Shown: piece by piece, positions 1 to 64,000 of the stretch | Layout: every line of letters begins with the position of its first letter | Position numbering within the stretch: position 1 is the first letter of the stretch | Program-made: the position numbers and the translations under genes | Assembly: GCF_001679725.1 (NCBI RefSeq) | Contig: NZ_CP016282.1 | Span: 3,658,001 to 3,722,000 of the forward strand | Reading direction: 5' to 3' | Origin: Cryobacterium arcticum | Lineage (GTDB): Bacteria > Actinomycetota > Actinomycetes > Actinomycetales > Microbacteriaceae | DNA length: 64,000 bases | Notes under the pieces: generated by a model | Told to the model about the DNA's origin: nothing | The model's input: the letters and a program-made list of their open reading frames with translations, nothing else | Database searches by the model: none

Positions 1-888
1 ATCGTCAACACCGGCGACGACATGTGGCTCGACGGGCTGCGCATCTGCCCCGACCTCGACACCGTGATGTACACCCTCGGCGGCGGCATCAGCGAGGAAC
101 AGGGCTGGGGTCGCGCCGAGGAGTCCCGGCGTACCTCCGCCGAGATCGCCGCGTACGGCCGTGGCTGGTCCTGGTTCACGCTCGGCGACCTCGACCTGGC
201 CACCCACATTGTGCGCACTGACCTGCTCAAGAACGGCGCCACGCTCAGCGCCGCCACCGAGTTCCTCTGCCGCCGCTGGCAGCCCGGCGCCCGGCTGCTG
301 CCGATGAGCGACCAGTTCGTGGAGACCCACGTGCGCCTGGCCGCGGACGCCGATGAGCACCGCGCCGGCGACCTCATCCACTTCGAGGAGTGGTGGGTGC
401 GCTACCGCGCCACCGTGCCCGTCACCGAGTTCGTGCAGGTGGGTCTGGCCGACGCCGTCGCGGCGCCCGGCGTGCTCGAGGCCATCCGTGATGCCGACGT
501 GGTGATCCTGCCGCCATCGAACCCCGTCGTGTCCGTGGGCACCATCCTCGCGATTCCGGGCATCCGGGATGCCCTGCGCGCCACCTCGGCCCGCGTGGTG
601 GGCATCTCGCCCATCATCGCCGGCTCCGCGGTGCGCGGCATGGCCGACGCCTGCCTGAGCACGATCGGCGTCGAGACGTCGGCACTCGCGGTGGGGCTGC
701 ACTACGGCTCCCGCCAGGGCGACGGAGTGCTCGACGCCTGGCTGGTCGACGAGACGGATGCCGCGGCCGTGCCCGCGCTCGAGGCCGCCGGCATCCGCTC
801 GGCCGCGGTGCCGCTCTGGATGACGGATGTGGCCGCCACAGCTCAGATCGCGGCCGAGGCCCTGCGCAGCGAAGTGGCCACCCGATGA
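1..888 (+). CDS. fbiA: 2-phospho-L-lactate transferase CofD/FbiA (5' end outside window)
   Basis: Coenzyme F420 biosynthesis: moves the phospholactyl (or, in actinobacteria, phosphoenolpyruvyl) group from the GDP-linked donor made by CofC onto the deazaflavin Fo. The frame is open from base 1 and begins within the conserved IVNTGDD segment, so roughly 30-35 N-terminal residues lie upstream of the window. Family landmarks are CPDLDTVMYTLGG, the LPPSNPVVS loop in the second half and the SPIIAG segment. It ends TGA at 888, overlapping the next ATG by four bases (ATGA), which suggests translational coupling. The cofE and cofC genes lie 13 kb away on the other strand. Family assignment is confident; the donor used cannot be read from sequence. 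Confidence 0.96.
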   Translation: MVNTGDDMWLDGLRICPDLDTVMYTLGGGISEEQGWGRAEESRRTSAEIAAYGRGWSWFTLGDLDLATHIVRTDLLKNGATLSAATEFLCRRWQPGARLLPMSDQFVETHVRLAADADEHRAGDLIHFEEWWVRYRATVPVTEFVQVGLADAVAAPGVLEAIRDADVVILPPSNPVVSVGTILAIPGIRDALRATSARVVGISPIIAGSAVRGMADACLSTIGVETSALAVGLHYGSRQGDGVLDAWLVDETDAAAVPALEAAGIRSAAVPLWMTDVAATAQIAAEALRSEVATR

Positions 889-1370
889 CCGGTCCGCTCG
901 ACCCACCGGTCGGCACCGGTGGGGACCACGCGGCACCCGACGCGCTTCCGGTCGCCGAGTTCGCGTTCCCGGGCCCGCTCCGGGACCGGCTCGTGGCGGC
1001 GATTCTGGACGGCTCGAAGACCTCGACCACGTCCACGCTGGTGGAATACGGCATCGAGGATGAGCCGCTGCCCGAGGTCGGGGCCCGCCAGGTGCTGATC
1101 GACTCCGCCGGGCAGCCGGTGGCGGTCATCGAGACGACGGCGGTGCAGGTGGTGCGGCTGGCCGACGTCGACGTGCGCCATGCCCGCGACGAGGGCGAGG
1201 GCCACGACTCGGTGGCCGGTTGGCGCGCCGCCCACGAGGCCTTCTGGACCAGCCCCGACATGCGCGGCTATCTGAACGACCCCACCTTCAGCGTCACCGA
1301 TGACACCCCGGTGGTGCTCGAGCGGCTGCGCGTGGTGGAACTCCTGCCCGGCGAACAGCCGCGCGCCTGA
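885..1370 (+). CDS. ASCH domain protein
   Basis: 161 residues. An N-terminal Pro/Gly-rich stretch of about 25 residues is followed by an ASCH fold: a GSKTSTTS segment after a basic helix, a central VAVIETTAVQVV strand and a C-terminal VVLERLRVVE strand. ASCH domains resemble PUA domains and are thought to bind RNA or nucleotides; some bacterial members hydrolyse N4-acetylcytidine, but I cannot assign that here. The start overlaps the fbiA stop (ATGA), so the gene is probably co-transcribed with fbiA. No functional link to F420 is evident. A strong hairpin follows it. Confidence 0.85.
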   Translation: MTGPLDPPVGTGGDHAAPDALPVAEFAFPGPLRDRLVAAILDGSKTSTTSTLVEYGIEDEPLPEVGARQVLIDSAGQPVAVIETTAVQVVRLADVDVRHARDEGEGHDSVAGWRAAHEAFWTSPDMRGYLNDPTFSVTDDTPVVLERLRVVELLPGEQPRA

Positions 1371-1404
1371 CCTCGCGGCCGACCGGCCGGCCAACTGGCC
1401 AACT

Positions 1405-1423
1405 GGCCGACGCCCCGTCGGCC
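1405..1423 (+). terminator. GC-rich hairpin after the fbiA-ASCH pair
   Basis: Perfect 8-bp inverted repeat GGCCGACG / CGTCGGCC with a CCC loop, 35 bases after the ASCH stop. It sits inside a larger palindromic patch (GACCGGCCG at 1381 and CGGCCGGTC at 1419). No U-run follows, so it may be a weak or factor-assisted terminator. Confidence 0.45.
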
Positions 1424-1523
1424 GGTCGCTCGGGCACTCCCCCGCACCGGCCGCCTGCGCTACTCTCGCCTACGTCGCACAGCCCCGCGGTCGCCCGACC
1501 GCACCCGAGCGAAGGGCAGCCGC

Positions 1524-2477
1524 ATGCCAGCAACGTCCCCGCTACCGCGCATCCACGGCATCTGGCCCGGCGGAATGCCGTACCTCGCCGTCGGGTCCGG
1601 CACCCCGCTGCTCTTCCTGCCCGGCCTCACCCCCAACCACGAGCCACCCACCGGCGCCGACCGCCGATTCCAGACCCGGATGCTGCTGCCCTTCGCCGCC
1701 ACCCGCCGGGTGTGGTGGGTCAACCGGCGGCCCGGCCTCGACCCCGACGCCACCATGGCTGACATCGCGGCGGACTACGCGCTCGCCATGCGGCAGCGCT
1801 TCGACGGCCCCGTCGACGTGATGGGACAGTCCACCGGCGGAAGCGTGGCGCTGCAGCTCGCGGCGGATCATCCGGATCTGGTGAAGCGCCTTGTTATCGT
1901 GTCGGCCGCGCACCAGTTGGGCATCGAGGGCCGCGACACCGCGATGCGGGTCGCCGATGACGTGCTCGACGGCCGGCCGCGCACCGCCTATGCCGAACTC
2001 ATGCGGATGCTCGGGTCGGGTGCCGGGTCACAGCGGGTGCTTTCCGGCATCGGCTGGCTGCTCGGCAAGAACTACTTCGCCCACGCCACTGCCGACCTGA
2101 TGACCACCATCCGGGCCGAGGACGGTTTCGAGCTGTACAGCCGGTTGGGTGACATCACCGCACCCACCCTCGTGGTGGGCGGGGAACGGGACGCGTTCTA
2201 CACGCCGGAGCTGTTCCGGCAGACGGCGGCGGGGATCCCCCGCGGCCGGCTCGCCCTCTACCCGGACCGAGGGCACCTCGCCACGACGAGCGACCCACGG
2301 TTCGTCTCCGACGTGCTCTCCTTCCTCGACCCGCCCGACGAGCCCGCCGACGACCCGGCAGGCACGCCGACCGCCGAGCGTCCCCACGATGCACCCGCCC
2401 GGCCGGGCGACGGCGGGCCCGACCAGCCGAGCGCCTCGGCCCGACCGCGCTCCGATCACGATGACCTGGCGCGCTGA
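1524..2477 (+). CDS. alpha/beta hydrolase
   Basis: 317 residues, alpha/beta-hydrolase fold. The nucleophile elbow GQSTGG carries Ser103; the acid is probably the Asp of GGERDAFY and the base the His of DRGHLATT near residue 250. The last 50 residues are a Pro/Ala/Asp-rich low-complexity tail outside the fold. ATG at 1524 is preceded by GAAGGGCAG. The 3' end overlaps the start of the next membrane-protein gene by 17 bases, so the two are probably one transcript. Substrate unknown; nothing nearby suggests one. Confidence 0.88.
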   Translation: MPATSPLPRIHGIWPGGMPYLAVGSGTPLLFLPGLTPNHEPPTGADRRFQTRMLLPFAATRRVWWVNRRPGLDPDATMADIAADYALAMRQRFDGPVDVMGQSTGGSVALQLAADHPDLVKRLVIVSAAHQLGIEGRDTAMRVADDVLDGRPRTAYAELMRMLGSGAGSQRVLSGIGWLLGKNYFAHATADLMTTIRAEDGFELYSRLGDITAPTLVVGGERDAFYTPELFRQTAAGIPRGRLALYPDRGHLATTSDPRFVSDVLSFLDPPDEPADDPAGTPTAERPHDAPARPGDGGPDQPSASARPRSDHDDLAR

Positions 2478-3231
2478 CCGCTCCCCGCCCACGGCCGCGG
2501 AGGGCGCGACGGCGTGGCATGCCGCCTGGCATCCGCTCTACCGGGTGGGCGGGGTGGCCGCCCTGCTCTTCGTGCTGATGCTGTTGAGCGCGCTGGTGCT
2601 CGACGTGGTGGCCCCGCCGCCGGTGACGGGCAGCGTGGACACGCTGCTGTTCATCGCCGACCATAATGCCGTTTACATCGCCCAGCAGGTGCTCTGGATC
2701 GGGCCCGGCTACCTGATGGTGTTGGTCTTCGTTGCCCTTGGGGTGGCGCTGGCGCCGGTGGGCCGCAGTTGGGCACTGCTCGCCGGGCTGCTCGGTGCGC
2801 TGCCCTGGGCGCTGTCGCTCGCGATCCCCGTCTCCACCCGGGGGTCGCTGATCCTGGTGACGCTGAGCGTCCGGTTTGTGGCGGCAGCGGCGAGCGAGCG
2901 GCCCGCCATCGTGGCGGCGGCCGAGGCCGTGGTCGCGGAGAACAACACCCTGACGCTGACCGGCCCGCTCTCGGCCATCGGCCTAGTCGTGGCCGCGATG
3001 GTGATGACCCGGGGCGTGTTCCCCGCGATCCTGGGCTGGCTCGGCGTCGCCGCCGGCGTGCTGGGGGTGGCCGCGGAACTGCTGCGCTTCGTCGTGCCCG
3101 ACCTGTACCTGGGCGCACTGCTGCAGTGGGTCTGGGTCGTGTGGACTGGGCTCGTGCTACTCCGCCTCGGCCCGTCACACCCCACAACCGCCCCGGCCCC
3201 ACCTCGATCCAAGGCAGGGCAGGGCAGCTGA
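2461..3231 (+). CDS. multi-pass membrane protein, DUF4386-like
   Basis: 256 residues with about six hydrophobic segments (first near residue 25-45, last near 220-240) and a short polar C-terminus. The open frame continues upstream, but that part is a shadow of the hydrolase gene. ATG at 2461 (MTWRADRS) gives a normal N-terminus ahead of the first membrane segment and overlaps the hydrolase stop. The arrangement resembles DUF4386 membrane proteins; I recognise no catalytic motif. Function unknown. Confidence 0.75.
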   Translation: MTWRADRSPPTAAEGATAWHAAWHPLYRVGGVAALLFVLMLLSALVLDVVAPPPVTGSVDTLLFIADHNAVYIAQQVLWIGPGYLMVLVFVALGVALAPVGRSWALLAGLLGALPWALSLAIPVSTRGSLILVTLSVRFVAAAASERPAIVAAAEAVVAENNTLTLTGPLSAIGLVVAAMVMTRGVFPAILGWLGVAAGVLGVAAELLRFVVPDLYLGALLQWVWVVWTGLVLLRLGPSHPTTAPAPPRSKAGQGS

Positions 3232-3337
3232 GTCGGCGGCGTCATTGCCGCCACTACTGTGACGCGCAACGGGGCGGATTCGTCACGACCCGGCCGGAAA
3301 TACGTCCATGCGCGGAGGGCCCGGGTCGCTACAGTGA

Positions 3338-4057
3338 GTGGCACGCACCTCCCTCGACGAAGTGAGCACAGTGCCAGAAACCCGCGACGCGGCCCGGCCG
3401 GCACCGCCTGTCCGTGCATTCCTGCCCATCCTCGTGGTCGGTGTGATCCACCTGGGCGCCATCCTGCTGTCGCTCGACGGCGTCGTGGATTGGACGAAGC
3501 CGCTGCTCATGCCGGCGCTGGCGATCGGGCTGCTCTGGGCCGCGCCACAGCGTCGCTCGCCCGCGATCCTGCTCGGCACGCTCGCCCTCACCCTCTCCTG
3601 GCTGGGCGACATCACCCTCCGATGGTTCGTCATCGGGCTGGCTTGCTTCCTGCTGGCGCACATCGTCTACCTGATGCTCTTCGTCACCCGGCTGGCCGTG
3701 CACCGGATGCGCTGGTGGGCCCTCGTCTACGCGGTCTGGCTCGTTGTGCTGCTCACGCTTCTCGCACCCGGCACCGGCGCGCTGCTGATTCCGGTGATCG
3801 CCTACGGCACCGTGCTCTGCGCCATGGCAGCTGTCGCCTCCCGGTGCAACCGCTGGGTCGCGGCCGGCGGGGCGCTGTTCGTGGCCTCCGACTCGATCCT
3901 GGCGCTGAACAAGTTCCTGCCGGGTTTCGACCTGCCCCTGGCGGATTTCCTCATCATGGTCACCTATCTCGCGGCGCAGACCCTGATCGTGTGGGGCATC
4001 CTGCGGCACGAACGGGCTCGGGTGGCGGCGCCGGTGGTCGCTTCCACCGCCGGGTGA
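3338..4057 (+). CDS. YhhN/TMEM86 family membrane protein (lysoplasmalogenase-like)
   Basis: 239 residues from GTG 3338. About eight membrane helices; the conserved YhhN features are the LSWLGDITL segment and the FVASDSILALNKF segment, whose acidic residues are thought to be catalytic in the eukaryotic lysoplasmalogenase TMEM86. Bacterial members are poorly characterised. The start is ambiguous: in-frame GTG codons at 3362 and 3371 give a shorter cytoplasmic N-terminus and none has a strong ribosome-binding site. A GGAGGG lies about 18 bases before 3338. Confidence 0.85.
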   Translation: MARTSLDEVSTVPETRDAARPAPPVRAFLPILVVGVIHLGAILLSLDGVVDWTKPLLMPALAIGLLWAAPQRRSPAILLGTLALTLSWLGDITLRWFVIGLACFLLAHIVYLMLFVTRLAVHRMRWWALVYAVWLVVLLTLLAPGTGALLIPVIAYGTVLCAMAAVASRCNRWVAAGGALFVASDSILALNKFLPGFDLPLADFLIMVTYLAAQTLIVWGILRHERARVAAPVVASTAG

Positions 4058-4105
4058 TGGCCGCACCGGGCGCCTGATTCCCGACCGGGCCTGCGCACAC
4101 GCGGA

Positions 4106-4176
4106 GGTCACCTGACATGTCGGGCGGCCGGGGCTCCGCCGGGCGACGGCCGAGATGTCATTCCCGGGGATGACCT
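4106..4176. repeat. 71-bp imperfect palindrome after yhhN
   Basis: Outer arms AGGTCA (4106-4111) and TGACCT (4171-4176); inner arms TGACATGTCGG (4113-4123) and CCGAGATGTCA (4150-4160), one mismatch. It lies in the 210-bp gap between yhhN and dedA and could fold as a transcript-end hairpin. No other copy was noticed in the window. Confidence 0.5.
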
Positions 4177-4268
4177 GCAGGACACCGAGGGTGGACGCCG
4201 TTTCACGAGGGGTTTTCTAGCCTCGAAGTAACGCATCCCGCGCATCGGCTCCCGATCGAATCGACCCC

Positions 4269-4919
4269 ATGGACCTGCTCACCGACTTCCTGCTCGCCGC
4301 CGTGAGCTCGCCCTGGGTCTACCTTGTGGTGTTCGCCGTGGTTGTGATCGACGGGTTCTTTCCGCCGGTGCCGAGTGAGAGCATCGTCGTGGTCGCTGCC
4401 GCGCTCGGTGTGAGCGCGGGCACGCCCAACCCCGTGGTGATCGTGGTGCTGGCGGCCGTCGGCGCCGCCATCGGGGACAACATCGCCTACTGGCTCGGTC
4501 GGCGGATCGGTATCGATCGGTTCCGATGGATGCGCGGCCGGCGCACCGCCGCAGCACTCGACCGGGCGGGCCGCGGCCTCGCTCTCCGGCCGGCCAGTCT
4601 GCTCCTCGTTGCCCGGTATATCCCGGTGGGCCGGGTGGCCGTCAACATGACGGCCGGGGCCACAGGTCTGCCGCACCGGCGATTCTGGCCGCTCACGGTG
4701 CTGGCCGGAGCCTGTTGGGCGGTGTACTCGGTGCTCATCGGCATCCTGGCCGGTAACGCGTTCCGGGACCAGCCCATGTTGGGTGCCACCATCGGCGTAG
4801 TGCTCGCCCTCTGCCTCGGCGTGCTGGTCGACCGGGTCGCAGCAGCGATCGCCCGCCGCCGGGCCTCGGCACGGCCAGGACTCCCCACCCGCCCGCAACC
4901 CTCGCGAACTGGGAGCTAA
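4269..4919 (+). CDS. DedA/SNARE-associated family membrane protein
   Basis: 216 residues, four or five membrane segments. Family hallmarks are present: the re-entrant FPPVPSE segment near residue 35-41 and the VARYIPVGR motif (F/ARxxPxxR type) with the following AG near residue 113-130. DedA proteins are proton-driven flippases, with undecaprenyl phosphate and phosphatidylethanolamine as known substrates of some members. Start at ATG 4269; upstream Shine-Dalgarno is weak. The last codons and the stop (R-T-G-S-TAA) lie inside a dispersed palindromic repeat (4902-4964), which suggests that the native C-terminus was altered when the repeat arrived. Confidence 0.93.
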   Translation: MDLLTDFLLAAVSSPWVYLVVFAVVVIDGFFPPVPSESIVVVAAALGVSAGTPNPVVIVVLAAVGAAIGDNIAYWLGRRIGIDRFRWMRGRRTAAALDRAGRGLALRPASLLLVARYIPVGRVAVNMTAGATGLPHRRFWPLTVLAGACWAVYSVLIGILAGNAFRDQPMLGATIGVVLALCLGVLVDRVAAAIARRRASARPGLPTRPQPSRTGS

Positions 4920-4964
4920 GCCCCGCTTTCGGGCATTTTTGGGGGTCTAAGGCCCAGCTCGCGA
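4902..4964. repeat. dispersed palindrome, copy A (dedA stop codon lies inside)
   Basis: 63-bp imperfect inverted repeat: TCGCGAACTGGGAGCTAAG at the left and, inverted, TCGCGAGCTGGGCCTTAG at the right, with a loop containing TTTTT. Shares the GCGAACTG..AGCTAAG.CCC pattern with copies at 53353, 61508 and (diverged) 62161. It may also end transcription of dedA and of convergent moaA. Confidence 0.7.
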
Positions 4965-5045
4965 AGGGTTAGTGGCGGCGCTCAGAGCCGTCGAGATTGT
5001 GACCGTGGAGTGGCTGCGTGCGCCGCAAATCGGGCGGGCCGATGC

Positions 5046-6158
5046 TCATCCGCCGATGTAGGACATCTCGATCTTGGTACCCGTGGATCGCACCGCGCCG
5101 GTCTGGGCACTGCGCAGCTGGGAGGCGCGGTCGGTGCGCTGGCGCCAGATGGCGCCCATGGCAGCGGACAGCTGCTCGTCGCTGCTGCCGTCGCGGAGCA
5201 GCGCGCGCAGGTCGTGTCCCTCGCTGGCGAACAGGCAGGTGAAGAGCTTGCCGTCGGTGGAGACGCGGGCGCGCGAGCAGGTGTGGCAGAACGACTGGGT
5301 GACGCTGGAGATGAGGCCGATCTCGCCCTCGCCGTCGACGTAGCGCCAACGCCGGCTGGTCTCGCCGGTGTAGTTCGGCGCCACTTCTTCCAGCGGCAGT
5401 TCGGCGTGGATGCGGCCCAGCACCTCGCTGGACGGCAGCACGGCGGCCATGTCCCATCCGTTACTCGTGCCCACGTCCATGAACTCGATGAAGCGCAGGA
5501 TGTAGGGGGTGCCCTTGAAGTAGCGGGCCATGTTGACGATGTCGTGGTCGTTCTGGCCGCGCTTGACCACCATGTTGATCTTGATCGGGCCGAGGCCCAC
5601 GGCGTGCGCGGCGTCGAGGCCGGCCAGGATGCGGGCGACCGGGAAGTTGACGTCGTTCATGGCGCGGAAGGTGGTGTCGTCGAGCGAGTCGAGCGAGACC
5701 GTCACCCGCTTGAGGCCGGCGTCCTTGAGCGCCTGGGCCTTCATCGCCAGGGCCGAACCGTTGGTGGTGAGGGCGATGTCGACCGGGCGTCCGGCAGGGG
5801 TGCGTAGTTCAGCGAGCATCGCGATGAGTTCTTCGAGGCCCTTCCGCAGCAGGGGTTCGCCGCCGGTGAGCCGGATCTTTTCGACGCCGTGCGCCACCGA
5901 GATGCGGGCCAGACGGGTCATCTCCTCGAAGGAGAGCATCTCGTCGCGCGGCATGAAGGCGAAGTCCTTGCCGAAGACCTCCTTGGGCATGCAGTACACA
6001 CAACGGAAGTTGCACCGGTCGGTGACCGAGAGCCGAAGATCGTGCAGCGGCCGGTTGAGGGTGTCGACGAGCGGCGCATCCGTGTGCAGGGCAGGTGAAG
6101 CCGGCACTTCACCGGCCTGAAGCCTGACGAAGGGTACGGGGAGCGGTGTACCGGACAC
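5046..6158 (-). CDS. moaA: GTP 3',8-cyclase MoaA (molybdenum cofactor)
   Basis: 370 residues. Radical-SAM enzyme converting GTP to 3',8-cyclo-GTP in the first step of molybdopterin synthesis. The N-terminal cluster motif CNFRCVYC supplies Cys49, Cys53 and Cys56; GGEPLLRKG follows; the C-terminal cluster cysteines are in [10 protein letters not shown] and the TCLF segment downstream; the protein ends SYIGG, the Gly-Gly tail that enters the active site and is needed for catalysis. A 35-residue N-terminal extension precedes the core. No other moa/moe gene lies within the window. Convergent to dedA and divergent from the HNH gene. Confidence 0.97.
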
Positions 6159-6240
6159 CTATCGACCCTAACCCCGAATCCTCCACGTTCCTCGCGTTGC
6201 CGAGGCCGAGCACTCCGTTCGCCCTCCCCGCACTCCCGGT

Positions 6241-6424
6241 GGTGCATAATTCCTGCGGCTTTAGTCGCCCGGTGAATCCTTGCAAGTAGTCCGAGGCGCC
6301 CGGCTCGGTAAGAGGAAAATTGTATGAGTTATGCACATGCTCGACCGGGTTCACGGATGTGCGTGGCCGTGGCGCCGTCTCGCCACACCAGGGCTGGGAT
6401 CGAGGCCCAAAAAACTTATCCACA
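6241..6424. promoter_or_regulatory. moaA/HNH intergenic region with three DnaA-box-like nonamers
   Basis: The 315-bp gap between divergent moaA and the HNH gene holds a perfect DnaA-box consensus TTATCCACA at 6416-6424, a one-mismatch copy TTATGCACA at 6329-6337 and an inverted, poorer copy TTATGCACC (reverse strand) at 6241-6249. Adjacent sites are about 87 bp apart. The stretch is locally AT-richer than its surroundings. I see no other gene here. Whether DnaA binds is untested. Confidence 0.45.
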
Positions 6425-6473
6425 AGTTGAGTTTTGCTCACACGAGGATGCGAGATCGGGCTAGATTCGGGGC

Positions 6474-8348
6474 ATGGCAATCCAGTCGAGCATCGCAGAC
6501 ACGTTCACCGTCGGGGACCCTCCCGACGGTGCTTTTCGTGTCGGCGTTGGGGCTGCTGAAGGTGCTACTGAGAGGCCTGCTGACCTGGCGACCGATGCTG
6601 CTGGTGACGGTGGCGACGGCCTCGTGGTCGCGGCGGCGAATGTGGCCCGGTTGGGCTGTTCGAGTGCCGATTACGACGCCCTCTCGGATGCCGACGTGCT
6701 GGCCGGGCAACAGACCCTCGCCCGCGCGCAACGGGAGCTCGACACCCGGAAGGCGTGGATGGCGAAGACTCTCGCGCAGCGGTCCCGGTGGGAGTTGGGC
6801 CAGGCGGGCCTGGCCAAGAAGCAGGGGTTCCTCTCCCCCGAAGCGTTGATCCAGGAGTTGACCGGCGCGAGCAAGGTCGAGTCCCGCAAACTCGTCGGCG
6901 TGGGCCAGATGCTCGCCGAGGCCGAAGCCGCCGAGACACAGGCCGCCGAAGCCGAGGCTGAGGCCGCCCGCCGGCTCGTCGACGAGGCGGTGACCGGCCC
7001 GCTTGATCCCGACACGGCCGACACAGCACTGGGCGGCGCTGCCCTGCTGCCGGCACCGTGGCACGCGCCGATCAGCCGCGCGGTCAACGCCGGCACCCTC
7101 TCCGTCGACGCCGCCCACGCGATCCGCACCGGCCTGGGCGACATCGACACCGTCGTCACCGGACCGGTCCTCTCCGACGCCCTGGAGGGGTTACTCGCCG
7201 ACGCCGGGACGATGAACGTGGACCAGCTCCTCAAACGCGCCCGGCAGACCCGGGACTCCCTGGACGAAGCCGGCATCCGGGTGCGAGAACAGAAAGCCTG
7301 GGACGACCGCTACCTGCGCATCTGGACCCTGAACACCGGCCAGGTCCGCGTCGACGGATTGTTCCCACCGGAACAGGGCGAATTCATCAAGGCAACCTTC
7401 GACAGCCTCACCAGCCCCCGCCGCGGCGGCGTGCGCTTCGTCGACACCGACCGCGCCGCCTGGGCCAAACGCGTCCAGGACGACCCCCGCAGCACCACCC
7501 AGATCACCTGCGACGGCTTCATCGACCTCCTCCAGGCCGGCACCACCATCAACCCCAACGAGATGCTCGGCGGCCGCCGCCCCACCGTGCAGATCCTCAC
7601 CAGCGCCACCCCCGCAGCCCGCCCCGCCGCCACTCCGGCCCCGACCGACCGGCCCGAAGCCACCGAAGCCCCGACCAGCGGCACCCCCGCCACCCCGAAC
7701 CCGGCCGGCGACACCATCAAGACCACCGATACCGCCGGGTTCACCGGGTCCACCGGGTCCACCGGGTCCACCGGGTCCACCGGGTCCACCGCGCAGCCTC
7801 GACCACCCGGGCCAGCGGCACAGACCGGGCCCTGCCCAACGGACAGCCCGTACCCGCCGGGGTTCCTCCGCGACGCCGACACCATCCTGGTCTGCGAACC
7901 CGGACAACCCGGCCACGGCTACCTCGAAGGCAACACCGCACCCCTCTCCCAAGAAACCATCGAACGCCTCATCTGCGACTCCGCCACCATCGAGATCACC
8001 GTCGACGACCTGGGCCGACCCCTCGACGTCGGCCACGAACAACGCCTCTTCAACCGCGCCCAACGCCGCGCCCTCGCCGCCCGCGACGGCGGCTGCCGCT
8101 GGCCCGGCTGCGACCGCCCACCCGCCTTCACCGAAGCCCACCACATCCAACACTGGAAACGCGACCACGGCCGCACCGACATCAACCAAGGCATCCTGCT
8201 CTGCCACGCCCACCACATGCTGCTCCACAACCAAGGCTGGCAAATCTTCGAAAACACCGGCCAGTACTGGCTCCGACCACCAGCCAGCATCGACCCCGGC
8301 CAGACCCTCATCAACATGCCCAGCCACACCCCGCCCCACACCACCTGA
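6474..8348 (+). CDS. DUF222 / HNH endonuclease (13E12-repeat family)
   Basis: 624 residues. A long N-terminal DUF222 region (about residues 45-370) is followed by a variable, Pro/Thr-rich linker with a TGS tandem repeat (residues 424-438) and a C-terminal HNH nuclease domain near 540-590. The HNH core reads CRWPGCDRP, then EAHHIQHWKRDHGRTD, then ILLCHAHHMLLH, so both zinc cysteine pairs and the catalytic His pair are present. Such genes occur in several copies per genome in Microbacteriaceae and mycobacteria (REP13E12) and behave like mobile or selfish genes, though their target is unknown. The gene is flanked by a DnaA-box-like region upstream and a repeat array downstream. ATG 6474 has no strong ribosome-binding site. 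Confidence 0.9.
   Translation: MAIQSSIADTFTVGDPPDGAFRVGVGAAEGATERPADLATDAAGDGGDGLVVAAANVARLGCSSADYDALSDADVLAGQQTLARAQRELDTRKAWMAKTLAQRSRWELGQAGLAKKQGFLSPEALIQELTGASKVESRKLVGVGQMLAEAEAAETQAAEAEAEAARRLVDEAVTGPLDPDTADTALGGAALLPAPWHAPISRAVNAGTLSVDAAHAIRTGLGDIDTVVTGPVLSDALEGLLADAGTMNVDQLLKRARQTRDSLDEAGIRVREQKAWDDRYLRIWTLNTGQVRVDGLFPPEQGEFIKATFDSLTSPRRGGVRFVDTDRAAWAKRVQDDPRSTTQITCDGFIDLLQAGTTINPNEMLGGRRPTVQILTSATPAARPAATPAPTDRPEATEAPTSGTPATPNPAGDTIKTTDTAGFTGSTGSTGSTGSTGSTAQPRPPGPAAQTGPCPTDSPYPPGFLRDADTILVCEPGQPGHGYLEGNTAPLSQETIERLICDSATIEITVDDLGRPLDVGHEQRLFNRAQRRALAARDGGCRWPGCDRPPAFTEAHHIQHWKRDHGRTDINQGILLCHAHHMLLHNQGWQIFENTGQYWLRPPASIDPGQTLINMPSHTPPHTT
7744..7788 (+). repeat. 9-bp tandem repeat coding (TGS)5 in the HNH linker
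   Basis: Five identical ACCGGGTCC units in frame, encoding Thr-Gly-Ser repeats between the DUF222 and HNH domains. Perfect identity of the units indicates recent slippage; changes of whole units keep the frame, so linker length probably varies between strains. Confidence 0.9.
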
Positions 8349-8425
8349 CCCACGCTGGGTCGCGACCACACGCTGAACGAGCTTGACGAGATCCCGCCCG
8401 CCGATACGCGTTCTCGAGCAACGTC

Positions 8426-8985
8426 ACCAGGTCTACTTCGACAAGCTCAGCACGGTGTCGACAAGCTCGACCGACGAAGCGGGAACCGTCCGCACGCACG
8501 TCACCAGGTCTCGACAAGCTCGACCAACGAGTGGGAACGAACCGCAGGCGGGCTCACCGGGACTACTTCGACAAGCTCAGCACGGCGTCGACACGCTCGA
8601 CCGACGAAGCGGGAACCGTCCGCACGCACGTCACTGGGTCTCGACAAGCTCGACCGACGAAGCGGGAACCTTCCGCAGGGACGTCACGGGGTCTCGACAA
8701 GCTCGACCGACGAAGCGGGAACCGTCCGCACGCACGTCACTAGGTCTCGACGAGCTCGACCGACGAAGCGGGAACCGTCCGCGAGCACGTCACTAGGTCT
8801 CGACAAGCTCGACCGACGAGGTGGGAACCTTCCGCAAGCACGTCACCATGTCTCGACAAGCTCGACCGACGAGGCGGGCACCATCCGCAGACGGGCTCAC
8901 CCGGTCTACTTCGACAGGCTCAGCACGGCGTCGACGCGCTCGACCGACGTGGCGGGAACCTTGGGCAGGCTCGTCCCGCGGGATC
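8426..8985. repeat. tandem/dispersed repeat array with TCGACAAGCTC core
   Basis: The 681-bp gap between the HNH gene and the FGE gene is filled by about nine degenerate units of 52-78 bp. Short units run from TCTCGACAAGCTCGACCGAC through GCGGGAACC(G/T)TCCGCA to ACGTCAC; longer units begin CTACTTCGACAAGCTCAGCA. The core TCGACAAGCTC, read as GAGCTTGTCGA on the other strand, recurs at 17170-17242. Open frames across the array are artefacts of the repeat. I see no credible gene here. Confidence 0.85.
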
Positions 8986-9032
8986 GAACTGAGCTCGTCG
9001 GCGGCGGGGTTGCGCGCTAGGGTCTGTGCGTG

Positions 9033-10061
9033 ATGAACGACGACCACGGCTGTTGCGCTCCCAGACACGAGGCGTTCGTCGGCGCATCCGGGTCTGGCAC
9101 GGCACGGGACGGCGACCACGGCGATGACGGCAGCAGCAGCGGCAGCGGCAGCGGCGGCGGCGGCGGCGGCGGGATATCGTCGGCGACCGCTGCGCCGTCG
9201 ACCGGCAGCCGGCACGACATCGAGCAGGCGGCGGTGCCCGGCCAGTCGTTCCGGATGGGCGACGGTGATGGCGCGGGCAACCCCGGCGACGGTGAGACTC
9301 CCGTGCACGAGGTCTGGGTGGATGCCTTCTCGATCGATGCCACCACGGTCACCAACGCCGCTTTCGCCCGGTTCGTCGCCGACACCGGGTATGGCACCGA
9401 GTCGGAGGTGTTCGGCTATTCGGCGGTGTTCCACCTGGCGCTGGCCGCCGAACTCGACGACGTGGTGGGGCAGCCGCCGCAAACCCCGTGGTGGTTGGGC
9501 GTTCGCGGCGCCGACTGGGCGCATCCGGCGGGGCCGCTGTCGTCGTTGGCCGGGCTCGCCGAGCATCCGGTGGTGCAGGTGAGCTGGAACGACGCGCAGG
9601 CCTACTGCGCCTGGGCCGGCCGACGTTTGCCCACCGAGGCCGAGTGGGAGTGCGCGGCCCGGGGCGGCCTGGCCGGCGCCCGGTATCCGTGGGGCGACGA
9701 GTGGGACGAGGGGCAGCGCTGCAACATCTGGCAGGGCCGGTTCCCCGCAGTGAACACCCTGGCAGACGGCTGGCTGACCACGGCTCCGGTGCGGGAGTTC
9801 GAACCGAACGGGTACGGGCTCTGGCAAAGCGTCGGCAACGTCTGGGAGTGGTGCGCCGACTGGTGGGCCGAGGGCTACTACGCCGCCTCCCCCGCCCACA
9901 ACCCGGCCGGGCCCACCAGCGGGGATCAACGCTCCATGCGGGGCGGCTCGTATCTCTGCCACGACTCCTACTGCAACCGGTACCGCAACTCGGCCCGGGC
10001 CTCGAACACCTCCGACTCGGCCGCCGGCAACGTGGGCTTCCGCACGGTCGCGCTCGCCTGA
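9033..10061 (+). CDS. formylglycine-generating enzyme (sulfatase-activating, FGE/SUMF1 family)
   Basis: 342 residues from ATG 9033 (GTG 9030 is in frame just before it). Oxidises the Cys of a CxPxR motif in sulfatases to formylglycine using copper and O2. The catalytic pair Cys309/Cys314 lies in RGGSYLCHDSYCNRYR, the same spacing as in the Streptomyces enzyme. Other family blocks are FRMGDGDG, VSWNDAQAYCAWAGRRLPTEAEWE, RYPWGDE, CNIWQGRFP and GNVWEWCADWW. The N-terminus is atypical: two adjacent cysteines (Cys8-Cys9) and a Ser/Gly run of about 20 residues. The probable client sulfatase starts 176 bp downstream on the same strand. Confidence 0.95.
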   Translation: MNDDHGCCAPRHEAFVGASGSGTARDGDHGDDGSSSGSGSGGGGGGGISSATAAPSTGSRHDIEQAAVPGQSFRMGDGDGAGNPGDGETPVHEVWVDAFSIDATTVTNAAFARFVADTGYGTESEVFGYSAVFHLALAAELDDVVGQPPQTPWWLGVRGADWAHPAGPLSSLAGLAEHPVVQVSWNDAQAYCAWAGRRLPTEAEWECAARGGLAGARYPWGDEWDEGQRCNIWQGRFPAVNTLADGWLTTAPVREFEPNGYGLWQSVGNVWEWCADWWAEGYYAASPAHNPAGPTSGDQRSMRGGSYLCHDSYCNRYRNSARASNTSDSAAGNVGFRTVALA

Positions 10062-10237
10062 ACATCCGTCGCCCGCGGCGCGAGCATCCGTCGATCGCGG
10101 CTGAACATCCGCGGCCCGCGGCTTGAAGAGGGGCCGGAGCGGATATACAGTCGCTCGCGTCGGCGTCCGCCGACGTGTGGGCCCTTCGTGGGGCGGCTCC
10201 CTCCATCGTGAACATCCGCTGTGAAACGGAGAACCCC

Positions 10238-12592
10238 ATGCCCGTACCGTTCAGAGGCATCATCAACGTCGACATCCGCGACTCAGAGCCGGACTGGGCG
10301 CCGTTCGAACCGCCCAAGGCGCCCGCCGGCTCCCCCAACGTGGTCTACATCGTGCTCGACGACGTGGGCTTCTCGGCCATGTCCGGTTATGGCGGGCCGA
10401 TCCAGACCCCGAACATCGACCGGGTGGCGGATGCCGGGGTGCGCTATACCCAGTGGCACACGACGGCGCTCTGCTCGCCGACCCGCTCGTGCCTGCTCAC
10501 CGGGCGCAACCACACCCGCAACAGCATGGCCTGCATCACCGAGGCCGCGATCGGGTTCCCGAACGCGAGCGGCACCATCCCGCCGGAGAACGGGATGCTC
10601 CCCGAGATCCTGGGCGAGCTCGGCTGGAACACCTACATGGTGGGCAAGTGGCACCTCTGCCCCGACGACGAGATGAACGTGGCCTCCACTCGGCGCAACT
10701 GGCCCACCGGGCGCGGCTTCGAACGCTGGTACGGCTTCCTCGGCGCCGAGACCAACCAGTGGTACCCCGAGCTGGTCTACGACAACCACCCGGTCGACCA
10801 GCCCGCGCTGCCCGAGGACGGTTATCACTTCTCGGTCGACATCACCGACAAGGCGATCGAGTTCATCAAGGACTCCAAGGTGATCGCCCCCGAGAAGCCG
10901 TTCTTCCTCTACTACGCACCCGGGGCCGCGCACGCACCGCACCACGCGCCCAAGGAGTGGGCCGACAAGTACCGCGGCCGGTTCGACATGGGTTACGAGG
11001 CGATCCGGGAGGAGACCCTGGCCAGGCAGAAGGAGATGGGCATCGTGCCGGCCGACACCGAGCTGCCGCCGTTGAACCCGCTCGGAACGCCGGACACCCG
11101 CTCCGGCCCCGACGGCCAGCCGTTCCCGCTGATGGACCTGACCCGGCCGTGGGATTCGCTCTCCGCCGACGAACAGCGCCTCTTCGCCCGCATGGCCGAG
11201 GTCTACGCCGGGTTCCTCTCCCACGCCGATCACCAGATCGGCCGGCTGCTCGACTACCTCGACGAACTCGGCGAGCGCGAGAACACCCTGGTCATCGTGG
11301 TGTCCGACAACGGCGCCAGCGGCGAGGGCGGCCCGAACGGCTCGGTCAACGAGATGAAGTTCGCCAACGGCATCCCCGACGAGATGGCCGACAACCTGAA
11401 AATGCTCGACGAGCTCGGCGGCCCAGCCACCTACAACCACTACCCGAACGGCTGGGCGATGGCGTTCAACACCCCGTTCAAGATGTGGAAGCGCTACGAG
11501 TTCAACGGCGGCACCTGTGACCCCTGCGTGATCTCCTGGCCGGCCGGGATGCCCGCCCGCGGCGAGCTGCGCGAGCAGTATCACCATGCGGTCGACATCG
11601 TGCCGACCATCCTCGACGTGCTCGGCGTGCAGGCTCCCGAACGCCTCAAGGGGCACGTGCAGAGCCACATCGACGGGGTGAGCATGCGCTACGGCTTCGC
11701 GGATGCCGACGCCCCGACCACCCGCCGCACCCAGTTCTACTCGATGCTGGGTTCCCGCGCGGTCTGGCACGACGGGTGGAAAGCCATCACCACGCACCCC
11801 ACCCTGAGCGGCTGGAGCCACTTCAACGAGGACGAGTGGGAGCTGTACCACACCGATGTGGACCGCGGCGAGCTGCACAACCTGGCGGCCGAGCATCCGG
11901 AAAAGGTGCGTGAACTGGAGAACCTGTGGTTCGCCGAGGCCGGGGCGAACGGGGCCTTCCCCTTGGACGACAGGTCGGCATTCGAAATCTTCGTCACCCC
12001 ACGGCCGGTGCTCTCCCCGCCGCGCAACCGGTACGTCTACTACCCGGACACCGCTGAGGTGCCCGAGTCGCAGGCGGTGAACCTGCGCAACCGCTCGTTC
12101 GTGATCGGCGCCCTGGTGGACCTTCCCGCGCCGGGCGCCTCGGGTGTGCTCTACGCGCAGGGGTCGCGGTTCGGCGGCCACGCCCTCTATGTGGCCGACA
12201 ACCGGCTGCACTACGTAAACAACTTCGTGGGCCTGTTCGAGCAGAAGATCGACGCAGACGTCGACCTCCCGCTCGGCGAGAACCTGATCCTGTCGGCCTC
12301 CTTCGACAAGGACGGCGAGGACCCGCCGCACGTGGCCACAGGCGTCCTGAGCCTGTACTACGGCGAGACGAAGGTGGGCGAGGGCCGCATCAAGACCCAA
12401 CCGGCCAAGTTCTCGATCGCGGGCGAGGGCCTCAGCGTTGGGCGGGACAGCGGCGAGGCCGTCACCGGATACGCCGGCACCGCGCCGTGGACGTTCACGG
12501 GTGGCACCATCCGCCGGGTGGCCGTCGACGTGAGCGGCGAACCGTATGTGGACCTCGAACGCGAGGCCCAGGCGATGCTGATGCGGGAGTAG
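10238..12592 (+). CDS. type I sulfatase (arylsulfatase)
   Basis: 784 residues. Hydrolyses sulfate esters. Cys79 in CSPTRSCLLTGR is the residue converted to formylglycine; Asp41-Asp42 of VLDDVGFS are metal ligands; VSDNGASGEGG supplies the second Asp-Asn ligand pair. An extra C-terminal domain of about 200 residues, probably beta-rich, follows the catalytic domain, as in long AtsA-type enzymes. I chose ATG 10238 because it follows AAACGGAGAA; upstream in-frame starts lack this. There is no signal peptide, so the enzyme is probably cytoplasmic, as expected for one matured by a cytoplasmic FGE. Downstream is a very strong hairpin. Confidence 0.95.
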   Translation: MPVPFRGIINVDIRDSEPDWAPFEPPKAPAGSPNVVYIVLDDVGFSAMSGYGGPIQTPNIDRVADAGVRYTQWHTTALCSPTRSCLLTGRNHTRNSMACITEAAIGFPNASGTIPPENGMLPEILGELGWNTYMVGKWHLCPDDEMNVASTRRNWPTGRGFERWYGFLGAETNQWYPELVYDNHPVDQPALPEDGYHFSVDITDKAIEFIKDSKVIAPEKPFFLYYAPGAAHAPHHAPKEWADKYRGRFDMGYEAIREETLARQKEMGIVPADTELPPLNPLGTPDTRSGPDGQPFPLMDLTRPWDSLSADEQRLFARMAEVYAGFLSHADHQIGRLLDYLDELGERENTLVIVVSDNGASGEGGPNGSVNEMKFANGIPDEMADNLKMLDELGGPATYNHYPNGWAMAFNTPFKMWKRYEFNGGTCDPCVISWPAGMPARGELREQYHHAVDIVPTILDVLGVQAPERLKGHVQSHIDGVSMRYGFADADAPTTRRTQFYSMLGSRAVWHDGWKAITTHPTLSGWSHFNEDEWELYHTDVDRGELHNLAAEHPEKVRELENLWFAEAGANGAFPLDDRSAFEIFVTPRPVLSPPRNRYVYYPDTAEVPESQAVNLRNRSFVIGALVDLPAPGASGVLYAQGSRFGGHALYVADNRLHYVNNFVGLFEQKIDADVDLPLGENLILSASFDKDGEDPPHVATGVLSLYYGETKVGEGRIKTQPAKFSIAGEGLSVGRDSGEAVTGYAGTAPWTFTGGTIRRVAVDVSGEPYVDLEREAQAMLMRE

Positions 12593-12619
12593 CCCGGCCG
12601 CGGATTCCCGCGCGGACGC

Positions 12620-12666
12620 TCTGCCTCTGGCAGGGCCGAAAGTCACTCGGCCCTGCCAGGGGCAGA
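12620..12666 (+). terminator. 20-bp stem hairpin after the sulfatase gene
   Basis: Stem of 20 pairs (12620-12639 with 12647-12666), one of them G-U, around a 7-base loop AAGTCAC. Left arm core CTGGCAGGGCCGA, right arm core TCGGCCCTGCCAG. No U-run follows. It probably ends the FGE-sulfatase transcript before the EIIA gene. Confidence 0.7.
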
Positions 12667-12767
12667 CTGTACGCTGGGCAGGCTGCCGCATCCGTCACCC
12701 GGATAGCAACCGCGCCGTGGCCCCCGGGCCACCCGCCGCCCTGCCACGTCTGGAAGGACACCGCACC

Positions 12768-13487
12768 ATGCCCGCGATCCCGGCTGACGCCTCCACCGCG
12801 ATCGTCATCGTCGTGCTCGTCGTGGTGCTCGTGGTGGTGCTGTTCATCGTGCGCTGGGCGCGCAAGAGCCGGTCGGCGGATGCCGCCGGGGTCGCCGCGA
12901 CGACGGCCGATGCCCGCGAGACCGTCACAGCGGATGCCGGGGCGGCTGCGGGCCCTGATGCGGGCGCTTCGACCACGGACGAAGCGGCTGTTGGAGAGGC
13001 GCAGCCGAAGACCGTGCTGGACTACATCGACGACCGCACCATCGTGCTCGATGTCGACGACGCCGACCGGGACGCCGTCATCCGTCGTCTCGCCCGTCTC
13101 ATGGCCGCGACCGGCCGGGTCGTCGATGAGGACGCCGTGGTGCGCGCCGCGCTCGAGCGCGAGCTCATCAGCACAACCGGCATCGGCGACGGCATCGCCA
13201 TCCCGCACGCGACCACCGACGCCGCCACCTGCCCGGTGCTCGCCTTCGCCCGCAGCCGCAACGGCGTGGACTGGAACTCACTCGACGAGGCGCCGGCCCA
13301 CCTGATCTTCATGATCGCCGTACCCGAATCGGGCGCCGGCACCGAACACTTGCGGGTGCTGGCCCAGCTCTCCCGCAGCCTGATGAAGCCCTCGTTCCGC
13401 GCCTCCATCGAAATGGCGGTCACCCCGGCCGACGTGCTCGCCGCGCTGGCCGCGACAGTGCGTCCGACTGGTTCCGCGCCGCTCTAG
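12768..13487 (+). CDS. membrane-anchored PTS EIIA type-2 domain protein
   Basis: 239 residues. One N-terminal membrane helix (about residues 10-28, almost all Val/Ile/Leu), a basic RWARKSR stop-transfer, an Ala-rich linker to about residue 80 and then a fructose/mannitol-type EIIA domain (about 82-235). His147 in GIAIPHAT is the expected phospho-acceptor. EIIA normally carries phosphate from HPr to EIIB as a soluble protein or fused to EIIBC; a stand-alone EIIA tethered by one helix is uncommon. No EIIB or EIIC gene is adjacent, so a regulatory role (EIIA-Ntr-like) is possible. ATG 12768 follows GGAAGGA. HPr is encoded at 21195-21476. Confidence 0.85.
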   Translation: MPAIPADASTAIVIVVLVVVLVVVLFIVRWARKSRSADAAGVAATTADARETVTADAGAAAGPDAGASTTDEAAVGEAQPKTVLDYIDDRTIVLDVDDADRDAVIRRLARLMAATGRVVDEDAVVRAALERELISTTGIGDGIAIPHATTDAATCPVLAFARSRNGVDWNSLDEAPAHLIFMIAVPESGAGTEHLRVLAQLSRSLMKPSFRASIEMAVTPADVLAALAATVRPTGSAPL

Positions 13488-13574
13488 GCCGCGCCGGGCA
13501 CCCGGCCACGCCGCGGGGCCACCAGCCCAACGCCTAGTGCTCTCACCCCGAGCGGGCCGACGATGAACCCGGGC

Positions 13575-14279
13575 TCACCCGAGGTCGGGGGTTTCCGTGG
13601 GCATCGGCTGCGACCGGGCGATCAGGGCGCTGGTGTGCGCTCCGACGCCGCGGCGCAGGACCTCGGCGAGGTTGGCGACGGTGTCGACGTCGCGGCGGAT
13701 CGACGCCGTGGCGGGCAGGTCCAGCGGCACGTGACCGGCCGCCTCGTGCGCAGCGCGGGAGCCCGGACCGAACCTCGGCACCAGGCGCAGGCCGGCGCGG
13801 GCGAGCAGAGTGGTGGTGCCGGTGCCCTCTTCGTCGGCGACCATCGCACGGTCGTGGGCGGATGCGGCGGTGAGGGCCGTCTCGACATCCGCCACGGTGA
13901 GGGCGGGCAGGTCGCCCGTGAGCACCGCGACGTTGCTCCGGGGATACAGCTCCTGAGCCACTCGCACACCCTCGGCGATAGCGGCGTTGAGCGGGTCGCG
14001 AGGAGCCGCGAAGTTCCCGCTCCCGGCATCCGAGGGGGATGTTTGCGGTGACTCGGGCACGATTTGGGCGCCCAGGGCGGCCAACGGCCCGGCGGCAGCG
14101 GGGTCGGCCGTCACCACGATGACCCGCCGCACCATCTCGGCCGCGAGCAGCGCCGTCACGGTGTCGAGCGCGAAGGCCTCGGCGAGCGCACCGCGCGCCG
14201 GGAAGGGCTCGGGTAGCTCCCCCAGCCGGCTCTTGGCGCGTGCACTGCCCTTGACGGGCACCACGCACACCCAGCTCAC
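13575..14279 (-). CDS. cofC: CofC/FbiD guanylyltransferase of F420 biosynthesis
   Basis: 234 residues. Joins GTP to 2-phospholactate, or to phosphoenolpyruvate in the mycobacterial homologue FbiD, making the donor for CofD/FbiA. Nucleotidyltransferase features: [14 protein letters not shown] at the N-terminus, [11 protein letters not shown] with the metal Asp, and [13 protein letters not shown] near residue 185. GTG start at 14279 overlaps the cofE stop (GTGA). Between VPES and RDPLNAAI there is an extra segment of about 20 residues ([17 protein letters not shown]) encoded by a palindromic repeat, where relatives go almost directly to the LNAA helix. Last gene of the LLM-cofE-cofC operon. Confidence 0.93.
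14003..14058. repeat. palindromic repeat inserted in frame in cofC
   Basis: Left part CCGCGAAGTTCCCGCTCCC (from 14006) and, inverted, CCCGAGTCACCGCAAACATC at the right (to about 14056). It encodes GNFAAPRD on the minus strand, closely matching the GHFAATRE encoded by the repeat in cofE, so the two insertions carry the same element in the same frame. Confidence 0.6.
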
Positions 14280-15235
14280 CGGGATGCGGTTCCGCGAGTT
14301 GCCACTTCAGGCCCATCCGCGCTGTCTGAGGGGGCCGCAACTGGCAAGTCACTCGCGGGCGTCTCGCGAGTTGCCGCAAAGTGCCCCGTGGGGAGCTCTG
14401 AAGGGGGACTTTGCCGCGACTCGGCGGACGGAATCTCGCGAGTTGCCGCGGCCTCCAGCCCGGCCGCGTACCCCTCCGCGTAGGCCTCCGCGCTGCCGAC
14501 GCGGAACATGTCGTTCGCGCTGTCGCGCAGCAGGCGCCTGGCGCCGCGGTCCCCCGCGTCGATCGGGCCCACCAGCTGTGCAAGCCCGCGCACCACGGCC
14601 ACGGGGTTGCCGCTGGTCTTGCCCTTGATGAGGTCGGCGGCCCCGGCTATCTCGTCCGCGACCGCGGCGACGGTGACGTCGAGCCGGCGACCGTGCGCAT
14701 CCGTCGTGCCACGCAGGTCGTCGAGCACGGCCACGCCCGCCGCGCCGATGGCGATGTCGGTCTGCCCGTCACGCCACGGGCGGCCCACGGTGTCGGTGAT
14801 GAGCACGCCCACCCGCAGCCCGGTGGCCTCCCGAACGGCGGTGCAGAGGGCGCGGGCGGAGGCATCCGGGTCGACCGGCAGCAGCAGCACGGTGCCCTCG
14901 GTCACGTTGCTGGCGTCCACCCCGGCGGCGGCCATCACCAGGCCCTGCCGGTTCTCCACGATGCGAGTCACGCCGCCCGGATGCGCACGGGTCGCCACCA
15001 CGCGCACGGTCTCGTCGGTGATCGCCTGCTCCCGGTCGGTCGCGGCGACCTGGCGCCCCTCGGCCTTGGAGACGATCTTGCTGGTCACGGCCAGGATGTC
15101 GCCATCGGCGAGCAGGGTGCCGGTAGCAGCCAGGATGATCGCGGCAAGGTCGTCGCCGGCGCGGATCTCGCCGATTCCGGGCAGCACGAATACCTCAAGC
15201 CGGGAATCCGGCCGGGCCGCACCGGAAACGCCCAT
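14276..15235 (-). CDS. cofE: coenzyme F420-0:L-glutamate ligase CofE (single-domain FbiB)
   Basis: 319 residues. Adds L-glutamates to F420-0 using GTP. Core blocks: [25 protein letters not shown], the [19 protein letters not shown] signature and the [17 protein letters not shown] segment. Start ATG 15235, two bases after the LLM stop. Mycobacterial FbiB continues after the core into a nitroreductase-like FMN domain that reduces dehydro-F420; here the protein instead ends in a tail of about 55 polar residues with three ATR(E/G) motifs, encoded by palindromic repeats. The tail is probably dispensable. The FMN domain is missing, not frameshifted: nothing resembling it follows. Confidence 0.95.
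14291..14451. repeat. palindromic repeats forming the cofE 3' coding tail
   Basis: Three copies of CGCGAGTTGCC (14293, 14364, 14438) in two back-to-back imperfect palindromes. In the first (14291-14359), CCGCGAGTTGCCACTTCAGG faces an inverted CCCGCGAGTGACTTGCCAG. In the second (14362-14451), CGCGAGTTGCCGCAAAGTGC faces an inverted CCGAGTCGCGGCAAAGTCC. The whole stretch is translated as the CofE C-terminus. Confidence 0.7.
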
Positions 15236-15237
15236 CG

Positions 15238-16239
15238 CTACCGGGCGAGCTTCGGCAGCACGTCGCGGCCGAACACGTCGATCCACTGGCGCTGGTTGCG
15301 GCCCACGTTGTGCAGGTAGATCTTGTCGAAGCCGAGGTCGACGAACTTCTGGATGTACTTGCGGTGCTCGTCGGGGTCGGCGGAGATGATCATGCGGCCC
15401 TCGAAGTCCTCCGGGCGCACCATCTTGGCCATCTGCTCGAACTCGAACGGCGAGCGGATGTCGCCCTTGGGGAACTTCATGCCGCCGTTGGGCCACTCGT
15501 GCAAGGCGTTGCGCATGGCCTCTTCGTCGGTCTCGGCCCAGCTCATGTGCAACTGCAGCACCTTGGGCATGGTCGACGGGTCCTTGCCGGCTTCCCGGGC
15601 GCCGTCGTCGAACTTGCCGAAGAGCATCGAGATCTTCTCGAGCGGGGCGCCCACCGTGATGAGGCCGTCGGCATGCCGGCCGGCGCGCTTGGCCGTGACC
15701 GGCCCGGCGGTGGCCACGAGGATCTCGGGCGCGACCTCGGGCATGGTCCACAGGCGGGTGGATTCGAGCTTGTAGAACTGGCCGGAGTGCTTGACGTCCT
15801 TGCCGGCGATCGACGCCGCGAACAGCTTGGAGATGATCTCGATGGCCTCGAACATGCGGTTGATCCGCTCGGGAGCTTCGGGCCAGTAGCCGCCCACGAT
15901 GTGCTCGTTGAGCGCCTCACCGGAGCCCAGCCCCAGCCAGTGCCGCCCCGGGTACATCGAGGCGAGCGTGGCGGAGGCCTGCGCGACCATGGCGGGGTGC
16001 CAGCGGAACGTGGGCGCGGTGACGCCCGGGCCCATGTCCCCCTTGGTGCGTTCGCCGATCGCGGCGAGCACGCTCCACACGAACGAGGATTCGCCCTGGG
16101 CGGGCACCCACGGCTGGAAGTGGTCGGCCGCCATCACGCCGGAGAAACCGTGTTCCTCCGCGTACGCCGACAGGGCCACCGCCTCGGCGGGGGCGAACTG
16201 CTCCAACATGGCCGCGTAACCGATCTGCAATTCCGACAT
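15238..16239 (-). CDS. F420-dependent LLM-class oxidoreductase (FGD-like)
   Basis: 333 residues, luciferase-like TIM barrel. Residues matching the mycobacterial F420-dependent glucose-6-phosphate dehydrogenase FGD1 are Asp39, His40 and Trp44 in ADHFQPW and Glu108 in GSGEALNE, the F420-binding and catalytic group. From memory, the lysines that bind the sugar phosphate in FGD1 are not clearly kept (the loop here reads TVGAPLEK), so the substrate may differ. ATG 16239 follows AGGATGG. First gene of an operon with cofE and cofC, a cofactor user next to cofactor makers. Divergent from xthA across 69 bp. Confidence 0.88.
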
Positions 16240-16308
16240 GCCACCATCCTGCCACTCACGTGTGTCAGCGAGGTTTCTCGCGCGCCCGCGCCAAATAGGC
16301 TGGGGGGC

Positions 16309-17145
16309 ATGCGCATTGCCACCTGGAACGTCAACTCCATCCGTGCCCGCGTCGACCGGGTGGTCGATTGGATGGTGCGGGAGGACATCGACGTGCTCGC
16401 CATGCAGGAGATCAAGTGCAAGCCCGAGCAGTTCCCGGCGCAGGCGTTCGAAGACGCCGGCTACGAGTTGGCCATCCACGGCCTCAGCCAGTGGAACGGC
16501 GTGGCGTTCGCCAGCCGCCACGAGATGACGGATGTGGCCACCGCGTTCCCCGAGATGCCCGGCTTCCTCAAGGGTGAAGAGGGCCCGGGGCTGCCGCTGG
16601 AGGCCCGCGCGCTCGGCGTCACCGTGAACGACATGCGGCTGTGGAGCCTTTACGTGCCCAACGGCCGTTCACTCGACGACCCGCACTACGTCTACAAGCT
16701 GGACTGGCTGGCCCGGCTGCGCACCCACGCCACCGATGAACTTGCACGCAACCCGGAGCTCGCGATGGCGCTGATGGGCGACTGGAACGTGGCACCGCTG
16801 GACTCCGATGTGGGCGACCCGAGCCTGGTTCCCGGCGTCTCCACGCACATCTCGCCGGCGGAGCGCAGCGCCTTCGAGGCGTTCGAGGCGGCGGGCTTCA
16901 CCGATGTGGTGCGCCCGATCGTGCCCGAGGGGTTCACCTACTGGGACTACAAGGCGCTGCGGTTCCCCCGCAACGAGGGCCTGCGCATCGACTTCATCCT
17001 CGGCTCGCCGGCGTTCGGGGAACTCGTGACGGATGCGAGCATCCACCGCGACGAGCGCAAGGGCGACGCGCCCAGCGACCACGTGCCCGTGCTCGTGGAC
17101 CTCGAGACCGAGGACGAGGACGACGACCGCCCGATGATCTTCTAG
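16309..17145 (+). CDS. xthA: exodeoxyribonuclease III
   Basis: 278 residues, exonuclease-endonuclease-phosphatase fold. Base-excision repair AP endonuclease with 3'-5' exonuclease activity. Motifs: WNVNSIRAR near the N-terminus, Glu of MQEIKCK as metal ligand, YVPNGRS, GDWNVAP with catalytic Asp/Asn, LRIDFIL and SDHVPVL with catalytic His near the end. ATG 16309 follows GGGGGG; the open frame upstream is a shadow of the divergent LLM gene. The tail is acidic (ETEDEDDD). An 18-bp repeat array begins 24 bp after the stop. Confidence 0.97.
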   Translation: MRIATWNVNSIRARVDRVVDWMVREDIDVLAMQEIKCKPEQFPAQAFEDAGYELAIHGLSQWNGVAFASRHEMTDVATAFPEMPGFLKGEEGPGLPLEARALGVTVNDMRLWSLYVPNGRSLDDPHYVYKLDWLARLRTHATDELARNPELAMALMGDWNVAPLDSDVGDPSLVPGVSTHISPAERSAFEAFEAAGFTDVVRPIVPEGFTYWDYKALRFPRNEGLRIDFILGSPAFGELVTDASIHRDERKGDAPSDHVPVLVDLETEDEDDDRPMIF

Positions 17146-17169
17146 CTGCCCGCTGGAGCTTGTTGCTCT

Positions 17170-17242
17170 GGTTGAGCTTGTCGCGGTGGTTGAGCTTGTC
17201 GCGGTGGTTGAGCTTGTCGCGGTGGTTGAGCTTGTCGAAACC
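17170..17242. repeat. 18-bp tandem repeat GGTTGAGCTTGTCGCGGT, four units
   Basis: Three identical units (17170, 17188, 17206) and a last unit ending GTCGAAACC. The core GAGCTTGTCGA is the reverse complement of the core in the array at 8426-8985. It lies between xthA and the ABM-domain gene. Confidence 0.9.
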
Positions 17243-17287
17243 CGGCGAGCCAGCATCCGGGCGCGACCCGTCGCCCATACTTAACGC

Positions 17288-17905
17288 ATGTCTCCTGCCG
17301 CAGCGGGGAACGACAGCGCGCCACAAGCTCCCGCAGACGTTCCCGTCACCGTGTCCATCCGGCGCCGCGTTGCGCCCGAACGCTTCGACGAGGCCACCCA
17401 CTGGGTGCAGACCGGGATGGACCTCGCCAACGAATACCCCGGCTTCCTCGGCTCCGGCTGGGTGCGCGCGCACGCCGGGAGCGGCCACTGGCACATGCTC
17501 TACAAATTCCAGGATGCCGCGTCGCTTGAGGCCTGGGAGAACTCGATCGCCCGCACCACCTGGCTGCTCGAGGGCGAGGGCCTGGTGCTCGAGTCCCACG
17601 TGGTCAAGCGCACCGGCATCGAAGGCTGGTTCGACGAGTCCCAGGAGAACGCGGGGCCGTCCTCCCCGTTCCAGCCGCCGCGGTGGAAGCAGGCCGTGGC
17701 CATCGGGCTGGGTTTCTTCCCGCTGAATGTGCTCTTCACCTACCTGGTCACCGGGGTCGACCCTGAGTGGAACGACATCCCGACCGTGCTGCGGATCCTG
17801 CTGACCACCTTCGTGATGGCGCCCACCATGACCTACCTCGTCATGCCTTTCATCACCCGGCGGCTGCGGCCCTGGCTGCAGAAGCCGCCGAGGCCTAGGG
17901 CCTGA
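17288..17905 (+). CDS. antibiotic-biosynthesis-monooxygenase (ABM) domain protein with two membrane helices
   Basis: 205 residues. An N-terminal ferredoxin-like ABM domain (about 20-110: VTVSIRRRVAPERFDEA, then GFLGSGWVR and WHMLYKFQD) is followed by two hydrophobic helices (about 135-155 and 165-185) and a basic, Arg-rich tail. ABM proteins include small oxygenases and haem-degrading enzymes, but many are uncharacterised; a membrane-linked form is common in actinobacteria without known function. Its last 11 bases overlap, tail to tail, the end of the phosphotransferase gene. Confidence 0.8.
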   Translation: MSPAAAGNDSAPQAPADVPVTVSIRRRVAPERFDEATHWVQTGMDLANEYPGFLGSGWVRAHAGSGHWHMLYKFQDAASLEAWENSIARTTWLLEGEGLVLESHVVKRTGIEGWFDESQENAGPSSPFQPPRWKQAVAIGLGFFPLNVLFTYLVTGVDPEWNDIPTVLRILLTTFVMAPTMTYLVMPFITRRLRPWLQKPPRPRA

Positions 17906-18926
17906 CCGCGGGTCCCAGAGCGGTCAGGGCTGCGCGCAGGCACTCGTTGACCGCGCCACGGTGCGCGACGACCCAGTCGCCCGCATAGCGGCGAGGGGAG
18001 ATTTCCACCAGCTGAACGAGTGCAATGTACATCCGATAGAGCAGCAGTCTGGTGTCCCCGGCCGGGGACCCGAGCGCCAGGCGCGCCCCACACGAGACGT
18101 ATCCGTCCAGCAACGCTGTCGGCACCGGTCCCCCGCCGAGCTGGTCGGCCCCGGCGAACTCGAACAACGGGTCGCCCCAGAACGCCCGCTCCGGGTCGAT
18201 CACGCCGGTCAGGCGTCCGGTGGCGGGGTCCATGAAGAGGTTGCCCGCCCAGAGGTCGGTGTGTACGAGCACGGGGACGGTAACTTCGGCGAGGGCTGCC
18301 CGGTGCCGATGGAGAGCCGCGCGGATGTCGGCCGACGGCACGCTCGTCGCCCAGCGATCGGCATCCGTCAACAAGGCATCCACCATCAACCCGAACGCCT
18401 CCGGCCAGGTCGGCGCGACGAGCCCGGTCGCGCGATTGGGATACCCGAAATCGCTGCCGGTCACCGTGTGCAGGTGCGCCATGACGGCGCCGAGGTCGTG
18501 CAGCAGCTCGGGCTGCTCGGCCGCCGATTCGCCGGTGGCCGTGGTGCGGCCCAGCACGGGCACACCCTCGAGGTGAGTCGCCACGACAACGTCGGTGGGC
18601 AGGATGCGGCGGCTGAAGTCGGTGTGCAGCACCCGGGGCATGAGCAGTTCCGGCCGGCCGGCGGCCAGCCCGTAGACGAGCGCTTCCGTGCGCACCAGGT
18701 CGAGTTCGTAGGTCAGCAGTCGATCGGTGTCGGCGGGGGCTGTCTTCACAATCACCCGAGTGCCGTCGGCCAGTCCGACCCGGTAGGTGGTGGCGAACAT
18801 TCCCCCGGTGAGCACCTCGACGCCGGTCGCCTCGCCAATCGGGTCGAGGATGCGCCGCAGCACGGCTTGGGTCCCGGTCGAGACGTCCGGAGTAGATGAT
18901 TCCGCGGTAGATGGTGCAGTGGTCAC
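17895..18926 (-). CDS. aminoglycoside-phosphotransferase-family kinase
   Basis: 343 residues, GTG start. Protein-kinase-like fold of the APH/choline-kinase family: Lys of VIVKTAPAD is the ATP-binding lysine, VLVHTDLWAGNLF is the Brenner motif with catalytic Asp and metal-binding Asn, and GVIDPERAFWGDPLFEFA contains the metal-binding Asp. The acceptor (sugar, amine or drug) cannot be inferred; no antibiotic cluster is nearby. It ends tail to tail with the ABM gene. Confidence 0.85.
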   Translation of the reverse strand: MTTAPSTAESSTPDVSTGTQAVLRRILDPIGEATGVEVLTGGMFATTYRVGLADGTRVIVKTAPADTDRLLTYELDLVRTEALVYGLAAGRPELLMPRVLHTDFSRRILPTDVVVATHLEGVPVLGRTTATGESAAEQPELLHDLGAVMAHLHTVTGSDFGYPNRATGLVAPTWPEAFGLMVDALLTDADRWATSVPSADIRAALHRHRAALAEVTVPVLVHTDLWAGNLFMDPATGRLTGVIDPERAFWGDPLFEFAGADQLGGGPVPTALLDGYVSCGARLALGSPAGDTRLLLYRMYIALVQLVEISPRRYAGDWVVAHRGAVNECLRAALTALGPAVRP

Positions 18927-19150
18927 GGTTCGAACCTATCGTTCCGATCGATTGTGCTTCCGGCAGTGGTGAAGGAACAGCGCATCCGCTGGAAGCGCGT
19001 CAGGGCCGCGCGCTGAGCGGAGTGGACGGAGAACGACGACATCCTCGTCGAGCATTTCGCGGTCGTCTGGCCGTCCGAGCACGCAGACGAGTCGCACTAA
19101 ACGCTTCGCCGGCTCCACCTGGGTACGCGCGCCGAGCGTGGCTGGGCGGC
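18927..19150. other. 224-bp intergenic stretch without convincing gene
   Basis: Lies between the divergent phosphotransferase promoter and the end of the AEC transporter. A 60-codon minus-strand frame (18936-19118) and short plus-strand frames are open, but none has a recognisable domain or good ribosome-binding site. May hold the promoter of the phosphotransferase gene. Confidence 0.4.
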
Positions 19151-20071
19151 TCAGGCCAGCAGCGCCGCGACGATCACCAGCGCCGGGATCGCGCCGATCG
19201 TGGTCAGGAGCACGGTGTCCCTGGCGACCACGACGCCCCGGTCGTACCGGGAGGCGAAGTTGAAGATGTTCTGCGCAGTCGGCAGTGCGCTGACCGTGAC
19301 CACGGCGAAGAGCTCGGCGCCATCAAGGGCGAAGACGAACCGGCCGAACAGGTACGCGATCACGGGCATGAGCACCACCTTGATCACCGACGCCGCGAAC
19401 ACCTGCTTGCGCCCGGTGCCGGCCTGCAGCAGCCTCTGCCCGTGCAGCGACATGCCGAACGACATGAGCACCAGCGGGATCGCGGCACCGCCGATGATCT
19501 CCAGTGGCGCGATGACGGCATCGGGCACCGTCACGCCGAACGTGGCCACGAGCACGCCGAGCACCGAGGCGATGATCATGGGGTTGCGCAGCGGCTGGGT
19601 GAGGATGCCGCGCACCGACACCCGGCCACGGGTGGAAGAGTCGAGGATGGTGAGCGTGATGGGCGCCAGCACCAGCAGCTGCAGCAACAACACGGGCGCC
19701 ACGTACTGGGCGCTGCCGAGCACGTAGATGGCCACCGGCAGCCCGATGTTGTTCGCGTTGACATAGGTGGCGCTCGTCGCGCCGAGCACGGTCTCAGGCA
19801 CGGGCGCCCGGAAGAACAACCGCGCCAGCAGCAGGTAGAGCAGCATGCCGATGATCACGCTGCACAGCACGGTGGCGAGGAACGCGGAGAACAGCACGTG
19901 CACATCCGCGTGGGCGAGCACCGTGAACAGCAGGGCGGGGGTGGCGACGAAAAAGGCGATGCGGTTGAGCACCCGGCCGGCGCTGTCGCCGGCCACGCCG
20001 GTGCGCTCGACGACGTAGCCCACCAGGATCACAAACCCGATGATCGAGAAACCGACCAGTACACCGCCCAC
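19151..20071 (-). CDS. AEC-family transporter
   Basis: 306 residues, about ten membrane helices in two inverted halves. The family signature YVNANNIGLP lies in the fourth-fifth helix region, with the second-half counterpart LPTAQNIFNFA near residue 265. Members export auxin in plants; bacterial ones carry organic acids such as malate or malonate. The start reads MGGVLVGFSII directly into helix 1. Divergent from the downstream hydrolase. Substrate not assignable. Confidence 0.9.
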   Translation of the reverse strand: MGGVLVGFSIIGFVILVGYVVERTGVAGDSAGRVLNRIAFFVATPALLFTVLAHADVHVLFSAFLATVLCSVIIGMLLYLLLARLFFRAPVPETVLGATSATYVNANNIGLPVAIYVLGSAQYVAPVLLLQLLVLAPITLTILDSSTRGRVSVRGILTQPLRNPMIIASVLGVLVATFGVTVPDAVIAPLEIIGGAAIPLVLMSFGMSLHGQRLLQAGTGRKQVFAASVIKVVLMPVIAYLFGRFVFALDGAELFAVVTVSALPTAQNIFNFASRYDRGVVVARDTVLLTTIGAIPALVIVAALLA

Positions 20072-20164
20072 CCTCTGAGCCTACGACCACGCCTCGATGC
20101 GGCCGGGCGCGCCGGATCGGCAAAAAATCCCGCCGATCGGCGTGGTGCGTCGTACGCTCGAATC

Positions 20165-20980
20165 ATGCCTCACCTCGATGTTCCGGGCGCGAGCCTGTAC
20201 TACGAAGCCCACGGTCACGTGTCGAAGCCCGCGCTGCTGCTGATCCACGCGGGCATCGCGAACCTGCGCATGTGGGATCCCCAGGTTCCCGCGCTGGCCG
20301 CGGACCATTACGTCATCCGCTTCGACACCCGCGGCTTCGGCCAGACGAGCACCGAGGACGTCGAGTTCTCCAATCGAGCGGATGCCCTCGCCGTGCTCGA
20401 CCACCTCGGCGTGGCCCGGGCCACCCTGATCGGCTGCTCGCGTGGCGGTTCCATCGCCATCGACCTGGCTGTGGAGCACCCGGACCGTGTGGCCGGGCTG
20501 GTCACCATCGGCTCCGGCCCGAGCGGATTTCCGCCCACGGAGCTCACCGATGTGGAGGACGCCAGGTTCGACGAGATCGACCGGGCTTTCGAGGCCCAGG
20601 ACTGGCACCGCCAGGCCCGCCTCGAGGCTGCGCTCTGGGACTTCGGCCCGCTGCGGCGGGAGGAGGACCTCGACCCCGACTTCGTCGCGACCGCCTACGC
20701 CCTCAACCGGGTGAACGTCATCCACGCCGACGAGAACCCGGTGTCGCTCCCCCTCGACCCGCCCGCCTTCGACAGGGTCGTCGACATCACCGTGCCCACC
20801 CTCGTCACGGTCGGCGAGTACGACATCTCCGAAGTGCTCGCCCAATACGAATACCTGGTCAGCACGGTGCCCGAGGCGAGCGGATGCGTGTTCCGCGACG
20901 CCGCGCACCTGCCCAATGTGGAGCAGCCCGCCGACGTCGAGCGGGTGCTGCTCGGCTGGCTGGCCGAGAACGGCCTCTAG
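20165..20980 (+). CDS. alpha/beta hydrolase
   Basis: 271 residues from ATG 20165; the frame upstream is a shadow. Oxyanion segment LLIHAGIAN (HAG instead of the usual HG), FDTRGFGQT, nucleophile Ser92 in GCSRGG, probable acid Asp in VGEYDIS and base His in DAAHLPNVEQP. Similar in arrangement to enol-lactone hydrolases and haloperoxidase-like esterases, but substrate is unknown. Its promoter region is shared with the divergent AEC transporter. Confidence 0.88.
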   Translation: MPHLDVPGASLYYEAHGHVSKPALLLIHAGIANLRMWDPQVPALAADHYVIRFDTRGFGQTSTEDVEFSNRADALAVLDHLGVARATLIGCSRGGSIAIDLAVEHPDRVAGLVTIGSGPSGFPPTELTDVEDARFDEIDRAFEAQDWHRQARLEAALWDFGPLRREEDLDPDFVATAYALNRVNVIHADENPVSLPLDPPAFDRVVDITVPTLVTVGEYDISEVLAQYEYLVSTVPEASGCVFRDAAHLPNVEQPADVERVLLGWLAENGL

Positions 20981-21040
20981 GCCCGCTACTCGCGCGCCCC
21001 GCCCGGCGGCCGCACCTCGTGCCGGTCGCTGCACCCCGGG

Positions 21041-21078
21041 TGGCCCACTGCGCCAGCTATAGCTGGCGCACTGGGCCA
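21041..21078. repeat. 38-bp near-perfect palindrome
   Basis: Arms TGGCCCACTGCGCCAGCTA and TAGCTGGCGCACTGGGCCA meet without a loop (centre 21059/21060); only one symmetrical position on each side fails to pair. It lies after the hydrolase stop. It may be an extragenic palindrome or a cruciform-type terminator. Confidence 0.75.
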
Positions 21079-21132
21079 TACGAGGCGCAGTGAACGTGTC
21101 AGCCCGGAGGCCGACCCGCGCGGGATACAGGA

Positions 21133-21156
21133 AGGGCCCCGGTCTCCCGGGGCCCT
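21133..21156. terminator. bidirectional terminator between hydrolase and ptsH
   Basis: Perfect 10-bp stem AGGGCCCCGG / CCGGGGCCCT with a TCTC loop, followed on the plus strand by CTGTTTCGTT. It lies between convergent genes and can serve both. Confidence 0.75.
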
Positions 21157-21194
21157 CTGTTTCGTTGCTAACCCGTTGGGCCGCGGCGCGTGCG

Positions 21195-21476
21195 CTATTC
21201 GGCGGCGTCGTGGTCCGTCTCGAGGATCTGCGCGAGGGCCTCGAGGGCTTCATCGGCGCCCGCGCCCTCGGCGCGCAGCACGACGACCTGGCCGTGTGCG
21301 GCGCCCAGGCTCATCAGGCTGAGGATGCTCGAGGCATCCATGGCCTCCTCGGCCGGGTCGCCCTCGAGGGCGATGGTGACGTCCACGTCCTGGGCGTTCA
21401 CGGCCTCGGCGAAGATCGCCGCGGGGCGGGCGTGCAGGCCGACGCGGCTGGCGATGGTGGCGGTACGTTCTGACAT
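21195..21476 (-). CDS. ptsH: phosphocarrier protein HPr
   Basis: 93 residues. Passes phosphate from enzyme I to EIIA proteins in the sugar phosphotransferase system. His15 in GLHARPAA is the phospho-acceptor. In the helix following, ASSILSLMSLG aligns with the regulatory-serine region of Gram-positive HPr (SIMGVMSLG), placing Ser50 at the position phosphorylated by HPr kinase in Firmicutes. ATG 21476 follows AGGAGGA. No ptsI or sugar permease is adjacent. The 5' leader carries a promoter, a RAT and a terminator (21584-21707), so expression is probably controlled by antitermination. Confidence 0.96.
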   Translation of the reverse strand: MSERTATIASRVGLHARPAAIFAEAVNAQDVDVTIALEGDPAEEAMDASSILSLMSLGAAHGQVVVLRAEGAGADEALEALAQILETDHDAAE

Positions 21477-21583
21477 GGTTCCTCCTGGAGATGGTGAGAG
21501 TGGCACGGTTGAGGCTGTTGGCAGGGTGCCGGACCGATACGGAGGGATCGTCCGGCGGGGTACCGGTGGTAGATCCTCAGGGC

Positions 21584-21627
21584 AAAAAAAAGACCCGATC
21601 ATCAGCCGAAGCTTCAGATCAGGTCTT
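21584..21627 (-). terminator. intrinsic terminator in the ptsH leader
   Basis: On the minus strand, stem AAGACCTGATC (21627-21617) pairs with GATCGGGTCTT (21600-21590), one G-U pair, followed directly by a run of eight U (21591-21584). The loop contains GAAGCTTC. It lies 108 bases before the ptsH start and its 5' arm is shared with the RAT, so the two folds exclude each other. Confidence 0.88.
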
Positions 21628-21650
21628 GCCCACTGACGCGGTCACAATCC
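21619..21650 (-). promoter_or_regulatory. ribonucleic antiterminator (RAT), BglG/LicT type
   Basis: Minus-strand RNA begins GGATTGTGACCG at 21650 and ends GGGCAAGACC near 21621, close to the bgl/lic RAT consensus (GGATTGTTACTG ... GCAGGCAAAACC). It folds as RATs do: GG with CC, bulge A/GA, UUG with CAA, internal loop UGA/G, CCG with UGG, 6-base loop CGUCAG. The 3' end (AAGACCTGA) is the 5' arm of the terminator. Binding by a PRD-containing antiterminator would allow ptsH transcription. No such regulator gene is in the window. Confidence 0.82.
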
Positions 21651-21679
21651 TGTGAGTGCACCGTTTCCAGTGCACGAGA

Positions 21680-21707
21680 ACTGTACCCGCCCGTTCGACG
21701 GCGTCAA
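21680..21707 (-). promoter_or_regulatory. probable ptsH promoter
   Basis: Minus-strand TTGACG (21707-21702) and TACAGT (21685-21680) separated by 16 bp, a good housekeeping-sigma promoter. Transcription would start near 21673, about 23 bases before the RAT. Confidence 0.65.
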
Positions 21708-21800
21708 AATCGCACGGGCCATCTCGCGACAGCGGTGATTCGGTTCCTTCAAGCGCGCCGTGGCAACCATTCGCCCGCCTTCGCGGACGTTCGCAATCGC

Positions 21801-21868
21801 GAGGCGGGGCGAGGCGAGGCGGGGCGAGGCGGGGCGGGGTACGGGGTGCCGGGTGCCGGGCCAGGCCA
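21801..21868. repeat. low-complexity GGCGAGGCGGG repeat
   Basis: Alternating GAGGCGGGGC / GAGGC units followed by GTGCCGG twice, between the ptsH promoter and the giant membrane-protein gene. The rest of the 500-bp gap (21477-21977) holds the ptsH control region and, near 21939, a possible TAACCT -10 element for the plus-strand gene. Confidence 0.65.
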
Positions 21869-21977
21869 CCGGTCCGGCAGGTGCGCGGGAGCGCCACGGC
21901 GAGTGTGTGCACAACTCGCCCGGCGCGCGCGGGCAGCCGATAACCTGTGGTGGCCGCACCACTCATCAGGGGGATTG

Positions 21978-24900
21978 ATGTCACCGAGCAGCTCCATACG
22001 CGATTTCGCCCAGTACGCCGGGCGGCACCTCTGGCCCCGGAGCGCGTCCGAGCTGACCGACACGACCCTCTGCCCGGCCTGCCTGACCCGCCTGCCGTCG
22101 CCGGTCTGTGCGTCCTGCGGGCTCGACCTGCGCCATCCGGCCGCTCGCGAACTCCTGAGCGCGTCAACGGATGCCGCCACCGCGTTGCACCGCCGGGTGG
22201 AGTTGATCGGCCGCATCCGCTTCGACGTGGCCGCGGCCCACTCGGCCGCCGAGGCGCAGCAGGCCAAGACACAGACCGAGACACACGCAGCTTCAGTCCG
22301 ACGAGAGGGACTTGAAGCGGCGGCGCGCGACGCCGCGGCCGCGGCGGCAGCACGGTCGGCGACACCGTCCGTAGCCGACGCTGTCGCCCAGGCCGCAGCG
22401 CAGGCAGCCTCACTGGCGGCGGCGCACGAGGCCTCGCTGGCGCAGCCGCGCGACCCCTCAGTGACCGCGGCCGCTGAGTCACGCACCGCGCCGATCCACG
22501 CCGCAGCCACGCAGGCCGCGCCGGCAGCGTTCGCACCGCCGGTCCCGCACGCGTCAGTCCTGCCCGCATCCGTGCCGCCCGCGTCAGTCCTGCCCGCGTC
22601 CGCACCGCCCGCATCCGCACCGCCCGCGTCAGTCCTGCCCGCATCCGCACCGCACGCGTCGGTCCCGCCCGCGTCCGCTCCGCCTGCATCGGTCCCGCCC
22701 ACATCGGCACCGCCCGCATCCGCAGCGAACGGCGGCCCACCCGGGCGGCGGCGGTCGAGCGTGCAGATCGTGCTGCTCATCGTGGGTGTCTCACTCGTCT
22801 CGGTGGCCGCGATCTTCTTCCTCACGGTGGCCTGGTTCAATGCCGGGCTGGCCTTCCGGTCGGTCGTGGTGGGCGCCTTCACGCTCGCCACCCTGGCCAC
22901 GGCGGCGCTCCTGCGTCGCCGCCGCCTGGTGAGCACCGCGGAGGGCATCGGCGCCCTGGCCGTGGTACTGGTGCTCCTGGACGTCTGGGCGCTGCGGCGC
23001 AACGACCTGGGCGGTCTCGGCGCCACCGACGCGCTGCTCTATTGGGGTGTCGCCCTGCTGGTGTGCACCGCGCTGTTCCTGCTCTGGCACGCCGTGTCGA
23101 ACCTGCGCGTGGCCAGCGTGGCCGGTTTCGCCACCGCCGCTCCGGGCCTCGGGCTGCTGGCCGCGGGGCTCGCGACGGATGCGCCCCCGCTCACCCGGCT
23201 CTTCCTGGCCGCCCTCGGCGTGGCCGCCGGCACCCTCGTGCACCGGTTCACCCTGCCGGGCACGGCCCGGTTCTGGCCCGCGCTCGACCGCCGGGCCGAA
23301 CGCGCCGCGCTGCTCATCCTGGCCGGGCTGGCCCTGGTCAGCGCCCTCGCCGTGGCCGGCTTCGTGCAGCCCGGCACCGACACCGCTCCCCTGCCCAGCT
23401 TCGGCGCCGTCGCCGTGCTCGCGGTGGCGCAGGCCGTCACCCTGCTGACCAGCCGGCGAACGGATGGCGGCTACCGGGCCGCCGCATCCGCATCCGTCGG
23501 CCTGGCCGCCCTGGCCGTGGTGCTGGGCGTCATCGCCCTCAGCTGGCGCACCGGCAGCACCGAGCTTCTCGTTTCCGTGCCACTGCTGACCGCCGCGGTG
23601 CTCGCCCTCGGCGGGGAGCTGGCCTGGCGTCGGCGCACAGCCGGACCGACCCGGCAGGCGCTGCTCACCGGAACACTCTCGGCGACCGTGCTGGCCACGG
23701 CCCTCGGCCTGCTCACGGTTCTGGTGGCCTCGGTGCCGCTGGCCGGCGCCCTGGTGAGCACGCTGGACCGGGCGACCGGCCCGCTCACCGAGGTTCCCGC
23801 GCAGAGCGGGTGGGCCCTGGCGACGCTGGCAGGGGTCGCGGTGTTGGCGGCCGGATTCTGGCGGGCCGGCGCGGTGCTGGCCTCCCGGCTGCGCATCCTG
23901 GCCTGGTTCGGCGCGGTGGCGATGCTGCTGGCGGTGCCGTTCACCCAGTGGCTGTGGCTGATCCTGCCCCTCTACGTGTTGCTCGGCGCCGGCGCCCTGG
24001 CCGCGTTGTTCGCCGCCCGCCGGCGCGCGTACTCCTTCGGGGGGTACCGCAGCTTGATCGTGACGGTTCTGGCGAGCGCCGAGGCCCTCGGATACCTGAT
24101 CGGCTGGGCCACCGCCTCCAGTTGGTGGCTCGGAACCCTGTCGGCGGTGCTGGTTCTCGTGTTCGCCCGACTGCTGCTCGACAGGGAGACCCTTGCCCGC
24201 CGCCGTGGTGCACTGCTGAGTGGCGCGATCGTGCTCGGCCTGGTCGGGGCCGTCGCCACGCCCCACGCCCTCACCCTGGCCGACCCGCCGGTCACGGCCG
24301 TGCTCTGGGTGCTCGTGGCGCTCAGCCTGGGCCTGGTCACCGGGCTGGTGCAGGTTTTCGCGGCGCAGAACCGGGTCGGCGGGCTGACCACCACCGAACG
24401 CCGTTGGGCGTTCTGGACCCTCTGCGCCCCCACTCTCGTTGTGCTCGCGCTGCCCCTCGGCCTCCTGCTCGACGGTTTGTCCTTCTCCGAACGCGCCGCG
24501 GTGGCCCCGGTCGTACCCGTTGCCGGTGTTGTCGTCACGGTCCTGGTCGTGGCGGCGCTGCTGCTCTGGGCGTTGGGCCGCGATTCGCGCGCCCCGGGCA
24601 CCCGGTCGTGGGAGCGGCTGACGGCGGCTCTCCTCGTGGCACCGGCGCTGTTGTCGCTCACGCTCAACCTCGTTCTGATCACGGATGCGCCCGCCGCGGC
24701 ATCCGTGCTCGCCGCGCCGGTCGCGGCCCTGGTCACCGTTGCCCTCGCGCTGGTCCTCCGCCTGGTCGGGCGCCGGCCCGCCGTCGTCGGCCTCGAGCTC
24801 GGCGCCGCGCTGGTGCTCGCCTCCGCGTTCCTGCGACCGAACGTGACCGAGTTCGGCTGGCTGGTGCTGCTCATCACCGGCGTGATCCTGCTGCTCGCCG

Positions 24901-27839
24901 CGGTCGACACCGACGGCCTGTTCGCGTCGCGGTCGTGGCGCCGCCACCTCGGCTGGCTCGCCCTGGTCACCGCGACCGCGGCGCTCTGGTGGGGCCTGGC
25001 GCGCGCCGGAACCACCCCGGTCGAGGCCTATGTGCTGCCGCTGGCCGGGCTGCTGCTGCTCCTGGCCGCACTGCTCTGGCGTTTCGGCCGGGTCGACCGC
25101 GCCGTCGCCGCGAGCCCGGGCTCCGCGCTGCTCACCCTGGCCGGGCTGGTCGTGGCCCTGCTCCCCCTCGCCGTGACCGGACAGACCGGCTCGGTGCTAC
25201 GCCCGGTGATCGTGGGCACGGCATCCGCAGTGCTGCTCGTGGGCGCCAGCATTCTGCGCAGCACCCCGGCCCGCTCGGCGTACCTCGCCGCTGTCGGTCT
25301 GGCCGGCGCCCTCGGCCTGCTGACCTGCGGCATCGCCCGCTCCCAACGCATCGTCACGGCCGCCGGGCCGGCCGGTCCCGCACTCGAAGCGTGGCTGCTG
25401 CCCACCGTGGGCCTGCTGATCCTGGCCGCAGTACTGCTGCTGCGGCAGCCGGATGCCCGCCCTCAGACCATCCGACGCCGCGCGAGCACCGCGCTGCTGC
25501 TGGTGGGCCTGATCACGCTGACCCTTCTGGAGGCGGCGGCGTTCGACTCCTCGGCTCTCGGCGCAGCGCGACCCCTGATTCTGGTGCCGGCGCTCTCGGT
25601 GTTCGCCGTCGTGGCGTTCCGGGCAGAGCGGACTCCCCTCGGTGCCGTCACCGCTTGGCCGGCCCTCGTGCTGGCCGGGGTCGCGGCGTCCGCGGCCCTG
25701 CTCGCCGGTGCCGTGCAGCCGTTCGAGCTCGTCGCCGTGCCCGTCGCGCTCGCCCTCGCGGCTGGACAGCTGGTGCGGGTGCGCCCGTGGTCGCCTGCGT
25801 CTGCGGGCACCCTCGCCACGGGCGGAACGACGGCCCCCACCGGCAGCACGGGACCGGCTGAATCGGCGGGCATGACCGGCTCGGCGCCCTCCGCTTCTCG
25901 CCCGCTCTCGTCGGCGCCGATCTGGATCGGCGTGGGACTGGCCCTCGCGGTGCTGCCCAGCGCCCTCGCGGCCGTGGGAACCCCGCCACTCGCCGGCGGC
26001 ATCCTGAACGGCATCACCGCCGACGGGCTCCGGCAGATCGGTACCCTCGTGGTCGGCGGGGTGCTCGCCCTGGCGGGCGCGGCCGCCTTCGGCCGGGCCC
26101 GTTGGGCACCGCTGGCCTGGCCCGCCGTGCTCGTCGGGGTGGCCGCCATCATCGTGACCGTCGGCGGGCGGCTGCAGGCGCTGCTCGCCACAGGCCCGGC
26201 CGACGGGCGGGTCGAGGCCTGGTTACTGCCCGCGGCCCTGCTCCTCGTGGTGACCGGCGGCTGGCTCATCACGGCAACGTCGGCAACGTCGGCAACGTCG
26301 GCAACGTCGGCAACGTCGGCAACGTCGGCAACGTCGGCAACGTCGGCAACGTCGGCAACGTCGGCAAACGGTATTCCTGTGCCGGCCTCACCCGGAGCTG
26401 TCCCGTCCGTCCGCCGCACCGTCGGCTACGCCCTGGTCGGGGTGGCGCTGCTGGGAATCCTCGGCACCGAAACCGGCGCCCTCGGCTTCGCCCCGTACGC
26501 CCCGGGCCGCGCGATCGCCCTGGTGGTCCTGTTCGCTCTGGTGCACGTCGCCGTGCTCCGGTTCGACCGCAGCCGGGCCGGCACCGTGCTGGCCTGGCTC
26601 GCCCTCGCCGCCGGGCTGCTCTCGCTCGTGGCCGGCGCCGGACGCGACCTGTTCACCCCGATCGAACTGGGCACGATCCCGCTCGGTCTGGCCCTCGTGG
26701 CCGGGCAGCTGGTCACCGCCGGGCTCCTCAGGGCTCCGCTCGGTGCACCGGCAAGCCGGCAGACCGGCGCGGCGCTTCCCGCATCCGCCCGGCTGCGCCA
26801 CCAGGGTGTTGTCGCCGTCGGCCTCGCGCTCGCGCTGCTGCCGAGCGCCGTCGCGGGTAGCGACGGCACGGTGCTGCGGCCGGTGCTCGTGCTGGTCGCG
26901 GCCGGCGCGCTCGGCATCCTGGGTGCGCGGCTTGTGGCGCATCCGCGATGGGGCGTGCTCGCCGGGCCGGCCACCCTGGTGGGTGTCTTCGCCGTGCTCG
27001 TCACGTCCGGGCTGCGCCTCCTGCCCCTGTACGGCACGCCGGCCGGGCCCACCGGGCAGCTCGAGGCGTGGCTGCTTCCGGCAGCGGGTCTCGTGCTGGC
27101 CACCGGTGCCGGGCTGGTTTGGTCGGCAGGCCGGGCGCCGGCCGCCGCGGTCCAGGGCGTGCGGCGCACGGGCTACGGTCTCGCCATGGGCGTCGCCATC
27201 GGGATCGTCCTGGCCGAGGCGCCTGCGCTGCAGTACGATCCGCTGGCCACCGTGCGGATGCTGGTGATCGTGTGGCTGCTCTCCGCGGCGTACCTGGCCG
27301 TGTTCTCCCTCGACCCGAGCCCGCTCGGCCGGCTGCTGGCCTGGGTGACGCTCGCGGCGGCCGCCGCCATGCTCGGCGCCGGCGTCGCCCGTGGTGTGCC
27401 CGACCCCGTCGAGCTCGTCAGCGTGCCCCTGGCCGTCGTCCTCATCGTGAGCGGATGGCTGCACCTGGGCCGCGCTCCCGCCGCACGCAGCTGGGGCGCA
27501 CTGGCTCCGGGGCTGCTGCTCCTGTTGCTGCCGTCGCTGCTGCTCGACCTCACGGCCAGTCCGCTCTGGCGGGTGGTGGGCCTGGGGATCGTCGCGACCG
27601 CGGTGCTGCTCCTCGGGGTGCGGCGCAAGCTGCAGGCCCCGTTCGTGCTGGGCAGCGTCGTGCTCCTGGTGCACGGTCTCGCCCAGCTGTGGCCGTGGAT
27701 CGCGCTGGCGTACACCGCGGTGTACTGGTGGTTGTGGCTCGGCATCGGCGGTGTTCTGCTGATCGCCCTGGCCGCGCGCTACGAGCAGCGCATCCAGAAC
27801 CTCAAGGCCGTGGCGCTGCGGGTCTCGGCGCTGCGGTAG
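21978..27839 (+). CDS. giant polytopic membrane protein, SCO7613 family
   Basis: 1,953 residues. Starts at ATG 21978 after AGGGGGATTG. A zinc-ribbon (Cys32, Cys35, Cys44, Cys47; CPAC and CASC) opens the protein. An Ala/Gln-rich, possibly helical segment follows (about 75-190), then a PAS(A/V)P pentapeptide array (191-250) and from residue 260 dozens of hydrophobic helices to the end. The transmembrane part looks internally repetitive (recurring GPVxAWLLPxxGLLLL and VGxALALLPSA blocks). A second array, (ATS)10, interrupts it near residue 1435. This matches the actinobacterial SCO7613 C-terminal-domain proteins; function is unknown. The helix repeats suggest a scaffold or lipid/polymer-handling role (inference). 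Confidence 0.85.
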   Translation: MSPSSSIRDFAQYAGRHLWPRSASELTDTTLCPACLTRLPSPVCASCGLDLRHPAARELLSASTDAATALHRRVELIGRIRFDVAAAHSAAEAQQAKTQTETHAASVRREGLEAAARDAAAAAAARSATPSVADAVAQAAAQAASLAAAHEASLAQPRDPSVTAAAESRTAPIHAAATQAAPAAFAPPVPHASVLPASVPPASVLPASAPPASAPPASVLPASAPHASVPPASAPPASVPPTSAPPASAANGGPPGRRRSSVQIVLLIVGVSLVSVAAIFFLTVAWFNAGLAFRSVVVGAFTLATLATAALLRRRRLVSTAEGIGALAVVLVLLDVWALRRNDLGGLGATDALLYWGVALLVCTALFLLWHAVSNLRVASVAGFATAAPGLGLLAAGLATDAPPLTRLFLAALGVAAGTLVHRFTLPGTARFWPALDRRAERAALLILAGLALVSALAVAGFVQPGTDTAPLPSFGAVAVLAVAQAVTLLTSRRTDGGYRAAASASVGLAALAVVLGVIALSWRTGSTELLVSVPLLTAAVLALGGELAWRRRTAGPTRQALLTGTLSATVLATALGLLTVLVASVPLAGALVSTLDRATGPLTEVPAQSGWALATLAGVAVLAAGFWRAGAVLASRLRILAWFGAVAMLLAVPFTQWLWLILPLYVLLGAGALAALFAARRRAYSFGGYRSLIVTVLASAEALGYLIGWATASSWWLGTLSAVLVLVFARLLLDRETLARRRGALLSGAIVLGLVGAVATPHALTLADPPVTAVLWVLVALSLGLVTGLVQVFAAQNRVGGLTTTERRWAFWTLCAPTLVVLALPLGLLLDGLSFSERAAVAPVVPVAGVVVTVLVVAALLLWALGRDSRAPGTRSWERLTAALLVAPALLSLTLNLVLITDAPAAASVLAAPVAALVTVALALVLRLVGRRPAVVGLELGAALVLASAFLRPNVTEFGWLVLLITGVILLLAAVDTDGLFASRSWRRHLGWLALVTATAALWWGLARAGTTPVEAYVLPLAGLLLLLAALLWRFGRVDRAVAASPGSALLTLAGLVVALLPLAVTGQTGSVLRPVIVGTASAVLLVGASILRSTPARSAYLAAVGLAGALGLLTCGIARSQRIVTAAGPAGPALEAWLLPTVGLLILAAVLLLRQPDARPQTIRRRASTALLLVGLITLTLLEAAAFDSSALGAARPLILVPALSVFAVVAFRAERTPLGAVTAWPALVLAGVAASAALLAGAVQPFELVAVPVALALAAGQLVRVRPWSPASAGTLATGGTTAPTGSTGPAESAGMTGSAPSASRPLSSAPIWIGVGLALAVLPSALAAVGTPPLAGGILNGITADGLRQIGTLVVGGVLALAGAAAFGRARWAPLAWPAVLVGVAAIIVTVGGRLQALLATGPADGRVEAWLLPAALLLVVTGGWLITATSATSATSATSATSATSATSATSATSATSANGIPVPASPGAVPSVRRTVGYALVGVALLGILGTETGALGFAPYAPGRAIALVVLFALVHVAVLRFDRSRAGTVLAWLALAAGLLSLVAGAGRDLFTPIELGTIPLGLALVAGQLVTAGLLRAPLGAPASRQTGAALPASARLRHQGVVAVGLALALLPSAVAGSDGTVLRPVLVLVAAGALGILGARLVAHPRWGVLAGPATLVGVFAVLVTSGLRLLPLYGTPAGPTGQLEAWLLPAAGLVLATGAGLVWSAGRAPAAAVQGVRRTGYGLAMGVAIGIVLAEAPALQYDPLATVRMLVIVWLLSAAYLAVFSLDPSPLGRLLAWVTLAAAAAMLGAGVARGVPDPVELVSVPLAVVLIVSGWLHLGRAPAARSWGALAPGLLLLLLPSLLLDLTASPLWRVVGLGIVATAVLLLGVRRKLQAPFVLGSVVLLVHGLAQLWPWIALAYTAVYWWLWLGIGGVLLIALAARYEQRIQNLKAVALRVSALR
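22548..22727 (+). repeat. 15-bp degenerate tandem repeat coding PAS(A/V)(P/L)
   Basis: Twelve units of 15 bp encode pentapeptides such as PASVL, PASAP and HASVP (residues 191-250 of the SCO7613-type protein). Forms a stiff Pro/Ala linker between the zinc-ribbon/helical part and the membrane part. Confidence 0.85.
26274..26363 (+). repeat. perfect 9-bp tandem repeat coding (ATS)10
   Basis: Ten identical GCAACGTCG units in frame, in a loop between membrane helices. Perfect identity indicates recent slippage; gain or loss of units keeps the frame. Confidence 0.95.
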
Positions 27840-27899
27840 GTCCCTCTGGGACGCAGTCGGCGCGGCCTGCGGAAGCGCGGCCTGTGGAAGCATAGGGAG

Positions 27900-28529
27900 G
27901 TGCCCGCCACCCTCTCCGCCCATGGCTCCAGCGCCGAGCGTCTGACCACTCCGCGTCTCAGCCTGGCGGCGCTGAGCGCGGCCGACCTGGCCGAGGTGCA
28001 CGATATCTATGCCGACCCGCGCACCTGGTTGCACCTGCCGGCCGGTCGGCACACCGAACTGCGGCAGTCCGCGCTGCTGGTCAGCGACAGCGAGCGCAGC
28101 TGGGCGCGCTCCGGTCTCGGCCGCTGGGCGGTCCGCGCTCGCACCGCTCTGCCAGGCCTTCCGTCCGGCGCCCTCGTCGGTGTGGTGTCGGCGACCCTGC
28201 TGGACTGCGGCGTGCGCAACTTCGGCTACCGCCTCACTCCGGCGGCCTGGGGCATCGGCCTCGCCACCGAAGCCGCGACGGCAGCCCTCGCCGAGGCGCG
28301 AAGCTCGAGGTTCCCGGTCACCGCGCGAGCGCTGGCCGGCAATCCGGCCTCGGTGCGCGTGCTCGAGCGCATCGGGCTCACGCGCGTCTGGATGGGCCAC
28401 GGCGGGGGCACCCCAGCCGGGGTGCCGACCGGGAACGGCCGCCCGGACACCACGGCGCTGCAGCGCGTGATCTTCGCCGACCGCCCGCTTGCGCCCGACC
28501 TGCTGGCCGCGGTCATCCGTCTCGGCTGA
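27900..28529 (+). CDS. GNAT-family N-acetyltransferase
   Basis: 209 residues, RimJ-like GNAT. RLTTPRLSLAALSAADL is the usual first strand-helix, GYRLTPAAWGIGLATEAATAAL is the acetyl-CoA-binding motif A, and ALAGNPASVRVLERIGLTRV is motif B. The GTG at 27900 directly abuts AGGGAGG, leaving no spacer, so the start is uncertain; no better in-frame start precedes the domain. Acceptor unknown. Follows the SCO7613-type gene by 60 bp. Confidence 0.82.
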   Translation: MPATLSAHGSSAERLTTPRLSLAALSAADLAEVHDIYADPRTWLHLPAGRHTELRQSALLVSDSERSWARSGLGRWAVRARTALPGLPSGALVGVVSATLLDCGVRNFGYRLTPAAWGIGLATEAATAALAEARSSRFPVTARALAGNPASVRVLERIGLTRVWMGHGGGTPAGVPTGNGRPDTTALQRVIFADRPLAPDLLAAVIRLG

Positions 28530-28557
28530 TTCGCCCGGCCCAGCTCGCAGGCAGCGC

Positions 28558-28809
28558 TCACTGACCCAGCGAACGCACCTGTTCGTTGTACTGCTCCGTG
28601 GTCAGCTCACCGCGCGCGTAGCGTTCGTCGAGGATACGCCGGGCATCGCTGCGAGGCGCGACAGGACCGGGCCCCGGCGGACCGGACAGGCCGGCTGAGT
28701 CGGTGCGGAAGATTCGCACGGTCCAGACGATGAGCACCACGACGGCGGCCACCGACAGCAATCCGTAGAGCCACAGCCAGGCGGGGTTCATTCCGTATCC
28801 CCACATCAT
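28558..28809 (-). CDS. small SHOCT-domain membrane protein
   Basis: 83 residues. MMWGYG N-terminus, one membrane helix (about 10-32) and a C-terminal SHOCT domain (ARRILDERYARGELTTEQYNE, given here in part). SHOCT motifs are short oligomerisation/membrane-associated modules. ATG 28809 follows AAAGGGGA. Divergent from the copper ATPase across a CsoR-like operator, so it is probably copper-responsive too (inference). Confidence 0.82.
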   Translation of the reverse strand: MMWGYGMNPAWLWLYGLLSVAAVVVLIVWTVRIFRTDSAGLSGPPGPGPVAPRSDARRILDERYARGELTTEQYNEQVRSLGQ

Positions 28810-28879
28810 CTTGGGTCCCCTTTCGTCGGTCGAGCGCGGGTGGATCTGCTCACTACGGTAGTCCCGTTTCCTTGTTCGG

Positions 28880-28894
28880 TACCCCTGGGGGGTA
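28880..28894. promoter_or_regulatory. CsoR-like operator between SHOCT gene and copB
   Basis: TACCCCTGGGGGGTA, an inverted TACCCC/GGGGTA of the type bound by CsoR-family repressors, ending 12 bp before the copB start and overlapping a TATAAG that may be its -10 element. A closely similar site lies at 54614-54633. Confidence 0.65.
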
Positions 28895-28906
28895 TAAGGT
28901 CGAGGC

Positions 28907-31099
28907 ATGACTTCATCGCACGGCACGAGGGATCACGGCAGTAGCAACCACGGCAGTAGCGACCACGGCTCGACCAACCACGATGCAATGGGCCACAGCC
29001 AGATGAACCACGACGCCGATGGACACGGCGCCGACGTCCACAGCACCATGGACCACGCCGCCATGGGCCATGCCGGGCACGGCGACCACGTCGGCCAGTT
29101 CCGGAGCCTGTTCTGGGTGATGCTGGTGCTGGCCGCGCCCGTGGTCGGCTTCAGCGGCATGTTCGCCCACCTGATCGGCTACCCGCTGCCCGACGCGGCC
29201 TGGGCCGCCTGGATCTCCCCGCTGCTGGGCACCGTGATGTACGTCTGGGGCGGCCGGCCGTTTCTCACCGGGGCGGTCAGCGAGCTCAAACAACGGTCCC
29301 CGGGCATGATGCTGCTCATCGCCCTGGCCATCACCGTGGCGTTCCTCTCCTCCTGGGGCGCGAGCCTGGGCATCCTGAGCATGGAGCTCGACTTCTGGTG
29401 GGAACTGGCCCTGCTGATCGTGATCATGCTGCTGGGCCACTGGATCGAGATGCGCTCGCTGGCCCAGTCGTCCTCGGCCCTCGAGTCCCTCGCCGCGCTG
29501 CTGCCCGACGAGGCCGAACGGGTCGAGGCCGGTCAGGTCACCATCGTCGCTCCGGCCGACCTGCGCGTGGGCGACGTCGTGATCGTGCGGCCCGGCGGCC
29601 GGATTCCCGCCGACGGGCTGGTCACCGAGGGCACGGCGGATGTCGACGAGTCGATGATCACGGGAGAGTCCCGTCCGGTGAGCCGCGGGCCCGGCTCCCC
29701 GGTGGTGGCCGGCACCGTGGCCACCGACACGGCCCTGCGCGTGCGGGTGACCGCGGTCGGCGAGGACACCGCGCTCGCGGGCATCCGCCGACTCGTCGCC
29801 GAGGCGCAGGGGTCGTCGTCGCGGGCGCAGCGCCTCGCCGACCGGGCAGCAGGCTGGCTGTTCTGGTTCGCACTCGGGGCCGGCGTGATCACCGCGGTCG
29901 TCTGGACCCTGCTCGGCAACCCGCAGGACGCCGTCGTGCGCACCATCACGGTTCTCGTGATCGCCTGCCCGCACGCGCTGGGGCTGGCGATTCCGCTCGT
30001 GGTGTCCATCGCCACCGAACGCGCCGCGCGCGGCGGAGTGCTGGTGACCGACCGGCTCGCGCTGGAGAGCATGCGCACCATCGACACCGTCCTGTTCGAC
30101 AAGACCGGCACCCTCACCCGCGGCGAGCCGGTGCTGGCCCACGTGCATACGAGCGGCGGGCACAGCGATGACGAGCTGATCGCCCTGACGGCCGCGGTCG
30201 AGGCCGACAGCGAGCATCCGCTGGCCCGGGCCATCGTGACCGCGGCCCGCAGCCGAGGCCTCGAGATTCCCCTCGCCAGCGGGTTCCAGGCGGCCACCGC
30301 CGTGGGTGTCACGGCCATCGTCGACGGCCGGGAGACCTCGGTGGGCGGTCCCAGCCTGCTCGAACGACACGGCGCAGCGCCCCTCCCGGCCACCGACAGC
30401 TGGGCCGCCGACGGCGCCATCGTGCTGCACGTGCTGCAGGACGGACGCGTGATCGGCGCACTGGGCCTGGCCGACGAGGTGCGCCCGGAGTCCCGCGAGG
30501 CCGTCGACGCCCTGCACGCCCGGGGCGTGAGCGTCGTGATGATCACCGGAGACGCCGAGGCAGTGGCCCGGTCGGTGGCCGCACAGCTCGGCATCGACAG
30601 GGTCTTCGCCGGTGTGCACCCCGACAACAAGGCCGAAACCGTGGTGCGGTTGCAGCGGGAGGGCCACCGGGTGGCCATGGTCGGCGACGGCGTCAACGAC
30701 GCCCCCGCGCTGGCGCAGGCCGATGTGGGTATCGCCATCGGCGCCGGCACGGATGTCGCGATCGCGTCGGCCGGCGTCATCCTGGCCAGTGACGACCCGC
30801 GCTCCGTGCTCTCGGTGATCGAGCTCTCCCGCGCCGGTTACCGCAAGATGGAACAGAACCTGTGGTGGGCCGCCGGTTACAACCTGCTCGCCGTGCCGCT
30901 GGCCGCCGGCGTGCTCGCCCCGATCGGCTTCGTGCTGCCCATGGAGATCGGCGCCCTGCTGATGTCCGCGTCGACCGTGGTCGTGGCCGTCAACGCCCAG
31001 CTGCTCCGCCGCCTCGACCTGCGACCTGAGGCCAGCGCCGCCCGGGCGCTCGGCACGCGGCCTCCCGTGGCTCACGACGTCCCGGTCGGCTCACGGTAG
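28907..31099 (+). CDS. copB: copper-translocating P-type ATPase, CopB type
   Basis: 730 residues. ATP-driven copper export. The N-terminal 63 residues hold many His and Met (HGSSDHGSTNHDAMGH type), a soluble copper-binding tail instead of a CxxC domain. Then the P1B core: TGES actuator loop (MITGESRPV), CPHALGLA in the sixth helix with Cys354, DKTGT with the phosphorylated Asp398, HPLARAI in the nucleotide domain and GDGVNDAPAL. The CPH motif distinguishes CopB (P1B-3) from CopA (CPC). Transcribed away from the SHOCT gene under a CsoR-like site. Confidence 0.95.
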   Translation: MTSSHGTRDHGSSNHGSSDHGSTNHDAMGHSQMNHDADGHGADVHSTMDHAAMGHAGHGDHVGQFRSLFWVMLVLAAPVVGFSGMFAHLIGYPLPDAAWAAWISPLLGTVMYVWGGRPFLTGAVSELKQRSPGMMLLIALAITVAFLSSWGASLGILSMELDFWWELALLIVIMLLGHWIEMRSLAQSSSALESLAALLPDEAERVEAGQVTIVAPADLRVGDVVIVRPGGRIPADGLVTEGTADVDESMITGESRPVSRGPGSPVVAGTVATDTALRVRVTAVGEDTALAGIRRLVAEAQGSSSRAQRLADRAAGWLFWFALGAGVITAVVWTLLGNPQDAVVRTITVLVIACPHALGLAIPLVVSIATERAARGGVLVTDRLALESMRTIDTVLFDKTGTLTRGEPVLAHVHTSGGHSDDELIALTAAVEADSEHPLARAIVTAARSRGLEIPLASGFQAATAVGVTAIVDGRETSVGGPSLLERHGAAPLPATDSWAADGAIVLHVLQDGRVIGALGLADEVRPESREAVDALHARGVSVVMITGDAEAVARSVAAQLGIDRVFAGVHPDNKAETVVRLQREGHRVAMVGDGVNDAPALAQADVGIAIGAGTDVAIASAGVILASDDPRSVLSVIELSRAGYRKMEQNLWWAAGYNLLAVPLAAGVLAPIGFVLPMEIGALLMSASTVVVAVNAQLLRRLDLRPEASAARALGTRPPVAHDVPVGSR

Positions 31100-31121
31100 G
31101 CGCTCGGTCTATGGTGTGCGC

Positions 31122-31493
31122 ATGACCTTCCAGATTAAGCGCATCTACGACGACGTGTCGGCCGACGACGGATGCCGCGTGCTCGTGGACCGGCTCTGGC
31201 CGCGCGGCGTCTCGACCGAACGCGCCCGCCTGGATGCCTGGCTGAAGGACGTCGCCCCGTCGCCGGCGCTCCGTGCGTGGTGGAACCACGATCCCGCCCG
31301 GCTCGACGAGTTCACCGCCCGGTACCGTGCCGAGCTGGAAGGCGACACCGACACGCTGCGGGCGGTGGACGAGCTGCGCCAGCTGGCCGCCCACAACCCG
31401 CCGACCACCACCCTGCTGTACGGCGCCAAGGACCCGCATGTCAACCACGCCCGGGTCCTCGCCGAATACCTGGCCGCACCGCCGCATCCGTGA
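31122..31493 (+). CDS. DUF488 family protein
   Basis: 123 residues. Matches DUF488: IKRIYDDVSADDGCRVLVDRLWPRG at the start (cut here as a family hallmark), SPALRAWWNHDPARLDEF in the middle and LLYGAKDPHVNHA near the end. Function unknown; often near heavy-metal or stress genes. Starts at ATG 31122 (an in-frame GTG lies two codons upstream), 22 bp after copB, so probably in the same transcript. Confidence 0.9.
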   Translation: MTFQIKRIYDDVSADDGCRVLVDRLWPRGVSTERARLDAWLKDVAPSPALRAWWNHDPARLDEFTARYRAELEGDTDTLRAVDELRQLAAHNPPTTTLLYGAKDPHVNHARVLAEYLAAPPHP

Positions 31494-31558
31494 CCCGGCC
31501 AGCCGCTATTGTCTGACCCAGAGACATCCCGGTGCCACTTCACGACAAGGACACGACA

Positions 31559-32407
31559 ATGCTCCCTGCACCCCAGTTCGACAGTGCATTCGCCCCGAAG
31601 ACCGTCGCCGCCCAGCGGTCGGCGGGTCGTGCGGTGAGTTTCGGCGGCATCCTCCGCGGCGAGTGGATCAAGCTGCTGTCGCTGCGGTCCACGGTCTGGT
31701 CGTTCTCGATCATCGTGGTTGTGCAACTGGTCTTCGCGGTGCTAATGGCACTGACCATGAGCATGCCCGCCGCGTCGAGCACCGCGCTGGCCACGAACCT
31801 CGCGGTCATCAGCGCGACCCTGGGCCTGGTCGCCGCCCAACTCGCCATCGCGGTGCAGGGCGTCCTACTCACCAGCGGGGAGTACTCGACGGGCCAGATC
31901 CGGTCCACCCTCACCGCTGTGCCCACCCGTCTGCCGGTGCTCTGGGCGAAGGCCGCCGTATTCTTCCTGCTCACCTTCGCAGTCGGGTTCGCGGCGATCG
32001 TGATCGCCTACCTGGCTGCCCTGCCGGTTCTGGCCGGGGTGGGCATCTACCCGGACGCCGGCGACTCCACCCTCTGGCTGCGGATGGCCGGCGGCGCGCT
32101 CTACCTGGCGCTCACCGGCGTCATCGCGTTGGGAATCGGTGCCATCACCCGGTCGGTGCCCGGCGGCATCGCCGCCACCATGGGCCTGATCCTGGTGCTG
32201 CCGTCGGCGCTACGCCTCGTTCCTGCCCAGTGGGCCACGGACCTGATGGCCTGGCTGCCCGGAGTGGCCGGTCAAGAACTGTTCTTCTGGGGAAACAGCG
32301 TGCTCGCGAGCCCGTTCGAACCCTGGCAGGCACTGCTCATCATGCTCGGGTTCGGCGGTGCGGTGCTCGGCACGGCAGCAGTACTGCTTATGCGCCGTGA
32401 CGCCTGA
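31559..32407 (+). CDS. ABC-2 type permease
   Basis: 282 residues. An N-terminal cytoplasmic segment ending in GGILRGEWIKLLSLRS leads into six membrane helices, the arrangement of ABC-2 export permeases. GEYSTGQIRSTLTAVPTR between helices 2 and 3 is typical of actinobacterial members. No ATP-binding subunit is adjacent, so its partner is encoded elsewhere. I preferred ATG 31559, which follows AAGGA; GTG 31532 would add nine residues. Confidence 0.85.
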   Translation: MLPAPQFDSAFAPKTVAAQRSAGRAVSFGGILRGEWIKLLSLRSTVWSFSIIVVVQLVFAVLMALTMSMPAASSTALATNLAVISATLGLVAAQLAIAVQGVLLTSGEYSTGQIRSTLTAVPTRLPVLWAKAAVFFLLTFAVGFAAIVIAYLAALPVLAGVGIYPDAGDSTLWLRMAGGALYLALTGVIALGIGAITRSVPGGIAATMGLILVLPSALRLVPAQWATDLMAWLPGVAGQELFFWGNSVLASPFEPWQALLIMLGFGGAVLGTAAVLLMRRDA

Positions 32408-32485
32408 GCCCGCCGCGCACCCGCTTCGCCGCCCTTGGCCCCAAAAAGGAGCCCAACGGACAGCTAAGGCGACTACCCTCCAGTG

Positions 32486-33064
32486 ATGGCCGAAATACGC
32501 ACGCCCGCCGCGCCCCGCGAAGTGGAGCTGTACCGACCCCTCGCCGACGACTGGGCCGGGCTCCGCGATATCCGTCTCCGCTCGATCGCGAACTTCCCGC
32601 TGGGCTTCTTCGAATCGTTCGCCGCAGCCCTGGCACTCACCGAAACCGACTGGCGGAAACGCGGCGCCCGCAACGCCGAACCCACCAGCGTCCAGGTCGT
32701 GGCGCGCACTCCCGGTGAGCAGTGGGTGGGCACCATGTCCGCCTTTGTCTCCACCGGGCCACCCAGCTACCAGCCCGACGCCCTACCGACGGCTGCCCCC
32801 GAGCGAGCCAACCTCGTCGGCGTCTGGGTGGACCCCAGCTTCCGTGGCCGCACCGGAGTGGCAACCCGGCTGCTCGACGCCGTGCGCGAGTGGGTCACCA
32901 CCGAGCAGCAGCTCGACCGCCTCTACCTGCACGTGCACGAGAGCAATCACCGGGCCATCCGCTTTTACGAGAAGAACGGTGCCGTGGCCACCGGGGAGCA
33001 CATCCCCGACCCGCGCCGGGCCACGGAACGCCACCTCGAGATGGTTCTCGGCACGGCCCGCTGA
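32486..33064 (+). CDS. GNAT-family N-acetyltransferase
   Basis: 192 residues. ELYRPLADDWAGLRDIRLRS opens the fold, LVGVWVDPSFRGRTGVATRLLD is motif A with the acetyl-CoA pyrophosphate loop, and LYLHVHESNHRAIRFYEKNG is motif B. Resembles actinobacterial acetyltransferases of unknown acceptor. ATG 32486 (GTG 32483 is adjacent in frame). Its TGA directly abuts the next ATG, so the two are probably co-translated. Confidence 0.88.
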   Translation: MAEIRTPAAPREVELYRPLADDWAGLRDIRLRSIANFPLGFFESFAAALALTETDWRKRGARNAEPTSVQVVARTPGEQWVGTMSAFVSTGPPSYQPDALPTAAPERANLVGVWVDPSFRGRTGVATRLLDAVREWVTTEQQLDRLYLHVHESNHRAIRFYEKNGAVATGEHIPDPRRATERHLEMVLGTAR

Positions 33065-33772
33065 ATGGACCTGCTTCTCGAATTCTGGGCGCGGGTCTCG
33101 GTGCGAAACGCTCCCTTGCCCACGCTGACGGTATGGCTCACAATCGCCGCGGCCGCGCTGCTGGTGCTCGTACCGCAGGCCTGGACCGTGACCCGCCACG
33201 GCATCACCATCGTGCACGAGGGCGGGCACGGGCTGGTCGCGGCGCTCGGCGGCCGCCGGCTGCAGGGCATCCGGCTGCACTCGGACACCTCGGGGCTCAC
33301 CGTGAGCCGCGGCAAACCACGCGGCCTGGGCATGGTGCTCACGCTGCTCGCCGGCTACACGGCGCCCGCGCTGCTCGGTCTCGGTGCCGCCTGGATGCTC
33401 AGCCTCGGCCATGACGTCGGCCTGCTCTGGGCACTGCTCGCGGCACTGGCGCTGTTGGTGGTGCAGATTCGCAACTGGTTCGGGCTCTGGTCGGTGGCCG
33501 TGACCGCGGCCCTGGTGTTCGGGGTCACGTGGTTCGGTTCCCCTGTCGTGCAGAGCATTTTTGCGCTGCTGGTCACGGCGTTCCTGCTGATCGGGGCGCT
33601 CCGCACGGTCGTGGAGTTGCAGATCACCCGGTCCCGACGGGGCGGCGGCGCCTCGGATGCCGACCAACTGGCCCGGCTCAGCCATCTGCCCGGTCTGCTC
33701 TGGGTGGTCGTGTTCATCGGTGTCGCCGGCGCCTGCCTCGTGGGAGCGGCCCGGTTGCTCTTCCCCGCCTAG
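33065..33772 (+). CDS. M50B-like membrane metalloprotease
   Basis: 235 residues, about six membrane helices. HEGGH near residue 56-60 is the HExxH zinc motif of M50 proteases. Belongs to the actinobacterial peptidase M50B-like family; substrates are unknown. The third zinc ligand is not obvious by eye. Starts immediately after the GNAT stop. Confidence 0.85.
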   Translation: MDLLLEFWARVSVRNAPLPTLTVWLTIAAAALLVLVPQAWTVTRHGITIVHEGGHGLVAALGGRRLQGIRLHSDTSGLTVSRGKPRGLGMVLTLLAGYTAPALLGLGAAWMLSLGHDVGLLWALLAALALLVVQIRNWFGLWSVAVTAALVFGVTWFGSPVVQSIFALLVTAFLLIGALRTVVELQITRSRRGGGASDADQLARLSHLPGLLWVVVFIGVAGACLVGAARLLFPA

Positions 33773-33826
33773 ACCCACAACGCCAACGTGCCGCTAGAGC
33801 GCCGCGAGAACACAGCTAGAGGGCCG

Positions 33827-34594
33827 TTAGAAGACCGCAACACCGAGCAGGGTGCCGACCAGCCAGGTGACGAAGAGCGCTGCCGCTCCTCCCGTGACCA
33901 CGCGCACGGTGGCGCGGGCGAGGCGGCTGCCGCCCAGCCGGGCGCCGAGCGCTCCGGTGAGGGCGAGCGCCACAAGCACGGCCAAGAAGGTCACCGGCAC
34001 CCGGAGACCCTCCGGCGGCAGCAGGATCGCGAGCAGCGGCAGGATCGCCCCGAGGGTGAACGCCAGGGCGGATGCGCCGGCGGCGTGCCAGGCGCTGGCC
34101 ACGTCCTCCTCGACGATGTTCAGCTCGAGCGACAGGTGAGCCTTGAGCGCATCCTTTTCGGTGAGTTCGATCGCCACCTGGCGGGCGGTGGCCGGCTCGA
34201 GGCCGTGTGCCTCATACAGCCCGGCGAGCACGTCCAGTTCCCCGGCCGGGTCGTCCCGCAGCTCGCGCTTCTGCTTCTCGATCATCGCGCGCTGGCTGTC
34301 GCTCTGGCTGCTCACCGACACGTACTCGCCGAGCGCCATCGAGATGGCCCCGCCGACGAGGCCCGCGGTGCCTGCCGCGATGATCGCGGGGGTGCTGCCA
34401 CCGGCGCCGGCGACGCCGACCACGATGGCCGCCACGGAGACGATGCCGTCGTTGGCGCCGAGCACACCGGCGCGCAGCCAGTTGAGCCGGGAGGCCAGGC
34501 TCCCCGTGTGTGCGGTGAGGGCTGTCGCGTCGCGCGGCGCGGCATCCTGAGCGGCCCGGACGGGACGAAAAAGAGGAGTCGAGAGGATGGCCAT
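33827..34594 (-). CDS. VIT1/CCC1-family iron/manganese transporter
   Basis: 255 residues. Five membrane helices; helix 1 contains LGANDGIVS and helix 2 GGAISMALGEYVSVSSQ, both family signatures with metal-handling Asp, Met and Glu. The cytoplasmic loop (about 110-165) is Glu-rich with ELNIVEEDV, matching the metal-binding domain of VIT proteins. Exports Fe2+/Mn2+ from the cytosol by proton antiport in characterised relatives. Two DtxR-type boxes lie 37-90 bp upstream, so iron (or manganese) control is likely. Shine-Dalgarno is weak. Confidence 0.92.
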   Translation of the reverse strand: MAILSTPLFRPVRAAQDAAPRDATALTAHTGSLASRLNWLRAGVLGANDGIVSVAAIVVGVAGAGGSTPAIIAAGTAGLVGGAISMALGEYVSVSSQSDSQRAMIEKQKRELRDDPAGELDVLAGLYEAHGLEPATARQVAIELTEKDALKAHLSLELNIVEEDVASAWHAAGASALAFTLGAILPLLAILLPPEGLRVPVTFLAVLVALALTGALGARLGGSRLARATVRVVTGGAAALFVTWLVGTLLGVAVF

Positions 34595-34630
34595 AGAGTC
34601 ACCCTAGGCACCAATCACGGGCGCCGCCAG

Positions 34631-34683
34631 CGTGGAAAGCCTTGCCTAATCCCCCTGGTCAGAGCATGGAAAGGCTAACCTAA
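34631..34683 (-). promoter_or_regulatory. two DtxR/IdeR-like iron boxes upstream of the VIT gene
   Basis: On the minus strand, TTAGGTTAGCCTTTCCATG (34683-34665) and TTAGGCAAGGCTTTCCACG (34649-34631). The first matches the first 12 bases of the IdeR consensus TTAGGTTAGSCTAACCTAA exactly. The two sites share TTAGG...AGSCTTTCCA and are 34 bp apart. Position upstream of the start allows activation or repression. Confidence 0.7.
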
Positions 34684-34709
34684 TCTGCCCCCGCCGCCGG
34701 CGAGAACGT

Positions 34710-35093
34710 CTAGAACGGCACCCCGCACACGAGAGCGGCGTTGGCGAAGGCGGTGGCCTCACCGGTGCGCACGAAGACCCTGGCCGCCCCTGACAGCTGC
34801 TTGAGGTCGCTGTGCCTGATGTACTCGATGTCGGTGAAGCGACCGCTCAACCAGTCGTCGGCCACCGTGCCCTTCGCCTCCTCCGCGGCCACGCAGCGCT
34901 CCACGACCAATTCGCCGAGCAGAGCATCGAGCACCTGCTCGAACCGAGGAACCCCGTGCACCAGAGCGAGGTCGATCACCGTCACACCCGCGGGCGCCGG
35001 CATCCCGCAGTCGGCCACGAGCACAATGTCCCCGTGGCCCAGGCGGCTGAGCGCAGCGTTCAGGTCGGCGTTCAGGATGCCGGTGCGTTTCAC
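34710..35093 (-). CDS. rbsD: D-ribose pyranase
   Basis: 127 residues. Interconverts beta-pyranose and beta-furanose forms of D-ribose so that ribokinase can act. LSRLGHGDIVLVADCG holds the catalytic His; IDLALVHGVPRF and the C-terminal RTGEATAFANAALVCGV match the family. GTG start overlaps the rbsK stop (GTGA). Last gene of the ribose operon. Confidence 0.95.
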   Translation of the reverse strand: MKRTGILNADLNAALSRLGHGDIVLVADCGMPAPAGVTVIDLALVHGVPRFEQVLDALLGELVVERCVAAEEAKGTVADDWLSGRFTDIEYIRHSDLKQLSGAARVFVRTGEATAFANAALVCGVPF

Positions 35094-36073
35094 GGGTGTG
35101 CCTCGTTCTTCTCGGGTACTGGAATGGTGCCGATCTCGGGCAGAGCGTCACCCTCGTGCGGGTAGGAGGGCTGGGTTCCCCGGGACTGCACGGCGAACGC
35201 GCCGACCCGTACGGCCAGTTCGACCGCCTTGCGGAGGCCGTCCCCGGCCGCGAGCCGGGCGCTGAGCGCTCCCACGAAAGCGTCCCCGGCGCCGGAGCTG
35301 TCGACCGCCGTCACGACGGGCGAGGCGACGGCGGCGGTGCCTTCGGCGTCGGCGATGATCGCGCCGAGGGCGCCGCGGGTCAGCACGACCGACGTCACCC
35401 CCCACTCGCGCAGCCTCGCCACCGCGTCGGCATCCGAGGCCGGCGACGGTGAGCCGGGCGTGAGTTGCGCCAGGAGCAACGCGGCCTCGTGCTCGTTCAC
35501 GATCAGCGGATCGGCAGCCGCGATGGTCGCCGGGTCGAAGTCGATCACCGGTGCCAGATTGAGCACGACCCGCCCGCTGGCCAGTCGCGCGGCCGCCGCG
35601 CTGGCGGCCGCGGGGATCTCGCCCTGCAGGACCACCACGGCGGCCCCGGCGATCAGGTCCGCGCTCCGCCCGACGGCCTCGGCATCCACCGCAGCGTTCG
35701 CACCGGGAATCACGATGATGGTGTTCTCGCCGTCGGCGGCCACGGTGATCACGGCCAAGCCGGTCGGCCCATCCACGGCCCGCACGGCCGACAGATCGAC
35801 GTGCGCGGTTTCGAGGATCGCGGTGGCGGACTGGGCATAGGCGTCCTGGCCGATCGCGCCCACCATGCTCACCCGGGCGCCGAGCTGTGCCGCAGCGACG
35901 GCCTGATTGGCGCCCTTCCCACCGGGCAGGATCGCGATCGATGAGCCGATCAGGGTCTCGCCGGGCAACGGATGCCGCATCACTGTGGTGACCTGGTCGG
36001 CGTTGATGGAGCCGACCACGACCACTCCACTGAGTACCGCCCCGACGACAGGGGCCTTTGTTGGCGGGATCAC
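35090..36073 (-). CDS. rbsK: ribokinase
   Basis: 327 residues, PfkB family. Phosphorylates ribose at O5. VVVGSINAD at the first strand, GGKGANQAVAAAQLGA (substrate loop), IVNEHEA and the anion-hole/catalytic SSGAGDAFVGAL with the base Asp. GTG start overlaps the rbsB stop (GTGA). About 15 extra N-terminal residues precede the first strand, so a later start is possible. Confidence 0.95.
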   Translation of the reverse strand: MIPPTKAPVVGAVLSGVVVVGSINADQVTTVMRHPLPGETLIGSSIAILPGGKGANQAVAAAQLGARVSMVGAIGQDAYAQSATAILETAHVDLSAVRAVDGPTGLAVITVAADGENTIIVIPGANAAVDAEAVGRSADLIAGAAVVVLQGEIPAAASAAAARLASGRVVLNLAPVIDFDPATIAAADPLIVNEHEAALLLAQLTPGSPSPASDADAVARLREWGVTSVVLTRGALGAIIADAEGTAAVASPVVTAVDSSGAGDAFVGALSARLAAGDGLRKAVELAVRVGAFAVQSRGTQPSYPHEGDALPEIGTIPVPEKNEAHP

Positions 36074-37014
36074 TTGGAGAAGTCGCCCACGTTCGTCTTC
36101 GTCACGGCGACGACGTCGACGGGAACGGTCGCGTCGACATCGTCACCGTCGATGGCCTTGATGGCCAGTTCGATGGCGAGCCGTCCGAGCTCGGCGGGCT
36201 GCTGCGCGACGGTGGCGTAGAGCGAGCCATCCGAGATGGCGGTCAGGCCATCAGCCGTGCCGTCGAAACCGACGACCATGACCTCTGACCCGGCACGGGC
36301 GCCGAGCGCCTGGATGGCGCCGAGGGCCATCTCGTCGTTCTCGGCGAAGATGCCGGTGACTCCCGGGTTGGCCTGCAGCAGGTTGGTGGTTACGTCCAGA
36401 GCGGATGCCCGGTCGAAGTTCGCGGTCTGCTCGGCCACCACGGTGATGTCGGGATACGCGGCGATGCCCTCGTCGAAGCCGGCGCCGCGGTCACGGCTGG
36501 CGGAGGTGCCGGAGACGCCCTGCAGGGAGATCACGGTGCCCTTCTCCCCCATGGCCGCCGCGAGTTCATCGGCGGCCTGCTTGCCGCCGGCGACGTTGTC
36601 GCTGGCCACGAGCGAGGTCAGTGTGGCGTCGTTGACCGTGCGGTCCACCCCGATGACCGGGATGTTCGCTGCGGTCAGCGCGTTCACCGAGGCGCTCGCG
36701 GCGTCGGAGTCGACCGGGTTCACGATGACGGCCTTGGTGCTGCCGGCCGTGGCCGTGGCCAGCTGGTTGGCCTGGGTGGCCGAGTCGTTCTGGGCGTCCA
36801 CGATGTAGAGGTCAACGCCGGCCTCGTCTGCGGCCGCCTGGGCGCCGTCGCGCAGTTCCACGAAGAACGGATTGTTCAGTGTGGAGATCGCGAGCACGAC
36901 CTTCGGTCCGCTGGCCTCGTCGCCGCCGCCGCGGCCGCAGGCGGTGGTGCCGGCGAGGATCAGTGCGGCCGTGGCGGTGACGGCGGCGATACGGCGAAAG
37001 GAGGATGACTTCAT
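36070..37014 (-). CDS. rbsB: ribose-binding lipoprotein
   Basis: 314 residues. Type I periplasmic-binding fold: VVLAISTLNNPFFVELRDGA at the start of the mature domain, GVDRTV, and ENDEMALGAIQAL. Signal peptide with a basic KSSSFRR start and a lipobox ending at the Cys of GTTACG (about residue 26), so it is anchored outside the membrane. Feeds RbsC/RbsA. Confidence 0.95.
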   Translation of the reverse strand: MKSSSFRRIAAVTATAALILAGTTACGRGGGDEASGPKVVLAISTLNNPFFVELRDGAQAAADEAGVDLYIVDAQNDSATQANQLATATAGSTKAVIVNPVDSDAASASVNALTAANIPVIGVDRTVNDATLTSLVASDNVAGGKQAADELAAAMGEKGTVISLQGVSGTSASRDRGAGFDEGIAAYPDITVVAEQTANFDRASALDVTTNLLQANPGVTGIFAENDEMALGAIQALGARAGSEVMVVGFDGTADGLTAISDGSLYATVAQQPAELGRLAIELAIKAIDGDDVDATVPVDVVAVTKTNVGDFSK

Positions 37015-37061
37015 TGTGTTTCCTTTGTTGTGGTGGGGCGGGAGAAGCGAAAAATACGCGG

Positions 37062-38048
37062 TCAGCTGTTGCGGGTCTTGCGGCGCAGCACATCGGCGCC
37101 CACCGCGAGCGCGATGACCAGGCCGATGACTACCTGCTGCCAGAACGACGACACGTTGAGCAGGTTGAGGCCGTTGCGGATGACGACGAGCACCAGGGCG
37201 CCGATGAAGGTGCCGGAGATCTTGCCGAGCCCGCCCGAGAGCGATGCTCCGCCGATGACGACCGCGGCGATCGCATCGAGCTCATAGCCGGCGGCGGCCT
37301 GGGGCTGGGCGGAGTCGAGGCGGCCGGCCAGGAGGAGTCCGGCCAGGGCAGCGAAGACGCCGGCGAGGGCGAAGACCGTGACGATGATGCGCTTGACCGG
37401 AAGTCCGGAGAGCCGGGCGGCCTCGGCGTTGCCGCCGACGGCGTACATGGAGCGGCCGAGCACGGTGCGGTTGAGGATGAACGAGGCGACCAGCGCGGCT
37501 AGGACCAGGATGACGATGGGCATCGGGACCGGGCCGATGTTGCCGCCGAGGAACGACACCTCCGGCGCGGTCTTGATCGGCCGGCCGTCGGAGATCACCA
37601 GGGTGAGGCCGCGGGCCACGCTCAGCATCGCAAGCGTGGCGATGAACGAGGGCAGCTTGCCGTAGGCATTGGCAGCGCCGTTGACGACGCCGGCGAGAAG
37701 GCCCACGACCAGGCCCGCGATCAGTGCCATCCAGCCTGGTAGGCCGGCGCTGATGAAGAACCAGCCGGAAGCCATGGCCGAGAGCGCCGCGACGGCACCG
37801 ACCGAGAGGTCGATGCCGCCGGCGACGATGACGAAGGTCATGCCGAAGGCGAGCACGGCAACCGTCGACACCTGGATGCCGATGTTGAGCAGGTTCTGCC
37901 CGGTCAGAAAGTCCGGGGTGGCGATCACCAGCGCGATGCAGAGCACCACCAGGCCGACCAGGGCGCCGTTGTTGGCCAGGAAGGTCTTGTAGTCGAAGGA
38001 GCGTCGGGTGGGTGTCTCGGTGGACGGGGTGGCGGTCGTCGTTGACAT
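37062..38048 (-). CDS. rbsC: ribose ABC transporter permease
   Basis: 328 residues, eight to ten membrane helices. GGIDLSVGAVAALSAM and VGGNAEAARLSGLPV, followed by GGASLSGGLGKISGTFIGA, are conserved blocks of BPD-transp-2 sugar permeases. Follows rbsA by 19 bp and precedes rbsB by 47 bp. Confidence 0.95.
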   Translation of the reverse strand: MSTTTATPSTETPTRRSFDYKTFLANNGALVGLVVLCIALVIATPDFLTGQNLLNIGIQVSTVAVLAFGMTFVIVAGGIDLSVGAVAALSAMASGWFFISAGLPGWMALIAGLVVGLLAGVVNGAANAYGKLPSFIATLAMLSVARGLTLVISDGRPIKTAPEVSFLGGNIGPVPMPIVILVLAALVASFILNRTVLGRSMYAVGGNAEAARLSGLPVKRIIVTVFALAGVFAALAGLLLAGRLDSAQPQAAAGYELDAIAAVVIGGASLSGGLGKISGTFIGALVLVVIRNGLNLLNVSSFWQQVVIGLVIALAVGADVLRRKTRNS

Positions 38049-38067
38049 GGGTTCGATTCCTTCTGGT

Positions 38068-39573
38068 TCAGCGCTGCGCGGAGGTGTCGCGGGCGGCGAG
38101 GGTCATGACTGTGTCTTGGGTGGCATCCGCGGCGCTGAGTTCGCCGGCCAGGCGGCCGTCGCGCATGACGAGGATGCGGTCGCTCATGCCCAGGATCTCG
38201 GGCAGCTCGCTGGAGACCATGACGATGGCTCCGCCGGCGGCGGTGATCGAGTTCATCAGCTCGTAGATCTCGACCTTGGCGCCCACGTCCACGCCACGGG
38301 TCGGTTCGTCCAGCAGGAGCACCGTGGACGCGGCGATGATCCACCTGCCGAACACCGCCTTCTGCTGGTTGCCGCCGGACAGCGAGCGGATCGGCTGGTC
38401 GATGGTGTGCATCCGGATGCGGAGCTTCGCGGCGACGGCCTCGGCGCGTGTGCGCTGCCCGGTGAAGTCGGCCAGGCCGAGCTTGGAGCTGGAGGCCAGG
38501 GTGGCATAGCCGAGGTTGTCGTTGACCGAGGCATCCAGCACCAGGCCCTGGCCCTTGCGGTCTTCGGGCACATGGCCGATCCCGGCCCTGATCGCCGCCT
38601 TGATGTCGCCCTTGGGTAGCTTCTTGCCGCGCACGGCGACGGAGCCGGTGTCGTACTTGTCCGCACCGGCGATGGCTCGGATCAGTTCGGTGCGGCCCGC
38701 CCCGACGAGCCCGGCGATACCGAGCACCTCACCGGCACGCACGGTGAAGCTGATGTCGTCGAACTGGCCGTCGCTGGTGAGGTTCGACACGGTGAGCACC
38801 TCGGTGAGCGCCGGGGTCTCGTCGACCCGGCGCGGGAACTGGTCTTCGATGCTGCGGCCGACCATGAGCTTGACGAGTTCGTCTTCGGGAGTGGAGGCGG
38901 GGACTTCGGCGATGAAGTGGCCGTCGCGGATGACGGTGACGGTGTCACCGACCTCGGCGATCTCGTCGAGGTGGTGACTGATGAAGAGCATGCCGACGCC
39001 ACGACGGCGGAGGTCCGCCATCACGGCGAACAGGGCCTGGGTTTCGTGCCGGGTGAGCGCGGCGGTGGGTTCGTCCAGGATCAGCACCCGGGCGTTTATG
39101 CTTAGGGCTTTGGCGATTTCGACCAGCTGCTGCCGGGCGATGCCGAGCTGACCCACCGGGGTGTCCACGTCGACCTCGAGGCCGATCAGCGCCAGGGCCG
39201 CGCGCGCCTGGCGGCGCAGTTCCTTGCGGTCAACCATGCCGAACTTGGTAGGCATCCGGCCGAGCATCACGTTCTCGGCCACGCTCATCGTGGCGACGAG
39301 GTTGAGTTCCTGGTGGATGGTGGCGATGCCGTGGTCTTCGGCGGCCTTGGTGGTGGGCAGGCTCGTGACGGTGCCGTCGACGAGGATCTGGCCGCCGTCG
39401 GGTTGGTAGACCCCGGCGACCATCTTGATCAGGGTGGACTTGCCGGCACCGTTCTCGCCGAGCAGCACCTGCACCTGGCCGGGGTAGACACTCACGGTTA
39501 CGTCCTGGATGACGGTGACCTGGCCGAAGGTCTTGGTCACGTTCTGCAGGGTGATCAGGGGGTGGTCGGTCAT
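38068..39573 (-). CDS. rbsA: ribose ABC transporter ATP-binding protein
   Basis: 501 residues with two ABC domains. First: Walker A GENGAGKST, signature and DEPTAALT Walker B region. Second: degenerate Walker A (GLVGAGRTEL), signature LSGGNQQKAV and DEPTRGVDVG. This tandem arrangement with a weakened second Walker A is typical of RbsA/MglA. ATG 39573 overlaps the rbsR stop (ATGA); the open frame continues upstream only as a shadow. Confidence 0.96.
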   Translation of the reverse strand: MTDHPLITLQNVTKTFGQVTVIQDVTVSVYPGQVQVLLGENGAGKSTLIKMVAGVYQPDGGQILVDGTVTSLPTTKAAEDHGIATIHQELNLVATMSVAENVMLGRMPTKFGMVDRKELRRQARAALALIGLEVDVDTPVGQLGIARQQLVEIAKALSINARVLILDEPTAALTRHETQALFAVMADLRRRGVGMLFISHHLDEIAEVGDTVTVIRDGHFIAEVPASTPEDELVKLMVGRSIEDQFPRRVDETPALTEVLTVSNLTSDGQFDDISFTVRAGEVLGIAGLVGAGRTELIRAIAGADKYDTGSVAVRGKKLPKGDIKAAIRAGIGHVPEDRKGQGLVLDASVNDNLGYATLASSSKLGLADFTGQRTRAEAVAAKLRIRMHTIDQPIRSLSGGNQQKAVFGRWIIAASTVLLLDEPTRGVDVGAKVEIYELMNSITAAGGAIVMVSSELPEILGMSDRILVMRDGRLAGELSAADATQDTVMTLAARDTSAQR

Positions 39574-40610
39574 TTCTGGCTCCCTTGCCGAGATGTCGTG
39601 GGGCGGATCGGTGTGGCCGAGGAGGCCCGCACGATCAGTTCGCTGGGCAGCACGACCGAGTCCGGGGTCTGGCCGCTGATCACCTGCAGCAGCAGGTCGA
39701 TGGCAATCCGGCCCATGTCCTCCACGCTGTGCGCGATAACGCTGAGGGCCGGGTTGAGCAGGGCGAACCACTCGATGTCGTCGAAGGCGACGAGAGCGAT
39801 GTCGGTGCCGATCCGCAGGCCGAGTTTGTGCAGGATGCTGATGGCGCCGACGGCCATCAGGCTGTCGGCGGCGAGCAGCGCTGTCGGCGGATTCGTGAGG
39901 CTCATCAGGGCGTGCACGCCGGCCGAGCCGCTGGCGGCCTGGTAGTCGCCGAAGTAGACCAACTCTGGTTCCTGGCTCAGGCCGGCTTCGGCGACGGCGC
40001 GGGTGAATGCCGCGTACCGGTCCCGGCCGGTGGAGGTGGCCTGCGGGCCGGAGATGTATCCGATCCGGGTGTGGCCCAACTCGGCGAGGTGTTGCACGGC
40101 CTGGCGGATTCCGGTTTCGCTGTCGGTGGTGACGCTGGGCAGGTCGAGGCCGGGAACCGTGCGGTCCACGAGCACCGTGGGAATCTTGCGGTCGATCAGG
40201 GCGCGGAGCCGGCCGCCGTCATCGCCGACGGGGGCGACGATCACGCCGTCGACCCGGCGGGAGATGAGCGTGTCGAGGTAGCGGTCCTGCTGGTCACCCT
40301 GCTCGTTGGCGTTACCGAGCAGCGTGACGTAGCCGGCCGAGAGGGCTGCCTGCTCTGCGGCATGCGCGAGGTCGGCGAAGAACGGGTTGCGCACATCCGG
40401 CACCAGCAGGCCGAGGGAGGTGGACCGGGTGGAGCGCAGGGCCTGGGCCTGAGCGTTGGGCTGGTAGTCGAGCTCGGCGGCCGCGGCGGCGACCCGTTCA
40501 CGGGTATCGGCGGAGGTGGCGGGGTTACCCGACAGGACCCGTGATGCGGTGCCCACCGAGACACCCGCGAGGGCGGCGACGTCCTTGATCGTTACGGCTT
40601 CCACAGCCAC
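39570..40610 (-). CDS. rbsR: LacI-family repressor of the ribose operon
   Basis: 346 residues. N-terminal helix-turn-helix TIKDVAALAGVSVGTASRVL with hinge helix ending LRSTRSTSLGLLVPD, then a periplasmic-binding-like effector domain. First gene of the rbs operon and translationally coupled to rbsA. Two tandem operators lie 27-54 bp upstream, so it probably represses itself and the operon until ribose (or ribose 5-phosphate) binds. Ligand inferred from context. Confidence 0.95.
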   Translation of the reverse strand: MAVEAVTIKDVAALAGVSVGTASRVLSGNPATSADTRERVAAAAAELDYQPNAQAQALRSTRSTSLGLLVPDVRNPFFADLAHAAEQAALSAGYVTLLGNANEQGDQQDRYLDTLISRRVDGVIVAPVGDDGGRLRALIDRKIPTVLVDRTVPGLDLPSVTTDSETGIRQAVQHLAELGHTRIGYISGPQATSTGRDRYAAFTRAVAEAGLSQEPELVYFGDYQAASGSAGVHALMSLTNPPTALLAADSLMAVGAISILHKLGLRIGTDIALVAFDDIEWFALLNPALSVIAHSVEDMGRIAIDLLLQVISGQTPDSVVLPSELIVRASSATPIRPTTSRQGSQK

Positions 40611-40636
40611 TCCCTTGTGTACGTGCGTGGATCCTA

Positions 40637-40664
40637 TGGAATCGTTTCCATGGAATCGTTTCCA
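40637..40664. promoter_or_regulatory. tandem LacI-type operators upstream of rbsR
   Basis: Two directly adjacent copies of TGGAATCGTTTCCA (40637-40650 and 40651-40664). Each is an imperfect palindrome around the central CG, as in LacI/PurR-type sites. Confidence 0.85.
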
Positions 40665-40736
40665 TCGTACGTCGGGAGTTCAGAGGATGTCAACCGGACC
40701 GGAGATTCCGACCGGCCGTGATGGTGCCGGGAGTGC

Positions 40737-41573
40737 TCAGCGACGCCCGACGAAGGTGTCCATGGACCTGTACACGCCGAAGACCCGGCCGGCCACGACG
40801 TCCCACGCAGCGAGCGGAAGCACTCCGCGTACCTTCTTGGAGAACCCGACGGTCCACGGCATCAGGAGCTGCGGCGACCCGGCGAGCATCGCCCGCCACA
40901 CCCGGTCGACCACGTACTCCGGGGTCATGATGGGCGTGAACAACGGGCCCCGGGCACCATCGAACATGCCCGTGGAGATGTAGCTGGGCGCGATGGTGCT
41001 CACCCGCACGTGGTCGAAGCCCTGCTGCTGGAGCTCGAGGCGCAGGGAGTCGCTCCAGGCGATCACGGCCGCCTTCGACGCCGCGTAGACGCTCATGCGC
41101 GGGGTGGAGAGCATGCCGGCGGCGGAGGCGATGTTGACGATGCGGGACTCTCGGTAAGGGTTGCGCATCATGGCGGGCAGGAACTCGCGGGTGATGTACA
41201 TCGGCGCGAGCGCGTTCACCTGCATGGTGGCGCGGGTGTCGTCGCCGTTGTCGTGCTCCCAGAAGAACGAACCGCGCACGATACCGGCGTTGTTGATCAC
41301 GATGTCGGGGTTGCCGACCTCGGTACGCACCCGCTGCGCGGTCTGCGCGATCGCACCCAGATCGGAGATGTCCACGACGTAGGGCGCGATCTGGGTGGCG
41401 CCGCCGGCGCGTTCGGTGAGGATCGCGGCGGTACTGGAGAGGCTCGCGGCATCCCGGTCCCAGAGGATCACGGCCCGGGCGCCCTCGGCGACGGCCCGTT
41501 CGGCGTAGAGGCGGCCCATGCCCATGCCTGCACCTGTGATCAGTACCCGGGCTCCGGAAACGGTTCGTGTCAT
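40737..41573 (-). CDS. short-chain dehydrogenase/reductase
   Basis: 278 residues. Rossmann nucleotide motif GAGMGMG near residue 15, NNAG near 94, catalytic Ser in VNIASAAG and YAASK with catalytic Tyr and Lys near 163-167. WDRD after the second strand suggests NAD(H) preference. The C-terminal part (VGFSKKVRGVLPL) resembles SDRs acting on lipids or sterols, but the substrate is not assignable. Head to head with the SsuB-like gene. Confidence 0.9.
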   Translation of the reverse strand: MTRTVSGARVLITGAGMGMGRLYAERAVAEGARAVILWDRDAASLSSTAAILTERAGGATQIAPYVVDISDLGAIAQTAQRVRTEVGNPDIVINNAGIVRGSFFWEHDNGDDTRATMQVNALAPMYITREFLPAMMRNPYRESRIVNIASAAGMLSTPRMSVYAASKAAVIAWSDSLRLELQQQGFDHVRVSTIAPSYISTGMFDGARGPLFTPIMTPEYVVDRVWRAMLAGSPQLLMPWTVGFSKKVRGVLPLAAWDVVAGRVFGVYRSMDTFVGRR

Positions 41574-41730
41574 GGATCAATCATCCCAAGTCCCGGCTGC
41601 CCCTGGTCACTCCATCCGGATGTTGGACACCGAGTTCAATTGCTACGTTACGTTTCAGCACGGGGTGCGTGCCCGTGGCGGCCTGGGTAGCGTCGAAGAA
41701 ACCTTCCCTCGACTACCCGATCGGCAGCCC

Positions 41731-42690
41731 ATGTCCGCCAGCCCCGCAACGCGCGCCACCGGCCGCCCGGTCCTGGGCACCGCCGGGGGCGCACGGCCCG
41801 CGCAGGTCAGCGGGCCGGCCGGCACCGACGCGGCCTTCGCCGTGGAGTTCAGCGGTCTAGGCCGCTCGTTCCCCACCGTGGCGGCACGTGGCCGGCGTCC
41901 GGCCGCCCCGGCCGTGGCCCGCCCGGTGCTGCGTGACGTGACGCTCTCGGTGCGGCCCGGCGAGGTGCTCGCCATCCTCGGCACCAGCGGCTGCGGCAAG
42001 TCCACCCTGCTGCGCATAGCCGGCGGGTTGGACTCCCCCAGCGCCGGGTCCGTGAGCATCGACGGGTCGCCCGTCACCGGTTTCGACACCCGCTGCGCCG
42101 TGGGGTTCCAGGAGCCCCGGCTGCTGCCCTGGCGCACCGTGGCGGCCAACGTGGCCCTCGGCCTGCCGCGCGGCACCGCCCGCGAGTCCGGCCAGGCCCG
42201 CGTCGCCGAGCTCCTGGACCTGGTGGGGCTGTCGGCGTTCGCCGGGCACCGCCCCGCCGCGATCTCCGGCGGCATGGCCCAGCGCGCCTCGCTCGCCCGC
42301 GCCCTGGCCCGCAACCCTGGCGTGCTCCTGCTCGACGAACCCTTCGGGGCGCTGGATGCCCTCACCCGGCTCAAGATGCAGGACCTGCTGCTTGAGGTGC
42401 ACGCCGCCGCCCCCACCACGGTGCTGCTCGTCACCCACGACGTCGACGAGGCGCTGCAACTGGCCGACCGCATCATCCTGCTCGGTCAGGAGCCGGCCGT
42501 CACGGATGCCGCCATCCCCGGCGCCACGATCGTGCAGGAGCTCACCGTGCCCGGCCACCGGCCCCGCGACCGAGGTTCGGCGGAACTCGCCGAGCTGCGC
42601 GGCCGACTGCTCGCGGGCCTCGGCATCGACCGGCACGGCGACACCCGCGGTGTGGCCGCCGGCACCACCATCCCCCACTTCCCCTACTGA
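41731..42690 (+). CDS. ABC transporter ATP-binding protein, SsuB/TauB-like
   Basis: 319 residues. Walker A GTSGCGKST, GFQEPRLLPW (Q-loop typical of nitrate/sulfonate/taurine importers), signature SGGMAQRASLARAL, DEPFGALDALTR and the H-switch VTHDVDEAL. A Pro/Arg-rich N-terminal extension of about 50 residues is unusual for the family; the ATG at 41731 already excludes further upstream frame. First gene of an importer operon with a binding protein and a permease. Confidence 0.9.
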   Translation: MSASPATRATGRPVLGTAGGARPAQVSGPAGTDAAFAVEFSGLGRSFPTVAARGRRPAAPAVARPVLRDVTLSVRPGEVLAILGTSGCGKSTLLRIAGGLDSPSAGSVSIDGSPVTGFDTRCAVGFQEPRLLPWRTVAANVALGLPRGTARESGQARVAELLDLVGLSAFAGHRPAAISGGMAQRASLARALARNPGVLLLDEPFGALDALTRLKMQDLLLEVHAAAPTTVLLVTHDVDEALQLADRIILLGQEPAVTDAAIPGATIVQELTVPGHRPRDRGSAELAELRGRLLAGLGIDRHGDTRGVAAGTTIPHFPY

Positions 42691-42791
42691 CACCGACCCG
42701 CTGGCACCACCCGCACCACATCCACCGCAATGGATACCCGCACCAGCTCGCGCACCCTGAGCCCCTTCCCGAATCCAACGAGAGACCTGTC

Positions 42792-43841
42792 ATGAAGAAA
42801 CGCTTCACAGCCACCGCCCTCATCGCCTCCGCCGCGGCCGCTGCCCTGCTGCTCACGGGCTGCGTCGCCGGTGAGAACCAGCCTGCCGCCGGGTCGGCGT
42901 CCTCCGCCGCCGGAAGCACCGGCATCGTCACCGAGGGCGGCACCCTCAACATCGACTTCGCCACCTACAACCCGCTGAGCCTCGTGATCAAGGAGAAGGG
43001 CTGGCTCGAAGAAGCCCTCGCCGACCAGGACATCACCGTCAACTGGGTGCAGTCCGCCGGCTCCAACAAGGCCAACGAGGCCCTCCGCGCCAACGCCATC
43101 GACGTGGGATCCACCGCCGGATCGGCAGCCCTGCTGGCCCGCTCGAACGGCTCGCCCATCCAGGTGATCGACATCTACTCGCAGCCCGAGTGGTCCGCGC
43201 TCGTCGTTCCGGAGGGGTCGGATATCACGTCGGTCGAAGACCTCAAGGGCAAGCAGATCGCCGCCACCAAGGGCACCGACCCCTACTTCTTCCTCCTGCA
43301 GTCCCTCGAAGAGGCCGGACTCAGCCCCGAGGACGTCACCGTGCAGAACCTGCAGCACGCCGACGGCTGGGCCGCCCTGCAGAACGGCTCGGTCGATGCC
43401 TGGGCCGGACTCGACCCGATCATGGCCGGCGCCGAAGCCGCCGGAGCCAAGCTGGTCTACCGCAATGTCGACTTCAACAGCTACGGCTTCCTCAACGCCA
43501 CCGAGTCGTTCATCACCGAGAAGCCGGATGTTGCCCAGACCGTCGTCGACGTCTACGAGCACGCCCGTGACTGGGCCCTCACCCACGAGGACGAGACGGC
43601 CCAGATCCTCTCCGACGTGGCCGGTCTCGACCTCGCCGTCGCCACCAAGGTCATCACCGAGCGCTCCAACCTCGACGTCGACAACGTCCCCGGCGAGGCG
43701 CAGCTCAAGGTGCTCACCACCATCGGCCCGATCTTTGTCGAGACCGGCGACGTTCTCGAACAGAAGCAGGTCGACGACGCCCTCGACACGATCATCAACG
43801 ACACCTTCGCCACGAAGGCCGACCCGACGATCGTCGAGTAG
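42792..43841 (+). CDS. SsuA-like substrate-binding lipoprotein
   Basis: 349 residues. Signal peptide with lipobox LLLTGC (Cys near residue 18-20), a Ser/Ala linker and a type II binding fold: IDFATYNPLSLVIKEKGWLEE, QSAGSNKANEALRANAIDVGSTAG and WAGLDPIMAGAEAAGA. Matches aliphatic sulfonate/nitrate/taurine binding proteins; which is bound cannot be told. No ssuD/tauD is adjacent, though LLM monooxygenase-like proteins occur in the window. Confidence 0.9.
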   Translation: MKKRFTATALIASAAAAALLLTGCVAGENQPAAGSASSAAGSTGIVTEGGTLNIDFATYNPLSLVIKEKGWLEEALADQDITVNWVQSAGSNKANEALRANAIDVGSTAGSAALLARSNGSPIQVIDIYSQPEWSALVVPEGSDITSVEDLKGKQIAATKGTDPYFFLLQSLEEAGLSPEDVTVQNLQHADGWAALQNGSVDAWAGLDPIMAGAEAAGAKLVYRNVDFNSYGFLNATESFITEKPDVAQTVVDVYEHARDWALTHEDETAQILSDVAGLDLAVATKVITERSNLDVDNVPGEAQLKVLTTIGPIFVETGDVLEQKQVDDALDTIINDTFATKADPTIVE

Positions 43842-43849
43842 CCCAACGG

Positions 43850-43881
43850 ATGCCTGGGCGGCAGCACAGTCGCCCCGGCAT
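43850..43881 (+). terminator. hairpin between binding-protein and permease genes
   Basis: ATGCCTGGGCG and CGCCCCGGCAT, 11-base arms with one mismatch around a 10-base loop, nine bases after the binding-protein stop. It may protect the upstream message or reduce read-through, giving more binding protein than permease. Confidence 0.45.
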
Positions 43882-43953
43882 CAGCCCACACCACGGCCCG
43901 GCCCCTCCGGACGTGTATCTCCCGTACCTCACCCCCGCACGGAAGGACCATCG

Positions 43954-44760
43954 ATGACCGAGACCCTCACCCCGGGCACGGCGCCAACCGTGCGGCGCCC
44001 GCTGACAGCTCGACGGAGCGTGCGGGTGACAGGCGGGCTGCTGCTGCCGGCGCTGATTCTGGTGGTCTGGCAGCTCAGCAGCTCGCTGGGCCTCGTGACC
44101 GCCTCGCAGCTGCCTCCGCCGGCATCCGTGTGGGTCGCCGCCGTCGATCTGTTCGAACGAGGCCAACTCACTCTGTACGTGGCGATCTCCACCCAACGGG
44201 TGCTCATCGGCTTCGCCATCGGCGCCGCACTCGGGTTGGCGACAGGTGCCTTGGTCGGGCTCTCCCGCGCCGCCGACATCTTCTTCGCACCGACGCTCGG
44301 CGCAATTCGCGCTGTGCCGTCGCTCGCTTGGGTGCCGCTGCTGATTATCTGGCTCAAGATCGGCGAAGAGTCGAAGATCACGCTGATCGCCATCGGCGCG
44401 TTCTTCCCGGTCTACACGACGGTGGCCCAGGCCCTCCGGCACGTCGACCGCCAACTGGTGGAGGCCGGACGCGCCTTCGGACTGCGTGGCGTGCGCCTCT
44501 TCGGTGCCGTGCAGCTACCCGCCGTCATTCCCTCCGTCATCTCCGGCCTGCGCCTCGCTCTCGCCCAGGCCTGGCTGTTCCTCGTGGCCGCGGAATTGAT
44601 CGCGGCCTCGATGGGCCTGGGCTTCCTCCTCTCCGACTCGGGCAACAACGGTCGGGTGGATCGCATCCTGCTCGCCATCATCCTGCTCGCCCTGCTCGGC
44701 AAGCTCACCGACGCCATCCTGGGCGTGTTCGAGAAGTACGCCATCAAGAAGTGGGCCTGA
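43954..44760 (+). CDS. SsuC-like ABC permease
   Basis: 268 residues, six membrane helices. The EAA loop reads EAGRAFGLRGVRLFGAVQLPAVIP (quoted in part), as in sulfonate/nitrate permeases; FFAPTLGAIRAVPSLAWVPLLI is the family's preceding block. ATG 43954 follows GGAAGGA. Completes the importer. Confidence 0.92.
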   Translation: MTETLTPGTAPTVRRPLTARRSVRVTGGLLLPALILVVWQLSSSLGLVTASQLPPPASVWVAAVDLFERGQLTLYVAISTQRVLIGFAIGAALGLATGALVGLSRAADIFFAPTLGAIRAVPSLAWVPLLIIWLKIGEESKITLIAIGAFFPVYTTVAQALRHVDRQLVEAGRAFGLRGVRLFGAVQLPAVIPSVISGLRLALAQAWLFLVAAELIAASMGLGFLLSDSGNNGRVDRILLAIILLALLGKLTDAILGVFEKYAIKKWA

Positions 44761-44770
44761 CCGCGCAAGT

Positions 44771-44880
44771 TGAGCGTCGTGGCGCAGGATTGACGTCGTG
44801 GCGCAGGAAAAGTCGCCGCGTAAGGTGCGCCACGAGGCCTAACCTGCGCCGTCAGGCTGCTGTGCGCCACGAGGTTGCCC
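44771..44880. repeat. nested direct and inverted CGTGGCGCA repeats
   Basis: In the 273-bp gap before acs, GTCGTGGCGCAGGA occurs twice (44776, 44795) and its inverse TGCGCCACGAGG twice (44836, 44863), giving nested stems. The rest of the gap to 45033 has no gene that I can see. It may act as a terminator for the importer operon and a fold in the acs leader. Confidence 0.6.
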
Positions 44881-45033
44881 TGGCAGACCGCCAGCGCATC
44901 CGCTCACCGACCGGCGCGGGTCGACCCGCACGTTACGCCGCGTTGCGCCGCACACTGCGACGGATGCGCGCGCTGCGTAGCGTCGAGAGTGCCCGCTAGT
45001 TCCGCCCCCAGAACCGACCGCCGGAGTGTGCCC

Positions 45034-47184
45034 ATGCCGAACCCCGACACCAGTACCGGTGCCAGCATCGACACCGGCTCTGACCTGAGCACCGGCTCCA
45101 GCGCGAACACGGGCACCACGCACACCCCGGCCAGCCGAGCCGCCACCGCCGACTGGACCGACACCAGCGCCACGATCCGCAACCTCTCCACCGAGCACCG
45201 CCGCTACCCGGCCCCGGCCGCCTTCGCCGCCCAGGCCAACGTCGATGCGTCCTGGTACGACAAGGCCGCCGCCGACCCGGTCGCTTTCTGGACCGAGCAG
45301 GCCAACCGCCTCGACTGGGCCGAACCCTGGCACACCGACCACAACTGGCAGCCCACCGCTCCGGATGCCGACGGGGTGCTGAGCGTGCCGCGCGCGGAGT
45401 GGTTCGCCGGCGGAAAACTCAATGTGGCGGTGAACTGCGTCGACCGGCACGTGGCCGCCGGCCGCGGCGACAAGGTCGCGTTCCACTTCGAAGGCGAACC
45501 TGGCGACCGGCGCACGCTCACCTACGCCGACCTCGAGAAGGAGGTCGCCCGCGCCGCGAACGCGCTCACCGACCTCGGCATCGAGAAGGGCGACCGGGTC
45601 GTCATCTACCTCCCGGTGATCCCCGAGACCATCATCATCACCCTCGCGGTCGCCCGCATCGGCGCCATCCACTCGCTCGTCTTCGGCGGCTTCTCCGCCG
45701 AGGCGCTGCGCTTCCGCGTCGAGGACACCGGCGCCAAGCTGCTCGTCACCACCGACGGCCAGTTCCGCCGCGGCAAGGCCGTTCCGGTGAAGTCCGCCGC
45801 CGACGAGGCCGTGGCCGGCGTGGACTCGATCGAGCATGTCCTCGTGGTGCGCCGCACCGGAGACCTGACCCCGGGCATCCCCTGGACCGATGGGCGCGAC
45901 GTGTGGTGGCACGACACCGTCGACACGGCATCCGACACCCACGAGCCGGAGTTCTTCGACGCCGAGACGCCGCTCTTCATCATCTACACCTCCGGCACCA
46001 CCGGCAAGCCCAAGGGCCTCGTGCACACCAGCGGCGGCTACCTCACTCACGCGTCCTGGAGCCACTGGGCGGTGTTCGACGCCAAGGAGGACGACGTGCA
46101 CTGGTGCACCGCCGACCTCGCGTGGGTCACCGCGCACAGCTACGTGCACTACGGGCCGCTCTCCAACGGCACCACCTCGGTGATCTACGAGGGCACCCCG
46201 AACACCCCGCACCCCGGCCGGCACTTCGAAATCATCCAGCGCTACGGCGTCACCACGTACTACACGGCGCCCACGCTCATCCGCACCTTCATGACCTGGT
46301 TCCCCGATGGCCTGCCGGCGGAGCACGACCTGTCCAGCATCCGCCTGCTCGGCTCGGTGGGCGAGGCGATCAACCCCGAGGCCTGGGTGTGGTTCCGGGA
46401 GAACGTCGGCGCAGGCACCGCTCCGATCGTGGACACCTGGTGGCAGTCCGAGACCGGCGCGGCCGTGATGGCGCCGCTACCCGGGGTGAGCACCCTCAAG
46501 CCCGGCTCGGCCCTGCGCGCCCTGCCCGGGCTGACCACCCTGGTGGTGGATGACGCGGGCCAGCCGGTTGCACACGGCACCGGCGGCTACCTGGTGCTGG
46601 CCGGCACCTGGCCGGGCATGGCCCGCACGGTGTGGGGCAACCCCGAGCGCTACCGCGACTCCTACTGGGCCCGGTTCAGTGAACAGGGCTACTTCTTCTC
46701 CGGCGACGGCGCCAAGTACGACGACGACGGTGACATCTGGCTGCTCGGCCGGGTCGACGACGTGATCAACGTCTCCGGCCACCGGCTGTCCACCATCGAG
46801 ATCGAGTCCGCGCTGGTCTCGCACCCGGCCGTCGGCGAGTCCGGCGTGGTGGGCGTCGCCGACGCGACCACCGGCGAGGGCATCGCCGCGTTCGTGATCC
46901 CCGCGGTGGCCCCGGCCACGGATGACCCGGCCGCCTGGCTGGCTCTGACCGCCGAACTGGCCCCGCAGCTGCGGGCGCACATCACGCACGAGATCGGCGC
47001 GGTGGCCAAGCCCCGGGACGTGTTCCTGGTGCCCGACCTGCCAAAGACCCGCTCGGGCAAGATCATGCGCCGGCTGCTCGGGGACATCGTGGACGGCCGC
47101 ACGCTCGGCGATGTCACCTCGTTGCAGGACGACACGGTGCCCGCCCGCATCCAGGCCATCGTCGACGCTGCGCGCGCCCGGTAG
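45034..47184 (+). CDS. acsA: acetyl-CoA synthetase
   Basis: 716 residues. Makes acetyl-CoA from acetate, ATP and CoA via acetyl-AMP. P-loop-like YTSGTTGKPKG, DTWWQSETG with the Trp that limits the acyl pocket to acetate, YFFSGDGAKYDDDGDIWLLGRVDDVINVSGHR (in part), and PKTRSGKIMRR with the catalytic, acetylatable Lys. About 50 low-complexity Ser/Thr/Gly residues (TGASIDTGSDLSTGSS) precede the core, unusual for Acs. Start at ATG 45034 after CCGGAG; GTG 45028 is also in frame. Confidence 0.94.
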   Translation: MPNPDTSTGASIDTGSDLSTGSSANTGTTHTPASRAATADWTDTSATIRNLSTEHRRYPAPAAFAAQANVDASWYDKAAADPVAFWTEQANRLDWAEPWHTDHNWQPTAPDADGVLSVPRAEWFAGGKLNVAVNCVDRHVAAGRGDKVAFHFEGEPGDRRTLTYADLEKEVARAANALTDLGIEKGDRVVIYLPVIPETIIITLAVARIGAIHSLVFGGFSAEALRFRVEDTGAKLLVTTDGQFRRGKAVPVKSAADEAVAGVDSIEHVLVVRRTGDLTPGIPWTDGRDVWWHDTVDTASDTHEPEFFDAETPLFIIYTSGTTGKPKGLVHTSGGYLTHASWSHWAVFDAKEDDVHWCTADLAWVTAHSYVHYGPLSNGTTSVIYEGTPNTPHPGRHFEIIQRYGVTTYYTAPTLIRTFMTWFPDGLPAEHDLSSIRLLGSVGEAINPEAWVWFRENVGAGTAPIVDTWWQSETGAAVMAPLPGVSTLKPGSALRALPGLTTLVVDDAGQPVAHGTGGYLVLAGTWPGMARTVWGNPERYRDSYWARFSEQGYFFSGDGAKYDDDGDIWLLGRVDDVINVSGHRLSTIEIESALVSHPAVGESGVVGVADATTGEGIAAFVIPAVAPATDDPAAWLALTAELAPQLRAHITHEIGAVAKPRDVFLVPDLPKTRSGKIMRRLLGDIVDGRTLGDVTSLQDDTVPARIQAIVDAARAR

Positions 47185-47195
47185 CCCAGCGGCGG

Positions 47196-47906
47196 CTACC
47201 GGGGGACGGATCCGACGGCGGCGAGCACCTGGCGCTGCGTTTCGGGGTGGCTCATGATGCGGAAGTGGCCGCCCGTGTCGATGAGGACGTTCTCGGCGCC
47301 GGGCAGGAAGCTGCCCTCGGGGATGTGCGGATCGAACCGGCCGTAGATCGACACCACGCTCCCGTTCATCCGTTCGTCGGCTGCCAGGGCGAGCAGCGCC
47401 GGATGCTTCGCCCCGAAGTCACGCAGGCTGGGCGTGGGCATGTACCGGGCATACCGCGAGCCGGAGAACGGGGTGCTCACCGCCACCATCCGCGCCACCC
47501 GCGCGTCGGGATCCAGCTGGGTCATCAGATACTTGCCGATCAGGCCGCCCTTGCTGTGGGCGACGATCACCACACCGCGCAGGTCCTGTCGGCGCAGGTG
47601 TTCGGCCACGATGCGCGCCGATTCGATGATCGGCCGCCGGTTGCTCTGCAGCAGCGTCACCACGTGCACGGGATGCCCGGCCTCGTGCAGCACGTCGATC
47701 AGCGGGCGCATGAAATGCCAGCTCTCGTAGATACCGGGCAGGATCAGCACCGGCGCCTGGTCTCCCGTGGCGAAGTCGTCGGGGCGGGTGCGGGAGAGGG
47801 CCGCCCGCACCTGACCGATCGCGGCGTACCTGTAGTCGAGCAGCCAGGACCCCGCGTTGAGCGAGACCCGTCGCAGCCCGACCCAGGTCGGCATCCGGGA
47901 GGTCAT
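47196..47906 (-). CDS. alpha/beta-fold lipase-like hydrolase
   Basis: 236 residues. Lipase-type oxyanion segment LILPGIYES, nucleophile Ser in VAHSKGGLIGK and C-terminal His in GGHFRIMSHPE. The lid region is short. Resembles actinobacterial triacylglycerol-lipase-like proteins. ATG 47906 overlaps the stop of the upstream hydrolase (ATGA). Last of three coupled genes with another hydrolase and a lipid kinase, suggesting lipid metabolism (inference). Confidence 0.85.
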   Translation of the reverse strand: MTSRMPTWVGLRRVSLNAGSWLLDYRYAAIGQVRAALSRTRPDDFATGDQAPVLILPGIYESWHFMRPLIDVLHEAGHPVHVVTLLQSNRRPIIESARIVAEHLRRQDLRGVVIVAHSKGGLIGKYLMTQLDPDARVARMVAVSTPFSGSRYARYMPTPSLRDFGAKHPALLALAADERMNGSVVSIYGRFDPHIPEGSFLPGAENVLIDTGGHFRIMSHPETQRQVLAAVGSVPR

Positions 47907-48763
47907 GGCGCAACCGGTTCGTCGACCGCGTGGTCGACCGTGGCCCCGCCCGGCGCCGGAGAGCCGGCGTGCGCGCGGATGCCGGCCGCCGTCAAGGCAG
48001 CGGCACTGAACTGCACCAGGTGCCGGCCCGGCAGTTCCAGCAGGCGGCCCCGCGGGACCTGCCCGGCGAGGTGCACACCCCAGTCGTGCCGCGACACCGG
48101 GTCGTCCTCCCCGCGGATCACCAGGGTGGGAGCGGACACCTCCCGCAGCCGCAGGTCGGTGCGATAGGCGAGCATCGGCCGCAGCGTGGCCAGATACCAG
48201 CGCGGACCACAGCGCAGGTAGTCGCCCAGCACGATGAACGTGCCGCTGGCGGGTTCCTTGAGGGTGTCCCGGGCGAGGTCGAGGGCCTGCAGCAGCACCG
48301 ACCCGCGGGCCGGGTCGGTGACGCCGCCGATCAGCACCAGGTGGGACACCAGCGCCGGATGCCGCACAGTCGCCTCCGTCACGAATTGGGCGCCCATGGA
48401 GTGGCCGACCAACACGACGGGGCCGGCGCTGAGCGTCGGCAGCAGTTCGCCGAGGTAGTCGGCGTACTGCTCGATCGTGACGCCGTCCTCCGGTTTGGGC
48501 GACCGGCCGAAGCCGGGCAGGTCCACCGAGTGCACGGCACCGGCGCCGGCGAGCTCCCGGTGCAGCCTCTCGAGGTACCGGTGGGACATGCCGATCCCGT
48601 GCACCAGCACGAACACCGGCGCATCCGCGGTGCCAGGGCCGGGAGTGGACGCCACGGTGACGGTTGCGCCGGAGGCCGGCAGCACCACCTCGCCTAGGCG
48701 GCGCCGGCCGCGTGGTCTCGGGTACGCCGGTGCAGCGTTCGGACTGGTGGAAACCCGGCTCAC
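47903..48763 (-). CDS. alpha/beta hydrolase
   Basis: 286 residues. VLVHGIGMSHRY oxyanion loop, nucleophile Ser in GHSMGAQF, acid in RGEDDPVS and base His in LPGRHLVQFS. Fold and spacing are those of small-ester/lipid hydrolases. GTG start overlaps the lipid-kinase stop (GTGA) and its own stop overlaps the next ATG, so the three genes are tightly coupled. Confidence 0.87.
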   Translation of the reverse strand: MSRVSTSPNAAPAYPRPRGRRRLGEVVLPASGATVTVASTPGPGTADAPVFVLVHGIGMSHRYLERLHRELAGAGAVHSVDLPGFGRSPKPEDGVTIEQYADYLGELLPTLSAGPVVLVGHSMGAQFVTEATVRHPALVSHLVLIGGVTDPARGSVLLQALDLARDTLKEPASGTFIVLGDYLRCGPRWYLATLRPMLAYRTDLRLREVSAPTLVIRGEDDPVSRHDWGVHLAGQVPRGRLLELPGRHLVQFSAAALTAAGIRAHAGSPAPGGATVDHAVDEPVAP

Positions 48764-49773
48764 GCCTGCGGGACCCGCACGCGCAGCCCGCCGGCATCCA
48801 CCCGGGCCTTGAACGCCGTCGCGGTGCCGAAGCCGTCGCCGTCGAGCTCGATCTCCTCGGGATGGTTGAGCTTCACGACGATCTCGCGGCCCTTCACGTA
48901 GTTGAGCGCGTCGACCTCCTTGGACATCATCCGGCGGCCGATCGGGGTGCGACGCAGCACGCCGTTCTCCCAGAGCACCTTCACCAGGATCTGCACCCAG
49001 CTGAGGAACCCCTCCGGGCGGAGCATCACGATCTCGAACTGTCCGTCGTCGATCACGGCTTCCGGCAGCAGCAGCACGTTCGCGGTGAGCAGGCCGGTGT
49101 TGCCCACGATCATGGTGTGCGCGCGCACCGACTTGGTGCTGCCGCCGTCGAGGCTGTACTTCATGCGCAACTGGTTCTTGTCGCGCAACGCCGTGATGAT
49201 CGCTCCCACATAGGCCAGCCAGCCGATACGGGCCTTGAGCTCGTCGTTGGTGCTGGCGAGCATCTTGGCGTCCAGACCCAACCCCGCCATCACCAGGAAC
49301 GCGTGCTTGCTGACACTGTCGTCGTCGTGCCGGATCTCGATCCGGGCGATATCGATCCTGCGGTCGGTTCCGGTGAAGGCCGTGTTGATCGAGTGCTCGA
49401 GGTTGTCGAGCGTGAGGTTGAGGTTGCGGGCCAGCAGGTTGCCCGTGCCGGACGGCAACAGGGCCAGCGCGGCATCGCTGCCGTGCACGACCTCGGCTAC
49501 GGCCCGCACGGTGCCGTCGCCGCCCGCCGCGATCACCACGGTGGCCCCGGCGTCGAGGGCCTGCTTCGCGACACCCTGGCCCGGGTCTTCCTTCGAGGTC
49601 TCGAACCAGAGCGTCTCCCCCCAGCCGGCCTCGGCCTCTGCGGTCGCTACGGCGCGCTTGATCGCGTCGAGGTCCACCTTGATGGGGTTGTAGACCACGG
49701 CGGCCACGCCGGCGGCATCCGCAACGGGCGACGGCGCGGGCCGGTCAGTGGGGGCGTCAGTGGGTGATGACAT
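48760..49773 (-). CDS. diacylglycerol kinase-like lipid kinase
   Basis: 337 residues, DAGK/YegS/LCB5 fold. VVYNPIK near residue 27, the nucleotide loop AAGGDGTVRAVAEVV near 80 and LPSGTGNLLARNL near 107, then the C-terminal beta domain with VMAGLGLDAKM. Phosphorylates a lipid such as diacylglycerol. ATG 49773 follows GAGGAG. First of three coupled genes with two hydrolases, together suggesting a lipid-recycling unit. Confidence 0.93.
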   Translation of the reverse strand: MSSPTDAPTDRPAPSPVADAAGVAAVVYNPIKVDLDAIKRAVATAEAEAGWGETLWFETSKEDPGQGVAKQALDAGATVVIAAGGDGTVRAVAEVVHGSDAALALLPSGTGNLLARNLNLTLDNLEHSINTAFTGTDRRIDIARIEIRHDDDSVSKHAFLVMAGLGLDAKMLASTNDELKARIGWLAYVGAIITALRDKNQLRMKYSLDGGSTKSVRAHTMIVGNTGLLTANVLLLPEAVIDDGQFEIVMLRPEGFLSWVQILVKVLWENGVLRRTPIGRRMMSKEVDALNYVKGREIVVKLNHPEEIELDGDGFGTATAFKARVDAGGLRVRVPQA

Positions 49774-50029
49774 GTGCGGTCTCCTCAGGCACGTGAGCGG
49801 ATGATCACACTCGGGTCGATCCCGCCGCACCGGGCGGGCGCGGCGTACAGGTGCAATAACGCTACACGGCTCGCTCCGTAAGGGTTCTTACGAACGGTCT
49901 GCCGCGCGGCGCACCTCCGATCGGGGGCTGTGGTGAGCACCGCGGCGTGGAACTCACTGAGGACCATACGCCCGCTCCAGCATGCCGGCGCCGGCGCCCA
50001 CACGAGGCGAAGGCTGAGATGATGGAGGG

Positions 50030-50611
50030 GTGACTTCCGCCTCCCCGACGCCGCCGCCGTCCCGCAACCGCTCGCGGCGGGCATCCCGGCTGGCCTGGCC
50101 TGCCTTCGGCATCGCCCTTCTCGTGATCATCATCGACCAGGCCAGCAAATGGTGGGCCGAGGCGGCGCTCGGCGACGGGCAGACCATCCCCGTGATCGGC
50201 GACCTGATCCGGTTCGTGCTGGTCTACAACCCGGGCGCCGCGTTCTCGATCGGCTCCGACTTCACCTGGGTGTTCGCGCTGCTCGCCGCCGCCGCCGTGG
50301 TGTTCATCGCCCGGCTCACCTGGCACGTGGAGTCCCGCGGCTGGATGGTCGCACTCGGCCTGCTGCTCGGCGGCGCCACGACGCACCTGGGCGACCGGCT
50401 CTTCCGGGAACCGGGCTTCGCCCGCGGCCACGTGGTGGACTTCATCGGCTACGGCAACCTCTTCATCGGCAATGTCGCCGACATCGCGATCTTCGCCGGC
50501 GCCGTCATGCTGCTGGTCCTCACGGTGACGGGCAAGCGCATCCGCCCCGACACCGACACCACACCGGATGCGCCCACGCAGTCCGGCGATTCCCCCCGCC
50601 CGCCCGAGTAG
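50030..50611 (+). CDS. lspA: lipoprotein signal peptidase (signal peptidase II)
   Basis: 193 residues, four membrane helices. Cleaves prolipoproteins before the lipidated Cys. DQASKWW, YNPGAAFSIG and the two catalytic aspartates in HLGDRLF and GNVADIAIF. The usual GN before the first Asp motif is replaced by HLG, a mild deviation. GTG start after GGAGGGG. Charged tail of about 30 residues. Confidence 0.95.
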   Translation: MTSASPTPPPSRNRSRRASRLAWPAFGIALLVIIIDQASKWWAEAALGDGQTIPVIGDLIRFVLVYNPGAAFSIGSDFTWVFALLAAAAVVFIARLTWHVESRGWMVALGLLLGGATTHLGDRLFREPGFARGHVVDFIGYGNLFIGNVADIAIFAGAVMLLVLTVTGKRIRPDTDTTPDAPTQSGDSPRPPE

Positions 50612-50685
50612 CCGCGGGGCACCCGCACGGCGACTCGGCGTGCCGGCGTAATACATCGCTAACCTGCCGCCCCTAGGCTGGGCCC

Positions 50686-51678
50686 ATGCGATTCGGACTC
50701 TTCATTCCCCAGGGCTGGCGTCACGATCTGGTCGGCATCGACCCCGCCGAGCAGTGGGCCGCCATGAGCGGCCTGTCCGCTCACGCGGATGCCGGCGCCT
50801 GGGAATCGATCTGGGTGTACGACCACTTCCACACCGTTCCGGTGCCGAGCGCCGAGGCGACCCACGAGGCGTGGACCCTGATGAGCGCCTTCGCAGCGAC
50901 CACCAGCCGGGTGCGGCTGGGCCAGATGTGCACCTGCATGAGCTACCGCAACCCGGCCTACCTGGCCAAGGTGGCGTCCACGATCGACATCATCTCCGGC
51001 GGCCGCGTCGAGATGGGCATCGGCGCCGGCTGGTACGAGCACGAGTGGCGCGCCTACGGCTACGGCTTCCCCCGGGCCGGCGAACGCCTCGCCCGCCTCG
51101 ACGAGGGCGTACAGATCATGCAGCAGGCCTGGACCACGGGCACCGCCACCCTGGACGGCCAGCACTACCAGGTAGACGGGGCCATCGTGCGGCCACTCCC
51201 GCTGCAGGAGGGCGGCATCCCGATCTGGATCGCCGGCGGCGGCGAAAAGGTCACGCTGCGCATCGCCGCGCAATACGCGAACTACACGAACTTCGACGGC
51301 TCCCCCGAGGGCTTCACCCACAAGAGCGACCTGCTGCGCGAGCACTGCGCCACGCTCGGCACCGACTTCGACGCCATCGTGCGGTCGGCCAACTACAACA
51401 CCGTCATCGCGGCCACCGAGGCCGAAGTCGCCGACCGGCTCGACGCCATCCAGGACCGCGTCACGCCGTACCTCGGCGAGGAGGGCGCGGCGAGCTTCAT
51501 GGCCGAGTACCGCAGCGGCACCGCGCAGGCCGTCGGCACGCCCGAACAGATCGTGGAGCGGCTGAACGGCATGAAGGCGCGCGGCCTCGGCTACGCCATC
51601 CACTACTTCCCCGAGGCGGCCTACGACCGTTCCGGCATCGAACTCTTCGAGCGCGAGGTCATGCCCGCGCTGCTGTGA
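50686..51678 (+). CDS. LLM-class F420-dependent oxidoreductase
   Basis: 330 residues. MRFGLFIPQGW start, WVYDHFHTVP near residue 43-52, VRLGQMCTCMSYRNPAYLAK, GRVEMGIGAGWYEHEWRAYGYGF and IPIWIAGGGEKVTLR. This arrangement is that of the luciferase-like subfamily assigned to F420 (TIGR03560-like) in actinobacteria. Substrate unknown. F420 supply is explained by the fbiA, cofE and cofC genes in this window. Confidence 0.88.
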   Translation: MRFGLFIPQGWRHDLVGIDPAEQWAAMSGLSAHADAGAWESIWVYDHFHTVPVPSAEATHEAWTLMSAFAATTSRVRLGQMCTCMSYRNPAYLAKVASTIDIISGGRVEMGIGAGWYEHEWRAYGYGFPRAGERLARLDEGVQIMQQAWTTGTATLDGQHYQVDGAIVRPLPLQEGGIPIWIAGGGEKVTLRIAAQYANYTNFDGSPEGFTHKSDLLREHCATLGTDFDAIVRSANYNTVIAATEAEVADRLDAIQDRVTPYLGEEGAASFMAEYRSGTAQAVGTPEQIVERLNGMKARGLGYAIHYFPEAAYDRSGIELFEREVMPALL

Positions 51679-51770
51679 CCGGCCCCGTCCCATCCGTCGG
51701 CCCGGCCGGCACCGGGCGCGGATGCGATACTCGAGGTAGTACCGAACCCAGCGGCACAAGAGCGGACACC

Positions 51771-52931
51771 ATGGCCAGCACCAACATCCCGGCCGCCGCC
51801 GGTGCCATCAGCGCGGCCGCCGAGACGATCCGCTGGCAGGTAGGCGACACCGAACACACCGCCCAGTGGCACTCCGAGGGCGGCTGGCCCGCCCCCCAAC
51901 GTGTGCTGGTCGTCGACGACACCCTCACCGCGGATGCCGCCTACCGGATGGCCAAAGCCGGCATCGGCATGCTCTGGCAGGGCGACTTCCAGAACGCCCG
52001 GCAGCTCCTCTCCGCGCTCGCCCGCCGGGTGGACCGGCACCGGCGCACTCCCACCTCAAATATGAAGGCCGCGTTCGAGGCGGGCCGCACCGAGGCCCTC
52101 CGCCGCGCGCGCCTGCTGGGCCTGGTGCTCGTGCCGCTCGACGCCGACCACACCCTGAACATCCGGCGCGCCCCCGACGCACGGCAGGCCTGCGCCGAGG
52201 CGTACGGTCCGGGCACCGACCCGGTGGTGCTCTCACTGCGGGAACTGCTCGGCGTGATCGGCGCCCACGAGTGGCGGGTCAAGGGAGTTCCGGTCGCAGC
52301 GCTCGGCGCGAGCATCCACCCGCACTACGGCGTCTTCTCGCCCGTGCGCGGCGAGTACCTCGACCTTGTCGCGTCGGCTCCCCTGCCGGCCACCGGGATG
52401 GCGTTCGACATCGGCACCGGCTCCGGTGTGATCGCCGCGATGCTCGCCCAGCGCGGTTTCGACCACGTGGTGGCCACCGACATGGAGCCCCGCGCGCTGG
52501 CCTGCGCCCGCGAGAACCTGCAGCGCCTGGGGTACGCCGACCAGGTCGAGGTGATCGAGGCCGACCTGTTCCCGGCTGGCCGCGCGGACCTCGTGGTCTG
52601 CAATCCGCCCTGGCTGCCCGCCTCCGCTGCCACGAGCACCGACGCCGCCGTGTACGACCCGGACAGCCGCATGCTCCGCGGCTTCCTGGCCGGCCTGGCC
52701 GGGCACCTCACCGAGCACGGCGAGGGCTGGCTGATCATCTCCAACCTCGGCGAATTGCTCGGACTGCGCTCCCGCGGCGAGCTGCTCGACCTCATCGACG
52801 ACGCTGGCCTGGCCGTGATCGCGCGCCTCGACATCCGCCCCACCCACCGTAAGGCGGCCGACACCACCGACCCGCTGCACGCGGCGCGCGCCGCCGAGGT
52901 CACCTCGCTCTGGCGGCTCGGCCGGTCCTAG
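51771..52931 (+). CDS. class I SAM-dependent methyltransferase (HemK/RsmC-like)
   Basis: 386 residues from ATG 51771; the long frame before it is a shadow of the LLM gene. An N-terminal domain (about 1-190) is followed by a Rossmann methyltransferase: FDIGTGSGVIAAMLA is motif I, VVATDMEPRAL motif II and LVVCNPPWLPA the NPPY-type motif that places an amino group for N-methylation. Such proteins methylate glutamine in release factors or bases in RNA; the target here is unknown. Confidence 0.88.
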   Translation: MASTNIPAAAGAISAAAETIRWQVGDTEHTAQWHSEGGWPAPQRVLVVDDTLTADAAYRMAKAGIGMLWQGDFQNARQLLSALARRVDRHRRTPTSNMKAAFEAGRTEALRRARLLGLVLVPLDADHTLNIRRAPDARQACAEAYGPGTDPVVLSLRELLGVIGAHEWRVKGVPVAALGASIHPHYGVFSPVRGEYLDLVASAPLPATGMAFDIGTGSGVIAAMLAQRGFDHVVATDMEPRALACARENLQRLGYADQVEVIEADLFPAGRADLVVCNPPWLPASAATSTDAAVYDPDSRMLRGFLAGLAGHLTEHGEGWLIISNLGELLGLRSRGELLDLIDDAGLAVIARLDIRPTHRKAADTTDPLHAARAAEVTSLWRLGRS

Positions 52932-52938
52932 CCCGTAC

Positions 52939-53304
52939 TCAGGCCTCGGGCCTGCCCGACGTGCGCCACCTGGCCCACGGCCACACGCCGTCCATCTCCA
53001 CCTCGAGCGAGAAGCTCAGCAGGACCCGGATGATCACGATCGCGCCGAGCACCAACACGCTCTCCACCGTGGGTTCCACGACGATGGTGCGGATGATGTC
53101 CGCCACGATCAGCACCTCCAGGCCCAGCAGGATCGCCCGGCCGAGCTCCCGCCGCATGGCCTGGTAGGCCGTGGGCCGGGTGTCGGCCCGCAGCATCCGC
53201 GGGACGCCGGCCAGCAGGGCCGCCAGCCCACCGAACACCATGATGGCCGCACCGACCACCTCGACCACCCGCACGGCCGCTTCGACCACTGCCTCGAACG
53301 TCAT
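52939..53304 (-). CDS. DUF1622 membrane protein
   Basis: 121 residues with three membrane helices. RRELGRAILLGLEVLIVADIIRT is the conserved core of DUF1622 (quoted only as landmark), and VLVLGAIVIIRVLLSFSLEVEM the last helix. Function unknown. ATG 53304 follows GAGAGGGGGC; a longer in-frame start at 53340 has less support. Confidence 0.88.
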   Translation of the reverse strand: MTFEAVVEAAVRVVEVVGAAIMVFGGLAALLAGVPRMLRADTRPTAYQAMRRELGRAILLGLEVLIVADIIRTIVVEPTVESVLVLGAIVIIRVLLSFSLEVEMDGVWPWARWRTSGRPEA

Positions 53305-53352
53305 CCGCGCCCCCTCTCTGGCGCGAAGATACTCCCCCACCCGCTCTCCGGC

Positions 53353-53414
53353 TCGCGAACTGTAACTTAAGCCCGAATACTCGCAAGTTCCGGGGCGTTC
53401 CGCACAGTTCGCGG
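53353..53414. repeat. dispersed palindrome, copy B
   Basis: TCGCGAACTGTAACTTAAGC at the left and CACAGTTCGCGGG inverted at the right, with the pattern of copies A and C. It lies between the DUF1622 promoter and the rhodanese stop (53422). Confidence 0.7.
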
Positions 53415-53421
53415 GACGACG

Positions 53422-53856
53422 CTAGTCGCTCACGACGGCGATCCCAGTGCTGGCGGATGCGTCGGCCAGGCTGCCCGCGTTGGTCACGTCGATGAAGCCC
53501 AGCGCCGTCATCTGCGCCACAGCCGCCGCGGCACGGGAGCCGGTTCGGCAGTACACGATGTACTCGGCATCGGTGGGCAGTTCGGCGATGCGGTCGGCGA
53601 AGTCAGCGGCCTGCACGTCGATGTTCATCGCGCCGTCGAGGTGGCCCTCGGCGTACTCAGCCGGGGTGCGCACGTCGATGATCGTGCTCAGGGTCAACGG
53701 AGCGGTGGTGGAGTCCGGGGTTGACTGCGGGCCGATCGTCTCGGCGCCCGGCGAGGTGCCCGGCGAGGTGCCCGGCGACGACGTGCCGGCCGAGCAGCCG
53801 GCGAGGCCGAGGGCACCAGCGAGGGCCAGCACGAGGGCGAGGCGGGGGGTCTTCAT
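53422..53856 (-). CDS. rhodanese-domain lipoprotein
   Basis: 144 residues. Signal peptide with lipobox LGLAGC (Cys21), a Ser/Pro/Gly linker (TSPGTSPG) and a single rhodanese domain: IDVRTPAEYAEGHLDGAMNID and the active-site loop CRTGSR with catalytic Cys. Probably acts on sulfane sulfur outside the membrane. Start overlaps the stop of the upstream membrane gene (ATGA). The operator at 54614 is of a type used by copper- or persulfide-sensing repressors, which fits sulfur handling, but it lies on the far side of the gap. Confidence 0.9.
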   Translation of the reverse strand: MKTPRLALVLALAGALGLAGCSAGTSSPGTSPGTSPGAETIGPQSTPDSTTAPLTLSTIIDVRTPAEYAEGHLDGAMNIDVQAADFADRIAELPTDAEYIVYCRTGSRAAAAVAQMTALGFIDVTNAGSLADASASTGIAVVSD

Positions 53857-54392
53857 GGGGTGGGTCCTCCAGGGGTGTGGGGGCGGGTGGGGAAGAGTGG
53901 CCGGCAGGTGCTGCAGGACTCGCCGTCGGTGCGGAGGGCGTCCTGGCCGGCATCGGCGTCACCGTGCAGCACCGCGTCGCGCTGCCGGCCGGCGGCGAGG
54001 GCGTGCCGCTCCCCACGCATCCGTTCGGCCAACGCCCAGACCAGCACGGCCACCGAGGCCAGGGCCACCACCGGGCGCACCTCGGCGGAGAGGGTGGGCA
54101 CGAGGGCCCTGGCGTCGCTGGCCAGATAAAGGCCGAGCAGCCCGAGCACCGGCCAGCGCAGATCGCACACCGTGGCCTCGGCGCCGATCGGCGCCTCGAG
54201 GTAGCCGGCCACGATGAGCCCGAGCAGGATGCCACCGCCGGCGACGGCCACGAACGCCCACCACGGCGCCCCCAGCCCTGGTGTACTCGACATCATCGAC
54301 GCCGCCACGACCAGCCCCACGCTCACTGACACCGCGACCGCCGTGGCGACCAGCCAGCGCCGCCGCGACCACAGGCTCAGGTCAACGAGCAC
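53853..54392 (-). CDS. small membrane protein with C-terminal CxxC
   Basis: 179 residues, GTG start. Four hydrophobic helices (about 14-32, 44-64, 80-96 and 102-118) and a polar tail ending in ESCSTCRPLFP, a CxxC that could bind metal or be redox active. I do not recognise the family. Translationally coupled to the rhodanese lipoprotein (ATGA). A sulfur- or metal-related role is inference from context. Confidence 0.7.
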   Translation of the reverse strand: MLVDLSLWSRRRWLVATAVAVSVSVGLVVAASMMSSTPGLGAPWWAFVAVAGGGILLGLIVAGYLEAPIGAEATVCDLRWPVLGLLGLYLASDARALVPTLSAEVRPVVALASVAVLVWALAERMRGERHALAAGRQRDAVLHGDADAGQDALRTDGESCSTCRPLFPTRPHTPGGPTP

Positions 54393-54613
54393 GATCGGCC
54401 TCCAGGACGGTGCGAGGCACAGCCCCGGTGGCGCGCGCCCCGCCCCGCGGCAGCCGGCAGCTGTTCTCCCGCGTCACCCTGGCATAGAACGCCCAACCAG
54501 CGCCGGGCCGGCCAGCGGCGCAATTCGGTGCCGAGCAGGCGCAGGCGGCCGCCACCCGACTGGCGCGCTCCCGAGTGCGATTCGGTCTGCATGAGGGCCC
54601 TCTCGACAACAAG
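54393..54613. other. 221-bp intergenic stretch, no convincing gene
   Basis: Part of the 307-bp gap between the membrane/rhodanese pair and the MFS gene. A minus-strand frame (54382-54612, 76 codons, with several Cys) is open and ends eight bases before the GTG of the membrane protein. It has no recognisable domain, and Arg/Ala-rich composition typical of chance frames. Confidence 0.35.
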
Positions 54614-54633
54614 TGATACCCCTCGGGGTATCA
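54614..54633. promoter_or_regulatory. CsoR/CstR-like operator upstream of the MFS gene
   Basis: TGATACCCCTCGGGGTATCA: perfect 9-bp arms around TC. Matches the GC-centred TACCCC/GGGGTA type seen upstream of copB (28880). It ends 66 bp before the MFS start. Confidence 0.65.
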
Positions 54634-54699
54634 GGCCACAATACCGTAGGCTGATCGACGCCGGCCACTTACGCACACTCGTTTGACAGGGACCAGACC

Positions 54700-55965
54700 A
54701 TGACCGCACGCCGCCCGCCCGCCGCGACGGATTCGACCGTACCGGCGCACGCCCACCTCCAGCGGAAGGTGGTGCGGGTGCTCATCCTCGGCCAGGTCCT
54801 GGGCGGCATCGGCATGGGAGCCACGCTCTCCCTCGGCGCGCTGCTGGCCGCCCAGCTCTCCGGCTCGAACGCGTGGTCCGGTATGGCCGCCACGATGAGC
54901 ACCCTGGGTGCCGCCCTGGTAGCCGTGCCGCTGGCCCGCCTGGCCCAGGCCAGAGGGCGCCGTCGCTCCCTGGCCACCGGCGCGGGCATCGCCGGGATCG
55001 GCGCGATCCTGGCCATCACGTCGGTCGCGATCGACGTCTTCCCGCTGCTGCTGCTCGCCCTGATGCTGCTGGGTGCCGGGTCGGCCACCAACCTGCAGGC
55101 CCGGTTCGCCGCAACCGACTTGGCCGGCTCCACCTCCCGCGCCCGGGACCTCTCGATCGTGGTCTGGTCCACCACGATTGGTGCCGTGCTCGGCCCCAAC
55201 CTGTTCGGTCCGGGCGAGGTCGTCGGCGCGCAGCTCGGCCTGCCGCCGCTCACCGGGGCGTTCGCCTTCTCGCTGGCCGCACAGGTGGGCGCCGCACTGG
55301 TCTACACGGTGGGGTTGCGGCCCGACCCGCTGCTCACCGCGTTGGCGGCCCGGGAGGCGAGGCCGACCAGCACCCGGCAGCACGGCGGCCTGGCCATCGT
55401 GCGAGGCAACTCGCTGGCGCGCTACGCCGTCATGGTTGTCGCCCTCAGCCACGCCACCATGGTGGCGCTCATGTCGATGGCACCGGTCCACCTCACCGAA
55501 CACGGCGCATCCCTCACCATCGTGGGTCTCACCATCAGCCTGCACGTGGCTGGCATGTATGCCCTGTCGCCGGTGTTCGGCGCCCTGGCCGACAGGGTGG
55601 GGCGGATGCCGGTCATCCTGGCCGGCCAGGCGCTGCTGCTTGCCTCGCTCGTTCTGTTCTGGCTCGTCGGGGAGAATGCGGCGGCGATGACCACCGGGCT
55701 GATCCTGCTGGGGTTGGGCTGGTCGGCATCCGTGGTAGCCGGCTCTGCCCTCATCGCCGAGGCCGTCGGCGTGCACGACCGCTCGGCGCTGCAGGGCTTC
55801 TCCGACCTGTCGATGAACGCCGCCGGCGCCCTCGGCGGAGCCCTGGCCGGACCGGTGCTGATTCTGGTGGGCTACTCGGGCCTCGGCGTGGCCGCGATGG
55901 CGCTGGTCGCCGTGGTCACGATCTGGTCGCTGCTGCGCCGCCCGGCCGCCCCCGCGCTCGGCTGA
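54700..55965 (+). CDS. MFS transporter
   Basis: 421 residues, twelve predicted membrane helices. LARLAQARGRRRSLATGAGI is the loop 2-3 motif A region and ALADRVGRMPVI its counterpart in the second half. Arrangement resembles drug/metal exporters. The substrate is open; a CsoR/CstR-like operator upstream suggests copper or reactive sulfur as inducer. Divergent from the rhodanese pair. Confidence 0.88.
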   Translation: MTARRPPAATDSTVPAHAHLQRKVVRVLILGQVLGGIGMGATLSLGALLAAQLSGSNAWSGMAATMSTLGAALVAVPLARLAQARGRRRSLATGAGIAGIGAILAITSVAIDVFPLLLLALMLLGAGSATNLQARFAATDLAGSTSRARDLSIVVWSTTIGAVLGPNLFGPGEVVGAQLGLPPLTGAFAFSLAAQVGAALVYTVGLRPDPLLTALAAREARPTSTRQHGGLAIVRGNSLARYAVMVVALSHATMVALMSMAPVHLTEHGASLTIVGLTISLHVAGMYALSPVFGALADRVGRMPVILAGQALLLASLVLFWLVGENAAAMTTGLILLGLGWSASVVAGSALIAEAVGVHDRSALQGFSDLSMNAAGALGGALAGPVLILVGYSGLGVAAMALVAVVTIWSLLRRPAAPALG

Positions 55966-56104
55966 GGCGGAGGTAGCCGAGCACCGCTCGTTTATCAGGA
56001 AAACGGCCGATTATCAGGACGTTCTACCGATTTCCGTCCTGCCAAACTCACTTCGTCCTCATAACGAGGCGCATGAGTTCACCCGGAGTGCGCGGCGGTC
56101 GCGG
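55966..56104. repeat. 139-bp gap with ATTATCAGGACG inverted segments
   Basis: TTTATCAGGAAAACGG, ATTATCAGGACG, CCGTCCTG and CGTCCTCATAA form short inverted pairs between the convergent MFS and DUF21/CBS genes. Probably transcript-end structures. No gene seen. Confidence 0.4.
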
Positions 56105-57145
56105 CTACACGCTCGTGACGTCGTCCACCTCGCCGACGAGCTCCTCGATGATGTCCTCCAGGAACAGCACCCCGGTGGCCACACCGTTCGCGTCGAACGA
56201 ACTCGCCACGTGCGAGCCCGTGCGGCGCATGGCCGCCAGGGCGTCCTCGAGGTCACTGTCCCGCAACACCGTGGCCAGGCGGCGCACCCGCTTGGCCGGC
56301 ACCTGCTGGGCGAAGACCTCGGGGCCGGTGAGGTCCATGACGTCCTTGAGGTGCAGGTAGCCGGTCGGCGCCCCAGCCGCATCCGTGAGGATGTACCGGG
56401 AGAAGCCGTGCTCGGCCACGGCCCGCTGCAGGTCCGCCGGCGATGCATGCGCCGGCAGGAATACGATGCCCGCGAGCGGCACCTCCACGTCGGAGACCCG
56501 TTTGGTGGTGAACTCGAACGCGGCCGACAACGTGCCGGAGGCATCCATCAGCATGCCCTCACGGGTGGACTGGCGCACGATGCCGGCCACCTCGTCGAGG
56601 GTGAATGCGCTCGTCGCCTCGTCCTTGGGCGTGACGCGGAACAACCGCAGCACCCCGTTGGCCAGCCAGTTGAGGCTGAAGATCACCGGCCGGAACACCC
56701 GCGCCACGAACACCAGCGGCGGCGCGAGAATCAGCGCCGCGCGATCGGGCACCGAGAACGAGATGTTCTTGGGCACCATCTCGCCCAGCACCACGTGCAG
56801 GAAGGTGACCAGGCCCAGGGCCACGGCGAAGGCGATTCCGCTGATGGCCGCGGGCGACAGGTCGGTGTAGCCCAGCGGGATCTCGAGCAGGTGGTGGATC
56901 GCCGGCTCCGACACGTTGAGGATCACCAGCGAACACACGGTGATGCCCAGCTGTGAGGTCGCCAGCATCAGGGTGGCGTGCTCCATTGCCCACAGAGTGG
57001 TCTTGGCGGCCTTGTTTCCCTGCGCGGCGAGGGGTTCGATCTGCGACCGGCGGGCCGAGATCACGGCGAATTCGGCGCCGACGAAGAAGGCGTTGACCGC
57101 CAGGAGCACGACGAGCCAGAGCAGCCCGGGGAGATACTCACTCAT
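56105..57145 (-). CDS. DUF21/CBS membrane protein (CNNM/HlyC family)
   Basis: 346 residues. Three-helix DUF21 transmembrane domain with FVGAEFAVISARRSQIE and the helix-turn GEMVPKN, then a CBS pair (about 215-335: LLMDASGTLSAAFEF, GFSRYILTDAAG, GVLFLEDIIEELVGE). Related CNNM/CorC/MpfA proteins export Mg2+ or guard against it. This copy lacks the C-terminal CorC domain. Starts with an 8-bp overlap of the preceding gene, so the two are coupled and may form a heteromer. Confidence 0.92.
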   Translation of the reverse strand: MSEYLPGLLWLVVLLAVNAFFVGAEFAVISARRSQIEPLAAQGNKAAKTTLWAMEHATLMLATSQLGITVCSLVILNVSEPAIHHLLEIPLGYTDLSPAAISGIAFAVALGLVTFLHVVLGEMVPKNISFSVPDRAALILAPPLVFVARVFRPVIFSLNWLANGVLRLFRVTPKDEATSAFTLDEVAGIVRQSTREGMLMDASGTLSAAFEFTTKRVSDVEVPLAGIVFLPAHASPADLQRAVAEHGFSRYILTDAAGAPTGYLHLKDVMDLTGPEVFAQQVPAKRVRRLATVLRDSDLEDALAAMRRTGSHVASSFDANGVATGVLFLEDIIEELVGEVDDVTSV

Positions 57146-58487
57146 GGGTCAGCCTCCCTTCGATGATGGCCGTGACCGGGTCGAGGTCGGCCGCGGTTTC
57201 GCTGGGGGTGAGACGGATGCGCGACACGCGCGCACCATCCATCCGCTCGACCCGCAGGGTGCCCACGTCGATGGGCACGGTGTCGCCCACCTCGGGCATG
57301 CGGTCGAGCCGATCGGTGACGAAGCCGGCGATGGTCTCGTAGTCACCGTCGTCGGGCACGGTCAGGCCCACCCGTTCGAGGAGCTCGTCGGGGCGGAGGC
57401 CGCCGTCGAACACGATCGAGCGGCCGGTGCGCACGATCCCGGCCTTGGCACGGTCGTGCTCGTCCTCCAGCTCGCCGACGAGTTCCTCCACGAGGTCCTC
57501 GAGCGTGACGATGCCGGCGGTGCCGCCGTACTCGTCGGACACCACGGCGATCTGCAGGCCCTGCTGGCGGAGAGCCCCGAGCAGCCGGTCGACGCCCATC
57601 GACTCCGGCACCCGCAGTGCGGGCAGCATCAGTTCGTCCGCCCGCACCAGGGTGCGGCGCTCCAGCGCCACGGCGAAGGCCTGCTTGACGTGCAGCACGC
57701 CCAGGATGTCGTCAGTGTCGCGGCCGATCACCGGGAACCTCGAGTAGCCGGTGGCGCTGGCCAGCGTCACGATGCTCTCGGCGGTGTCGTCGGCGTGCAC
57801 CGACGCCATCTGCACCCGCGGGGTCATCACGTCGGCGGCCGAGTGGTCGGAGAACCGCAGCGTGCGGTTGAGCATCTCGGCGTGGTCTGCGTCGAGCAGG
57901 CCCTCCATGGCCGACCGGCGCACCAGGAAGCCGAGCTCCTCGGCGCTACGGGCGCCGGAGAGCTCCTCCTTGGGCTCGATGCCGACGAGGCGGATGAGAG
58001 CGTTGGCGGTGTTGTTGAAGAGCAGGATCACGGGCTTGAACACGGCCGTGAACGCGGCCTGCATGGGCACGACGAACTTGGCGGTGGCCAGTGGCACGGC
58101 CAGTGCGAAGTTCTTCGGCACCAGCTCGCCGATCACCATGGAGAACAGGGTGGCCAACGAGATGCCGATCACGGTGCCCAGCACGGGCACGAGGCCCTCT
58201 GGCACGCCGAGGTCGAGCATCGGGCCGCGCAGCAGCGAACTGATGGCCGGCTCGAAGGTGTACCCGGTGAGCAGGGTGGTCAGCGTGATGCCCAGCTGCG
58301 CGCTGGAAAGGTGCGTGGAGGTGATCCGCAGCGCCTTGATGGTGGGGCCGAGGCGTTTCTCGCCGCGATCGCGGCGGGCCTCGAGCTCATTGCGGTCAAG
58401 GGTGACGAGGGCGAACTCGGCGGCGACGAACACGCCGGTACCGAAGGTCAGAATGAGCCCGAGGCCCACCATGATCCATTCGTTCAC
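57138..58487 (-). CDS. DUF21/CBS/CorC-domain membrane protein (CNNM/HlyC family)
   Basis: 449 residues. DUF21 helices with [20 protein letters not shown] and [16 protein letters not shown] pair ([39 protein letters not shown] in part, [21 protein letters not shown]) and a C-terminal CorC domain ([16 protein letters not shown] to the end). Full-length member, unlike its neighbour. Mg2+/Co2+ resistance or export is the family role. Confidence 0.94.
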
Positions 58488-58614
58488 GAGGTGGCTCCCT
58501 GCGCCCGGAAGCGTTCGGGGCGGGCAGGGAGCATGGGTTTATGCGTGGGAGGGTCATCCATAGTCCGTCGAGCTTAGCGGCGCATCCTGTACAAACGCAC
58601 AGGATGCCGGGCGC

Positions 58615-59055
58615 TCAGCTCAGGGCGGCGACGCACTTTCGCAGCAGCAGACGCAGTTGCTCGCGCTCGACGGCATCGAGGTCCGAGCGCATCCGGTCCT
58701 CCACTCCCCGCACTGCGGCACTGGCCACGTCCAGGCGGCTCCGGCCCAGCGCGGTCAGCCGGGTGGGCAGCACCCGTCCCTCCGATGCGTGCTCCGGTCG
58801 GGTCACGAACCCGTCCCGTTCCAGGGACTGCAGGAGCACGTTCATGGACTGGCGGGATACGAAGGCACCGCGGGCCAGGTCGGAGTTGGACAGTCCCGGC
58901 CGCTGGGCGAGCAGCTCGAGGCAGGAATAGTGCGTGATGCTCATGCCGAGCGGTCGCAGCACGGCTTCCATGGCCGACCGCAGGGCACTCGCGGCCTCCT
59001 TGAGCAGGTATCCAACTGACGTCTCCAGCTCGATCTGCGCATCCTTGTGACTCAT
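58615..59055 (-). CDS. MarR-family transcriptional regulator
   Basis: 146 residues. Winged helix: ITHYSCLELLAQRPGLSNSDLARG, recognition helix region FVSRQSMNVLLQSLERDGFV, wing PEHASEGRVLPTRLTALG. Divergent from the VOC gene; a TGTCA-N6-TGACA operator overlaps its own start codon and a second lies 27 bp away, so it probably represses both genes. Confidence 0.93.
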   Translation of the reverse strand: MSHKDAQIELETSVGYLLKEAASALRSAMEAVLRPLGMSITHYSCLELLAQRPGLSNSDLARGAFVSRQSMNVLLQSLERDGFVTRPEHASEGRVLPTRLTALGRSRLDVASAAVRGVEDRMRSDLDAVEREQLRLLLRKCVAALS

Positions 59056-59097
59056 GTCAATATTCTGACATACTGGTCCTATGTCAATTCACTGACA
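59055..59097. promoter_or_regulatory. two MarR operators between marR and VOC gene
   Basis: TGTCAATATTCTGACA (59055-59070, overlapping the marR ATG) and TGTCAATTCACTGACA (59082-59097). Both are TGTCA-N6-TGACA palindromes, 27 bp centre to centre. Confidence 0.85.
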
Positions 59098-59116
59098 CTC
59101 ACAAAGGAGAACCATC

Positions 59117-59482
59117 ATGACTGCATCCGGCCCCGGCTTCATTTCCCTGCAGGTGCGCGATATCGATCGCGCGGCAGCCTTCTACGAGCACTACCTGGGC
59201 CTCACCCGGCAGGCCGGCCCGCCGCACGCCATCGTCTTCGACACCGCACCGGCGGCATTCGCGGTGCGCGCGGCACTCCCGGGCGTCGACCTGGATGCGG
59301 TGGGCCAGCTCGGTTTCGGTGTCGGCCTCTGGCTGCACGCTCCGGATGCGCAGGCGATTCACGACAGCCTCGTCGCCGACGGCATCCAGATCACCGCGGC
59401 ACCCGTCGATGGCCCGTTCGGCCGCACCTTCACTTTCGCCGACCTCGACGGCTACCAGATCACCCTGCACGACAGAGTCTGA
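59117..59482 (+). CDS. VOC/glyoxalase-family protein
   Basis: 121 residues, two beta-alpha-beta-beta-beta modules: FISLQVRDIDRAAAFYEHYLGL and LWLHAPDAQAIHDSLVADG with FADLDGYQITLHD at the end. Covers glyoxalases, dioxygenases and drug-binding resistance proteins. Likely regulated by the divergent MarR, suggesting a role against a small-molecule stress. Activity not assignable. Confidence 0.9.
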   Translation: MTASGPGFISLQVRDIDRAAAFYEHYLGLTRQAGPPHAIVFDTAPAAFAVRAALPGVDLDAVGQLGFGVGLWLHAPDAQAIHDSLVADGIQITAAPVDGPFGRTFTFADLDGYQITLHDRV

Positions 59483-59587
59483 ACATTTGGCAACAATGCT
59501 GGCAATTAAAACCGAGCAACGTTAGGTTTGTTCCTGTAGATATGGAGACGGGCGCCGGTCCCTCCCCACACTTTCAAAGGAGCAAGC

Positions 59588-60391
59588 ATGTCAAGCACCC
59601 CCTCTGTCCAGCTCTACACCGTGCGGGATGCGATCTCCGCCGACCTGCAGGGCGCGGTCGCCCGGGTCGCCGAGATCGGGTTCACCCAGGTCGAGCCGTA
59701 CGCGTTCGTCGAGCGGGCCGACGAGTTCGAGAAGGCCTTCGCCGCCTCGGGCATCACGGCCCCGTCCGGCCACGCTCCGGTCATCGACTCCGACGACCCG
59801 GCCCGCACCTTCGCTGCCGCGGCACAGCTGGGCATCGGCACGGTCATCGACCCGTTCATCCCGAGCGACCGCTGGCAGACCGCGGATGACGCCGCCCGGC
59901 TGGCGGACCGGGTCAATGTCTTGCAGGCGCTCGCGGCCGAGGCCGGGCTGGGCTTCGGTTACCACAACCACCAGTGGGAATTCGCGAACCTCGTCGACGG
60001 CCGGCCTATCTACGAGCTGTTCGTGGAGGCCCTCTCGCCCGAGGTGGCCCTCGAGGTCGACACCTATTGGTCCACCGTCGGCGGCACCGACACCCCCGCC
60101 CTGCTTCGCCGCCTCGGCGACCGGGTCAAGTTCATCCACGTCAAGGACGGCCCCGTGCGCGGCGACATCGCCACGGCCCTGCCCAGTAGCGAGAGCGCCC
60201 TCAGCGTGCCGGAGGCCCTCGCCGCGGCCTTCGCCAACCAGCTGCCCGCGGGCAGCGGCGACGTCGGCGTCGCGGACATCCTCGCCGCCGCCCCGAACGC
60301 CCTGCGGGTCGTGGAGTTCGACGGCTACACCGGCGACGTCTTCGACGGCATCGCGGCGTCGTTCGCCTGGCTTGCGGAGAACGACAAGTGA
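59588..60391 (+). CDS. sugar phosphate isomerase/epimerase (AP-endonuclease-2-like TIM barrel)
   Basis: 267 residues. VQLYTVRDAISADLQGAVARVAEIGFTQVEPYAF opens the fold (quoted as landmark only in part: QLYTVRD, GFTQVEPYA). Metal-binding residues are in GYHNHQWEF, LEVDTYWSTVGG and FIHVKDGP. Family contains xylose-isomerase-like TIM barrels acting on inositol or sugar derivatives. Overlaps the next oxidoreductase start (GTGA), a common pairing in inositol or sugar catabolism. The 105-bp gap upstream holds TTGGCAACAATGCTGGCAA, a possible repressor site. Confidence 0.9.
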   Translation: MSSTPSVQLYTVRDAISADLQGAVARVAEIGFTQVEPYAFVERADEFEKAFAASGITAPSGHAPVIDSDDPARTFAAAAQLGIGTVIDPFIPSDRWQTADDAARLADRVNVLQALAAEAGLGFGYHNHQWEFANLVDGRPIYELFVEALSPEVALEVDTYWSTVGGTDTPALLRRLGDRVKFIHVKDGPVRGDIATALPSSESALSVPEALAAAFANQLPAGSGDVGVADILAAAPNALRVVEFDGYTGDVFDGIAASFAWLAENDK

Positions 60392-61494
60392 GCCGCACTG
60401 GACGCGTGGGCGTCGGCGTCATCGGCGCCGGAGTCATCAGCGGCACCTACCTGGAGAACATGACGGCGTTCGCCGACCTCGACGTGCTCTTCGTCGCGGA
60501 CCTCGACCTCGCCCGCGCCCAGGCGCAGGCTGAGGCCTACGGAGTTCCCGGCCACGGCTCGGTCGACGAACTGCTGGCCAGGGACGACATCGAGATCGTG
60601 GTGAACCTCACCATTCCCGCCGTGCACACGGAGGTCGGGCAGCGGATCATCGCCGCCGGCAAACACGTCTGGAGCGAGAAGCCGCTGGCCCTCGACCACG
60701 AGTCCGGCGCGGCGCTGTTGGACGCGGCCGACGCCGCCGGCCTCCGGGTCGCCTGCGCGCCGGACACCGTGCTGGGCGCCGGCATCCAGACGGCCATGCG
60801 CGCGATCGCTCGCGGCGACATCGGCGAGCCGCTCACGGCCACCACGATGTTCCACGTGCCCGGCCCCGACGCCTGGCACCCGAACCCCGAGTTCCTCTTC
60901 GCCTACGGCGCGGGTCCGCTCTTCGACATGGGACCGTACTACGTCACGACCCTGGTGCACGCCTTCGGTTCCGCCAGCCGGGTCGGCGCGGTGTCGTCGA
61001 AGTCCAGCGCCGTCCGCACCATCGGCAGCGGTCCGAGGGCCGGCACCGAGTTCCCCGTCGAGGTGCCCACCCATCATGCCGCCGTGCTCTCCTTCGAGAG
61101 CGGCCAGTCGGCGCAGTCCACGTTCAGCTTCCAGAACGCCCTGCCCCGGATGGGTTTCGTCGAGATCAGCGGCACTGACGGCACGATCGTGCTGCCCGAC
61201 CCGAACACCTTCGAGGGCGAGTCCACCCTGTGGCGGTTCGGCCAGGAGGAACCCAGCACGATCGCCCCGGTCGGCTCCACGTACGGCCGCGGATCCGGCG
61301 TGCTCGATCTGGCCAGGTCGATCCGCGCCGGAGCCCCCGAGCGTGCCAGCGGGGCGATTGCGGCGCACGTGCTCGACGTGCTGCTGGCCGTCTCCGAAGC
61401 CGCCGAGACCGGCAGCATGGTGGACGTGACGTCGAGGATCACGAAGCCGACACCGTTGGCCGAGGACTGGGATCCCGCCGCGGCCACCCTCTAG
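60388..61494 (+). CDS. Gfo/Idh/MocA-family oxidoreductase
   Basis: 368 residues. N-terminal Rossmann GVIGAGVISGTYLENM, then SEKPLALD with the conserved EKP lysine, and GPLFDMGPYYVTTLVHAFG, the D-x-GxH-like block of the C-terminal domain (here DMGPYY). NAD(P)-linked oxidation or reduction of sugars or inositols. Coupled to the isomerase. The substrate cannot be named. Confidence 0.92.
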   Translation: MSRTGRVGVGVIGAGVISGTYLENMTAFADLDVLFVADLDLARAQAQAEAYGVPGHGSVDELLARDDIEIVVNLTIPAVHTEVGQRIIAAGKHVWSEKPLALDHESGAALLDAADAAGLRVACAPDTVLGAGIQTAMRAIARGDIGEPLTATTMFHVPGPDAWHPNPEFLFAYGAGPLFDMGPYYVTTLVHAFGSASRVGAVSSKSSAVRTIGSGPRAGTEFPVEVPTHHAAVLSFESGQSAQSTFSFQNALPRMGFVEISGTDGTIVLPDPNTFEGESTLWRFGQEEPSTIAPVGSTYGRGSGVLDLARSIRAGAPERASGAIAAHVLDVLLAVSEAAETGSMVDVTSRITKPTPLAEDWDPAAATL

Positions 61495-61507
61495 GCCGCT
61501 CCGCCGC

Positions 61508-61574
61508 CCGCGGACTGTGACCTGAGCCCCAGAAACTCGCTTGGGTTTCTCGGGTCTTAGCTCACAGTTCGCGG
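61508..61574. repeat. dispersed palindrome, copy C (tetR stop codon lies inside)
   Basis: CCGCGGACTGTGACCTGAGC at the left, CCGCGAACTGTGAGCTAAGA inverted at the right, about 67 bp in all. The right arm, read on the minus strand, encodes the last residues R-E-L and the TGA of the TetR gene. Confidence 0.8.
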
Positions 61575-62140
61575 CGAGCCAGCGCGATGAGTGCCTCGAC
61601 ATGGGCCCCCATGTCGCGAGTCTCATCGAACATCCACTGCACCTGCATGCCATCGCTGACCGCCATCAGGATGGACGCGAACATCTCGGGGTCGACCGTG
61701 GTGTCGAGCCGCCCGGATTCCTGCATCCGGCGCAGCCCCGCCGCGATGGTGGCACGGGACTGCGCGTACCGCTGCCGAAAATACTCGTGGGCCGGATGCC
61801 CAGGGTCGGTCGCCGCCGCGGCCGAGAGATTGGCGAACATCTGCACGAGCCCCGGCACCTCTGCGTTGTGCCGGATCAGTGCCGCGTACGTGGCCGCCGG
61901 GTCGGGGTCGTCCGGATCCTTCGCCTCGTCGATGGCGTCCCTGGTGCGCAGAATGGCCACCCACAGGTCGTCCTTGGACTCGAAGTAGTGCAGCAGTCCG
62001 GCCTGCGTGAGCCCCACGGCCGCCGCGATGTCCCGCACCGAGGTCTGGCGGAAGCCGTTGCGCGCCACGAGCGCCAGCGCGGTCTCCAGTATCTCGGCAC
62101 GCTTCGCCACGCCCTTCGGGTACCTGCCCACGCTAGCCAT
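61562..62140 (-). CDS. TetR-family transcriptional regulator
   Basis: 192 residues. Helix-turn-helix TSVRDIAAAVGLTQAGLLHYFESKDDLW at residues 33-60 (quoted in part), then an all-helical ligand domain with MQVQWMFDETRDMGAHVEAL at the end. Regulated target not obvious; it may control the divergent MHS transporter. Its last three residues and stop lie in a dispersed palindrome, suggesting that the native end was altered. Confidence 0.93.
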   Translation of the reverse strand: MASVGRYPKGVAKRAEILETALALVARNGFRQTSVRDIAAAVGLTQAGLLHYFESKDDLWVAILRTRDAIDEAKDPDDPDPAATYAALIRHNAEVPGLVQMFANLSAAAATDPGHPAHEYFRQRYAQSRATIAAGLRRMQESGRLDTTVDPEMFASILMAVSDGMQVQWMFDETRDMGAHVEALIALARREL

Positions 62141-62160
62141 TGCCCCAGGCTACCGACGTT

Positions 62161-62225
62161 CCGCGAACCGTGAGCACAGCATCTCAAACCCCAGGTTGAG
62201 GGAGCTCATCTCCCGGTTTGCGAGA
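62161..62225. repeat. dispersed palindrome, diverged copy D
   Basis: CCGCGAACCGTGAGC at the left and, inverted, CTCGCAAACCGGGAGATGAG at the right. Inner arms CTCAAACC / GGTTGAG. Lies 21 bp upstream of the tetR start. Confidence 0.6.
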
Positions 62226-62230
62226 TCTGG

Positions 62231-62268
62231 CTTTCCGCATGGCGGAAAGCGCACCCACATAGTGGAAA
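62231..62268. promoter_or_regulatory. two IclR-like operators upstream of the MHS transporter
   Basis: Perfect palindrome CTTTCCGCATGGCGGAAAG (62231-62249) and a second, weaker site ACCCACATAGTGGAAA (62253-62268). The CAT(G/A)G centres are exactly 20 bp, two helical turns, apart. The IclR-family gene at the window end is the obvious candidate regulator. Confidence 0.6.
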
Positions 62269-62362
62269 CTCTGTGTGATTCTGATCCCGCGCCGGTCACC
62301 GGTTGCACGCTCAACGAGCAGATTCCGCACACTGGATTCAGACAACAGACAGAGAGGTCTCC

Positions 62363-63790
62363 ATGTCATCGTCAACCCCCGCGCCGGCCGCGCCACCCCG
62401 CACCGCGGACTCGAGCATCTCCGAGGCGGATCTGCGCCGGGCCGGCTGGGCCAGCTCGCTGGGCAGCGCCCTGGAGTACTACGACTTCGCGCTCTACAGC
62501 CTGGCGTCGGCACTCATCTTCAGCGAACTGTTCTTCACCGACAGCGATCCCACCACCGGACGCATCCTGGCGTTCGCCACCTATTTCATCGGCTTCGCGG
62601 TCCGCCCCCTCGGCGGCCTGTTCTTCGGGTCGCTCGGCGACCGCATCGGCCGCAAGTCGGTGCTGCTGCTCACCGTGCTCCTGATGGGTGGGGCCAGCAC
62701 CGCGATGGGCCTGCTGCCCACCTACGACCAGGTCGGCATCCTCGCGCCGATCCTGCTCATCGTGCTGCGCATCCTGCAGGGCTTCGGGGCCGGCGCCGAA
62801 CAGGCCGGCGCGGCCACGCTGATGACCGAATACGCGCCGAGGCACCGCCGCGGCTTCTTCGCCTCGCTGCCGTTCATGGGCATCCAGATCGGCACCGTGA
62901 TCGCGGCGCTGGTCTTCTTCCTGCTGCTCATCCCCAGCCAGCAGGTCGTGTTGGACGGCCTGTGGCGCATTCCGTTCCTGGCCAGCGCGATCCTCATCGG
63001 CGTGGCCGTGTACATCCGGCTCAAGCTCAAGGAGTCGCCCTCGTTCTCCAAGCTCAAGGCCCACGAGCAGGTTCAGGACAAGCCCCTGCGCAACCTGCTG
63101 CGCACCTCACGCAAGACCGTGCTGATCGGGATGGGTCTGCGCATGGCCGAAAACGGTGGCTCCTCGATCTACCAGGTGCTCGCCATCAGCTACGTCGTCA
63201 CCGTCGCGCTGGGCTCGTCGGTCACCGCCGGGCCGATCGGTGCCATTTCGCTGGTCTTCGCCGCCGCCGTCGGTGCGATCACCGTGCCCGTCGCCGGGCT
63301 GCTCAGTGACAGGTTCGGTCGGGTCCGGGTGTACCGCGGGTTCGCGATCTTCCAGTTCGTGATCGCGGTGCCGGTGTGGTGGATCCTCTCCACCGGGAAC
63401 GTCGTCGCCACCGTTGCGGCCATCTCGGTGGCCCTCGGCATCGGCACCTGGGGCATGTTCGGCGCCCAGGGTGCCCTGATGCCCGAGCTGTTCGGCTCCC
63501 GGCACCGCTACACCGGTGTCTCGGTGGCCCGCGAGTTCTCCGCCGTCATCGCCGGCGGCCTGGTGCCGCTGGTGGGCGCGCTGCTGCTGGCCTGGTTCGC
63601 CGACAGCTGGGTTCCCCTTGCGGCCTACCTGCTCCTGCTGACCGGCGTGACCATCGCCGTCACCTTCATCACACCAGAGACCAGGGGCCGTGACCTCGAC
63701 CTCGAGACGGATGCCCTCGACGACGCGCGTCTCACCCCTGCGGCCGTCGCAACCCCCGCGTCCGTCCCCGTCGGAACCCCTCGTGCCTGA
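62363..63790 (+). CDS. MHS-family MFS transporter
   Basis: 475 residues, twelve helices. Metabolite:H+ symporter features: ASSLGSALEYYDFALYSLASAL in helix 1, RPLGGLFFGSLGDRIGRKSVLL and GFGAGAEQAGAATLMTEYAPRHRRG (each quoted in part as landmarks). MHS members import organic acids, betaines, proline or shikimate. ATG 62363 follows AGAGAGG. Flanked by a TetR and an IclR gene with IclR-like sites upstream, as in catabolic pathways. Substrate not assignable. Confidence 0.92.
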   Translation: MSSSTPAPAAPPRTADSSISEADLRRAGWASSLGSALEYYDFALYSLASALIFSELFFTDSDPTTGRILAFATYFIGFAVRPLGGLFFGSLGDRIGRKSVLLLTVLLMGGASTAMGLLPTYDQVGILAPILLIVLRILQGFGAGAEQAGAATLMTEYAPRHRRGFFASLPFMGIQIGTVIAALVFFLLLIPSQQVVLDGLWRIPFLASAILIGVAVYIRLKLKESPSFSKLKAHEQVQDKPLRNLLRTSRKTVLIGMGLRMAENGGSSIYQVLAISYVVTVALGSSVTAGPIGAISLVFAAAVGAITVPVAGLLSDRFGRVRVYRGFAIFQFVIAVPVWWILSTGNVVATVAAISVALGIGTWGMFGAQGALMPELFGSRHRYTGVSVAREFSAVIAGGLVPLVGALLLAWFADSWVPLAAYLLLLTGVTIAVTFITPETRGRDLDLETDALDDARLTPAAVATPASVPVGTPRA

Positions 63791-63815
63791 CCGCGACCCG
63801 GTCGGTGCGGTGCGC

Positions 63816-64000
63816 TCAGCGCCGGGGCAGCAGCACGGCCAGCTCCGCGGCGGCTTCGCGCAGCGGGCCGAGGAACTGCAGGGCCTGCTCCACCGTGGTG
63901 CGGTAGGCCGGGGACGGCACCGACAGGGCGGCCACCGCGATGCCCATGGCATCCAGCACGGGAACGCCCACGGTCACGATGCCCTCCTCGTGCTCCTCAT
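63816..64000 (-). CDS. IclR-family regulator, C-terminal end (5' part outside window)
   Basis: 61 codons plus stop. Translates to EEHEEGIVTVGVPVLDAMG, then IAVAALSVPSPAYRTTVEQA and LQFLGPLREAAAELAVLLPR, the end of an IclR effector domain (the VPVLDxxGxxVAALSV block and final helix are characteristic). Convergent to the MHS transporter with a 25-bp gap. Probably binds the sites at 62231-62268. Confidence 0.85.
   Translation of the reverse strand, partial: EEHEEGIVTVGVPVLDAMGIAVAALSVPSPAYRTTVEQALQFLGPLREAAAELAVLLPRR

Follow-up and report, generated by a model that had tools for sequence, protein, structure and literature searches.

The window analysed here, a 64,000-nt stretch of Cryobacterium arcticum DNA, contains a stand-alone ptsH gene behind a leader that resembles a BglG/LicT-type attenuator. 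The general proteins of the PTS are mostly regarded as housekeeping, and the locus raises the question of whether, and through which regulator, expression of HPr could follow the supply of a particular sugar. A sequence-only reading had proposed that HPr phosphorylates the antiterminator that controls its own gene. We consider it highly probable that the leader is a ribonucleic antiterminator (RAT)/terminator attenuator through which an auxiliary ptsH belongs, in trans, to the beta-glucoside regulon of one antiterminator, LicT1, beta-glucosides being sugars of plant type.

All the parts of such an attenuator are present on the minus strand (Table 1). Direct reading gives a promoter (TTGACG at 21707-21702, 16 nt, TACAGT at 21685-21680), a RAT and an overlapping terminator ahead of an intact ptsH, as the sequence-only reading had described, save that the RAT, found at 21650-21622, is 29 nt long and not 30. 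A consensus scan of 21100-22000 returned this promoter as the only sigma-70-like site (shuffle mean 0.1), and gave no second promoter for ptsH in that region. Within the RAT, U4-U7 can pair with G22-A25 and C10-C13 with G18-G21, and inspection of the pairing by eye agrees with the proposed architecture with two asymmetric internal loops. The terminator arms, AAGACCTGATC and GATCGGGTCTT, are followed by eight T, the last at 21584; the fold reproduces the 11-bp stem, the eight U and the sharing of the 5′ arm with the RAT 3′ end, with the first two U of the tract supplying 2 of the 11 pairs. The terminator segment (-21.1 kcal/mol, z = -4.87) and the whole 101-nt leader (z = -5.21) were each more stable than all 200 shuffles; the RAT alone is within chance by itself (fold of -8.0, z = -0.85, 39 of 200 shuffles equally stable). 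The leader terminator was missed by a promoter/terminator scan, its stem-loop probably lying outside the loop and stem limits of that scan, and an Rfam gathering search of the whole window gave 0 matches and no family for the RAT. The hairpin near the expected transcript 5′ end has a similar counterpart, readable by eye, in the leaders of two relatives (G044 and G004), and it might shield that end of the leader RNA.

Table 1. Features of the ptsH locus in the window
Feature	Position	Strand	Basis
Promoter, TTGACG-N16-TACAGT	21680..21707	-	Direct reading and sigma-70-like scan; G031, G044 and G004 keep both boxes and the spacing
Hairpin, 8 pairs, GAAA loop, near expected transcript 5′ end	21656..21675	-	Fold
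RAT, 29 nt, GGATTGTGACCGCGTCAGTGGGCAAGACC	21622..21650	-	Direct reading, strict pattern, covariation
Intrinsic terminator, 5′ arm overlapping RAT 3′ end	21584..21627	-	Direct reading, fold, covariation
Shine-Dalgarno-like AGGAGG	21481..21486	-	By eye
ptsH, HPr, 93 aa (stop within coordinates)	21195..21476	-	HPr profile matches
G+C-rich hairpin 3′ of ptsH, possible transcript end	21133..21156		Scan

The gene product belongs to the HPr family of phosphocarriers (TIGR01003, 88 bits against a cut-off of 47.9; PF00381, 83.9 against 23). A long divergent ORF without a Pfam match lies on one side of ptsH and a convergent alpha/beta-hydrolase gene on the other, so that the transcript is probably monocistronic. 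The hairpin beyond the gene was the one hairpin that the scan listed (two overlapping sites, plus strand) and has a weak U tract on the ptsH strand. Between ptsH and the hydrolase gene, at about 21040-21079, we noted a near-perfect 18-bp inverted repeat (TGGCCCAGTGCGCCAGCT / AGCTGGCGCAGTGGGCCA), which is found in G031 too.

Matches to a strict RAT pattern are rare. The 4.35-Mb genome has two, one in the ptsH leader and one in the intergenic region between the LicT1 gene and bglF, with 0 for a backwards-pattern control; across 57 genomes of the genus there are 19 matches in 14 genomes, with 0 for the control in every row. All 19 genus sites were checked: 15 are flanked by relatives of LicT1 and BglF1 (in one of these, L102, the LicT1 match is partial), 3 stand before HPr and 1 before ptsI. 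An RNA model (R1), built partly from the bgl and ptsH sites of this genome, recovered both of them (E = 1.7e-17 and 6.5e-14, respectively) together with a weak antisense match at the bgl site (2.2e-4). In an alignment of 17 of the 19 genus leaders (A2, which leaves out L105 and L095), 98.4% of pair cells were paired and 13 cells were changed on both sides; the corresponding values for 11 of 13 ptsH-type leaders from three families (A3, which leaves out L105 and L207) were 99.3% and 5 cells. None of 500 shuffles scored as high in either case, in a count that ignores relatedness. Slid structures were paired at 24-47% and 26-54%, respectively, a comparison that favours the paired structures because they were drawn from the same sequences. 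Terminator segments of eight other leaders (own bgl; G004, G044; G541, G728, G650, G527, G727) each beat all 200 shuffles. A relaxed RAT scan (3 substitutions) matched 41 of 700 shuffled leaders, and given this chance rate it was used for 0-substitution matches only (L257-L262; L256 was already a strict match). Covarying pairs in both the RAT and terminator stems of relatives' leaders, together with the two CAT-PRD genes described below, bear out the earlier assignment to BglG/LicT-type antitermination, and this class of mechanism is very likely right.

The RAT is conserved in relatives, though it stands before ptsH or ptsI in just 4 of the 57 genus genomes (G000, which holds the window, G031, G044 and G004), always at one syntenic locus. 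The 29-nt RAT is identical in the four, which also have the promoter boxes and the terminator in common (one end pair is broken in G004); the flanking genes are the same, and the spacer and far upstream DNA diverge. All four are among the 14 genomes with a licT1-RAT-bglF arrangement (hypergeometric 0.0025, calculated by hand with phylogeny ignored). The neighbouring hydrolase gene is present in 56 of the 57 genomes, and in the 30 of 56 hydrolase loci examined, HPr adjoins it in these four genomes and as a fragment in G012. This fragment (residues 31-91; L264:5454-5737) lacks both the active-site region and the leader, and G012 has no PF03123 match. Copies of a GTCTCGACAGGCTCGACCA repeat precede the fragment, and the same repeat is found upstream of the bglF2 leader (L011, at 1752 and 1804). 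A tree of selected HPr sequences groups the four RAT-linked HPrs in one clade (support 0.90) and separates them from the fruA-ptsI-ptsH copies, indicating that a duplicated HPr was probably captured once in the genus. The leader of G004 precedes ptsI-ptsH. This ptsI is 97.9% identical to the fru ptsI of the same genome, against 90-92% for the fru ptsI of four other genomes, and the two G004 copies (L165 and L168) have 84-90% DNA identity at both ends and 92-100% per 100 columns between, a pattern that looks like gene conversion over an older copy. A tblastn search of the window region gave no clear remnant of ptsI (best E = 0.065). A separate scan of at least 69 loci collected by HPr similarity gave a RAT-like match (up to 3 substitutions, ≤600 bp upstream) at 1 of 69 (L079, chance-like), with some loci holding less than 600 bp of upstream sequence. 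We rejected absence of the leader from this set: L020 has one further upstream, and a ≤600-bp scan misleads since many ptsH genes in the set lie behind ptsI.

The proposed tie between the leader and a lone ptsH did not hold, since ptsI-ptsH follows it in G004 and ptsH-ptsI in two other families. Among 398 genomes of the family, the RNA model gave 20 matches in 14 genomes. Sixteen of these loci were examined (L199-L202 were left out): 2 are those of the present genome, 10 of the other 14 are clearly before an EII gene, and 4, out of register, have EII coding nearby (L185, L186, L188, L194); a RAT before ptsH was found at none of the 14. The strict pattern applied to 396 genomes of the order gave 25 places in 22 genomes, comprising the 2 already described, 12 before EII, 9 before ptsH, 1 before an MFS-like transporter and 1, probably a chance match, inside an unrelated long ORF. 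The nine ptsH cases belong to families f9 (G727, G754, G650, G527) and f10 (G728, G681, G541, G755, G772). In 9/9, HPr and then EI follow the RAT and a divergent BglF relative lies upstream; the seven clusters compared at 13-14 kb, with an EI query that carried an N-terminal extension and with matches of an out-of-frame BglF2 query (13 stops) disregarded, all contain a licT relative, a bglA relative (after ptsHI in L256) and a bglF preceded by a RAT of its own, with a T run behind that RAT. That a single licT adjoins two RAT units is strong circumstantial evidence for its driving both, and these clusters support LicT control of general PTS genes. In a sample of 394 genomes of the class, the strict pattern matched 4, all from the window's own family, and none outside the order at this stringency.

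Which protein reads the ptsH RAT? The sequence-only reading implied a PRD antiterminator gene elsewhere in the genome, and two were found, LicT1 and LicT2, each with a CAT domain and two PRDs. The LicT1 gene is followed by a RAT, a terminator, bglF (EIIBCA) and a GH1 gene; the LicT2 gene is the last of a second operon, which also holds genes for a permease and a beta-glucosidase-like protein. LicT1 is the best candidate, because it forms a unit with a RAT and bglF, because the leader of the LicT2 operon has a RAT-like element of another kind (GGACATGTGACTGG...CAGGCAGGATCC, found in G004 and G242 too), and because in G031, assembled as one contig and carrying the same ptsH leader, LicT1 is the sole PF03123 protein and LicT2 is lacking. 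The CAT domain of LicT1 is also nearer to that of LicT (1l1c; E = 4.4e-10 against 9.5e-7 for LicT2), and LicT1 has His opposite both PRD2 positions that are Asp in 1h99. The other RAT-like element, the protein set of G031 and the CAT comparison make it unlikely that LicT2, or both antiterminators together, read the ptsH RAT and so link ptsH to another or wider set of sugars, even though LicT2 is encoded in the same genome with the same domains, and is closer overall to LicT, outscoring LicT1 with LicT PRD structures as well as with the LicT equivalog model (NCBIfam NF046042; 255.3 against 224.9 bits). Both scores are below the cut-off of 300 bits, and we therefore describe LicT1 as LicT-like only. 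Compared with the bglF RAT of the same genome, the ptsH RAT has G in place of T at position 8, another loop and a change at G26 (A); the affinity of LicT1 for the two could therefore differ. A second RAT-like class, GGACATGTRACTGG...CAGGCAGGATCC, stands before the LicT2-linked permease in three genomes (L011:1888-1918 in G000, L269 from 804 in G004 and L263 from 3296 in G242), and the CAT-domain residues NSS of LicT2 and NNN of LicT1 are possibly a specificity pair with RAT class. A third antiterminator class (G004, G044, G041) had no strict RAT in the loci examined.

LicT1 is thus the likely controller, in trans. The HPr loop envisaged by the sequence-only reading can be at most partial. PMC1489936 describes phosphorylation of LicT by HPr~P, which allows an active dimer to form, and the window HPr has an intact GLHARP site; a switch that is mainly self-feedback, in which HPr made from the window ptsH determines the state of the antiterminator of that very gene, would fit both. 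The genome, however, has four HPr-domain genes including the window ptsH, which is thus probably an auxiliary copy and not the sole HPr of the cell, and one of the others, in a fruA-ptsI-ptsH operon with its own ptsI and fruA, encodes an HPr 85% identical to that of the window. On this evidence we regard a mainly self-feedback switch as improbable. It is less probable still, to the point of being very doubtful, that the leader is a decaying or non-functional remnant of a bgl operon and that ptsH is expressed little or not at all. The rarity of the leader in the genus and the truncated HPr of G012 are what decay might leave behind; against it, the RAT is identical and the terminator pairs are kept in four genomes with diverging flanks, and the HPr proteins of G000 and G031 are identical although their DNA differs. 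The earlier interpretation is thus partly supported, and its claim appears to be better cast as a LicT-like beta-glucoside regulon that in this genome includes a spare ptsH and in two other families ptsHI.

In LicT/BglG systems lacking substrate, the permease's phosphate inactivates the antiterminator. The leader described here has the hallmarks of a BglG/SacY/LicT-type RAT attenuator: a RAT of ~30 nt whose ends are conserved and which has two asymmetric internal loops, a terminator 5′ arm in common with the RAT 3′ end, and a protein with CAT and two PRDs encoded in the genome. It shares with the LicT/RAT beta-glucoside PTS operons (S. mutans bglP, C. acetobutylicum bgl, B. subtilis bglPH) the RAT consensus, given as GGATTGTTACTG-N6or7-CAGGCGAGACC in PMC12628678, the terminator overlap and a CAT-PRD gene. 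In this genome the bglF leader is an ordinary example of that kind, whereas in the window the target is no permease but a general phosphocarrier gene that stands alone, far from licT. In B. subtilis ptsGHI, which is under GlcT and likewise has a RAT-terminator in a PTS operon with ptsH and ptsI, the RAT stands before ptsG, and ptsHI, with a strong promoter of their own, show little change (PMC12445079). Here the RAT is directly before ptsH (or ptsI), a consensus scan gives no second promoter, and no permease or antiterminator ORF lies beside ptsH in 17000-26000. For C. glutamicum ATCC 13032, PMC2222622 reports a BglG-family pseudogene only, and fructose-PTS ptsI and ptsH under the SugR repressor; that cluster, with its fructose permease, resembles the fruA-ptsI-ptsH copy of the present genome but is controlled by a repressor. 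Among the matches listed in the open-access literature, which was the scope of our search, we found none that describes RAT control of ptsH in actinobacteria.

For the LicT1 regulon we infer the following. As long as beta-glucoside is absent, LicT1 would be held inactive by phosphorylated BglF1, and transcription would end near 21584; once the sugar is present, LicT1 would bind the two RATs, causing joint read-through of ptsH and the distant bglF-bglA. The extra HPr would feed the induced permease and raise the phosphate supply, and HPr~P would perhaps activate LicT1 at its second PRD, giving a positive loop. The three other HPr-domain genes would limit such a loop, and they also count against the LicT1 reading as a whole in that the extra HPr may be physiologically minor, as does the presence of the leader before ptsH/ptsI in so few genus genomes. 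A broader proposal, which takes in RAT-ptsH-ptsI beside bgl in two families and RAT-ptsH or RAT-ptsI-ptsH in trans in the genus, is that actinobacteria have more than once put general phosphocarriers directly under a beta-glucoside LicT-like antiterminator, with HPr both feeding BglF and activating the antiterminator in a self-reinforcing, possibly bistable switch; we put this forward tentatively, as somewhat less probable than its opposite. If a sugar-specific antiterminator does set the supply of HPr, and elsewhere of EI, a single sugar would shift phosphate flow to other PTS sugars and PRD regulators. The pairs of RATs around a single licT, and the trans version found here, would then illustrate the capture of a duplicated HPr gene by a switch already in place.

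Other arrangements of general PTS genes were seen in these genomes. A larger PRD protein is encoded near another EI and HPr in the window's own genome (L012; G000:C1:3261219-3264836), in a 727-aa frame without a CAT match, which makes a second set of general PTS genes with a PRD regulator of its own. Behind short EIIB-/EIIA-like ORFs in four genomes (L175, L176, L178 and L179, from G020, G040, G048 and G012), an extra HPr gene without a RAT is a second case of HPr duplication adjoining sugar-specific PTS genes. The MFS-like sugar transporter of the order sample (L204, G792) is preceded by a strict RAT with a matching arm and no clear T run, and to judge from this sequence RAT control may reach non-PTS transport.
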